From: Agelas oroides
Lineage: Eukaryota > Porifera > Demospongiae > Agelasida > Agelasidae
DNA length: 64,000 nucleotides
Reading direction: 5' to 3'
Assembly (NCBI GenBank): GCA_949130485.1
Contig: OX422193.1
Coordinates: 3,660,371-3,724,370 of the forward strand
The notes under the pieces were generated by a model, which worked only from the letters and a program-made list of their open reading frames with translations, had not been told where the DNA came from and did no database searches. The first letter of the stretch is position 1. Each line of letters begins with the position of its first letter. Positions 1-64,000 of this stretch are shown here, piece after piece. A program made the translations under genes and the position numbers.

Positions 1-352
1 TACTTGAGATTTGAGTCATTTGGACTATAAGAATTGTCATACAAAATTGGTGTTACCATGGCAACATAAGTAGCGGTTGCTAACATTGAAGCCACATCCC
101 CTGCATAAGGTCTATAGGTAGCGCCTTACCTACGCGGTGTTCATAAGCCTTGGCCGGCCAATGCCGCGAGGGGAAAAGTGCCCGCTGGCGATTTCGCTTG
201 TGTACTAGTCTCGCTTCCAGACCAATGACCGTGGTCTTTGGTCTGGGAACGAGACTTCGTGTACGCATGCGTACAAAATTAGAAAATGGCGTCCTAAGCA
301 AATGACAGCAGCCTCCGAGTGTTTAGCCTCATACCCAGGCCGTTAATTAGGA

Positions 353-922
353 AAAACGGCCTGGCAACTTATCCGAGTTCAAACTGTTGACTTCCGCTGC
401 ACTGGGGTTGGCAGTACCAATCAGATTTCAGAACGCTTCACGTGACAGTTGTAGAGAATTTTAATTGCGTCATAAATGCATCACACGGTATTATACCCGT
501 CCCGTGGTACCGCTAGCGCTTGGAACGACGCTTTTGTTCGAACTCCTTCTGCTGACTTGTGTGTAACAACTATAGTACCTGCGGACAAAACGGATTCTTT
601 ATAAAAAAGGACCTGTTCGAGAATAGCAGTGTCAGGTACTAGTTAGTACTTACTGTCAGTCGGGCACATCGACATCGGTGAGCGAGAGCGAGTCTACTGC
701 AAGCGGTTCGTCTACAGATGACAAGACAGTAACCATCCAATATAAGCCTGTAACGAGTCTACTGGCAACAACAACGCGCTTGCACATTACGAACAGTCAC
801 GTGGCTACGATTAAATATCACATGCATTATCCAATATTCATGGCTTGTATGGGTGCAGCTGTAATCTTTTTGACGTCATATCCGTATACAGTTTGAACCC
901 GGGTAAGTTGCCAGGCCGTTTT
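353..922. mobile_element. Nested TIR unit B
   Basis: A 34-bp inverted repeat (AAACGGCCTGGCAACTTA... at 353-386, complement at 889-922, two mismatches) bounds a 570-bp unit. It contains a short ORF starting at 678 rich in Ser/Thr with no recognisable domain. The TSD is unclear because the unit lies inside another element. Confidence 0.6.
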
Positions 923-929
923 TACCCCC

Positions 930-2400
930 TAAGGGTCGCGTAAGGTGCCGGGTGAAAGCCGCATCCGGTGGGTGGAGCTATGGGCGTGCCTATATCGTGT
1001 GACATATGAAGGATACACGTGCACCTGTTTGACATCTAGATCTAGACATGACTGTTGTACTTTGACCTCGACTGCTGACTTGCTTGCTTGGCAAGGGCCA
1101 AGGCACACAGCCAACTGTTCTACAGCACTTCCTAAGGTATCCAGTAGAGATTTATATGTGTACCAATGCATCAGACCTCATAAAAACTCAGCAGGAGTCC
1201 AGCGGGTTGCATAAATCATGATCATGGCCTACTCTAGTACTAGGATTAACTAGTTCACTTAGTACTTCCAATTTCTCAGAGATTATAACAAAACGTGCAT
1301 ATATTCCTGGTCAAGGGAGTAAATAGTCTCATGTCAAGCCATCTAGGCTCCCCAATGAAGAATAGCAGGTGCTTTGACTCAAATTCCTTGTCAAGAACGT
1401 ATATGTCCAGCAAATTAAGAATGGAGCACTGATACAGTTCACTCTTTGTCACTATTGATTATACACTCCTTGATTTTGTTGGCCATCCGATATTCCAAGC
1501 ATCCTATTGACAAGAATATTGAATTAAACCACCAGACTCAGAGATTGTGGATAAGCGTAATCTGGGGACTGACATCACTACTTGTAGCCACTTTGATTGA
1601 TGCTCAAGCCTTCTGCTATCAGTGACAGCTATAAATCATACCCATTTCTCTGTACTACTCCTAAGAAACGTGTAGTCACATGGTTGTTGGATGCAAACAG
1701 TTCGTTGATTTTTAGTTTCTCATCAAGTGTTTTATCTGCACCTCTCTGTGAAGGGTGTGGCTTGCGAGACTAGAAGACATGCACGTTTTTATTTTTATCG
1801 TCTCTGAGAAGTTGAAGTACTTAGTGAATTAGTTAATCCTATCAATATCACCAACCAATAAAACACAGGCCTGTCGCCCCAGGATGGAGAGCCTCAAGAA
1901 CTTCAGTAGCTATGTGTACATGTACCAGAGTAGGTCATTATTACTTAATGCAATTCAAATAGACTCCTGCTGAGTTTTATGTCAACTTATGAATTCTGAT
2001 GCATTGGTACACTTGTATTAAAATCTCTACTGAATATCTTAGCCTGGCTTAAGAAGAGCTGCAGAACAGTTGGCTGTGGGCCTTGCCAAGCAAGCAGCAG
2101 TCGATGTCAAAGTACAACAGTCATGCAAAGCCAGTACGAAGTGTTATTCTGATGCATTGGTACACTTGTAAATCTCTACTGAATACCTTAGCCCGGCTTA
2201 AGAAGAGCTGCAGAACAGTTGGCTGTAGGCCTTGCCAAGCAAGCAGCAGTCGATGTCAAAGTACAACAGTCATGCAAAGCCAGCGCAATGACACGATGCA
2301 ACAGCTACAGCCCTTCGCTTCACGTCATCATGACGTAATCTAGGTCGCGCCCTTAGCTCCACCCACCGGATGCGGCTTTCACCCGGCACCTTACGCGACC
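930..2400. mobile_element. Nested long-inverted-repeat unit C with internal tandem duplication
   Basis: GGTCGCGTAAGGTGCCGGGT at 930 is the complement of the sequence ending at 2400, and the near-perfect repeat runs about 54 bp. Looser inverted homology extends inward (about 1050-1203 against about 1966-2290). The right arm holds a tandem duplication of about 150 bp (units near 1996-2136 and 2152-2283, both containing GATGCATTGGTACACTTGTA). No protein domain is seen. This is a foldback-type element. Confidence 0.65.
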
Positions 2401-3455
2401 TTTTCCTAATTAACGGCCTGGGTACGAGGCTACAGAGTGTTGTGAATGGCTTTTGCTGACCAGGGTGAATTTGAAGCTATGAAGACGCTGAGTGGTCATA
2501 GAGCTCCGCGCTGTGATAAGCATCAGTTTCGTGCTAAAATTACGGTGAGTGCTTGAACCGTTTTTGAGTTATTGTTGTTTGAACAAAAGTCGTAACGAAG
2601 AAAGAATACGAAAAATGGCACTTTTGCTAGCGCACACTTTTGTGTTTAGCTGTCTTCCGCGTGGCTTTTGGCCACTTGTATGAGTCTTGCTGATCACAAA
2701 GGCACTCAAAGAGGAAGCCTGGGCGCTTAAATAAGCTTTTAGCGTGTTTGTGAAGTTATACAATAAAGGAGGGATGTAGTTCTTTAAGGTTACGATGAAC
2801 AACCCGTCCTATCTCAGAATTCAATAAATGCGCTTGAATATCAGTGTTATAACTCTAGAGTGCTTGGAGGTATTTTAGCGCTTCAAAAGCCTATGGAGAT
2901 AACGGTTACTAGTCTCCTAGCACAAGTATCTAGGTCGAGTCGATGGCAATTTTCAAGCAGCGCTCGAAATGTAGGCGCTACATAAAATTTTGAGTAGCAT
3001 TCTTCGTAAACCACGACCAAAAAAGCCATTTTCTGACGGTTTGTCCAGAACTTTTTTGGCAAAACTTGGCGAGTCGACCTCGAAAATTTAGTACGGAAGG
3101 CCGTTGAGCGGTTATCTTCCGCAGAAAATAAAAGTAGTTCGCTAAAATTGACGCAAAGTTAGTAACGGTAGGAATGCATTCGGACTTGCGGTATACGTCA
3201 TGAATATAATTACCGTAGTGTCCCGCTAATACGTCCCCTTCGAAAATACGCCCTCCCCCCCCTCTTTTCCGCCATGCAAAGTTCCTGCACAGGGTAGTTT
3301 GACTCGTTATAACGCCCCCCGGTGAGCGTCTTCTGGAACATCAAAACTACACGTGCTTACTATACGTTGCAAGTGCGTTCAGTAAGACTATAGTAGTCGG
3401 TGAATCTTTTGTAAGTTTTGTGGCTTTTAGAAAAGCCGGTTAGATGTTCCAAGTT

Positions 3456-3818
3456 TTAAGCTGCTAGTTTAGCAAACAGGTTTATCAGTCTGTCAAGGTG
3501 TTTTTGTTTCCCTCTGAAGATGTACACGCACGGAACCACGAGTCCTTTCCCATCAACTTCAGAACGTCTTCTGTCACCATTGACGATGCAAGTCATCTCG
3601 CTGCCACTCTTGTGCAAGAAATACCAGCAGACTCTGGAAATTTCCCGTGGTACATGACCGACAGTGTTGCCGTTCTTGAGGACAGCTACAGCGAAGTCGT
3701 CGTGAATGTTATTGACCTCGCGTTGAACTGGCAGCTCTTCTCCGATGTAGGGAGACCACGCAGCTTTGTAAACGTGATGTCCGCGAACAGTACTCTCGAT
3801 CCTGAAAGTCGTCGCCAT
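3456..3818 (-). CDS. Single HIRAN-like domain protein inside a TIR element
   Basis: The frame is open from 3956, but the likely start is the methionine at 3818 (MATTFRIES), giving 120 residues. The region upstream of it is low-complexity glycine/proline from the G-run hairpin. The pattern is FRIES.VRGHHVYK (about 5-18), then WSPYIGEEL, DDFAVAVLKNG, TVGHVPREISR, a Cys/Gly-containing strand, and a C-terminal Leu-rich helix. This resembles the HIRAN fold, which in HLTF/Rad5-type proteins binds 3'-OH DNA ends. It is complete, with no stop or frameshift. Its only neighbours are the TIRs at 3213 and 3987, so it is probably cargo of the element rather than a host gene. The HIRAN assignment is by motif memory and is moderately sure. 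Confidence 0.6.
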   Translation of the reverse strand: MATTFRIESTVRGHHVYKAAWSPYIGEELPVQREVNNIHDDFAVAVLKNGNTVGHVPREISRVCWYFLHKSGSEMTCIVNGDRRRSEVDGKGLVVPCVYIFRGKQKHLDRLINLFAKLAA

Positions 3819-3868
3819 AGTTAGTTGGAAGTGTCCTAATTGCGTACATAGCACTTGCGTAAAATCTT

Positions 3869-3934
3869 TTGGGGGGGGGGGGCTTATAGTCGAGACTAAT
3901 TGCATCCTCGAATATAAGCCCCCCCCCCCCCACT
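3869..3934. repeat. G-run/C-run hairpin
   Basis: A run of about 13 G followed by CTTATAGTCGAG pairs with CTCGAATATAAG followed by about 13 C, across a loop of about 15 bp. It lies between the HIRAN start codon and the element end, so it could sit in the 5' leader or promoter of that gene. Polymerase slippage here is likely. Confidence 0.7.
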
Positions 3935-4069
3935 TTAGGCGGGATGTAGTGTACAAAATGGGGGGGCGTATTAACGGGACACTACGGTATAAATAAGCGC
4001 GCGCACAGCTTGTTAGCCTCCACTCAACTCACCACACTGTAGACACTTGCAAAACCACAAAGAGCAGCC

Positions 4070-4785
4070 TTTTTCTACAATGAATATTGTGTACCACCCC
4101 CTATAACCTCCCTTAATTGTTTCTGGAAATGTTTGCACAAACAAATCCCTCATGAAATTTGTACAATATACCCTACCCTACCTTTGTTTCCAGGGACAAT
4201 TAACAGGAGAGTAAGCTTATATTCCCACCTTCATATTTGGCAGTTTGTCACATCACACCTATCGAAACAATTTTGTACCAGCCAAAAAGATGACAAACAT
4301 GAATATGTCACAAAACATATCCTAACTGGAAAGTATGGGTTGCTGAGTGACTGACAATATTGTATGTGAAATATCATCAGTGATAAAACTGCTTTAGAAC
4401 AACTTTGGAATGCTTGTATCACAACCACCTTTCAGTGGTTATGCTTCAAAGTCAGATGTTTCATGAAGAGGTGGTACATCCCTCTCATCTGCCATTTCTC
4501 GTTTCTCTAGCTACTCTACAGCTGAAGACATTAATAAATTTCTGTGTTTAGAACCTGTGATGCCATCTGTGCCATGAATCATGTGGTAAGTAATCGCAGG
4601 CCTTCTCCCTTCTATTTCACATGACTGTGTTTCCTATAATATATTAAATTTATCTCTACCATCAGTACTGTACAGGTATCATATAGTTGTACATGCATGA
4701 ATATTAGAAGTGTGTAAATTGTCAGTAGCATTATAGTTTTAGTGGTTCAGACTCAGTTACAACTTTGATAGCATGCAAACCATGA
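4070..4785. other. No gene recognised
   Basis: AT-rich sequence just 3' of the SLC18B1-like gene. Short ORFs only, with no domain. It probably contains the transcription end of the transporter, but no unambiguous polyadenylation signal was chosen. Confidence 0.5.
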
Positions 4786-7700
4786 TCACTGTTTGTTGCT
4801 CCTCTTCGATTTCAAGCATGTGATTGATTTCTCAATCACAGTTACAACGACCAACACCAGGGCCTGTAGTGAGGAAGGAAAGCTGCTTTGCGATCCATTC
4901 ATGACTGCCTATGAGCAGCACAAAATTTAATTGTACTTCTGCACAGTTATGCACAAGATATTACATGACTTACATAAACTAGGAGAATCAGACCAAGTAT
5001 CTATCAGAACAGACAAGAGTACATTCCGCATGATGACAGCATAAATGACACATGAATTCACAGAGTACAGATATAGCTATGAAACTCTATATACAGACAA
5101 TTTATAGGCATTATCATTTCGAGTGAAGATGGAATAGCCATTGATAAGTTACTGCATGGGTAAATGTGTAGAAGTACTGTGAAGTCGCAATAATACACCC
5201 CTCCTTTTTTATACAGTACTTTGAGTCTAAAATGGAGATGGGGCATTTACCCGAATAATCAATTAGTATCGATCAGATGCCCTGGCTCTGGTAAAACACA
5301 ATGTTATGACTGTGCAAGGTCAACAAATCATTTACAATGACTGCAGTGCCTTCTGGAAGAACAGGTCATGTACAACAGAAATCAGCAGTACCTGTGTTGA
5401 TACTAAGCCAAGAGGCATCAAAGTAACTTGCATTATCAGTGGTGACGGAACAACCTATGTAAGCTCATACAGCAAGCAACGAAAACCTGGGCAGTGGCCT
5501 GTGAACAAGGTTAGTGGTTCTGTGTGTACACGTTTATGCAAAGACTCGATGACAAAGTTCACTAAAAGCAAGCCCAGAAGATGCTCACCAGGGGGTGTTT
5601 AAACGAATGAAATCTAACCAATCAAAGAAACTGGGGGTAAAGAGGGGTGACGTTTGCTCAAAGGGGTCGTATTATCATGAGTTTGCGATATACTTATAAG
5701 AAGAAAAACACTGCACAAAAGTGCCAACATAGTATGTCACTTGCTTCTATGTGCACACACATGCCACAAACTTTACGTAAATCCATGAAAATATCTGATC
5801 AAAGTATTCTTTGGTCATCCGTGAAAGTTTAATCCCCCGAAAATTTCTGGTTATACAGTTTATGTTTTATGCTTTGATAATGCATCCAGTTTATTCCACA
5901 TACAGTAGGAACTTGGAAGTCATTTATCCAAACTTCAGTCATCCAAATAATGTTATTCATAGACATTTTGCTGTACACAGTAAATGGAAAATAATCTGCT
6001 TTGTATACAAATAGTATTCTTTCGTTTATCTGAAGGTTTCAGTTATCCGAACACCCATCGGTCCCATCGTCCGGATAAGTGACTTCCTACTGCATATGTA
6101 AATTGGAATAGCTGTAACATATTAAATCGTGTTGTAAATAGACAGGTCACTCAGGCTTGTCCCAATGAAACACACGGATGTTAGTATAAATATCAGAAGT
6201 ATGTAAGTCTTACTGCTGCCATCGATCGGAAGCCCACTTGGTAAGCAAGTGCTCCACCAACAATAGCTCCCAAACTTTCCCTACACAATGAGCATGTACA
6301 TGCATGGATAAGAGAATAATTACTATATTAATGAATGCGATTTAATTAACAGCTTTAAAAATCCATACATTTATTGTTAGCTTACAGAATTTTAAATTAC
6401 TATGTATACTAATTACTCTTTTGTTAGAGCGGCCATCGCATGCTAATACAGTGCCCAGTATAATTCATATCATATACTTACTACATACATTATGTTGTGT
6501 ATGGTCCTACTTATTCCCTGTTGTATATCAACAGAGATGGTTTAGTAGAGATGCATTGGATGGTGGTCTGCAACTAGATATACCATTCAAGGATTCCCTC
6601 ATAAGTAGCGAAAGTGCAATAAATCAGTGAGAACACTGTATAACTAAATGGCAACAGAGGCCAGTTTGATTATGCTCTACCACGCAAGGAGGCTAAGCCC
6701 CAGCATGTAGATATACCATGAGGTACTAAATAATATTATACCAAACTCCTCACCCTGCAGAATTAATTCCAACAAAAATCCCCGACACAGTACTCGCAAT
6801 AGCTGTTTCACTTCCACCCACATGTACAGCCCTGGATAGATGGAATAACATCAACTGATCTGGAAACTGGATGATTCACCTAGTCGGTCGGCGTTCCTTC
6901 TACTTAGTATTAAGGTGGCACGCCTGTCACTCGGCGGAGGTTAACAAAAACATAAACCTGGGTTACAGTCAGGACCAGGGTAACTCCTAGTTTCAGGGTT
7001 AGGGTTTGCTTTAGGGCAATCTTGCTTTGCCTAATTGTAAAAAGGGGTTTAGTAGCTTATTAATACATTCATGAACCCAAAATTGGACGCATCTACATGC
7101 CTCACTGTAGGTAGCGTTCTAACACCAATGTATCTCAAACCAATCTATGCCAGCTTTTGTTCAGAGCTACTCTCAAAGTCAGCTTATGTTTGTCACTACT
7201 CTTGGAATGGACAACTTTGACTGCACCAAAATGAATGCACATTTTTAAAAATTCACAGCTTGTCTACGGGAGGGGCTCATTCACAAGTGGAAGCAAGCAT
7301 TACTAGCCCCACCTCTCCCTCTTATGTCGCAAAACAACTCACAGCTCTGTTCCACACACAACCACTCTTCAGCTCCTTTGGATACTGGAGTATAGTACCA
7401 ACGATATATTGTGTATTCTAGCTAAAGCCCAGCCCAGCACTCAAAGCACCTGGCCACGGTCACCAACTAGGCTAGGCACTCGGGCTGCAAGACTTGGGCT
7501 TACTCAACAAATACAGTCTTGGCCACTGTGGCCTTTCTGTTGATTCTAGACACAAGCTTGCTTTCACAAGGAGGCATTACGCACTACTCACAGCAACTGA
7601 CACTACAGCACTCTACTGAACTCCTTTTCTCAAGTCAATCTAAGCTTATCTTCAAAGTTCCAACCACCAAATGAGGGGTTCTGCCAGGCCACATCTTAAC

Positions 7701-10700
7701 TAACTTAATCATAAATGCACTATTGGATGCCAATGCCGACAGGAAATGGGGAAAATCCCCAATTTTACAGACAGTGAACGGTTGAAGACTCCCAAAACTG
7801 ACTGCTCGCTAAAAATTTAAGAAGACAAAGAATTCCATCAGCTTGGATTCCAGGTTTGTCGACCTTGAAAGTACAGGGCTCTGTGCCACCTTAATGTGCA
7901 TGACAGAGTATGCAGTAAGGATGTTCAGTGTATGTACTGCATGCAGTGAGGTACAGTTAGCACATGGTGCATGCAGTTGGTGTGGGCAGTGGGTATGGGT
8001 GCACTGTGTGTGCATTCATTGAGAGAATAATAATGAATACACTGAACACTATGAATACACTTTGAGTGTCCATGTTTGTCTACTGTAACATGACACATGA
8101 GTATAAGAGATGCACAACGTCAGGTGGGACAGGCTCTGGCTCTGGAGAGACACTCTTCAAACTACTAAACTCTAATAGTGCATGGCAATATAAAATGCAC
8201 TATAGCTTTTTTGTTTACACAGACTTCAAAACAAACTAGAAACTAGTATGTTAACTTCACATCACAAGTAAACATAACTAGTCCTACAATGCACTAAGAT
8301 GGGAACTGTTCATAAATTTTACTAAAGCTCTTGTTTTAACGTATTCACTGCCATAGCTGCCATATGGTGGCATGGGGTCATGACCTCATATTATTGTGCA
8401 TAACACATTACACAGCGCAGGGTGATGCTTAGGCCGGAAAGGCTAATTGTATTCATAGTATGTAGCATGCGCAGCATTTTGCATTTTATTGCCATTTGTT
8501 TGTTGCTGCAGCAAACGGGAACTACATGCAATTCACCTTTGTGACTCAAAGCACGTGGAAATTGCAATGAGAAAATGTGTGTGTGAAGTCCAGTCATACC
8601 TCCTCACGGTACCCCACGGAAACAATGGATTGATCAATCCAGCTGGCTAACATGACTGGCACTAGCCACAGTGCCATTGTGTCATGCAGTATTTGTTCTG
8701 ACGTGTCAGTTGATGCGTGAAAGGTACTGTGGCTTTGCACTGCAGTGGTTTTGCAAGCCCTCAGTGTGTATCCAAGTTTCCACGAGAAGCTGAGCCAAAT
8801 GGCACCAAGTTCTGGAAAACAGAGTCAAACCGCCATGGCCATAGTTGCCATGGTCAAAGACTACACATCGGTTGTTGGAATTTGCGGACACTTGTGGAGG
8901 CAGAAGGCGGCATTGCAATGAGTGTGGTTAGCCCAGCTCAAGAGGTGTTACAGTAGATCGTAAGGCTACACTGATGGTACAAGAGCTAAAAAGATTTAGG
9001 ATGAATGTCACAGGAATTAGTGAGACCAAGTGGTTTGGGCAGGCAGTGTATGAAGTGGAAGGGTACACCATACTCCATTCTGGACATCCAATCCCAGAAG
9101 AATCTCAAACAGCCGAGCAGAACGATGGAGTTGGCATAGTATTGGACCCCCAAATGAAAACAGCCTGGAAGGAAGCTGGTGAGATCTGGAAGGCAGTCAG
9201 TTCCTGGATTGTAACTGCTAGAATAAAGATTACAAGACAAGCTGGCGCTATGCCAGACAGACAAAGCAGCAGGGGAGCATTGTTAATGAATGTGATAAGT
9301 GTTTATGCACCAATTAACCCACCAAGCCAGAGAAGGAGTTCTTTGCAGTTCTCCAAGAAACAATTGACAGGGTGTGTGTAGATGATGTGTTGTTGGTTGG
9401 AGACTTCAATGCCAGAGTTGGTAGCAGTGGGAGACAAGATGTTTCAATGAGGGAGGGAGTGAGAGGATATCCTGGTGTTGGGAAGATGAATGAGAGTGCA
9501 TGGGGAAGCCCATTCTGTGCATTGAATGAACTTACCCATGGTTTGAGAAGAAGATCTATAAGTACACACAGCAACATCCAGGTAGCAAGAAATGGCACTG
9601 CATCGACTATGTGATGATGAGACAGAATCAGAGGAGGCTTTTCTGTGATGTCACTGTTATCCGCTGAGCAGAATGCTGGACTGATCACAAACTTTTGAGA
9701 GTAATGTTGCAACTAAAACCATCACAAAAGGTAAGATCAGGGGGAGATTTGCAGTTGCATTTTTGCGTGACAAAAGTAAGGCAAGAGTACATCACATGCT
9801 AGCCTCGTACCAAGGCCAGGTGGGAGGAGGGAAAAGTGGCCTGGTATCCACTGTTTGCACATGCGCGAACGATTCCGGAAATCTTCCACGAACGAGTCCG
9901 ATTACGGACAAGTTACACGTGGTTGTTATGCAGAGAAATAACCAAACTAGATATACGGCTTGCAGTGTGACAGCTGTGTTTACGTGGTGATGCCTTCCAT
10001 TATCAGAGACACAAGGGGTGACACAGCAAGGACTACGCTACAACCACTGCCGGTTCCACTGTCACTGTGCTTGTAGTTGAAAAAAAATCCTGGCAGAGTC
10101 TCGTAGCAGATGGACTTACCAAATCCTGTGGGTAGCCACAGGAATACGTCTTTATCATCGTAGATACATTTGATCGCATCCAGCTGCTCTGCTTTCAACG
10201 TGAAATCTCCCTTTCCAATACAACAAAGAGCAAACTTGAGCGCTTTATCAAAGTCCTCGCTTTTACCTGCCATGTTCACGGGATAAGCTTGAGACGGACG
10301 TGCTTCGGAGCTATACGCCAGTATACGGTAAAGATTAACGGTTCGTAAATGATGGTATACGATACCCCATGAAATCATGGGGTATTTTGCACATGCGCAA
10401 ACAGTGGATACTAGGCCACTTTTCCCTCCTCCCACGTGGCCTGGGTACAAGGCTAATCACATGCTTGAGTGAAGCAGTCAATGAGAAAATGGGAAAACAA
10501 CGCAAGTGGGGATAGAAAATGGGAGACGATCAGAGATGGGTTGACAAGGGCAGCTGAGAGTGTCCTCTGGTGAGAGAGAAGGAAACAACCTGACTGGTTT
10601 CGAGAAAACATCATTACGCTGAGTGAAGCAATCTCTAAGTGCAACAGATTGTTTTCCAAATGGCTGTCAATGTGACATCACAGCATGCATGCATGCAGAG

Positions 10701-13700
10701 ACAGGCAGAGGTATGTGGAGAGTAGTAGTATGTGAGGTGAAAGGTGAAACAGGCCAAGAACAAGTGGATCCAACAGAAGGCAAACCAAATAGAATTAGCA
10801 GTGCTTCGAGGTTCGTCAGGAAGAGAAGTGTGCCAAGGACTAAGAAATCCAACAGTGTAACGTTCACTCAGCCATCAAAATGTATTATATCCTCAACAGT
10901 GAGTTTTTATAGCAGAAATAATATTGTGAAGCATGTGAAGGCTGCCAGTGGAGGGCTACTGTCAGAGTGCAGCGTCAGGGACCTGGAGCAAAGACAACTG
11001 AAGTTGAAGCACACGTGGCACTGGTTTGTGCTTCTACCGACGACGGCAGACCAATCACAGGCAGTACAAATTGAATATGGACGGTGATTGACTGGGTCGC
11101 TTCAGGTAACGGGTCATGCATAAATGGCACTCAGAAAAGTCAGAAATTTAGCTCATGATTTTGGTGTAAAGGCATGTGTAGCCACGTTAGCAGCCCTGGC
11201 AGGTCGGTTTCAGGTCAGGGCCATGCATATTAAAATGGCACTTATCAGTGAGATAATATCCGCTTGCTCAGGCTCGCCCCCACAATGTTGTACATTTTCT
11301 AGTAATTGGTGACATGATAGGGTCACAATAGTGATACAACAGAACAGTGAAAGTTCATAGTTCATGGAAGGTTCTAGAAGGATTACTGGCATCTGGGATT
11401 GTCTATCAGAATGCAGGCTCTGAGTATTGTCTCTGACTTGTTTCGGTACATGGCTCCCCCTCTTGGAGGACACAACCTCATGGCTGAAGGTACAGATGAA
11501 TGTGGGATGCATAGTAATCTGGAGGGTGGGTTGTTCTCCTTAATCTACCACCCCAGGTTGGCCCACCACATTCAGCTGGTTCTCTTTGCTGAACTTTGCC
11601 TTCTTCAGTAGTTGGGTGCCAAATCAGAGTCATTGCATGCATCCTATTCATTGTCGGAAATGTTTCCTTGTTCTCTGTTAACTTCATTGGGCTCACCTTC
11701 TTGCTGAGTTTCCTGAGTTGGTGTTTGGCAAGACTTCAGGTGGTTGAAATGTACAACAAATCTGCCTGCAGCGCCCTGGTTTTGGTTTCTCAGATTGAAC
11801 TTGATAGGTGACATCTAACAGAACTATAATAACCACAAATGGTCCTGCCCAAGGCCGATGCAGCTTTGGAGATCTGCCTCTTGGTACTGCAGGAGAATGA
11901 AGCCAGACCCAGTCTCCCACTTCATACCTTCCTCCAGATGCCCAGCATTCATACTGATATTATTGCTGTTTCTGGGCTGCCTTGGTGTGTTCTCTCACCA
12001 GTCTAAACATTCTCCAGGCGAGCTCGTAATTCTCTAGCATATCACATCGATGGACAGACGGATCTCTTTTCCAAACATAAGGTGGAGTGGAGTGAACTTT
12101 GTGGTATCATGTATACTTGCCCGATATGCCATCAGTAGTTCTGGGAGGAATTCATCCCATCTGTCCTCCTCCTGTGCTAGAATGCTCAACATCATGATCT
12201 ATGTTCGGTTCATCTGTTCTACACAGTCGTCTGATTGTGGATGATATGATGTGGTTCTTGTTTTCTCTATACCAAGTAATTTACCAACTTCAGTGAAGAG
12301 GTGACCCTCAAAATTTGCACATTGATCAGAGTGAATGGCATCAGGAACTCCAAAGCGACAAATCCACACATTTACCAGAACTCTTGCCACTGTAGCTGCC
12401 TCTTTGTTTGGGAGAGCATAAGCTTCTGTCCAACGGGCAAAATAATCGCAAACAACTAAGATATGTTTGTTGCCATGGTTGGCATGACAAGTGTTTGGAA
12501 GTGGGGCCAATAAGTCCAATGCAATGCGTTCCATTGGATAACCAACATAACTTGGGACTAAAGGTGCCCGTGGAGTTTGGCTTGGTGACTTTTAATTGGG
12601 GCATTGTTGACACCAGTCTTCAACATCGCTTCTCATCCCTGGCCACAAGAATTGATCTTTGATTTTGGCCAGAGTTTGGTCAGGCCAACCTCCAGCTCCA
12701 TTGTGCAGTGATTGAATTACCAAGGGTACAAGACTCTGAGGTACAACCAGTAGCTGTTGACTTGTAGCTTCAATGGTGTCATCCCAACATCGGAACAATA
12801 CTCCCTCCAACTGGTTCCACAAGTCCCAGAGACTTCGGAGCCCGGTTCCGACATCCTGAATTTCAGACATACATGATCGTCCTTTTCCAGCTTCCAACCA
12901 TTCTATGACACTCATTAATTCAGGGTCCGCCAATTGAGCTTCTCGCAATTCCTGTGTGGTCCATGGCAATACCCATGAATTGACAACTGCTGGCACTGCA
13001 AACACTTTGGCTGAAGCATCATTTTTAACTTGGATTTCCACATGGCCTTGGCTGCACTGACGGCATGGGAATCCGGAAAGTGCATCTGCATTCTGATAAT
13101 GCTTGCCTGGTTGGTGTTCCAGGCTGAAGTCAAACTCCTGCAGCTGCTCCAGCCATTGTGCTACCTGTCCTTCAGGTCCTTTGAATCCTTGGATCCACTG
13201 CAGGGCTGCATGATCAGTGCGAACCACAAAGGGCCATCCAATCAGGTAGGCATGAAAGTGGCGCATGAAGTAGACTAGTGCCAATAGTTCCCTCCAAGTG
13301 GCATAGTAATTCCTTTCTGCTTTGGTCAGACTTCGACTGCCATGCATAGGCAATGACTCTCTCAACTCCTCCCTGTTTTTGTGATAGGACAGCACCAATT
13401 CCATTCTTGCTAGCATCTGTGTCAAGATAGAAGGTGCTGCCTGTTTGTGGGTAGCCAAGGACAGGAGCTGACATCAATTTTCGTTTCAGGGATAAATGCT
13501 AGGTCACAGTCTTCTGACCAGATGAAAGCGCCTTTCTGCAGCAGACGGTGCAACAGGGTGGCAATCTCCTCAAATCCTTTCACAAAGCGGTGATAGTATG
13601 ATGCCAATCCAAGGAAGCTTTACTGCAATGGAGCTGAGACATGGGCCAAAAAGAGAGATACCTCCCACAGATCGAGGTCTTCCACAGCAGATGCCTCTGA

Positions 13701-16700
13701 AGCATCATGGGCATCACCAAAGCTCAACAGCGGACCACTGCTAGAAGACTTCACTGGTTGGGCTATGTAGCTCGAATGGAAAATGATCACATTCCCAAGA
13801 AGCTCTTGTTTGGATGGCTGCCACAGCGTCGCCCAGCCCATGGAACCTGTTCAGCTAAGGTGGAGGGACAAAGTCAGACAAGACCTAAAGAAATTCATGA
13901 AAGTAGCTGGCTCCAAGTGGCCCAGGAAAGAGGCCCTAGGAGAGCTCATTGCAGATTGGGATTGGATGTGTGCACGGGGAAGCGTGTGCATATGGCAGAG
14001 CCAGACCAATGTCAGACAGGAGGAAACAACAACCACTGTAGTTGCTGAGTATGTGTGTAACAGTTGCTAGAGATCATTCCACAGACGCCTAGACACAAGT
14101 GTCAGACAACCCACCGAAAGGGCAGAACACACCCACCAACTTAGTGTCCATGCAGCTCAATCTGCCACACTGTGGCAGAAAGGCATCACCTATTAAGATG
14201 GCCTTCTTTCAAGGTCAAGGTCAAGGTCAAGGTGTGTGTGTGTGTGTGTGTGTGGTACACAATTAACTTACTGTGCAATTCCATATATGACTGGATAGAC
14301 AGGTATAACAAAAAGTGCTGACCCTGCTCCCAGGATTGCAATTGCTAGAATTGATAGCCACAGTTTCCTGTGAAGGAACGTCCAGTGACAAGGAGAAATA
14401 TAAATCCAATACATCTAGCTCAGGTAGGGGTATAGTTCTACCACACCATAATAATGAATACAGCAGATCATTACTCAAAATAGTGACATGTCAACATTTT
14501 CTAGTGGTCAATTATCATGATATTCAATAGGCCCGTAGCCAGGATTTTCAGAAGGGGGGTTACATGGGTGTCTGCATGTATGGATGCATAAGCATGCAAG
14601 ACTAGGGAGTGTGGGGGCATGCTCCCCCCAGAAATTTAACAAAAATTAGATGCTCTGAGATTGCTTCTGAGGCCATTTTGGGACAGAAGCAGAGACGTAG
14701 TAGCTACATGGCCTGCATAGTATTGCATCCAGTTTTTGCCTGTCCATATATGGACATTTGCTAAGCCAGCTGACATTGAATTTCCATGAGAGAAGGTACT
14801 GCGGTTGGCAGAACAGCAGGTGCAGAGAATACTGAAAATATGTCAGAAGGAAGAGCTGCTCAAGCTTATATACAGACTATACCATATTCCGTATGTCTCC
14901 ACACATTTTCAAAAAGATGGTATGGCTCCAGGCTATTTAGTTGCCGCTTGCCGGCAGTGACTCACTAGAAGTACAACCGGTGAACTCTCGAGCGCATGAA
15001 ATGGCGATTTATTTATGCACAATTTCACGTTTGTCCTTTCTTCACAGCAGCGTAAGAAGTTACGCACACGTTCTGCATTCATCCGCCGGTCCTCTGTAAA
15101 CAAACACAGTGCAGCAGCACTAGCTTGTATGGATAGCAATGGCAGCAAGGCTAGTGGACCAGTTACAAATGGTAAGAATGTATGGCTAGGCGCGGCGTAT
15201 AAAATCTTTTGAAGGCCAAAAGGGGGGTTCGAGCAAACCCCCTTGAACCCCCCCAGCCTGTGGGCCTGTGTATAGGGTGAGTCAATACATTATTGTAGCA
15301 AGGAAAATTTTGAAAGACTGTCTCAGCTCCTTACTCCTCAGAGTTACTTGCTCTCCATCTCTGGAGTAAAAAGCTGATGAGTAATTGCCCACAAGCTATG
15401 ACAGGTCCAAAAGTATGGCCACCTGGTGGATTACACTAACACACTGGCTCGTGGATATCTACAACAAAAATCATTTCAATTTGTAACCTTATTTTCCCCA
15501 AACTGCAAACATACTATGCACAAAGTGGAGCTATGTGAGTATGAATAAAACTGCAGTATGTTAGTAATGTCTTGCCTATACAGCAAATTTTAAGCGACAC
15601 AATATTAGTCGGTAACACATTTACGGTGTAGTGATGAACTTTGGAGGTCCAACAAACACACATCCAACTGCAGTGATCACCAGACCAATTATCATTAAAT
15701 ATCGGGGTGTCTCCTATGTTTGAAGATGTGCGTGTATCAGGGAAAGGGGATTTATACATACAAATATATATGACATGTTCTGTAAATGCTTGCAAAGTTG
15801 ATGTTAAAGTTGCTAAAAGCTACTCCTATCCTACTTTGATGAATATTTTGCAGCAGTAATGGTGTAATTACTACTCTGCATATGGTATAAAAAGCTTGCT
15901 TAGTTTATCAGCCATCCAATGATGTGAATGCTGCTATGCTGTGGTCATCTGATAATACTAAACCATTTTGAGAAGAGTTTTGAAGTTGCATATTTACTGC
16001 CCTCAAATTACTAGGAAGAGCTGAAACAGAAACTACCATAAATAGAAGTAGATTTGACGACTCTTAACACCTTTGGATCCTTTGCGATAACAGTAATGCT
16101 TCATATAAAACAACTCTATCAAGCACCAAGTCTCTCACCACTTCATGTTAAAAACCGGCTGCTTTTAAACAATAGTCAAACCAATCGCATAATGAAGCAA
16201 TTACTAGCTGCAGCATCTGAGATAGAAGTATAACGTACTCATTCACTATGCAAAATTGGAAAATCATACCAGTCTATCAGTTATTGGTCCAACAATTAGT
16301 GTCCCCACTGCATATGCTATTGTTGGAGCAAGGTAGGCAGCTCCTATAATCCCAAAACTGAGATTAAACTGCAGTTGAAAAAAGGCACAAAACATTTGAT
16401 AGTAACTAGGACATCAAGATACAAATACATCCCATGTGGAAAGAAAATATGTAATAGAAAATCCATAGGAGTACTCAAGCAATGTAATCTATTTTGGCCT
16501 TTCTCTCTCAGCCTGAAATGACTTGGAAGGAAGGTTTTCTGTTACCAACTTAAGTTTCGAAAACTTTCTGCAAATGTTTTGACTAAATGCATGTCATCAT
16601 CATACAGGGTAAAAATGGACATCAGGATGACACCTGCGCAAAAGTGGTTCAACCGTGATGGAGAACTGGAAAAATCTGGATGCTGGACTGCTGTGATGAG

Positions 16701-19700
16701 GAGGCAGGAATAGAGGAAAATTCCTCATCGACCTTTGACCTCCAATGGTATGTATTCTCAGTAGTGCATAGCTACATAAAGTGGTGTTCCTCATTTTTGC
16801 CCTGATGACAACTGGCAGAGACATTCAGTCAAAACATTGGCTAAAAGTGTTCAGATTTCGGGTTGGTAGCAGAAAACTTTCTCTCCATTCATGCAGAAAA
16901 CAACTTGGAAGTAGTTGAAAACTGAAACGACTTGCTTGCCAGTAACACTAAGGCTGAGAACTAACACATGTTAGCTGTAGAGGGCCCAACAACTGCCACC
17001 ATGGATGTGCCAAATTTTCCAGTGGTCAAGCTAAATATCTCAACATAAAGCTAAGCTTCCGTTTGATATATCTAGACATGCATGTACAATATTTGACTAG
17101 CCCTGAATTATAACCCAAGAGGATTAACACCTCTGTAACAACACATGCACTGATCCTTCACACATCAGTGAATTACCAGTAGTTGCATTTGTGGCTACAC
17201 ACTTCCTTCCCCTAACAACAACTGAAGCATTCAGTTTGAATGTAAGCAAAAAAGATTTTCTGATTTTAACTTGAGAACAAGGAACATTAACCTTCTTTCC
17301 ATTTATACCCATACAGAAAAAACTAGAACCACCTTGTAACAACCAAGGCACAACCTTACATGCATGTTACAACCTTGTTGTGAGATTGTGTATAGGTTGT
17401 GAGCAGACTGTTGAATAATTACAAGTTAGACACATCCTTGTGGAGAGATTGTAGTCTACATGCACAGTGCTATGCACATCTGAGGTAAGAAACTTCACGT
17501 GTTATACTTCACCGAAGGTTACTACAAAGCAGCTTTGCGTAGACGAACATAGCTAATGCGGCGCGCACCGTGAGGTAAACTATGCTTACATCAGTGGTGC
17601 TGCTCAGAGTGTTGTGTGTCGTCAGGACTTCACTTCAAAGCCACTGGTGGTTCCAATGTATGTTACTGCTTGTCCAATTATTTGTTTCAAACCAAATTCA
17701 AGGGCATCGAGTCGCTGTAAACACGAAAGGGCACTCTTCGTGGTTAAATGTGAAAGCGTTTGAAAGAGCGCCCACCCCCCTCTCTGGCACACTTGTAAGG
17801 TGCTTCGCCCATGGGTGCTCTTTCGCGAGACTATGATACTTTTAGCTACCTGAGGTGAAACTAAATGCTGTTTGCTCCCTGCATGTGTTTAAGGAAAGCT
17901 TCATGTTTGGCAGCTAGCTCTTAATCGGCCCATTGACAATCACTTGTTAAGTAGTATGACCACTTCCTGTAGACCTTTAAGCTAGTATGGCCCATTCCTG
18001 TCTTTAAGCCTCATTAGTGCTTAATGTGGAGGGGCCTACTTCCAACTGTTAACTTTTCAGCTTCATGCAGAAAGCTTGCAAACGTGTTGCAAGTGCCACA
18101 ATGACAGAAGTTTTAATGTGACCATGCAGGGAGGCTTTAAGCCAGTAGGAATTATACACAACATGGCAGCATTTTTAAAATTTTGCTTATTCTAAACAGG
18201 GCGTGTGTGCAGTCATCCCACCCTGTTGCCAAGAGCTTCCTTGTCAACACTATCAATGACAAGTGTGCAGAAAGTAGCTTTAAGCTATAGTTGGACATTA
18301 CATGTGTATAGGTACAGACAGTGATGCCTTTAAATAGTATCCCTTTACCCTTTGATGTGCCCACATGTGCCCAAAGTTTTAGAATATACAGCTACAGTGG
18401 TGATAACGTGCTGTAAGCTAATTAACTTGGAAGTGGACACAGGACCTGCCTTTAAATGTTTGTGATAGTTACATAGTCACTCACTCAAGCAGGTTTGTTT
18501 TCAACCAAGTTAATACGAATGTCTGAACTCAGCTAGTTTCTCTTGTGAGCATGTGATTGATTTCTGATCATGCATGCGCATAAGAGGTAAAGGATTTTTG
18601 TGTGCTGTATCCATACATCGTAGATATACATGTAATTATGTATATATGTGTGTGTGTACATATTTTACATCCTGAAACATGGTTGTTTTGCATGTGAAGT
18701 AGACGTATACTGATCGATACACCTATGTTTACAAGCATGTAGCAAGGTTGTTACAACCCTGCAGGAATCACCTGCTTATTTACAACCTTGTGACCACCTT
18801 GCTACAACCTTGAAGCCAGCTAGAAGGTGCCAACAAATCCAGGGTTTGGACCACCTTCTGGAAAGGTTGTTACAACCTTGTCACAACCATGCCACAACCT
18901 TGTTCCAACCTTACCACTACCTTGTAGCCAGGTTGTTGCAAGGTTGATACAAGCAGGCCACGATGTTGTCAACACATGGTATAAAGATGGATGTACTACC
19001 TTGTAACAAGGGTGTCACAACCTGGTCCTAGATATAGTGGGTGTCATAGGTAAGCAATGAGAACCTGGAAACGAAGCTATCAAAATGATATATCCTTTAA
19101 TGAGATGTTTTGGACAAAGTAGCTGACACCAGCCTCATTCGGAGGCTTTAATACTGAAGCAAAGTACATGTACATAGCTACTAAATCAATGTTGAGGTTA
19201 GCAAACTCACTATAGCAGTAATCGGTTCTTGTTTAGCATTAATTAAGCAAATTGATAAACTTTGTTGATTGGTTGAAAAATCTTACAACCTTACTAAAAG
19301 GAAAAGACACAAGACAACATCTTACCACCTGTGCATCCTGAACTCACTTGCTCATAAAGAAACTTTCCAAAATATGCAAAGGCAGCATAAAGACTGACTA
19401 CTGCCAGTATAAATGACACAACTGTGAAAGGAGATGCACACACTTAACTTTTTCTTTCTTTGAGGCAGAAGCACCTTTCACACAACCCATAGCTACTGAA
19501 CAGGGAAAATCAGGCCCCAATGCCAAATATTCACCCACATTCTAATGGCACTCACAGTATGGGTACTAATATTCGTAGGATACTTCTGTTAGCATGGGTA
19601 CTGCTCTTTAGGTACTTACATTCATAGGCTACTGGTAAGTGATGGGAACTTATACTCTCAAGCTTATGGTAATCATATAATTATAGTGACTTACTTATCA

Positions 19701-22700
19701 AGACAAGTACAATGTTGGTAAAAAGCTTTAAGACTAGTCGCCATGGCAGCTTCACACTAGTGCACTCTACAATGAACATAAGAAAAAGTCAATATGATAT
19801 CAATCGTCAGGCCAATGGCTATATTTATCATGAAGAGTAGCATGTAATACACTAGTCCCAGTACATAACCTTCGCATAGAGACTAAATCAATAATACAGT
19901 AATGCTCTGTTTTGCAACAATTAATGCCATACCTGCTGGTGGGATTAGCACTATCAGGAGCACCATCAGGGCAACAATACATCCACCCAGTATTACAAAG
20001 GGTAGCAGAAATCCACCAGCCTAAATTTAAGGTGAAGGAAAATAACAAAATCATATTATCTTTGACCAAGCTAGGGACCAATGTGGGGGAGCTATCAATA
20101 GTTGGAACACTCACACATGAATGAAGGATTAAGCAACACAGATACTTGGTTGTACAGATGGAGTAGTATAAGCTACCAATCATTGACACTTGCCTTTATA
20201 ACTCAGTCTAGGAATGACTTGGAAACTTGGTTTTTGTACCAACCGAGAGCATAATCTCTCTTGAACCCCTTCTAAACAGGTTATAGTGCACACGCCCATG
20301 ACCAAGCGCTTCCAAAGTCCTAATTACATACCACTCATCCACCACCTGTACATATTATCAATTGCCCATACAAGGCTGGTAGCTGGTAAGCGTTATTTTA
20401 AAGTTTATTATACTCGAGCAAAACAGGATATCTACAGAGCAGCAAAACGACAAACAGAACTAACTCGCTGAAGTAACAAAGTGACTTTAAATACACTACA
20501 AAAATCCAATGACCTTAGCATGATGAAAAGTGGGGTGACCTTACAAAGAGACAGACAGGTGTCAGAGATACAGGAAATCTAGAAGTGACAGGTTAAACAT
20601 GAGGTTACATAGCAATACAGTGAAAGAAACCACATGATACATAAACCACAATTCATGATGTCCTAGGTACAGAACCAAATGATAAGATAAACCAACTGTA
20701 CATACATGACACCCAGTAAACCACAAATGAACCCAGCACACCAATAAATCAGTAGCTGCACTAAATAATATTAAACAGTAGCTAACTAACAACATTTCTG
20801 TTTACATACAAAGTCCAGTCCATCACAATTACATACCACTCATCCACCACCTGTACATATTATCGACTGCCCATACATTTTTGATTTATCAATTATTGAC
20901 CAGTGTAAAACATCACCATGCATTCTGTACCATTTTGTTGTCCTAGCATCTGGTAATCCAAAAGAGCAGAGTCAGATGAATAGTCAGTGACAGGTATTTA
21001 AACAGCTGGATTGAATGACTATACAGCTATGAAACAGCTAACAGCTAACAAAGATAAGGCTGACTGACCGAAAGGATGAACCTTCGCAATGGCTAGACTA
21101 ATGGTAGTAGAGCGCTGCTGTGCCTCAGAGTTCCTGCCTAACCACTACGGCCATTTTCTGCTGGTTTTGACGAATGGTAGCGGTATCTTCCCACTTTGTC
21201 AATTCCCATTTGGTCAACTTCCCACTTCATCAATTCCCACTTTGTCAATTTCCATTTGGTCAATGTTGACAAAGTGGGAATTGACAAAGTGGGAATTGAC
21301 AAAGTGGGAATTGATAAACTATATTTATAAAAATGTGATGCTGTCTATATAAACTAGATGTTGGGATACAGTTGACTGTGTGACGGATGTGCTGGCCATT
21401 ATACACAGCATGTACTGATAGAACAACTGTGGCCTGGCCTTGAAAGTTCCATCTATATAGATGGTTTCAACTTCGCAGAACTTCTCTAAATTGCCAACTG
21501 TTGCAAAGGCAACAAGGCAGTTTTGATCATTTTGCCCAGTGTCCACTAGAAGAAAGTCCTCCTAATGGGCTGTTCGAGTCCACTCTCCCCTGAACTCAAT
21601 CTCTTCTCGTATTTGAGGCAATGTTGGAAACCTTTGAAGCCTGCTGCGATAGAGTGATGGCTTAAGGTTTTGGAATGAAGACAAATTGACAGCTGTTTCA
21701 TCACACCCAGGGGCACCATACAGTTTTGTCATCTCCTGACAGTAGATTTGACTGATGCACTAAATAAATTCACTGATCTATAACAGTGGTTGGAAGTATA
21801 TAAAATGGTAAATCTTTGAATTGACGAAGTGGGAAGTTGACCAAATGGGAATTGACAAAGTGGGAATTGACAAAGTGGGAATTGACGAAGTGGGAATAAA
21901 CCATGGTAGCTCCGGTCAAAGTTGGTCTTCCACAAATCTGAAGCACATACCCTTGTCCTGCAGATAAACTCCATAACCAGCACAAAGTGATTGTGCAATT
22001 CGCGCAATGCATTCACCAGAAGTAAAAAGGCTGTTCATCCGGCCACTGCACACTTGTGTAAAACTATCAGTTAAGGTACCAGTCTCACAAACTAAAATTT
22101 GTGGGTTCAATCCCAAACAGTTTCTTGTTCCTATTGTTTTTTTTATTTCCTGTGCCACTGTGGGTTCCCTTTCCTTCCAGACAAATACTAGGCTCATGGC
22201 AGCGCTTACCTATATTGTTGGAAACAGGATGTCTACTGGAAACCAACTCACACTGATTTCTACCTCAATTTCCACCCCCATCATCACCTAAGGGTCCCCC
22301 CCCGTCCTCTCCAGCTCTTAGGTTTTACAGTAAAGAAACAAGCCACTTTATTTCTTTGGCTTCACGCATAGATTCTGTGTCATATAGCTATACTTCTGGA
22401 CTGTCCATGTACAAGCAATGTTGAGATAACTGTACCACCCAGTTAAAGCACAGTTCTCAAACAAGGCGGGATCTTGCTTTCTTAAAGTGCATGCGGCTAC
22501 TTTGATCTGCCTACGCAAGGACAATGGGTCTTATATCACACTTGACAGTGATACATAGTATTGTCACCTGACACCTTTGCTGTTCTGAGCTTCCAGTATG
22601 GAGGTTGCTTAGTCATGGCTACATACTAAATGTACTGTTTTGTGTTCCTACAGTTGTCACTTGTGAACACATTGAATCTACACTCATACGTACCTCTTGT

Positions 22701-25700
22701 AGCCCTCCTCCTACTGCAGGTCCTGCTGCAACCCCAACCACAAGTGAGAACTCTAACAAACCCTGCAAGTATAAACACGCAGATACTCTCACATACTGCA
22801 AGCAATAAACAGCTGGGTATGGGGCCCTGGAAATACGAAAGACCTAGAGAATATGTGCACAGACTTGACTTCTGTAAACATTAGATTAATTCCTAGAAAC
22901 CCTGGGGGAACTGAGCACGTGCAGTCAGTGCGTACCAGGCTTTCTTTTCTCTAATTCACACACACAAGAATCTGAGAACAAAGCTATATAGCATCAGTAA
23001 TAAAAGTAACATTGCATAAGTACACATGTAGGTTTGAAAGAACGACTTGAATTGGGATACTCAAAACATGGACATGTCGAATCTTCTGTGTGGTAGTCAG
23101 TCATATATTAATTATATGCCTTGGCCAGTATCAACATAATTCTTGCTTGAGTTCCTCCATTCTACATATAGGTTAGACACCAAAGCCTAGGGATCTATGG
23201 GATTTAGAAGCCCAAGGGAAACATATATAAATCCCAAGTGCGAAGTGCACGGATTTTACAACGCTCTGCACGGGCTTCTAAATCCCATGGATCCCTAGGC
23301 TTTGGTGTGCGACTGATTTAGACTATAGCCTACTGTACTAGCTAGTTACTGTTGCAATGGCATCGTTCGACTCTTGGTACTGCGATTGGGGAGGTGAAGT
23401 CCTGTCAGAGGCTGTCTTCACTGATGAAGTGATGGTACAAGTGAACTGGGAGGAGCCAAACAGTTGACCTAGGCTGACTTTTACTGGTACCTGCCGCTGG
23501 TTTCGCCCCTTCAGAATATATAAACACGGGAGTTTTGAACGAAGCCATCAGCGCTGTTCAACGACAAAGACGAGACTGAGGAGCTACTCTGTGGACAGGA
23601 TACAAAGCAGCTCAGAAACAACACATGGAAGGGTGAAAAATAAAAGAATACAATGCAGTTCAAAGACAACAACTGGAAAGGAGAAAGCTAAGAAGGTGCA
23701 AGCCAGTGAAGGCCAAAGTTGTTGTCCATTCCAAAGATAATTTAGGTTGATGCCAGCAAATTTTAGCTTAAAGAGTGAGGGAAGTCTTTGGCAGCAAGAG
23801 AGGCAGTCCCTGATAATCTTGACAAGAATTCGATATCAACAACTGGAGAAAATTGAATATTAGTGACTTAGTGTTCTAAGTTGCTAGCTGGTGCTCTAAG
23901 TAGGTAGCTAGTGTTCTAAGTCTTGAACACCTAGTGTCTAGGTAATTTAGAGTACTAGCAATTGACCAATCAGGTTACAGAATGACTTCTAGCAATAGTC
24001 TAATGTATCATACATGTACAGAAAAAATCTGGAAGTGAAGTAAATGCAGGAAGGTTTCATAACAGTTTAATGTACAACTTACAATAATTGTGGCCTTCTT
24101 TTCCGGATAAAATGTAGTAAGCTGTGTGTATGAAGCTGTGGCATACATTGCAGTCCCAATACCCTCTACTATCCTTAGCAGGAAGCTGAATGCCATGAAT
24201 GATGCTGGAGAGGGCATCATGGACACAAATCTGATGAGTGTGTGCGCACACGCGTGTGTGTGTGTGTATGTGTGTGTGTGTATGTGTGTGTGTGTTGTAA
24301 ATGTGGAAACATGTTATTTTACACGTCACTTTACATTTCAGACACCCAACTCTATGCCCTAATCTCCACTGAAACATATACTGTGCATTACAAATGGTAA
24401 ATGACTGGCTGGCTGGCAATATGTATAGAACGTAGCTAATGCAATACTACCAGGTCATCCCTACAGACTGAGTACTATCACACTCCTAACAGACATCACC
24501 AGGTCCCTCCCTCCCAAACTGTACAAGTGCCTGAAGTTTTCAAATGAAAACAAGTGCATATAAGGACAGATACTCCAAAAAGCAACCACACAAGGAAGGA
24601 ACAACACCAGAATACTTTTACACTGATCCTACATATTGTGCCATTTTCTAACCATGCTTTGTGGTGCATATTATGTGGTATGTAATTGTAACGTGTGTTT
24701 GTTTTGCTTTTGGATACAATCTTATACACAACTGGTTAATAGTTGCACTGATGAGATTCAGTGTGTTCGCACAGTTGGAAACAGATAGATTTCATCGTTT
24801 ATTTAGGTACTAGAAAATAGGACAACATAGTGTTCCCTATATGTTGTAGTTTTAGTGATAAACAGTGAGGCAAAAGGTTGTCTGCATTGTAAACAGCTAA
24901 AATTGTTTGCTGCTTATGTGCATGTCAGATGTGGGTTGTCTTGTACGTGGAAGGCTGTGGAGTCACCAGTATTGCATCTGTTGAACATTTCGGTGTTCAT
25001 GATGGATGATTTATGCTGTGATTTTATGCTGGATACGGGTGTAAATCCTACATTGTGTACTGGTGTAACTTTCTGTGATTGCTTTGGGGGGATTCATCAT
25101 TACATGTGCTTGTTTTCATTTCTTAATTTCTTGCACTTGTTCCCATTGTGGTATATTTTTTAAGGGAATGGGGGAGAGAGGGGATGGGAAGTACATGTAC
25201 AGGGTATTGTTGATGTTGTAGCCTCATTTTCAGGCTCTTGGGATGGCATGAGAATGAGGCTATAGATGTGGTACTGTGAAGTAGCTATGGAGTAGTGATG
25301 TGAGGATGACTGCCTTGTTTTTCCATTGTAGATAGCATTCAACAGAGAGTTTGGAGATGGTAACGTGTTTTATAACTCTGATCCTGAAGTTGTTGCATGC
25401 ATCCTCACATAGAGTTCATTTATAGCAGCCCATACCATGCAATACTTATCCTTGAAACATGTACAACTCCCTCTGTACATTTTGTATTATACCACCTGAC
25501 CTTGGCTCCAGCAGCATTCACATACTTTACATCAGCTGCTACTTTCTTTTTATACTGGTAAGACATTGCTTGCACACAGCTATAGCTGTGCATGGAGTTC
25601 ATACATGCAGTTCATTTACAGCAGCACTTATCCTGGAAGCATCCACATACTCCCCCTCCGCTTCACATTATAATGCCTGACATTAGGTCTTGCAGTGTTT

Positions 25701-28700
25701 ACATACTTGATGTCAGCTGCTATCTGCTCACCAAATATTTCGAGTTCTTTGAAAATTCTATGTGGTGAGTGCAACACCCTTATTATAGGTTATTTCTTGC
25801 ATTCCAATTATTGTAACAACTTTAGCCATTTTTGTGCTACCATGGCCAAAGAAAGAAGAACAAGATTTTGCCCGCTTTAGTGACTTGCCTGTTCGGTACT
25901 TCACCGATGCTCTCCAGGGACCTTGACGGTCCTGTTGATCAGGAAAGCACTTCATATGTCTCATAAAGACGTTTGAGTAATTGAGAGCAAACTTCTCGGA
26001 CATGTCTTTTGTGCACTATTATTTAATGTGGCAGCCATTTAACAACCGGGCCGTTCCTACATAAGGAGTACTGTACCGTACTTCATGATAGTAACCAAGA
26101 ATTATGCAGTACGAACATAATCATTGGTCATATGGTCAGTGGTAAACTTATGGTCGGTAGTAATCGTCTCTTAGACGTCCGAATACACTTAAGGTAGGAG
26201 TCAGTGGCAGTTGTGCGCACCTAACTAGGTGCTTTAAGCATTCTATGACCATTATTGGACAAATGCCACAATATTTGGTAGTTTTCAGACCACTGTCCAC
26301 ACATATTCATCAGTATCTTCTGAAATAGTTCTTACAAATATAGTTGGGCTCTGTAAAAGTTACTAATCTAGGAGTGTGGAGCTCACTTGGGCTAACTCCA
26401 CCTATGCCCATCATATAAATCCAGAGTTTTATGAGCGGATTTTTTAATTAACAGTTTGTCAATTTCTCTTACCCACTTTGTCAACATTGACTTACACCGC
26501 TGGGATCAGTGGCTGCAAAATACAGCGTTAAGGCTAGACTTCATTGGCTCATGGACATAGTAGAGCTTGTACTACAATTACGTACTCCTTTAATTGTGCT
26601 TATGAAGAAAGTGCCCTGTTAACCTTGCTTTGCTGTATCAGTCTGGTATGACACCTTAAAATACAAAAAAAAAAAAATTCAGAGCACAGTCGGAATTGAC
26701 AAAGTGGGAAGTTCAAAAAGGAGAAAGAATGTAGGCTGGTGGTAGAGTGCCAAAGCTAGCACCTGGAGGAGCTGTAAAATTATGTACACGTGATTATTAC
26801 GTAATGGTGTAGCTAGCTTGGAGGACAGCAGGATTCTCACTCAAAAATTTGGTGGCTTTGTTGAATATAGGTTGTGGTGCAGATATGAAGATCTGGTTTC
26901 CACATACCTATTGAAATGTTACAGGTAAAGTGGGAAGCCAGGTCAGCAACTGCTGGGGGGCTGACTTTGTTAACTTTTTAATCAAGTTAACATGCAATAA
27001 TATTATAGCTGCCTACAAAATGGTACAAACCATCTAGTAGAGGCCTAGTGAGAACCCTGCAGGTGAATGGGGAAAGGGGGTTGCAAAAGTGGTGTGCACT
27101 ACATGTGAAGTTGAGCACAGTGTGATTGGCAGCCAGCAGTTAATTTAGGTCCACATGCATGGCGAGAGTGTGCAAAATGACAGATGTATGAGAGCATTAG
27201 CAGCAGCAGCAAAAGGCTGACACGCGATATGCTATTTTTTTCCAGCAGGGCCAATTATTTTTAAACTTGGTTATGCGGCTGAGTGCATGGACATATGATG
27301 GTGCTTAGGAGGGGGATGCAGCCAGGGCCGTGTGCATTGTGTTGAGTGCTGGGCAGCGGCTAGCAGCATGTGTGTGTGTGAGCGCAGCATCAGATAAGGG
27401 AGAAATACATATTTGTGTAACACAATTGCTGTGTGGCTCCTTATGAAGTAAGGGGGAAACTGTAGTTTATATGCAAACTATATTTGAAAAGACATGCTTG
27501 TTGATTGGAAATGCATACTGGTTATGGGGCAGTTAGCGACAGCAGCAGCAGCAGCGGGGATGGCAAGAACAGCAATACTACATGCATACTCATAAACAAG
27601 ATCAGACGAACCAGGCTGCACTGTCTATAGATTAAATATCAGTACAAAGTATAAGAGAAAATAGGGGCCACAACAAGGCCTACCTTGTATGACCATCGAA
27701 GAAGAGAGCGACGTTGCCAACAGGGCTCTCAAGGACTATGGATAGTTCCCAATCCAGGACGGCCAGACGTTCGGAAATGGAGGCAAGATCACCTGATTGA
27801 TCGGTGAATTGTTCTCAACATTGTTGTGATCGGGGGTGGTTGACATTGTAGACAGATTGCTTCAGTAAAAGATTGGGCAGAGCAGCTTTCAAACTTGCAA
27901 CACAGAGCAGAAACTCGGTTTCGGTACCCATCTCGAACAATAGTTCGGGATGGACACCAAACCGAGTTTTAGCTCCAGCCATCCTCTTCCATGGAGGCGC
28001 TGGAAATGCTCATAGGCACAGGCCTGGACAGAGTCCGGGTGACCAATCTTTTGACTGGGGCAGAACCATTGGGCCAGAGGCCCATGGTACAAGAATCCTC
28101 CTCGCGAGTGACAGAAGACCAAGGTGTCCACCAGTCGGCCCAAAGTGGCAGTTCGAGCGCACAGTGTTGGAAACTCTGGCCAAGTTCAGGCGGGAAAGTG
28201 TGCTGCACATGCGTAATATGGGCTCTAAATGGAACAGTAGGTGTGGCATGTGTACGCAATGTTGATTAACCTTGTTTAATTACCTTAAACATCATCATAT
28301 GCAATAGTTAAGAAAAGCCATACAAGTGACCACAAATACGTTATAAGCTCATCTAAGCCCCAGCAATAGCCTTAGTGCGGTTTTGTAACCAGAAAGACTA
28401 TAAAGTTGCTCAAAAGCAACACAAGACAGTTGAACACTAAGTGAGTGGTAGTGAAAGTGCCATTTTATTATACCTCGATAATATATATAATTATTATTTG
28501 ATGGGTGAGAAGGCAATATGGCTGGATATTGCACGTGTGCAGCCGTATTTTCATGAGCCACAGGCGAGCGAAAATACAGCACAATAGTGCAATATCCAGC
28601 CATATTTGCCTTCTCACACATCAAATAATTACTCTGATTTACCAGCACCTAGAAGATAGACAGCTACTGCGCATGCGCAGTACAAAGGTCGTTGCTGCGT

Positions 28701-31700
28701 GCATATTTAATGAGTTTCTGGCTGCAGGCCTGTCAGTGGAATCGCCAGCGTACATATTTCCGCGATTTCATCTGCAGATGACATAATTTAAAATCAGGTA
28801 GCGGAAGTAGTGTGAACATGGCCGACACGGAGAACTTCAACCAGTTCTTTGGACCACTGAAGCAGGGTTACATGTAGTCTCGTTCCCAGACCCTCCTCCA
28901 AAGAGGAAAGGAGGGTCTGGCGAATATAGTACATCCTCAGACCATGGGCTAGCCATTGCTATGGATTTCGCTAAAAGCTAAGCCTTTGAAGTTGCTTGCT
29001 GGGCTTCAGTAAATTGGAAGTGTGCTAAGTAGGTCTGTAAAGGTGTGATGAGTAAAGCTAAGTGGTTTGCGGTAAGGAAGCCCAGTACAGGTGAGATAAT
29101 TTCCAAATCAGCCAATCAGATTGTGCCGCCGAAATTCCATGGAGGTACAAAAATGTTGTACTATATTCACCAGACCCCGCTTTCCTCTTGGAGGATCGAG
29201 GGGGGTCTGGGGATGAGACTAGGTTACATGTAAAAGGTAAGCTTTTGTCATGTTGTGGATGGATGTAATAAAGTGATGCTAGGCAGCATGGAGCTTCGCA
29301 AAGCACCGTTTGGGTGATAAAGGCGGTGTTTGTTGTCATGGCCTATTTTGCTGGGGTTTGTGTTCGATGTGTTTTGAGTTGCCCTGGGCTGTGTAAGTGC
29401 GGGACACAGTAACTCTTCCCATTGTCATATAGATCAATGAGTGTAAAAGCCATGTACAAAGTTTTACCGTGATAGCTATGGGTTACAGCAAATGGCACCA
29501 AGATTTATACAAGTTGGTTGATGTGACTAATTACTGCAAGTGGAGATACATTGACACAAAGTGTCCCATACCCAAGTTGCTGTGATGAACAGCACTGCTG
29601 TTAGAAGAGCAGATGAGAATATCTAGATGTGAATTAGCATACTAGCTTACTGTAGGTAGCTATCTAGTTGATAGGCTACTATAAAATATAAAGAAAAGTT
29701 GTGTCATGTCATCTGCATCACTCACCCTTCTCAAAAACAAAATGTTTGATCCGGTTCTTTAACTCTTTATTTCACCCTTTTCAGCATTACTGTCTTCAAC
29801 TAGTGTACTGATCTGACTGGTACTCATTAAAACATTCATTTATTTCTCTTGATGGGGTTTGAGGAGCCTGGCAATAGGATGCAAAATATAGTTGCCTACA
29901 TTTCTTGTCATTTGCTTTACACTTGGCATGCATATACACTTGGTGTTTACAACAAGGTTTGACCTGCTTTCTGTTTTCATTGTTGCAGGGTGGAAGGTCT
30001 TGACATTGGGTGCTTTGAAGTTTGCACAGTCTACGAGCGCTGCGAGGGCTTTGACGATGCTTCTGGACTAGCGATGTGATGGAAACCTATTTTACCAATG
30101 AACAGATTTGTAACTAGCACCTGCAACCCAGTTTAAATTGGTCTTCTTTGTGTGCTGTACTTTGCACTTAGAAATAGCTTCATAGAAAGATACTTCAAGC
30201 ACATTGTATGCGACAGGTCACATAACCTGATATGTTTATTTCATAGCTTCATACCAGTTGACATGTCTGAAAATACTGAAATCGTCTATTTTCTATGTTG
30301 GGACACAGAAAATGCAGCTCCACTCTGCAAGAGAAGGTCTTAATCTACTACCAGATATCGTCAAATACCACCTGGAGGCTGGTTACAGCAAATGACACCA
30401 AAAAAACCCAGCTCTAATCCATCGTGACAGATTTTAGGCATTCATAAATCAACTTTGCATTGACCGTTTTACACCAGACTTTTTGTGTCAAGAAAGCGAT
30501 GCTACCAGTGGTTGTGAAAGTACGTCTATCTGCGCGTGGCTGTATATGCTTACTTCGCTACTGTGCCAAACTCTGAGCGCATCACCCATCGGTGAAAAAT
30601 CTTTGCTCCGCAAAGATCCGTAAACGTCTGCAACACGTATATGCATCCATTGCAAAAGAATTTATATGTGCCCTTACGGACCTCCGGTACGCTGGCGATT
30701 CCGCTGTGTTTCTAGCTTTGGATGGCACCAGCATGCATACCGATCCCTCTACTAGTGGAAGAAGTACCGCAAGTCAGTAAATAATGCCGTCTTCATCCGT
30801 AATGAAAGTTTATTTGTTGTTTCAGCAGCGGGTACGAGTGCATTCCAATTAAAGCACATGCCGCAGTTGCTACACAGCATATGCCCTGCGGGCTATCGAA
30901 TACGGACCATCAAATATGGGAAAATATTAGTCATGTTGCTCCATGGGAAATACTATTGGCGCGTATACTAGGTATATAATAAATATACATATACATTATA
31001 CCTCAGCACGAAGTGCCCTGGCCCATAGCTCTTCATACCTGTTCATTCACACTATTCGAAGCTATTTCAGCACATTGCAGCTGCTGCCTGTTGTACCATT
31101 TTCTAATAATGAACACATGTGTACACATAATCTCATTCCCAAATCACCAACCACTGCAATTGGTCTGAGAATGGACTAATCCATGCAAGCATGGTGTGAG
31201 TCAAGTTGACGACCTCTCCCAGCCAAGTGGGTGGGATGCTAGTTTCAAAGCAACACTACTGACGCTACAAAGGTGAGGTGCTGCTAACTGCTACACGACA
31301 CACAGTCTGACTTACCGCTATTTGTTGCACTACAAAGCCTCAGGTACCAGACCTTTACAATTTCAATGCAGTAAACAGGATGAAGGTCGGGGGTTGTGAG
31401 GCTACTTAACTAGTTACACATGGCCATGAGACAAGGTGCATTAAAGTGTCTGGGGTCCAGACTACCTGTTTGTGGGGCAAACTTGTTACATGCTTGAACT
31501 TATCACAAGTACTAAACAGTCAGTGCTGTTTCAAGCATTATCTATATGGATGCAATTGATTGAAATAGTGCTTATTACTTCACATTGGAAAAAAATAATC
31601 AGAAACAAGGAATAAAATGAAGAGATGTAGCAATGGCAGGGAGGATATAAAAGTGAAGATAAATATCCAAAGCACCATCCCTACATCATTACTCTATAGT

Positions 31701-34283
31701 GAAAAAGATGTAAGGATGGACGAGGCTTAGGTTTGTATATTTATCTTCACTTTCATATCCTCCCTTCCTTGTTTGTGTCCTTTTTAGCATGCCATCACTA
31801 TATCTCTTTTCATTTTTAATGTTTTTTTATTTGGAATAGGCATGCGGCAAGAGCGCATGATGACGTCATTTTTTATTAATAGCACATCCGGTCGAGTTGT
31901 AGCTAGTGTGCAGGTGAAGTGTGAGTAAAAGTAGCTGGAAAGCAATCGAGTTAGAGGCTTATCGGTCGGATAAGGACTGCGCGTTAGCCAAGGAGAAGCT
32001 CAAGAGTTTGACTGAAAGGTTAGGGGCCCTCTTCGACTGTCAGGCGTGGATAGCATCGTAACACCAAGTTCCTTGTGTCAGGAAGGGCCGACAACCGTTC
32101 CTGTGTAGCTAGAACTTGCCAGGTAAGCTTGGAGCGTTCATATCTTGTTGACTACGAGGGTAACACTGCATGGTGAGGTCGTAGATCGTGGAACTGCGAA
32201 CTTGTGCGAACGTGTGTTCTATTTTTAGTACACGCGGGAGATTCTGCCTGTTACGAATTTTTGGCAGTTACACGCTCTTCCTACTCCCTCCGCAATAAAA
32301 AATGACGTCATCATGCGCTCTTGCCATGCGATGATCAAGTGTCTTCACTTTTTCTGTCCCATTATTCCTGCATAATTCTTTTTCTTTTCCATAGCCTATT
32401 ATTTCCAGGTTCTGAAATACATGGGAGAAGTTGTACAAGTATAAACTTAGTCTCTACCCACACCCTCCTCCAAAGAGGAAAGGAGGATCCTGGCGAATCT
32501 CAGACCATGGCTAGCTGTTGCTATGGATTCTGCTAAAAGCTATGTTGCTTGCTGGGCTTCAGCAAATTGGAGGTGTGCTAAATAGGTCTGTAAAGGTGTA
32601 ATTAGTAAAGCTAAGCGGTTTGTGGTAAGGAAGTCCAATGCAGGTGAGATAATTGCCACATCAGCCAATTAGATTGTGCCACTGAAATTCCACGGAGGTA
32701 CAAAAATGTTCCTCTTGGAGGGTTGAAGGGGGTCTGGGTTTGAGACTAGTATAAACTCTAAGTAAGGGAGGGGCTGTGGGTTTTACCAGTACTTATACAA
32801 CTTTACAAGAGAACAAGATTTTTGGTTGCAACTTCTTCTACCTAGTTGACTAATAAGGCGCTGCCATTTGCTTACATGATATAAAATAACCACATTCATA
32901 ATGCCAGTTATTTAGTACCCAAAGAGAATCAAGGATCCCCCAGCCAAGAATAGTCCAGCAAGCTGTGTGAACTTCAGTCCCAAATGAGGAAGCTATGGCA
33001 CAAAATGACGAAGAATTTATGATAAGGTGAGCAGCAAAGTGATCAACTTACAGAGCTCTGCTATGGTACTTACAAAGTATCCAACAAGAGGTGACATCAC
33101 TGTCACACACAGAGGTGCCACGCCAATAACAAATCCAGCAATGTAAACAGCAACTGAGTACCTCTGTGCCTGTGTATATAGGAACAAAAAAATGCTATGA
33201 TTACTCCGTTTCCTTCATCAGTGCAGTTGGAATATGGTGGAATCTCTGGCAAACTAAGAGTACAAATGCATGTACTTTGCTCACTAGCAATTAGAACGCT
33301 TATTAAAATTAACAACTCATCCATGAATTAGAGTGAATCAATTGTTGTGTTCCAATGTTCCGAACCCTTCAATTTGTTCCCAGTTGTCAAAGCTAGTGCA
33401 TTCACACGAAAGGGACCTTGATTGTTTTGTAGTGTGCAGGTTTACTTGGTTATGGTAATTACAGGGGATGTCCCAAACATTCAGAGTACAAACATAGTCT
33501 GGCAAAGCCAGACCCAAGCATAGCACAAGGGTCTGGTTGCAAGCCCATATTGCGATTTGTACCCGCTGCAGAAATATTGCAGTCCAATCAGATTCACATA
33601 TCCGTAGACTTCAATATTCGCGAGGATTTACGTTCTAACAAAGATTTCGAAAGTGTTCGAAAAGCAGTCAGAACTTGGCAGAGGTAGGAAAAAACTGCAC
33701 GAACTGGGCCACAGTGACCCAAAGCCTGAATTCGAAAACTTATTAGGCATTATGTAATCCACGTGATAATTGAATTCCTACTGTACAAAATGCAATATTG
33801 GCCTGCAACCAGACCTTTGCACTTCGCGCTCGGGTCTGGCTTCGTCAGACTAGTACAACTGCTGGGAACTGATAATGATCCCAGTTTCTAGTCTCTTGGT
33901 ATTAAACAGACAGAATAGCGGGTTGCTTTTCTCAAAACCACTTTTAGATTCTAAAGTATATGCCTGAGTCTCTCCAAGTACAGTGCCTTGTTCATGATGA
34001 CTACTGGTATGCAACTGACCACAATAGGATAAAAAGGTGCTATCATAGAGATTCCAGCACTCAGAAAGGAAGTGGAAAGCAAGGTTGCCGCTGTAGTGAA
34101 GACTGCATTCCACCGGCTTGTAGTCCCTTGTACTGTTGTCCCTTCACTGCTGGATGAAGTTCCTTGTGTCTTGTCTGTGGCATCATCCTGCTCCAGTGGT
34201 TCTGTAGGTGCGGTATGACGACCATCCACAACATCTTTGCTGTCCACAGGTCGCAACGAAATTTCCTCTAGAGTAGACATCAT
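4786..34283 (-). CDS. SLC18B1-like: SLC18B1-like MFS transporter, 13 exons
   Basis: Reading the minus strand, 13 exons join in frame into 438 codons plus stop: 34280-34020, 33169-33074, 32992-32919, 24230-24083, 22762-22694, 20020-19933, 19421-19348, 16368-16270, 15713-15625, 14367-14272, 6831-6754, 6280-6214 and 4863-4786. Each junction has GT/AG, and phases match across all twelve introns. The protein begins MSTLEEISLRPVDSKD, with a Ser/Thr-rich cytosolic tail, then 12 hydrophobic segments: TM1 ends SMIAPFYP, then GFVIGVAPL, LAGLFLAGGS, FLLRIVEGIGTAMYATAS, VGVAAGPAVGGGLQE, LPFVILGG, VSFILAVVS, FGIIGAAYLAP...VGPITDRL, YLMIIGLVI, LGAGSALFVIP, SETAIASTVSG, GAIVGGALAYQVGF, and a final helix with a basic tail ending SKRSNKQ. 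The RIVEGIG and GPP-like GPAVGGG motifs follow SLC18B1 (vesicular polyamine transporter), as does the length (about 456 in human). Substrate is inferred, not shown. A second in-frame ATG lies one codon upstream (34283). Confidence 0.9.
5903..6092. mobile_element. pogo/Tigger-like MITE (190 bp)
   Basis: CAGTAGGAAC...AGTCATTTATCC at the left end and the complement of GGATAAGTGACTTCCTACTG at the right end match the CAGTAG...TTATCCG style of pogo/Tigger TIRs. CATA occurs on both flanks (5899-5902 and 6093-6096), containing the expected TA. It lies in the last intron of the transporter. No ORF. Confidence 0.65.
6914..7890. mobile_element. Putative TTAA-flanked non-autonomous element
   Basis: GGTGGCAC at 6914 and GTGCCACC ending at 7890 are inverted, each flanked by TTAA (6910-6913, 7891-7894), the target of piggyBac and Kolobok elements. 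Only 8 bp of the TIR is exact. The interior has no recognised coding sequence. It lies in an intron of the transporter. Confidence 0.45.
7895..8700. other. Intronic sequence without gene
   Basis: Rich in TGCATG/GTGCATGCAGT words around 7900-8010, with no domain-bearing ORF on either strand. It belongs to the intron between the 14272-14367 and 6754-6831 exons of the transporter. Confidence 0.5.
9800..10455. mobile_element. 9-bp-TSD TIR element with captured RecQ fragment
   Basis: TIRs of about 65 bp start TAGCCTCGTACCAAGGCC at 9800 and end with the inverse at 10455; they include GGGAGGAGGGAAAAGTGGCC and the CACTGTTTGCACATGCGC segment. Perfect 9-bp target duplications ATCACATGC flank it (9791-9799, 10456-10464). 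It interrupts a LINE ORF, which resumes downstream. The interior encodes a RecQ-like helicase N-terminal segment on the minus strand. No transposase, so it resembles a Pack-MULE-type gene-carrying element. Confidence 0.85.
9980..10273 (-). CDS. RecQ-type helicase N-terminal fragment (element cargo)
   Basis: From the methionine at 10273 (MAGKSEDFDKALKFAL) this 97-residue ORF carries motif 0 (LKAEQLDAIKCIYDDKDVF), motif I/Walker A (WLPTGFGKSICYETLP) and motif Ia (VVLAVSPLVSLI), then stops at MEGITT. RecQ family helicases are several hundred residues, so this is only the first part of the ATPase lobe and lacks the DExH box. The frame is open upstream to 10450 through the TIR, so transcripts could start in the repeat. 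The ends coincide with the TIR element 9800-10455, indicating capture by it. A helicase function is unlikely; an exon trapped in a larger spliced gene is the alternative. Confidence 0.75.
   Translation of the reverse strand: MAGKSEDFDKALKFALCCIGKGDFTLKAEQLDAIKCIYDDKDVFLWLPTGFGKSICYETLPGFFFNYKHSDSGTGSGCSVVLAVSPLVSLIMEGITT
11090..11690. other. Unassigned repeat-derived sequence
   Basis: Between LINE and Gypsy remnants. Contains two related words (CATGCATAAATGGCACT near 11116 and CATGCATATTAAAATGGCACT near 11222) 106 bp apart. No domain recognised; possible LTR remnant of the Gypsy element, not demonstrated. Confidence 0.35.
11693..13620 (-). mobile_element. Degenerate Ty3/Gypsy pol: RT tail, RNase H, integrase
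   Basis: On the minus strand from 13607: ASYYHRFVKGFEEIA and LHRLLQKG (the end of a Gypsy RT/connection region), then FYLDTDASKNGIGAVLSQ (RNase H), YYATWRELLALVYFMRHFH, VVRTDHAALQWIQGFK, QPGKHYQNADALSG, and an integrase zinc-type region ending WCQQC. The core follows in the next frame from 12534: MERIALDLLAPLP, VVCDYFARWTEAYALP, GVPDAIHSDQCANFEG and ending in CVEQMNRT. The tail near 11900 (YEVGDWVWLHSP) is the chromatin-proximal integrase end. Stops (for example at 12592) and frameshifts make it inactive. Gag, protease and the RT active site are missing, and no LTR pair was identified. Class I element; conserved D and E positions are visible, but frames are broken. Confidence 0.85.
13622..14190 (+). 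mobile_element. 3' end of a LINE ORF2
   Basis: The frame at 13707 gives RRLHWLGYVARMENDHIPKK, the conserved tail of a non-LTR ORF2. It then continues in the next frame with RWRDKVRQDLKKFMKV, WPRKEALGELIADWDW and YVCNSC...SFHRRLDTSV, a remnant of the C-terminal zinc-finger-like region. It shares orientation with the 8.7-11.1 kb piece, so both may be ends of one element split by the Gypsy sequence. The missing RT makes that unproven. Confidence 0.7.
14232..14254. repeat. (GT)n microsatellite
   Basis: About 11 GT units following a (CAAGGT)n stretch, 18 bp from the donor of the 14272-14367 exon of the transporter. Confidence 0.9.
14528..15275. mobile_element. Possible hAT-like element
   Basis: AGGCCCGTAGCCAGG at 14528 and the inverse CAGCCTGTGGGCCT at about 15254-15268 are similar to CAGxGGCGTAGCCAGG-type hAT ends. 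Both ends carry G/C-runs (GGGGGG inside). No TSD could be fixed and no transposase seen. In the intron between transporter exons at 15625 and 14367. Confidence 0.35.
16380..19340. repeat. Intron with clustered ACAACCTTG motifs
   Basis: No coding exon recognised. From about 18735 to 19025 the word ACAACCTTG and its complement CAAGGTTGT recur many times at irregular spacing, and a similar cluster is near 17330-17400. This may be subterminal repeat structure of an unidentified element. Transporter intron. Confidence 0.4.
20322..20876. repeat. 50-bp direct repeats about 505 bp apart
   Basis: AATTACATACCACTCATCCA and the following 30 bp occur at 20322-20371 and again at 20827-20876 with two differences. 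The segment between has no recognised gene. It could be a small tandem duplication. Confidence 0.7.
21175..21915. mobile_element. Element with inverted arrays of a 14-15-bp motif and MULE transposase debris
   Basis: Copies of CACTTTGTCAATTCC/CATTTGGTCAA stand at 21197-21262, with inverse copies (GACAAAGTGGGAATT) at 21266-21312 and 21824-21895. Outer sequences at about 21160 and 21925 are loosely inverted. Inside, the minus strand encodes a broken MULE-type transposase. The same motif recurs singly at 26455-26490 and 26692-26710. Confidence 0.6.
21325..21730 (-). pseudogene. MULE-type transposase fragment, broken
   Basis: On the minus strand one frame reads a segment beginning MTKLYGAPGCDETAVN, then RFPTLPQIREEIEFRGEW, a TAG stop, EDFLLVDTG, and VETIYIDGTFKARPQLFYQ. 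The IDGTF motif with the following aromatic/proline segment is the first catalytic aspartate region of MULE transposases. An in-frame TAG and the end at a VYIDS region show it is dead, and the rest of the DDE core is absent. Further minus frames at 21916-22197 may be its upstream or flanking sequence. It is the only MULE-like enzyme trace in the window, relevant to the many 9-bp-TSD elements. Confidence 0.65.
23172..23313. mobile_element. 142-bp foldback MITE
   Basis: Near-perfect inverted arms of about 45 bp share CACCAAAGCCTAGGGATC and ATGGGATTTAGAAGCCC, with a short centre. TSD not resolved. Transporter intron. Confidence 0.75.
24241..24297. repeat. (TG)n microsatellite beside a splice acceptor
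   Basis: Interrupted TG tract (AC on the gene strand) that begins about 11 bp upstream of the acceptor of the transporter exon 24230-24083. Length variation here could affect splicing of that exon. Confidence 0.85.
25219..25262. mobile_element. 44-bp TAGCCTC palindromic mini-element
   Basis: TAGCCTCATTTTCAGGCTC pairs imperfectly with the right end GAATGAGGCTA. The flanks TTGATGTTG (25210-25218) and TAGATGTGG (25263-25271) agree at 7 of 9 positions, as expected for an aged 9-bp duplication. Confidence 0.55.
25270..27660. other. Intron without recognised gene
   Basis: Contains a CAGCAG tract near 27193, another near 27540 and single copies of the 14-bp motif of the 21.2-kb element. No exon of the transporter and no domain-bearing ORF seen. 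Confidence 0.5.
27670..28265. other. GC-richer block with overlapping ORFs, unassigned
   Basis: GC content is clearly above its surroundings, and four overlapping ORFs in several frames are open for 80-130 codons. None shows a domain I recognise. It resembles a decayed retroelement segment, but no motif supports that. No splice-consistent exon chain found. Confidence 0.3.
28493..28629. mobile_element. 137-bp foldback MITE
   Basis: ATTATTTGATGGGTGAGAAGG and the next 20 bp are inverted at the right end (CCAGCCATATTTGCCTTCTC then CAAATAAT). The arms are about 41 bp each. Transporter intron. Confidence 0.75.
28818..28874 (+). pseudogene. First-exon-like fragment interrupted by a MITE
   Basis: ATG at 28818 opens MADTENFNQFFGPLKQGYM before the 9-bp-TSD element at 28875. 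Without the insertion the next codon is TAA, followed by AAAG and a GTAAGC donor (29234). So this is a short leader-like exon with a stop, or a relic. It resembles no family I know. Confidence 0.3.
28875..29221. mobile_element. TAGTCTC foldback element, 347 bp, perfect 9-bp TSD
   Basis: The left end TAGTCTCGTTCCCAGACCC is inverted at the right end (GGGTCTGGGGATGAGACTA). Exact duplications GGTTACATG stand at 28866-28874 and 29222-29230. The interior is homologous to the copy at 32448-32748. No ORF. Confidence 0.9.
30100..31640. other. Decayed ORF region, unassigned
   Basis: Short open stretches at 30464-30780 (LCSAKIRKRLQHVYASIAK...) and to about 30965 shift frame repeatedly. No domain recognised. 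Transporter intron. Confidence 0.35.
31638..31766. mobile_element. 129-bp foldback MITE
   Basis: AGGGAGGATATAAAAGTGAA and GATAAATA at the left are inverted at the right (TATTTATCTTCACTTTCATA, TCCTCCCT). The centre includes GATGTA words shared with the 48.8-49.4 kb foldback. Confidence 0.7.
31847..32324. mobile_element. TIR element, 478 bp
   Basis: GCAAGAGCGCATGATGACGT with the next 11 bp is exactly inverted at the right end (ACGTCATCATGCGCTCTTGC). CATGCG flanks both sides (31841-31846, 32325-32330) as a possible 6-bp TSD. The interior is GC-richer, with several TAACACCAAG/GTTAG words and no domain. Confidence 0.7.
32448..32748. mobile_element. TAGTCTC foldback element, 301 bp, perfect 9-bp TSD
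   Basis: Second copy of the 28875-29221 family. Ends TAGTCTCTACCCACACCC and GGGTCTGGGTTTGAGACTA; duplications GTATAAACT at 32439-32447 and 32749-32757. It lies 170 bp from the transporter exon 32919-32992. Confidence 0.9.
33495..33852. mobile_element. TAGTCTG foldback element, 358 bp
   Basis: Ends TAGTCTGGCAAAGCCAGACC and the inverse GGGTCTGGCTTCGTCAGACTA. Flanks GTACAAACA and GTACAACTG match at 6 of 9, consistent with an older 9-bp duplication. Located in intron 1 of the transporter gene. Confidence 0.75.
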
Positions 34284-34374
34284 TCACTGACACTGTCTAG
34301 ATCCTTTGTCGAGGCCCGAGGCCCGAGGTCAGCCGGCCAGAATCGATATTGCACGTGACGCACGCGCGAATCTC
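34284..34374 (-). promoter_or_regulatory. Probable 5' leader/promoter of SLC18B1-like gene
   Basis: Only 91 bp separate the start codon (34283) from the end of a large TIR element (34375). The stretch is GC-rich with CGAGGCCCGAGGCC and GCACGTGACGCACGCGCG words. The core promoter is therefore either here or inside the transposon. Inference from position only. Confidence 0.35.
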
Positions 34375-34539
34375 AGACTTGCTCACTCATGAGAAAAAAA
34401 TTACGGGTTTACCCCAAATTTAGATTTTAACCCTCTCCCTACGAGATTTAACTTCACCGAATTTCTGCCTACGAGCATGCATTCAGAGAGTATGCAGCAC
34501 ATGAAGGGAGAAAGAGAACAAGTAAGCATGGTATCAGTA

Positions 34540-34953
34540 CAGTGGCGTAGCCAGGATATCGCCGTTGCTAGGGCACAGCTTAGGCACACTACGTTTGTAC
34601 GAAATCCTGCGCGAAGTGCGGAAGCATTTAGGGGGGTCTTGGGCATGCTCTCCCAGAAAATTCTTGGAATTTTACAGCCTCCCAGGTCGGTTCTGAGGCC
34701 ATATCGTAGTGCAGCGTACGTCACTCGCGTACAGTGAGCGTTCGAGACTCGTAATTAATATGTGGATATACATAGCAATACTGCGCCGTTCGATTTCAAG
34801 ACTATCTAGCGCCCGAAATCGCGCCCGATTCGCGGTCTACAACGATACTATCAGCGCCGATAATTCGCATACTTACGTACCTGCACTGGTGGGGCACGGC
34901 CACTAGTTGCTAGGGCATGTGCCCCAGTGTGCCCCTGCCTGGCTACGCCACTG
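34540..34953. mobile_element. hAT-like MITE, 414 bp, perfect 8-bp TSD
   Basis: CAGTGGCGTAGCCAGG at 34540 and CCTGGCTACGCCACTG at the right end are exact inverted repeats of hAT type. TATCAGTA is duplicated at 34532-34539 and 34954-34961. The opposite arm of the host palindrome (near 37600) lacks it, confirming the insertion. Confidence 0.9.
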
Positions 34954-35491
34954 TATCAGTATAGTATTAAAACTAGTCAGTATTGAATATCAGAGAAGGG
35001 ATGCATTTCTGGAAGCTGTGTAGCTAGGGGGAAACAGACTGACATTTCAGATCAGCCCTCACAGCGTATGGAGGCCTAAGTTTTTTGTTCTCGTGGGCAG
35101 CAAAAAGGCTTGAATTGTATTTTCTATTTCTATCCATGTTCCTTGACTGATCAACACTCTTGTGTTTGGTGCATAATTAGCAAACCTGCTGTGCAATGCT
35201 GTGGTGTGCATCTGTGCGCTATGTTGCTATACATTGCATGCTAACTATGCACCAAGGGTCAAACATGGTTGAAAATGTCGACGCTGTGTGTTGAAATCAG
35301 GCTCAAAAATCAAACTATTTTATGTCTGTTCAATGTGTTCATGTTCCTATGCTAGAGGCCAAATATTTATTCTCAGACTGATATATTTTCAGACCTCAGA
35401 GTTTAAAGGTCTAAGCACAGTAGCAACTGTGCCAGATCATCAGAGCAACAAGCCATGCTGGGGCTGGAATAGTTTTTGATACCCGAAACTA

Positions 35492-35811
35492 TAGAGCGTT
35501 TTCATGTGACGTCATCACCTTCGAGATTACGAAGGAAAACAGAAAACAGCCGCCATGTTGGTGTACAACGAGATAGGAGCTTCTATGGTGATCTTCACGA
35601 AATGAGTGATATACTTATAATGCTTCTAATATGTGTTGAATCGGACAAAATTCCATTGCTACATAAATTAAAACAGCTATATAAACGCTTACCTGTGGGT
35701 TTATTAATCGATATCGCATATACTGCTAATAACATACTTTACAAGTTGTACACCAAGATGGCGGTTTATTTCTAGTATACGGAATTGTGATCACGTGATG
35801 AAAACGCTCTA
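35492..35811. mobile_element. TIR MITE, 320 bp
   Basis: TAGAGCGTTTTCATGTGAC at the left end is inverted at the right (CACGTGATGAAAACGCTCTA). CGCCATGTTGG and CCAAGATGGCG are further inverted subterminal words. Inside the 34375-37790 element. Confidence 0.75.
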
Positions 35812-36573
35812 TTATAGTACGCGGGGATAGAAAATTACGTCCGAAAATACATTGTAAAACGCGTAACTTATTTGCCGCCTCCTCTGACAAGACTAAAACA
35901 CTTACCCTTCCATTGGCCTTGCCTATGAGCCCATACCATGCTGCAGCAGTTGCCAAATTTGGCTAGCAACATGATATAATACATGATTATCAGACTTGTC
36001 CGCTAGTAGAATCCTTTTTCCGAGAATAGGTGCTTGAACAGATGTAGCATTTCTTTTGCTAAATCCCAGGTAGAAGACTGTTTGGAGTTGAATTTCAAGT
36101 ATATAATTATTATCAAACATTAGCCCACCTATCCTACAGTTCTTATGTCTGCTGGACCTCTGCACACGCAACAAGAGCGCAACGTTTCGTAAGTGTCCGA
36201 GCATCAGTTAGTTCCTCTATCTGTAAATTTGACGAAGTCCTTTATAGTTGTGTAATCTATGCATGTGACAAATTTCTAGCAGCAGAAATTATGAAATTGT
36301 GCATGCTTTAGAGGTTCAAATTGAACCCTCACTATGCATGCACAATCAGTCATATTCAAATTATGCATACCTTCTGCAATGTCTAAAATTCTTACCTAGT
36401 TCGATTGCAACCGTTAATGCTGTGTTCTTATTTTACATATCAAGCAAAATTCTCATTTCTATACTGTCGCACTTGCATACGAAACCAGTCTCATACTGCA
36501 AGCTCAGGATGTGAGGGAGAGCCTGGTAGGAGACTATGATACACTTCCCCAATTTATTTCCACTGCTGTTTGC

Positions 36574-36694
36574 TTGACCTTGCAAAATATAAACAAACAA
36601 GCTGTGCATATGAATATCATTATGTGGTAAGTTCTTTACAGGCGAAAATAACCACATAATTATATTCATGTCACAGCTTTTTTTGCAAGGTCAA
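36574..36694. mobile_element. 121-bp foldback MITE
   Basis: TTGACCTTGCAAAATATAAA and CATATGAATATCATTATGTG are inverted to CCACATAATTATATTCATG and TTTTTTTGCAAGGTCAA across a short loop. Inside the 34375-37790 element. Confidence 0.75.
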
Positions 36695-37635
36695 CGCATG
36701 CAGCAGTGAATACAGACGTCCTTCTCAGAGACTACATATAAGTTCTCCCCTAGCATCCCTCTCAGAGTACTAGAGGACTCAGGACACACTGCACACAGAT
36801 GAACCTTCCCCTAGCATCCCTCTCTTTGAGCACTACTGGAAAAGACAGCATAATCAAAGAGAGGCTGGGTGTACATTTACACCTTTCCTTCAAGTTTTAG
36901 GCATCCCATCCATAATCCTGTACTATCATCTCCAAGCTGGATAAAGCTTGCATTTGACTGATATTAATTTGTTCAATTGATGTCATGGACTTAGTACATG
37001 GAGTTGACAAAAAATTCAACTTGAAGTAACATACGTATGTTTAGCATACAAGTATGCTAAGTAATAATGTTCGATGAATTCATGATTGTATTTTTCAGTA
37101 ACCACTTTGCCTTACCTGCCCAGAGCTTGTAGTGTGTGGCTACACTACCCCCTATATAGCACTCCCTCAAACTATATTCCTGGCACTTATGAGGTAGTGT
37201 TCAACTTGCTCCTTTGGATTCTTTGTATGTTCTATCATCGAACATGGCAGCTAGCATGCACACCTGAAAAACGTCTGCATGTGCACATGCTGCCACAGAG
37301 TCAACTCTTATTTTGTCCACTCCATCATGTTCATATTATTATACTCGGACAAACACAGCAGGTTTGCTAATTACGCACCAAACACAAGAGTGTTGATCAG
37401 TCAAGGATCATGAGTAGAAATAGAAAATATAATTCAAGCTTTTTTGCTGCCCACGAGAACACAAAACTTAGGCCTCCATACGCTGTGAGGGCTGATCTGA
37501 AATGTCAGTCTGTTTCCCCCTAGCTACACAGCTGCCAGAAATGCATCCCTTTTCTGATATTCAATACTGACTATAGTTTTAGTACTATACTGATACCATG
37601 CTTACTTGTTCTCTTCTCCCTTGATGTGCTGCGTA

Positions 37636-37677
37636 TAGTCTCGCGGAGCCAGACTCGAGTCTGGCTCCGCGAGACTA
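37636..37677. mobile_element. 42-bp perfect palindromic insertion with exact 9-bp TSD
   Basis: The 42-bp unit TAGTCTCGCGGAGCC...GGCTCCGCGAGACTA is its own exact complement, with no spacer. TGCTGCGTA is duplicated at 37627-37635 and 37678-37686. The opposite arm of the surrounding inverted repeat (about 34488-34510) carries the uninterrupted site. It is the same terminal motif as the longer TAGTCTC elements, reduced to nothing but its ends. Confidence 0.9.
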
Positions 37678-37799
37678 TGCTGCGTACTCTCTGAATGCAT
37701 GCTTGTAGGCGGTGAAGTTAAATCTCGTAGGGAGAGGGTTAAAATCTAAATTTGGGGTAAACCTGTAATTTTTTTCTCATGAGCAAGTCTGTACATAAC

Positions 37800-39500
37800 A
37801 AGATTCTAGATTCTATCGCATTGGCGCGAAATTACAAGCGGCCTACAGATGCCAATATACGCATGATAGTTGTGGCTTTTATCCATACAATGACATAGTA
37901 ATAAAACTGCAAATTAATTATTACATTTTCAACTTGTAAAAGATCGATGGCATGCACTCCTGGGGGTTGTGGCAGGACTCAAGATGTATGGCTGTTACTG
38001 TACAAAAGGACAGTTCATGCAAGCAATGCACAAGTAAGACACCAACACCACATTGGCCTGTTCTGCATCAAAAGAGAATTGATAACGGTGAAATAACAGT
38101 TTTTGAAAGTTTTGAACTCAAAACCACAGAATCACAGTCCATAAGCAACCAGGGCTTATAGCTAGCCCATTCAAAACTGTTAACAGTGTAACTACTGTTG
38201 GCCCTCAAAGATTATCTAAAGCCCATGCAGTGTGACCATACAGCACTACAGAATGTAGCTATGCCATATTATCTTTAGTCCTGCCCAATCTCACCCCTAT
38301 GACAGTACACCAATGTGGCACTGAAGGTTTCAGTACCTGATTCATGTAGCTATAGGTCTTTTCTCCCAACATACAGATGCACCAAATACTTTAACAGACA
38401 TGCATGGCTAGCAGGTTGGAAGATTATTTCACCAAGGCAATATCATATAGTAGTAACTAGCTATAGTGGTGTTCGTTAATGTGGAACAATAATGCATGCA
38501 GCCTTCAAATTGTATCTAGGATATTGGATGTGCTGAACAAACAAGTACATGTACTTTTGTTTATTGCAGGTACAATCATTTTCTATTGTTAGTTTATTTC
38601 TTGTGCTTCATTTTGTATTGGGCAAAGGGTATTTCAACATCTGCATTACCAAATGCATGACTGGTTCCAGCATCAACAGCTTTCCAGGTGTACTGCACTA
38701 CTGTATAGTGGGCGAAAATTTCCATGAGGTTCAACCGCCACTCAGGTGATCATTTAGATCAGCTACTGCTTGTTGATAGATCATGAGGCACACATAGAGT
38801 ACTGGTGTCTACATCAGATGGAGCCCTACTGTCAATCCAAAACCAACCCCATCGTGCAAGCTATATATATATACATGCCAGGGAACAAGACTAATGGAAT
38901 CCATGCACCTGCTATGATGAGTGCCAAAATCTACTCTTGTTGTTTCTCTATAGACCATTCTTGTGGCCCTCTGTTGAGTCCATGCCTGTTCTTAGAGTGG
39001 ACGTCACATATTAAACACACTGTAGGGCCTGGAATAGGGGGTTCAAGGTTTTTCACTTAATTGTTCACATGAGATTGTACCTCCTTCATGAACAACACCC
39101 AATTTTCTAACTGATTTTGTGATGAAATCTCTGAGACATTCCTCCGGCTTTGGTAGGAAGGTACCTGTACTCAATATGTAAGGGGACCAACGTACCTGCA
39201 TGTGAATTTCTTAATTTACAACCTTTATCTGTTTTGAATGTGTGTACAAAATATTCTTGTGCTAGCCAAGATGCACAATATATGGAGCAATGCTTCAGAC
39301 ATGTGTTGTGGGGGCTATTGATGGTACTGAGTCTCAATACAAAAACTCTCAGTACTCCCTCCTACCTTACCTTAGATGAGGAGCATGACTCTCACTGGAT
39401 TGGTTAAGCTACTCACAGAGCAGTTTCTACTTGCCTGAGTTCCTCAGCACAATATAGCTATTTGAGTTTCATTGTGCGATTTCTGACATTGTGTCAGCTC
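37800..39500. other. No gene recognised
   Basis: AT-rich intergenic sequence upstream of the Death-domain locus. Short ORFs (for example 38549-38749, 39150-39407) show no domain or splice chain. No clear elements seen. Confidence 0.45.
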
Positions 39501-39506
39501 ATCACT

Positions 39507-39910
39507 CGGGGCTGCAGCCGCACATCTTCCTTGAGATCTAACAGCATTAAAGACAATCGAATACTCTTATTATTAGTAGTAGTAAGTGTTGAGCAGTGTT
39601 TTCAGCAGAGTTTGCAGACATAGCACAACACAATAGTGACACAGAAAACTTCTACTTACTGCAAGCTTCCTCCAGTACTTTTCCCAGGTGATCTAGTGAG
39701 GGCTCACTGTGGAGAATATACAGGAGGTCTCTAAACTTGGGTTCAGGACTGGTGATGATTTGAAGTTTTCTGTGTCACTATTGTGTTGTGCTATGTCTGC
39801 AAACTCTGCTGAAAACACTGCTCAACACTTACTACTACTAATAATAAGAGTATTCGATTGTCTTTTAATGCTGTTAGATCTCAAGGAAGATGTGCGGCTG
39901 CAGCCCCCAG
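39507..39910. repeat. Inverted duplication containing a mini-exon
   Basis: Arms of about 149 bp (39507-39655 and 39762-39910) are almost identical in opposite orientation, separated by about 106 bp. The right arm includes the acceptor and first half of the exon at 39878; the left arm carries it antisense. A transcript through here would form a long hairpin next to that exon. Confidence 0.85.
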
Positions 39911-41660
39911 TGATGGAAACAGATTCTGGAGTGAATGATGGTAACTACTGCATGGTTTACAGTGCTACCATACTTACATCTGCTATTAATATCACCCATC
40001 AAGCTTGACTACTTATACACCACTCCCTGATAATTTATTACTAGCATTTGTTGCAAGTATGAAGTGGCAGGTTCGGCAAAGGTTATGATTGCTCTTTCAT
40101 TCTTATAGGAACAGTCACAGAAGCAGCTCAGCCAAAACCCGTCCTTCAGCACCAAAGTATGTCAGCATCTGCATGATCAGGAGTGGTTGATGTACATGTC
40201 GCCCACTAGAGTTTTCTGCAATCACTTTTCTCAGTTATCGTTAGAAAATGCAGGCTGTAATGAAAGTATATTCCAAAATGGATGAAGTGAATGACTTTCT
40301 ATAATCTGATTACACACAGGCCTTCAAGAACCCATGGAAGAAGTGTATATTCCGTTTGAGGCACATTCTAAAGTGAATGAAGGTATGTGCAGGGTGTTTG
40401 GACTGTTACTAGTACAAAACCAGTATACATTAAATTTTCCATATTCAGCAATCACATTAGCCATTCAGCACAAAAGCATGAATTGTATTGACATTCTGAT
40501 TCGCATGTAGCATACTAAAACATATCTCTGTGACTTTATGCAATTGCTCTTCTACAATTAGAAATATATACAAGTACCAGATGAAATTCATAACTTTCTA
40601 CACACATAGGAGCTCGAGCACTCAAAGAAGAAGTGCGTGTTGCATTGGAAACACTTTCTAGAGGTATGTGCTGGGTGTTCTGAACATATTGCAGGTAATA
40701 CCGAGCCATTACATTTTTAACACTCAGCACAGCAGCACTTGCACGAGTAATACTTTACAGAAGTGTGATTTACATACGGCACAATTAATGTTATGTTCCA
40801 CTGTATTGCAGATAATACTGAGCCATTACACATTTGACACTCGGCACAGCAGCATTCGCATGAGTAATACTTTAAAATGTGATTTACATGCGGCATATTA
40901 GAAATACATTTGTGACCTACAATCATTTCTCTATGGTTAGAAATGCAAGCACCCAATGCTGAAGTACAGGCTGTATTGGAATTACATTCTCAAGTAGATG
41001 AAGGTATATATGTGCATAAGTTTCACTTTCATCTGAAAATGAACACATTGCAGCTAATTTAGTACTGATAATGTACAAAGCACATGAGCCCCGCCCTTAA
41101 CGGAAGTTTAGCGATATGGTGCTTTGAACGCAGTGATGCGATCGAAATACACGACAGAATAATCTTCGATTTCTATACGGGACTGCCATGCATTTCTTAA
41201 AAGCTTCAGTTGTGGCTTTCCTTACGCTTGTTGAGTGGTCTAGATTTTCTACACTTGCATTGCATGGTAATTATTGGAACAAGTGTGATGTAGTATGCAT
41301 GCTGACTACAATTATATGTTCTTTGTATTGTCACTGCAGACTGCCCAACTGTGCTAGAATGCATCAGATTCCCAGGAAGGAAGAGAACAATCAACTTTCC
41401 ACAAGAGATTGGCACCAATTACTACCATTTTGGCCTCCACCTCCTGGATGACCCAAATGGAACTAGAGTTCGCAACCTTGAACTTTAAGCACAGAGAAGA
41501 TGCTGAGCGTATCAACACAGAGATCCTCTGAGAGTGGGCGACTGGGAGGGGGAAGAAACCCGTGACTTGGCAAACACTAACTACAGTGTTACGTGATATT
41601 GAACTTGGTGCTCTGGCAAGTGAGATTGAAGTTATTAAATTGAAGCCAACTAGACTATAA
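39878..41660 (+). pseudogene. Multi-mini-exon gene ending in IGTNYY/Death-domain exon, broken
   Basis: Five phase-1 symmetric mini-exons with AG/GT borders: 39878-39940, 40109-40156, 40320-40382, 40610-40663, 41003 as the end of 40941-41003. They encode related 16-22-residue units such as GLQEPMEEVYIPFEAHSKVNEG, GARALKEEVRVALETLSR and EMQAPNAEVQAVLELHSQVDEG. The phase fits the exon from 41340, which reads CPTVLECIRFPGRK, then IGTNYYHFGLHLLDDPNGTRV, and stops at TAA 41486. In the next frame it continues KHREDAERINTEIL, a TGA at 41529, EWATGRGKKPVTWQTLTTVLRDIELGALASEIEV and ends at 41660. That tail has the spacing and W/L pattern of a Death domain of the kind common in sponge signalling proteins. 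An ATG-bearing phase-1 exon at 41188-41268 (hydrophobic MHFLKASVVAFLTLVEW) is an alternative first exon. One frameshift and one nonsense codon separate the parts, so it is a pseudogene or has sequence errors. Confidence 0.6.
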
Positions 41661-41719
41661 TGTTTGAATATGTTAAATTTTCTCACACATTTTTCCCACC
41701 ATGTATCACAAATCAAAGC

Positions 41720-42165
41720 ATGTACTTTTGTATGTATAGTACAGCATTTTTAATACAGCGTAATATTATTAGAAAATAAGTTGAAATAAAACATTACAGG
41801 TTACTGCTTCATTGGCTCCTCCGAATGATGGTGGAAATATGGTTGTACTTAATTCTAGCTGCTATTAGTTATAATTGGCCACCATGCACACTAATTTTCT
41901 AAAGTTGAAATTTGCTTAACTGATTAATGCAGAATATAGTTATCAGTTCACAAATGATGTAAGATACAATGAAGAGGTTACTAGAACTAGACACTCAGAG
42001 AAGAAAAGTGGTCCGGTGTGTCCTTCACTCTGTGTGTGAGAACAATAAGACAGCAGCTACTGACAGTCAGTAGTGACTCTCATATGAGAACACTGACTGA
42101 TATTTGCATCTGGACAAGAACACACAATACATCAGTACTGCATGCACAATCCATACACACAATAC
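41720..42165. other. No gene recognised
   Basis: AT-rich spacer 3' of the Death-domain exon; includes AATAAAACATTACAG at about 41785, a possible polyadenylation signal of that gene. No other feature seen. Confidence 0.45.
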
Positions 42166-42171
42166 ATCAGG

Positions 42172-42540
42172 TCTTTCCCGCACATCAACAGGGTGGCACG
42201 AGCTTCACAGTGCCTCCACAGTAGTGAAAACCGATTTCTCGAACTTTTCTGGCACTTAAGCATGCCTGCACGTGCTTCATAGCACTTCCTCGGCGGTTAA
42301 AACCGGTTTTTCAGACATTTCCCACATTTAAACAGGCTTGCACGAGCTTTATAGGACTTCCACAGTGGTAAAAACTGCTTTCTAGATCTTTCCTGGCACG
42401 TAAAGACACTTGCAGGAGCTTCACAGGACCTCCACTGTGGTTGAAACGGCTTTGTCAGGTCTTTACCGCACATCAACAGGCTTGCACAAGCTTCACAGGG
42501 CCTCCACAGTGGTTAAAACTGCTTTCTAGATCTTTCCATT
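42172..42540. repeat. About 68-bp tandem repeat, five to six diverged copies
   Basis: Each unit has TCTTTCC-GCAC-T-AACAGG-TTGCACGAGCTTCACAG--CCTCCAC-GTGG-TAAAAC-G-TTTCT in order. Copies begin near 42174, 42243, 42312, 42383, 42455 and 42525, with 10-25 percent divergence. No constant/variable spacer pattern, so not a CRISPR array. Confidence 0.8.
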
Positions 42541-43210
42541 CCTCTTGGTTCATACACAGTAAATTAATAGTGGTTTTTCCCTGTCAGCTATGCTTGTTGC
42601 AAGACTTCTGCAATCTAATTTCATGTGTTAGAGATATGACAGCATTCTTGTGTGCTGCCTAGGTAACAGGTTACAGTATCCACCCTTGTACTACACTATA
42701 ATTATCTGACCGTGTACCTTGCACTGATGAGTCTGCCAGATGTTTCACCACAGAGCAAGTAGCCATGAGCAATGAGACACAGTCACTGCTCCTCTGCATA
42801 AGGAAGAGAGAAGAATATGGAAGAGGAGGAGAGATGGGGGAAGAGGTGAGATGGAGGGAAGGGATGGAGAAGGAAGAGGAGGAAATAAGATGGAGAAGAG
42901 GAAGCAGCTATATAGAGATCCATGAGTAGCAGTGAAGTTATTGGGAGAGAAGGTCCTGACATGTTGAGATCAAGCAACAAGACTATCAAACTTTCACCAG
43001 ACAAATTTTAATATGCAACATTTCGACTGCTATCTCACAACCTTCACAAAGACATAATTCAATTGTAAGGTAGCAACTTCAGTAAGCATGAAATTCACGT
43101 TTTAGTTTGTCTAGTAAAAGACCAATCCTATTCGTGAAATTGTGTATTGTGTGATGAGGTAGGAGTTGAAGGAGGGCAGTACAGAGGTGCGTGGGTACTG
43201 TTACACTCAC

Positions 43211-44349
43211 TAGTATCTCAGCAATGGATCTCATCAGCTCATCACAGTTGATCAGAGCGTCTCTACTCTTGCCAGACGTGTTGGAGATGTTCATGAGAAC
43301 ACACATCACCTGTGCAGTTAGGGTACTATGTAGTTGACAGAACTACACTACTACACATGCAGAGTTGTCCCAGCCATTATTACATTCCAAATACTGTATT
43401 GCCAAACATCTGTTAAGAGGGGCGTCACACTCACATTGTAGATGAATCAACATCTGACGCATTTAGACGGCATACATGGGCTCCATTTTAACTGACATTA
43501 AGCAGCTTTGAATGTAGCAAACACACAAAAAGACAATAGGACTACCACATATACTCATACTGTGGTGGTTGACACATTGATTGATAGACTGGCACATACG
43601 TGTACACAAGTGTTCTGAGATTTGGTTGGTTGTGTTGGAGTAAAGCTACCATTGAGTTTAGTAGCACACCACCACACTCACACATCAGTGAGTCTGCATC
43701 CTGAAGAGGGGGGAGAGGGAGGGAGGGGGGGAGGGAGGGGGGGAGGGAGGGAGGGAGGGAGGGAGGGAGCGGGGAGGGAGGGGGGGAGGGAGGGAGGGAG
43801 GGGGGGAGGGAGGGAGGGGGGGAGGGAGGGAGGGGGGGAGGGAGGGAGGGGGGGAGGGAGGGAGGGGGGGAGGGAGGGAGGGGGGAGGGAGGGAGGGGGG
43901 GAGGGAGGGAGGGGGGAGGGAGGGAGGGGGGGAGGGAGGGAGGGGGGGAGGGAGGGAGGGGGGGAGGGAGGGAGGGGGGGAGGGAGGGAGGGGGGGAGGG
44001 AGGGAGGGGGGAGGGAGGGAGGGGGGGGAGGGAGGGGGGAGGGAGGGAGGGGGGAGGGAGGGAGGGAGGGGGGAGGGAGGGAGGGGGGAGGGAGGGAGGG
44101 AGGCAGGGAGGGAGACAGGGAGGGAGGGTGGGAGGGAGGGAGGGTGGGAGGGAGGGAGGGAGGGATAGTGGGAGGGAGGAAAGAGTAACCTAGCTTCCCT
44201 CGGCTTTTGCTACATGTGGCATCTGACAAAGAAAAGTCAACAACATGCTAGTCTGTATGACTATTCACCTCAGCATTTTGGATGAGGTTGACCATGAGTC
44301 CCAGACCCTTCATCAGTAGCTTCTGGTCGGTGGGGGGAGTGAGATATCT

Positions 44350-44421
<72 letters not shown>

Positions 44422-44592
44422 TGTGTGTGTGCGTGTGCGCATGTGTGTGTGTATATGCATGTGTGTAGTATGCTCTTTCTGAGTCCTGCAGAGGACACAC
44501 ACAGTAGGTGTCACGCACTCAAACAATGTTTCCAGTCTGAGAGATTGCTTGATTCTTGACTTGACATCACCACCCGAGTCATAGGCCACACT
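43211..44592 (-). CDS. Three exons of an armadillo-like helical protein (partial)
   Basis: Minus-strand exons 44592-44519, 44347-44269 and 43309-43211 join in frame (phases 2 then 0, with GTGCGT, GTGAAT and GTGAGT donors) into about 84 residues: SVAYDSGGDVKSRIKQSLRL, ETLFEYLTPPTDQKLLMKGL, GLMVNLIQNAE, VMCVLMNISNTSGKSRDALI and NCDELMRSIAEIL. The amphipathic LGLMVNLI / VLMNISN pattern is typical of armadillo or WAPL-type repeats. WAPL is a weak possibility because its LGLGLLINLVEYS segment is similar, but the following exon does not fit well. Further exons on either side were not found. A (GT)n tract lies in the intron 5' of the middle exon, and a large GGGA repeat lies 3' of it. Confidence 0.5.
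43706..44180. repeat. GGGA/GGGGGGA minisatellite
   Basis: About 475 bp made of GGGAGGGAGGGAGGGG-type units on the plus strand, with almost no pyrimidine. It offers many overlapping G-quadruplex motifs. The long Gly/Arg/Glu and Pro/Ser/Leu ORFs across it are translations of the repeat. It lies in an intron of the minus-strand armadillo-like gene. Confidence 0.95.
44351..44462. repeat. (GT)n microsatellite
   Basis: About 33 uninterrupted GT units, then degenerate GTGTGCGC copies. It lies next to the acceptor of the 44347-44269 exon on the minus strand, where it gives an AC-rich rather than polypyrimidine tract. Confidence 0.95.
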
Positions 44593-44742
44593 CTGGAGGC
44601 AGAGAGAACACACATGGTGCACTAACTCATAACATAGCCCAATTCTTTGGGTCATTCATACAATTTCTCCTCCTCTCCTCCTTCCTTCCCTCCCTACCCC
44701 TCTCCCCATTCTTCCTCCTCCTTCCAACCCACCCACCCACTC

Positions 44743-44982
44743 AGTGGGACAAGCGCCACTCACTGAACAGTGGGACAAGCGCCACTCGCTGAACAGTGGG
44801 ACAAGCGCCACTCGCTGAACAGTGGGACAAGCGCCACTCGCTGAACAGTGGGACAAGTGCCACTCGCTGAACAGTGGGACAAGCGCCACTCGCTGAACAG
44901 TGGGACAAGCGCCACTCGCTGAACAGTGGGACAAGCGCCACTCACTGAACAGTGGGACAAGCACCACTCACTGAACAGTTAT
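44743..44982. repeat. 26-bp tandem repeat, about nine copies
   Basis: Unit CAGTGGGACAAGCGCCACTC plus ACTGAA or GCTGAA, copies nearly identical (GCG/GTG/GCA and TCG/TCA variants). Each unit contains the short palindrome-like word GTGGGACAAGCGCCAC. No spacers. Confidence 0.95.
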
Positions 44983-45015
44983 CCAATACACACACACTTA
45001 GAAACTGTCAAAATA

Positions 45016-46055
45016 TTAAGATGTAGCATGTACCAGTGGTGGATTTAGAAATTTAGAAAGGGGGGTTCAGCCACTGGCTCGCGAAGCGCACCCGAAAGTT
45101 TTGGGTTGCCACACCCACTTCTGGTCACATGAATGCATTCATGACACACGTAATTATCGTCTGACCTGAGTATTGAAATATTGAGTACTGACTGGAAGCT
45201 AGCTAGTGAGTTGTTTAAAATAGCTGGAACTGAATATCTCGAAGCATGCAACTCTAGGCCTAGTCAAACGTCTGGAGATCAGTAAGGAACTGATACGTGT
45301 AACTGTGCCTGGTTGTTGTTGCTACATGCCACTGCTGCATGCATCATAGATTATTAACCTCACATAACCTTACGTGAGGTTAGTAATCTATGGCCGGATA
45401 ATCATTTGATGGACTCGTGCAGTTATGTATGCATAAATACACTACTAGCCGCCAAAGGGGGGTGCATTTGCACCCCCCTTACCCCCGCTAAATCTGCCAC
45501 TGTGTACTGGACTGATGTTATGACATTGTGTTATGTAATTGTCACACTATTTATGTGATTTGTGGATCTGAGCATGCATAGTAAGTGTCTGTTCTGAGCA
45601 TGTGTTTGTGCTGATAATTCAGTGTATTGGAATATTAAGCCAGTCTGTTAACCAATTACTGCTGTTGGTGGTGAGCGGTGACTCCATGGTGCTCAGAGCA
45701 GTGCAGGCCGTCTGCTACACTGGCACAGTCAGCAGGATTCTCTGCCACGGAATTGATTCAGTACCCAGGCCTACTACGACTACCGATGTCGATCCACCGG
45801 ACCACTGGTGCTTTCCGGCCTGCACTGCTCTGAGCACTGTGGAGTCACCGCTCACCACCAACAACAGTAATTGGTTAACAGACTGGCTTAATATTCCAAT
45901 ACACTGAATTATATCAGCACAAACACATGCTCAGAACATTCTACAACAGACCCCTACTACGCATGCTCAGATCCACAAATCACATAAATAGTGTGACAAT
46001 TACATGACACAATGTCATAACTTCAGTCCAGTACATGCTACAAAGATATCTTGTG
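45016..46055. mobile_element. Foldback element, arms about 220 bp
   Basis: The left arm (45016-45033 plus 45503-45720) is inverted at 45812-46045: GCATGTACTGGACTGA, ATTGTCACACTATTTATGTG, CCAATTACTG and GCCTGCACTGCTCTGAGCAC all recur as complements. The centre of about 90 bp is unique. A smaller element sits in the left arm. No ORF of note. Confidence 0.8.
45034..45502. mobile_element. hAT-like MITE in the left arm of a foldback
   Basis: CAGTGGTGGATTTAG at 45034 and CTAAATCTGCCACTG ending at 45502 are near-exact inverted repeats. TGTAC is repeated on both flanks, and the intact sequence GCATGTACTGG is preserved in the right arm (complement near 46030). So the insertion point is certain, and the duplication is 5 bp as read. 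Confidence 0.8.
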
Positions 46056-46059
46056 AAAT

Positions 46060-46836
46060 TTTTGGAGAAACTACACAATTAGACAAACTTTAAGGACAAC
46101 AATTTACCTCCAGTTAACTCCTGTCAGAGGTGTTCAAGACTGCACAGTACACTAGTTGGCTGTCAGGCCGGAGCACAAGCTGGCGAGTCAACAGCAGTAG
46201 GTCATTTGTAAATTAATAGCTCTAAATCTGACAAATTGTTAACTTTAAAACCAATTGTGTGCATCCATAGAAGTTTTTCTCTGTCAGTTGTACACTGTCT
46301 GCATGCAGCACTCCTCAATTATCCACTGTCTTACAGGTTGGAAAATATTTAGGGAGTCCATCCAAACATAACAATATTACGCATGCGCAATTGCAAAGTG
46401 GGCATGGGGGAATTCCCATGTGTATTTGTTGCTGATCTGGACATCCGCTTGAACTGAACTCTCCACTTTGTACTCTGATGAGTTGTGAACTCACCCTATT
46501 ACAGAAGGTCAGTTCTATAGCCATAATAGCAGCTGTCATGATTATCAGATTGTAGTCTTGCAGGCCAGATCAGATTTTCATAGCAGCCCAGGAAATTCCT
46601 ACACTAGAAGACTAGTCCTGGCCATGCCATTTTGGGATTCAGGCCCGGAAGTTGTGTGTTTTGGGAGGCAAGATGGTTTGTCATGGTGCCGATGGATGTT
46701 GGGACTAGCAATCAGCATTATCTACTTCCGCCAGCCTTTCCTTTATGTCTCGCCGCGCGCGTTTGCACTGAAACGCACCAATCGACGGACAGACACCCAA
46801 TAAGCGCTGCCGTAAAGCAACCGTTAGCTACAAACA
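46060..46836. promoter_or_regulatory. Upstream region of the alpha-arrestin gene
   Basis: No separate gene seen. The last 150 bp before the ATG at 46837 are GC-richer, with TCTCGCCGCGCGCGTTTGCA and GGTGCCGATGG words, probably the promoter and leader of the arrestin gene. Confidence 0.4.
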
Positions 46837-48642
46837 ATGGTTAAAGACTTCCAGTTGTTTATTATACATCCTCCTCGGGGCGTTTTTGTATCTGATGTTA
46901 CTGGACGTGTCCTTGTTCTTACTGAAGAGGCCAAGCAAAGCTACAAGTCCATTCAAGTGACCCTGCGGGGATACGCGGACGTACGCTGGTCATCTGGTAG
47001 TGGTGAGAACCAAAGGACCTACCACTCTCACGAGGACTTTATCTACCATACCGTTATCGTCTGGAGCAGAGACGACGCACCTAACCACGAGCTCTCGCCA
47101 GGGAGCTACCAGTTTCCCTTTGCTCTGACGTTCCAGCCTAGTGGTCGACCGCTCCCACCGTCGTTTGAGGGTACTGTTGGACACATTCGCTACGAGATTG
47201 AAGCCACAATCGTCAAAGCTAGTGCGCTCAAACGGAACAAAAGAATCACCGCACAGATAGCTGTTGCACCAGTAGTAGACCCAAACATTGTTCAAAATGT
47301 GAGACTTCCGAAGGTGCTGCAAGTGGAGAAGACACTTTGCTGTCTGTGCTGTGCCTCCGGACCAATAAGTCTCACAGCTCGTGTTCCCAGGACTGGTTTC
47401 TGTGTCGTCCAGGATGCGATACCATTTGAAGTGGATATAGAGAATGGTAGCAACAGACATATTAGGCAACTTGTAGCCCAGTTACAGAAGCAAGTGATCT
47501 ACATTGCTCAGGGGCATCATCTAAATAGCATAAAAACAGTAGCAGAGGTGGCCAGTGATCCTATTGAGCCAGGTAACAGCAGATCTTGGTGACCACCACC
47601 CTTGCCTGTACCAGCTACAGAGCCAACCATTGCCAGCTGCTCCATAATCCAAGTGAATTACTACCTGAAGATCAAGGCCTCCATATCTGGTGCCATTAAT
47701 CCTCATGTTGACTTTGTTCTTTTCCTCGGCAATGTTCCCCTGAGTGGTGTAGAAGGTGCTACCATCAGCCAGCTACCACCTCCTAGTAAGACCTGCATGC
47801 AGTTCCTATACACAGCAAAAACACATGGGTTACTTCAACCACATTTTTATGTTGTCTCAGTTGTATCAGTGTGCATGGTGGTCACCAAGGCGGAATGCTA
47901 TAGCAAATAGGTTTTCTTGAAAGTTCACTGAGGAGCTTTTTCATTACTTACATTAGCTATAGTCTCTTTTTTCAGAAGACCTATTTGGCTACTTTCTACC
48001 ATAACCATGCAACCAAGGAACTCTCCAGGCCGGGGTAGATGTGTAAGATGAAGAAACAACAAACCTCACCAGAAATGCTGATTTAGCTATAGGCTTTCTG
48101 AAAGGAGATACTAATTTAACAAAAGAGTGAAATTACAATCCAGGATTCAGGGAGGTAAATTTATTGTTCAGCAATGGACAATGCAATATTCATTATAGTG
48201 CAGCAATGGGGAGCCTTCATTCACTGGGAAAGTAGGTGTAAAGTAGCTAGGTGAATCCATGTCTCTTGGCTAAAGGGTAAAGTGTAGCTGTTGTCAAGTA
48301 AACAGTAACCTGTGAGCATCTCCGGGTGTAATCGGACGCAACTAATATTAATTGTTTTTTTTTTTGTTTTTTTTTGTTTTTTTTTGTTGTTGTTAAATAA
48401 AATGTTCAGATATGTTATCTTGTGCTTGAACTTTGGACTGTGCATGAACATGTGTGTAAATTCTTCATGCAGCTACCTTTGGCCACCAACCTCAGCAAAC
48501 ACCAGCAGTAGTTCCTTATCCAGCCTCCACACCAGCTCTTGGTCCTACAGCAGGTCCTCCACCCTACCCAGCTGGCTCCAATGCCCCTCCACCCTACCCT
48601 GGCCCTCCTGCTCCGCCACTTGGTTTTGTTGACCTTAACTGA
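46837..48642 (+). CDS. Alpha-arrestin (ARRDC-type) gene with PPxY tail and in-frame TGA
   Basis: Exon 1 is 46837-47785 and exon 2 is 48473-48642; the intron has GTAAGA/CAG borders and phase 1 on both sides. It gives 373 codons, counting an in-frame TGA at codon 252 and the final stop. The N-terminal arrestin fold starts MVKDFQLFIIHPPRGVFVSD, with VTLRGYADVRWSSGSGENQRTY, the ELSPGSYQFPFALTFQP motif typical of alpha-arrestins, and GHIRYEIEATI. The second fold has RTGFCVVQDAIPFEVDIENG. After TGG comes TGA (47590-47592), then LPVPATEPTIASCSIIQVNY, YLKIKASISGAI in the same frame, the expected continuation. Exon 2 is Pro-rich with two PPPY motifs (GPPPYPAG, APPPYPGP), which bind Nedd4-family WW domains in this family. 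The role is a ubiquitin-ligase adaptor at endomembranes. The TGA is a nonsense mutation, sequence error or readthrough site. Confidence 0.85.
47816..48125. repeat. Dispersed repeat, copy 1 (second copy 63541-63838)
   Basis: Sequence from TGGGTTACTTCAACCACATT through CAGAAGACCTA and GGCTTTCTGAAAGGAGATAC occurs again at 63541-63838, same orientation, with small indels. It lies mostly in the intron of the arrestin gene. It contains no domain. The family is unknown. Confidence 0.8.
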
Positions 48643-48794
48643 CCAATCAAAATCTTGTATTTGTAATCAGTTTGCATGGAGTTCCACTTCCATTGTCATT
48701 CAGTGTAATTTTACCGCCATTCCAAAAACCTGATTCATGAAGATTTATATCTACAAAAACAGCCACCAGTCACTACTTCTATATATAAAGACTT

Positions 48795-49375
48795 AAAAAA
48801 CATTAAAAATGTAAAAAGATGTAGGGATGGCATGCCAAAAAGTATGCAAACAAGATAATGCAAAGGTCAACATATTGGCAAAGCCCCATCCCTACATCTT
48901 TTTCACACTACAGGTAGACGTGCATGGGGGTCTTCCTAAAACGTACCACAAGTTCACAACCTTTACTGGCAGTTCATGGCTGTAGCCTCATTCTCAAGCC
49001 ACTTCCTTCTCCCACGTGGCCTGCGAACGAGGCTAGTATCACCACCCTCTTTGTAGCATTATATATGGAACCTCTTCAACAACTTTAAGCAGTGAGTTGG
49101 AGTAGACTGCAGACTTATGATCATAGTAAGTGTTATTAAAGTACATGGCACGGTTTCAGCCTTGTCCCTAGGCCACTTCCCTTCTCCCACATGCCGGCTC
49201 AGGAATGAGGCTAATATGATCTAGCAGCATTGCATCAGCTGTAGCTAAGTGTGAAAAAGATGTAGGGATAGGGCTTTGCCAATATGTTGACTTTTGCTTT
49301 CATGCATCATCCCTACGTTGTTTGCATACTTTTTGGCATGCCGTCCCTACATCTTTTTACATTTCTTTAAGTCTT
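48795..49375. mobile_element. Foldback with inverted arms and TAGCCTC mini-elements in the loop
   Basis: The arm 48795-48905 (AAAGATGTAGGGATGG, GCATGCCAAAAAGTATGCAA, GGCAAAGCCC) is inverted at 49250-49375. The loop has two degenerate TAGCCTC...GAGGCTA units, at 48983-49035 and about 49157-49212, both with a CCACTTCC-TTCTCCCAC core like the RecQ-carrying element ends. Confidence 0.7.
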
Positions 49376-49740
49376 GTTTCTGTACTTTTTTGCTCATACA
49401 GTTAGACCTATAAGCCTAAGAAGAATGTTTCTCTCAAGTGTAACCATAACCCTAGAACTTGAAGCAGCATTGACAGTCTAGTAGTGGTTCCAAGCGTGTA
49501 ATATACCAGCTGGAATCCGATGAAAGGGCTAACCATTCTCCGTAGCAGATTTCGAGCCCTTTGTGAAGCCATAGATGATATAGTACGGCCGTACTGTATT
49601 ATCTATGGTGAAGCCGATTTCCTGGTTTTCGACCACATGCCGATCGACCAGCACAGAAAACTACCGACAGAGCATAAAAGCTGACCGGCGTTACTAAAGC
49701 TGTATTTTGTAGTGTAGCTATAAGTTGGCAGCTGAATGCA

Positions 49741-50658
49741 GCGCCTTACCTACGTGGTGTCCATGAGCCTTTCCCACAACCACGGGAAGAGACCGTGGCA
49801 GTTGTGCTGGTTTAAAAACGCGTGCGATTTCACGCGTGTGCCAGTCTCGTTCCCAAACCAATGACCGTGGTTATTGGTTTAGGAACGAGACTGGATGTGC
49901 GCATGCGTACAAGATTAGAAAATGGCGTCCTTCGCAACGGACAGCAGCCGGGCAGTGCTGTGAACAGCTTTTTTGACTACAGTAAATTTGAAGCTATGAA
50001 GTCGCTGAGTGGTTGGGATGCTGCGCGCTGTGATGAACATCCTTTTCGTGCTAAAATCAAGGTGAGTGCTTGAACCGTTTTTGAGTTATCGTTGTTGAAC
50101 AAAAGTCGTAACGAAGAAAGAAGAAAGAAGAAAGAAATGGCACTTTTGCTACCGCACACTTTTGCGTTTAGCTGTCTTCCGCGTGGCTTTTGGGCAACTA
50201 TATCAGTCTTGCTGATCACAAAGGCACTCAAAGAGGACGTCTGGGCGCTTAAATAAGCTTTTAACGTATTTGTGGTGAAGTTATACGGCTTTTGCTTAAG
50301 TATTGCGCGTCGGCGCCATCCCTACATAGAGTCTACCGACTCTCTGATATATATATATATATAGAAGTAGTACTGTAATGCTGGTTAATAAGTTACTTCT
50401 GAATTCAAGGTGCTTAAAAAAATTAATTGGTGTGTCTGTGGCATCAGTCACATCAACTATTGAAATGAACGTTCTTTGTGATTGTCAGATTGACATAATA
50501 AATTAACCTTTTTAGTTTGTGCTATTCATTTGATGTATGCACAGCTATACCAGAACAGAGTTGTCTTTAATCTTGCACAACTGACCCAGGAGGATCGTCT
50601 TGGTTGGATGGTTTTAAAAAACATACCAGGAATTAATGTAGCCATTGTAGCCAAATAG
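49741..50658 (+). other. Duplicated locus, copy B: two-exon gene-like sequence
   Basis: Uninterrupted counterpart of copy A (0.1-2.8 kb). Exon 1 ends at 50061 (FFDYSKFEAMKSLSGWDAAR, CDEHPFRAKIK, then GTGAGT). Exon 2, 50545-50658, after a TATGCACAG acceptor, is phase-compatible: LYQNRVVFNLAQLTQEDRLG, WMVLKNIPGINVAIVAK, stop. The ATG at 49922 is one frame off from the coding frame; the in-frame ATG is 49822. Upstream, 49843-49891 is an AGTCTCG hairpin around ACCAATGACCGTGG, also present in copy A. The function is unknown. It may be a small gene, a frameshifted relic or element cargo. Confidence 0.4.
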
Positions 50659-50699
50659 GTATTCAGAAGGAAAAGGCGCAAAGCATGAACTGTCTAGAA

Positions 50700-51010
50700 A
50701 CATTCTGGTAGCTATAATGCATCAGAGAGTTGACCCGAATATAATATATAACCCAAGTGTTTATGCTGTGATAATGGAGTCACAGCTGCCATATATGGAC
50801 AAACGACGTGGTTAGATATAAAATTGTGTGAGTCTCCACTGGATGTCTCAGGCTTACAGTATACCAGTGTGAGTCTGCATGTGTTTCCTTGCATGTGTAT
50901 GGAGTTCACTAACAGTAGAAATCTATACTGATTGCTGCACTCTGACTGACTTAGACTGCTTGGGGGGGAAGCTTCCCCCCTTTCCCCCACTGTAGATGAA
51001 ACCCTGACAT

Positions 51011-51081
<71 letters not shown>

Positions 51082-52580
51082 GACAGACAGACAGACAGAC
51101 AGACTTGCCTTCAGGAAAGATAAGTTATACAAGTGCAATCCTGGCATTGTTAATACTTTCATTTTACTAGTCTGTATAGAGTTCAACGTAAATAGGTAGG
51201 TATTCTTGATTCTAGGTCACTGGTTGATAGTCAATATTATCATGCAGCCACTCAAAGCATGTGTAAGATCACATGCAGGAGCCTACATGTACTAAGCCCA
51301 CATGCAGCATGTCTCAATCAACTGCCAGAGTACGCTGGACTCCATATGGGAGTGGCTCTGCCCTTTCTGTAGCCGATCACAGGTCGAGAGTTTGAAGGAG
51401 CCAAAACCTGTGATTATGCAATGATCAGTCTGGGAACTCCCCTGATGACCAGCAGAGTAAAACCATGAAACAGACTACACACTACTCTGACACAAACCAA
51501 TCTAGCACACGACTTTATCTTTATACCACACACAAACAAGCGCCTCCATAAGAAAAGAAAACCAAATATCTTATTTTCATTGACTCAAAGTGCAATGGAC
51601 ACGTTCCCTGCCACCCTCCTTAACAGGAAGACTCTCAAACACACACACACACACACACACAAACACAATGATCCAAAATGGCATAGATACTAGTACTTGC
51701 ATTGAGTATTTTAATACTGTTTCCTTCCTACGCATGCTATCAGGCAGTGAATGCAACTGCATGTACCGCCATATTTAGTGCATGCCAGATTGTGAAGTTC
51801 ACTTGGTCAGCACATTCTTGTGGGAAGCAGTGGCACTATTCAGTACTCAGCTAGGTATACATTCATGCAACATTCATGTATTCCAATGCATGGGGATGAA
51901 GCTAAATAGATAGCTCAACTCAGCCTATCCAATTATGGGAGGAGGAACAAAAATAATAGCACTTGAGTTCAGAATGGCCATGATTCTATTTGATAGTAAT
52001 AGAGTTCATCTATTTTGTTGTAAGTTTGTGGAGAAGATATACTAAAGTGATTCACACGTTATTGTTATAAGTATGCAGTGTACAAAAAGGTTTTGACTCA
52101 CTTTGGTTATACCTACCTCTTGCATGCATCATTAAACGCAGTGGAGTCCCTCTGCATGCTTTGGATCCCAAACAGCAGACAACTTGATTAGACTTTCCAA
52201 AACTATGTGCATGTCATGCAAGAATATCTTTCTAAACTATGTACGTAGTAACTACTCATTATTTACACACCACACCATATCTATGTAGAACATCACAATT
52301 TGTTCCTCTAAACGTGTTTGTTCATCAAATCAAACCCATGATATATAGCTAATGTAGTCTGTTATCTCTTGTAATGATTAAAGGGACTCATTTTTAGTGA
52401 TAGCTATGGGAGTGAAACCTTCTGATATGGGTATAGAAATATACAGGTGCAGGTATAAAGTAAGAAGTCAAATTTTGGTAAAACACAGTTGTATGTGGAG
52501 GTGTCTGGGAGTTCCTCTTAAAAGAATGGTGCCTGAAAAGCTGATGGCAGTCTTGGAAAGGGTTGTGATAAATCTGGTGG
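50700..52580. other. No gene recognised, microsatellites
   Basis: Contains (CA)n at 51011-51076 followed by (GACA)n to 51103, and a short (CA)n at 51639-51660. No exon or domain recognised. Confidence 0.55.
51011..51104. repeat. Compound (CA)n(GACA)n microsatellite
   Basis: About 33 CA units and then seven GACA units, uninterrupted. Confidence 0.95.
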
Positions 52581-52965
52581 GATTTTGCATGTGGGCAGTG
52601 TAGGCATGGTCAAGATTGGTGGTAGTGGTCTGTACAGTTCGTAATAAGATTTTGCACGTGGGCAGTGTAGGCATGGTCAAGATTGGTGGTAGTGGTCTGT
52701 ACAGTTCGTAATAAGATTTTGCACGTGGGCAGTGTAGGCACGGTCAAGATTGGTGGTAGTGGTCTGTACAGTTCGTAATAAGATTTTGCACGTGGGCAGT
52801 GTAGGCACGGTCAAGATTGGTGGTAGTGGTCTGTACAGTTCGTAATAAGATTTTGCACGTGGGCAGTGTAGGCATGGTCAAGATTGGTGGTAGTGGTCTG
52901 TACAGTTCGTAATAAGATTTTTGCATGTGGGCAGTGTAGGCATGGTCAAGACCATATAGCTCGAT
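52581..52965. repeat. 67-bp tandem repeat, about 5.5 copies
   Basis: Unit starts GATTTTGCACGTGGGCAGTG and ends ACAGTTCGTAATAA. Copies at 52581, 52648, 52715, 52782, 52849 and a partial at 52917 are nearly identical (CATGG/CACGG variants), suggesting recent expansion. Confidence 0.95.
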
Positions 52966-53633
52966 AGCAGTGGTCTTTCCTTTTTGTAAGTAGCCAAGTG
53001 GTAAGCATCTGGTTCCAAATTATTCTTTCTCGGATCTGCATTTTCTTGTAGCATTTTGTGAGTATAATTCACTTGGCTGCAATGTAAATCAATTCCCAGC
53101 CTGCACATAAAAGTTTAGGCAACCCATCAAGTGGTTAGTCCAGTTTGTTCTCACCATATAAGGTGTCAGTATGCCATAAAGACCCACTGCATAAATCATT
53201 AAAACAGCATGCATTCCATTTCAGTTCTCACTAATAAACTTTAGCAGCTGAGTGCGGACAAGTATTCATAGTCTGTATTCCCCAGCTATTAGGGACTCTA
53301 TGCATGGTTGCATACCATATAGTAAACATGTTGTTGAGAAACAGGTTTTCATTTTATAACTGTTTGTGAGAATCTGCAGGCTCAAGAACGGTTAATCTTT
53401 GTAGTCTAAGACTTCCAATTGATTTCATATATAGAACAAACTAGTTTGCGATCGAATGATTATTTTATGGAGATCATGAGTACGTAGTATGTTGATGCAC
53501 ACTGCTACAGTCACAGTATAGAGAATGGTGGCCCTCTTAGTGCCATCATGCAGTCAAACAGTTGTATTCTGCATGTGACAATGCAGTCTTTGTAATTGTG
53601 ACCTCCACTTTCCCATACACTGTACAGGTGAAG
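52966..53633. other. Upstream region of the SRCR gene
   Basis: No ORF or repeat recognised; probably contains the promoter and 5' leader of the gene starting at 53634. Confidence 0.4.
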
Positions 53634-63414
<9,781 letters not shown>

Positions 63415-63540
63415 TGACTACTCGTACTTTGGTTACTGTGACATTAATCAATAGTGGGTGTAGCGTTGACCAAAAGTAGGTGTGGTCTCAAATGGAAGTG
63501 GGTGTGGCATAGGGAGGCTATGAAAAGTAGGGCTGCACTG

Positions 63541-63838
63541 CAAAAACACTTGGGTTACTTCAACCACATTTTTAGGTTGTCTCAGTTGCAATCAGTGTGA
63601 CCAAGGAATGCTACCAAAATAGGTTTGCTTGAAAGTTCATTGAGGAGCTTTTTCATTGGTTACCATTAGCTACTTTCTTTTTTCAGAAGACCTAGTTGGC
63701 TACATTCCTGGCATTTCTACCACAACCATGCAACCAAGGAACTCCTCCAGGGCAAATGTGTAAGATCAAAAAAAGCAACAAACCTAACCAGAAATCGGTT
63801 GATTTATAGGCTTTCTGAAAGGAGATACTACAAGAGAG
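63541..63838. repeat. Dispersed repeat, copy 2
   Basis: Second copy of the repeat at 47816-48125, same orientation, ending GAAAGGAGATACTA. It is downstream of the Ig-like exon. Confidence 0.8.
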
Positions 63839-63892
63839 GGAAGCTTCTCAACTACACTCTGGTTCAAATCGTAAGCACACCTTGAACTTTTA

Positions 63893-64000
63893 CAGGGCCG
63901 TAGCCGCTGGTCCGGTTAGTCCGGTTTCAACCGGACCACTTTTCCCTCACCCACGGCTTGCTTGGCATCGCGAATTAGTGCCATTGCTCGGCGGTCACCT
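63893..64000. mobile_element. Start of a possible hAT-like element (cut by window end)
   Basis: CAGGGCCGTAGCCGCTGG at 63894 resembles hAT terminal sequences. It is followed by a small palindrome of GTCCGGTT and AACCGGAC. Only about 100 bp are in view. Confidence 0.35.

Follow-up and report, generated by a model that had tools for sequence, protein, structure and literature searches.

A 656-bp sponge element with a RecQ helicase fragment is very probably a deletion derivative of a two-gene DNA transposon

The stretch of the Agelas oroides genome analysed here (64,000 nucleotides; the window) contains a 656-bp element that carries part of a RecQ-type helicase gene between terminal inverted repeats (TIRs). 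We conclude that this element is very probably a non-autonomous derivative of a two-gene DNA transposon that encodes its own helicase, most likely of the class AcademH. An apparent case of gene capture thereby becomes an ordinary product of internal deletion, and one false Pack-MULE case is removed. The window element is ordinary in kind; the useful part of the result is the link between the protein family DUF6589 and RecQ.

Structure and copies of the element

The earlier note had placed an element with 9-bp target site duplications (TSDs) at positions 9800..10455. These coordinates are exact, and the duplicated sequence ATCACATGC flanks the element without mismatch. The TIRs that it had described are present at both ends, but they measure 70 nt with 90% complementarity instead of the 65 bp claimed. 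The terminal bases of the element are TA...TA.

9791..9799, no strand: left 9-bp target site duplication, ATCACATGC
9800..10455, no strand: 656-bp transposon copy, read from its TIRs, TSD and copies as a non-autonomous, MITE-like internal-deletion derivative
9800..9869, plus strand: left TIR, 70 nt, 90% complementary to the right arm, head TAGCCTCGTACC...
10386..10455, minus strand: right TIR, 70 nt
10456..10464, no strand: right 9-bp target site duplication, ATCACATGC

An initial search of the 259-Mb genome with the element's DNA gave 620 candidates, 40 of which were scored. All 40 are 91-100% identical to the window element; 39 of them span bases 1-654 or 1-656 of 656, and one spans 1-646. 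With 40 of 40 scored copies at this level of identity, the window element is not a chance arrangement.

For closer comparison 38 loci were fetched (L001-L038), and four of them were dropped as second views of the same places. Of the remaining 34 distinct copies, 26 had been picked by protein similarity. The mean identity of the 34 to their majority sequence is 97.5%. Thirty align end to end and four in part; one of the latter (L003) stops at base 654 and has a TSD that scored as exact. Exact 9-bp TSDs flank 22 of the 30 end-to-end copies, and 24 of 30 have TSDs with at most one mismatch. In the other six the TSD has two or more mismatches or is missing. The duplicated sequences are varied: the 22 exact TSDs comprise 18 distinct sequences, with four copies sharing one TSD and two sharing another.

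Insertion site

The two flanks of the element belong together.

8932..9799, plus strand: left flank and insertion target, decayed LINE-like coding sequence (LINE identity weak); 9600-9799 is present in the empty site
10465..10664, plus strand: right flank, in which the interrupted repeat continues; matches the empty site

When joined, they match a paralogue without the element at C16:3395058-3395473, with 86% identity over 400 of 400 bases. Because of this element-free paralogue the insertion is well supported. The proposal that the element interrupts a LINE reading frame holds with respect to the insertion, but the identity of the target as a LINE is less clear. One of two flank reading frames gave a match to Exo_endo_phos under the cut-off (E=0.029) and the other gave none, while a PDB search with the flank reading frames returned no relevant match. 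These frames are decayed and contain stops. Judged by this one domain match, the flanks may tentatively be called LINE-derived.

The helicase fragment

The reading frame described in the earlier note is the minus-strand ORF 9980-10456, which comprises 158 codons and is open through the right TIR. The helicase gene's own ATG lies inside this frame at 10273, 183 bp from the right end of the element, and the same methionine starts the helicase in two larger relatives (L069 and L074).

10002..10273, minus strand: 5' part of the element's RecQ helicase gene, with Met at 10273; larger copies in L069, L070 and L074
9980..10001, minus strand: tail of the frame past the deletion junction, a few foreign codons and a stop, non-helicase

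The fragment covers the first ~90 residues of a RecQ-type helicase. It contains what we take to be the SF2 helicase motifs 0, I and Ia, and it lacks the DExH box and the second RecA domain. On its own the fragment matches the Pfam DEAD family with E=1.2e-4, below the curated cut-off. A PDB search returned RECQ5, RECQ1 and BLM at E values of 1e-3 to 6e-3, in a list that also holds chance matches, among them the top-ranking entry and several more (sensor kinases, tubulin). The larger relatives match Helicase_C and RecQ_Zn_bind in Pfam, and the second half of the helicase in the C1 copy matches WRN with 1.6e-30. These matches secure the family name, so that the call of a RecQ N-terminal fragment stands despite the weak scores of the fragment itself. 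The possibility that the segment is an exon of a normal gene was not borne out either, as no RecQ gene exon was seen at the window locus.

Internal deletion and relatives of the same subfamily

The structure of the window element is best read against a larger relative on C12 (L074). This copy is 2,609 bp long, has TIRs at both ends and a TSD with 8 of 9 bases matching, and contains the whole helicase gene, in broken form, and, on the opposite strand, the beginning of a second gene. It aligns with bases 1-205 (90.7%) and 203-656 (89.5%) of the window element. In a global alignment the window element lacks a single block of 1,963 bp, and ATC is common to both sides of the joint.

10002..10004, no strand: internal deletion junction with the 3-bp microhomology ATC, from the global alignment with the C12 relative
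9990..10004, plus strand: first codons of the second gene, truncated by the deletion; in larger relatives a zinc-finger-like start is followed by DUF6589

The junction pattern occurs at 132 places genome-wide (68 and 64 on the two strands, at most three mismatches), and a reversed control pattern at none. With the same junction at 132 places, the family is present in high copy number, and the copies that carry this junction most likely derive from a single deletion event.

A search with the helicase fragment returned 434 candidates and at least 150 scored matches. Two of these, on C4 and C12, extend into the remainder of a RecQ gene that belongs to the same subfamily, with 100% and 91% identity, respectively. 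In the C4 copy (L069) the same TIRs enclose 1,778 bp with a disrupted helicase gene that matches Helicase_C and RecQ_Zn_bind; TIRs are found at both ends of this copy and no matching TSD. The ORFs around it at L069:1736-3118, 6201-7319 and 9243-9901 look like what we presume to be Crypton/DUF3504-type tyrosine recombinases. The best fragment matches that were read (L009-L038, L069, L074) are all element copies or larger relatives.

The second-gene start of the C12 relative resembles the first exon of full-length elements, with 50% identity at C1:3610405 and 37% at C4:1898666. What survives of the second gene within its own subfamily is this start, plus short fragments on C8, C2 and C16. Since these fragments adjoin helicase-fragment matches, they look like products of further deletions. 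Within this subfamily no copy was found that has both genes, and the only two helicases that reach the C-terminal part (C4, C12) are broken. Either the parent of the subfamily is lost or absent from the assembly, or the copies were moved in trans by relatives.

The earlier note had offered, as its second choice, that the fragment was left over from an autonomous parent encoding a helicase of its own. This reading is supported down to the deletion junction, through L074 and the 132 places that share the junction, with no autonomous copy in the element's own subfamily. The longer elements with these TIRs that the note had suggested looking for do exist: L069 and L074 hold the broken helicase, and more distant relatives on C1, C2 and C4 carry DUF6589 and RecQ.

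Full-length relatives and proposed origin

Three full-length relatives have the TIR type of the window element.

C1:3610194-3616939: 6,746 bp, 67-bp TIRs 100% identical, TSD 8/9
C2:11929731-11935339: 5,609 bp, TIRs 93% alike, exact 9-bp TSD
C4:1898465-1904274: 5,810 bp, 75-bp TIRs 100% identical, exact 9-bp TSD

In each of the three, the plus strand carries DUF6589 (PF20231) and the minus strand RecQ. TIR length is about 67-75 bp in the window element and its C1, C2, C4 and C12 relatives, and the RecQ helicase was found between TIRs in L069, L070/L072 and L074. A copy on C5 (L071) is 93% identical to the C1 element and has no left TIR. The first ORF of the C1 element matches zf-AD under the cut-off (2.9e-5). 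A putative GT-AG intron interrupts the helicase gene at the same place in both subfamilies, after the DEAH motif, and the coding sequences of L069 and L070 appear to rejoin in frame there. At C5:6233127, the site of a distant DUF6589/RecQ pair, a TIR was looked for in the fetched stretches and not found.

From these structures we propose the following origin. The full-length parent, a DNA transposon of the cut-and-paste type, would have carried a DUF6589 gene with a zinc-finger-like start, reading inwards from the left TIR, and a RecQ gene reading from the right TIR, so that the two were convergent. Comparison with the C12 relative shows that one internal deletion, joined at the 3-bp ATC, took out the central part of both genes; what remains is the two TIRs, the opening codons of the second gene and ~90 helicase codons. 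The transposase of a relative may bind the long TIRs in trans and thereby move the short element. The helicase, for its part, may aid transposition of full-length elements by unwinding or remodelling their ends, and the fragment in the window copy would be a passenger without enzymatic function. Ds, derived from Ac, is a classical internal-deletion derivative. The window family is similar to derivatives of this type in that the ends are kept, the middle is lost and many copies stem from one deletion, but it differs from them in the class of the parent and in its coding remnant.

Association of DUF6589 with RecQ

The pairing of the two genes extends well beyond the elements described above. The DUF6589 profile gave at least 118 matches (102 of 165 candidates scored), which cluster into 83 places; the C-terminal part of the helicase gave at least 111 matches (131 of 170 candidates scored), which cluster into 91 places. 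Among the matches listed, 42 DUF6589/RecQ pairs lie within 5 kb of each other and all 42 are convergent, compared to 0.5 pairs expected from random placement on contigs whose lengths were partly approximated. Among the same matches, no partner lies this close to 41 of the 83 DUF6589 clusters or to 49 of the 91 RecQ clusters. Some of the partnerless RecQ matches are probably host genes. Five high-scoring RecQ matches (C1:37824, C14:5106866, C2:13014777, C8:7869794 and C3:9248939) lie in single frames of 764-1511 codons; several have near-equal scores and none is close to a DUF6589 match. They perhaps represent another RecQ-bearing mobile family, or host genes.

All 42 of 42 neighbouring DUF6589/RecQ pairs have the same orientation, which makes a transposase role of DUF6589 and the role of the helicase testable. 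RecQ gene counts in such genomes would need these elements set apart. If a DUF6589-RecQ class is real, this genome offers dozens of copies for studying why a cut-and-paste transposon needs RecQ.

Seven DUF6589 loci were read (L070, L071, L075-L079), and pieces from six of them were aligned, with L079 left out. The motifs GDNxD, GGDQLT and EDWH are each conserved in five of five covering rows, as are EGDGxR and DLxxEH in a second alignment. None of these motifs is present in the 1.4 kb that were fetched of L079 (C11:3058713), which has a very long frame and no RecQ partner. The conserved acidic motifs fit a DDE transposase, and by these motifs and its position in the elements DUF6589 probably is one. 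A PDB profile search with alignment A2 gave a sole match at chance level (E=0.14), and a pattern search with one 293-aa piece found no relatives in viral and genome contig collections. Further DUF6589 matches at C2:19766780, C17:3662260, C18:6756821 and C11:2404783 lie in frames of ~1900 codons without a RecQ partner. Such long-frame, partnerless DUF6589 genes possibly form a second, single-gene lineage.

Classification and alternative explanations

Which known class fits these elements best? Terminal inverted repeats, a feature of AcademH, bound the window copy as well as the C1, C2, C4 and C12 relatives. AcademH is reportedly the helicase-encoding lineage of the Academ superfamily (said to be from Kojima 2020, Mob DNA 11:15). 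According to excerpts of PMC10045372, AcademH has 9- or 10-bp TSDs and AcademX 3- or 4-bp TSDs, a difference tied to the encoded helicase or nuclease; the title of the founding paper and these excerpts describe AcademH as helicase-encoding and as reported from animals and fungi. The elements of this study have TSDs of this length, exact over 9 bp in 22 of 30 small copies and in the C2 and C4 relatives and 8/9 in the C1 and C12 relatives, and RecQ is encoded in L069, L070/L072 and L074. The likeness to AcademH thus lies in 9-bp TSDs and an element-encoded helicase, with AcademH itself represented by a title and by descriptions in citing papers (excerpts of PMC10799480 and PMC10045372). A difference is that the window copy is a 656-bp derivative that encodes neither protein in full. 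We regard AcademH as the best fit, probable but not proven, and DUF6589 with its conserved acidic motifs as a candidate Academ-type DDD/E transposase.

The elements might instead form a distinct two-gene superfamily that has nothing in common with AcademH except a helicase and the length of the TSD. DUF6589 would then be the transposase of a class with convergent RecQ as its regular partner, and this class would be a new superfamily if separate from Academ. Pfam describes DUF6589 as a family of unknown function, and no mention of it was found in the literature searched. A nuclease-bearing Academ relative with XPG was not found in this genome either; there are three XPG_I matches and none is near a DUF6589 match. 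The combination of a helicase with 9- or 10-bp TSDs given for AcademH in the excerpts of PMC10045372 nevertheless fits the elements at hand, and we consider a separate superfamily unlikely.

A different question is whether the fragment has been kept as a functional small protein, for example as a dominant-negative regulator of the full-length helicase. The frame is open in many copies, and changes are rarer at second codon positions (40/3229) than at first (75/3230) or third positions (82/3229), in a set where 26 of 34 copies had been chosen by protein similarity, which biases this count towards intact frames and led us to leave it out of the evidence. Few stops are to be expected in any case, since the copies are near-identical, and stops and truncations do occur among the helicase-fragment matches listed. 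Such a function is accordingly quite improbable, and we favour the passive fragment proposed above.

The earlier note had preferred a Pack-MULE, that is, a Mutator-like element whose TIRs came to enclose a captured part of a host RecQ gene and which then multiplied. Long TIRs and 9-bp TSDs are typical of MULEs and count for this explanation, and Pack-MULEs and MULE-derived MITEs combine them with an internal gene fragment, as the window element does. The window family with its ~9-bp TSDs and long TIRs has this MULE feature, but the feature is not specific to MULEs. MULE transposases do occur in this genome, with at least 119 matches to PF10551 (150 of 194 candidates scored), and TIR heads of the TAGCCTCGTTCCCAGG type are also found close to some of them. 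With similar heads near MULE matches, the TIR head alone is not diagnostic. One ~830-bp element at L065:398-1246, with the 9-bp TSD AGAAAACAT and the TIRs TAGCCTCGTTCCCAGGCCACTCCC, lies upstream of a MULE match at L065:1501.

Several observations stand against capture. The full-length relatives encode DUF6589 and the helicase as genes of their own, which are convergent in 42 of 42 pairs, and larger elements with the same TIR type and TSD length own the helicase from which the fragment comes. A scan of eight ORFs from L069 and L070 turned up no MULE domain, and none of the PF10551 matches listed lies inside the elements described. The parent-type elements, without a detected MULE transposase and with a fragment that stems from their own gene, are in this respect unlike Pack-MULEs and MULE-derived MITEs. 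The earlier note had named TIRs unrelated to the helicase in other copies as an observation that would speak against its reading. In those copies the TIRs are linked to the helicase, with similar heads near some MULE matches. We also considered capture of a near-identical host RecQ gene and rejected it: RecQ loci over the family cut-off are, where matched, just 29-38% identical to the L069 helicase. Better-matching loci without a DUF6589 partner (C9, C61, C3; 54-65%) are fragments, and short ones reach 40-50%. Taken with these observations, a Pack-MULE origin is highly improbable.

Least probable of all is a KolobokH-type element, a Kolobok transposon carrying a RecQ helicase: KolobokH, like the elements here, joins a transposase and RecQ in one element, and in one red-algal Kolobok (Kolobok-1_CCri) the helicase is on the complementary strand, but excerpts of PMC9587614 give this different superfamily TTAA-specific 4-bp TSDs and 5'-RR...YY-3' ends, in contrast to the varied 9-bp TSDs and TA...TA termini of the present family, and report KolobokH from fungi only. 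The RecQ gene is thus shared with KolobokH and the TTAA duplication is not, and we retain the derivation from an AcademH-like parent.

Other elements in the window

The window contains three further features of note. A 347-bp element at 28866-29230 has the 9-bp TSD GGTTACATG and imperfect TIRs that start with TAGTCTCGTTCCCAGACC; it probably belongs to a related or look-alike MITE family. At 12202-13470, on the minus strand, lies a pol remnant of an LTR-type retroelement with RNase H, integrase zinc-binding and integrase core domains. Finally, positions 48983-49035 form a 53-bp foldback in which almost no interior separates the two TIR-like ends (TAGCCTC...GAGGCTA); its right arm is 83% identical to the right TIR of the 656-bp element over 41 bases.
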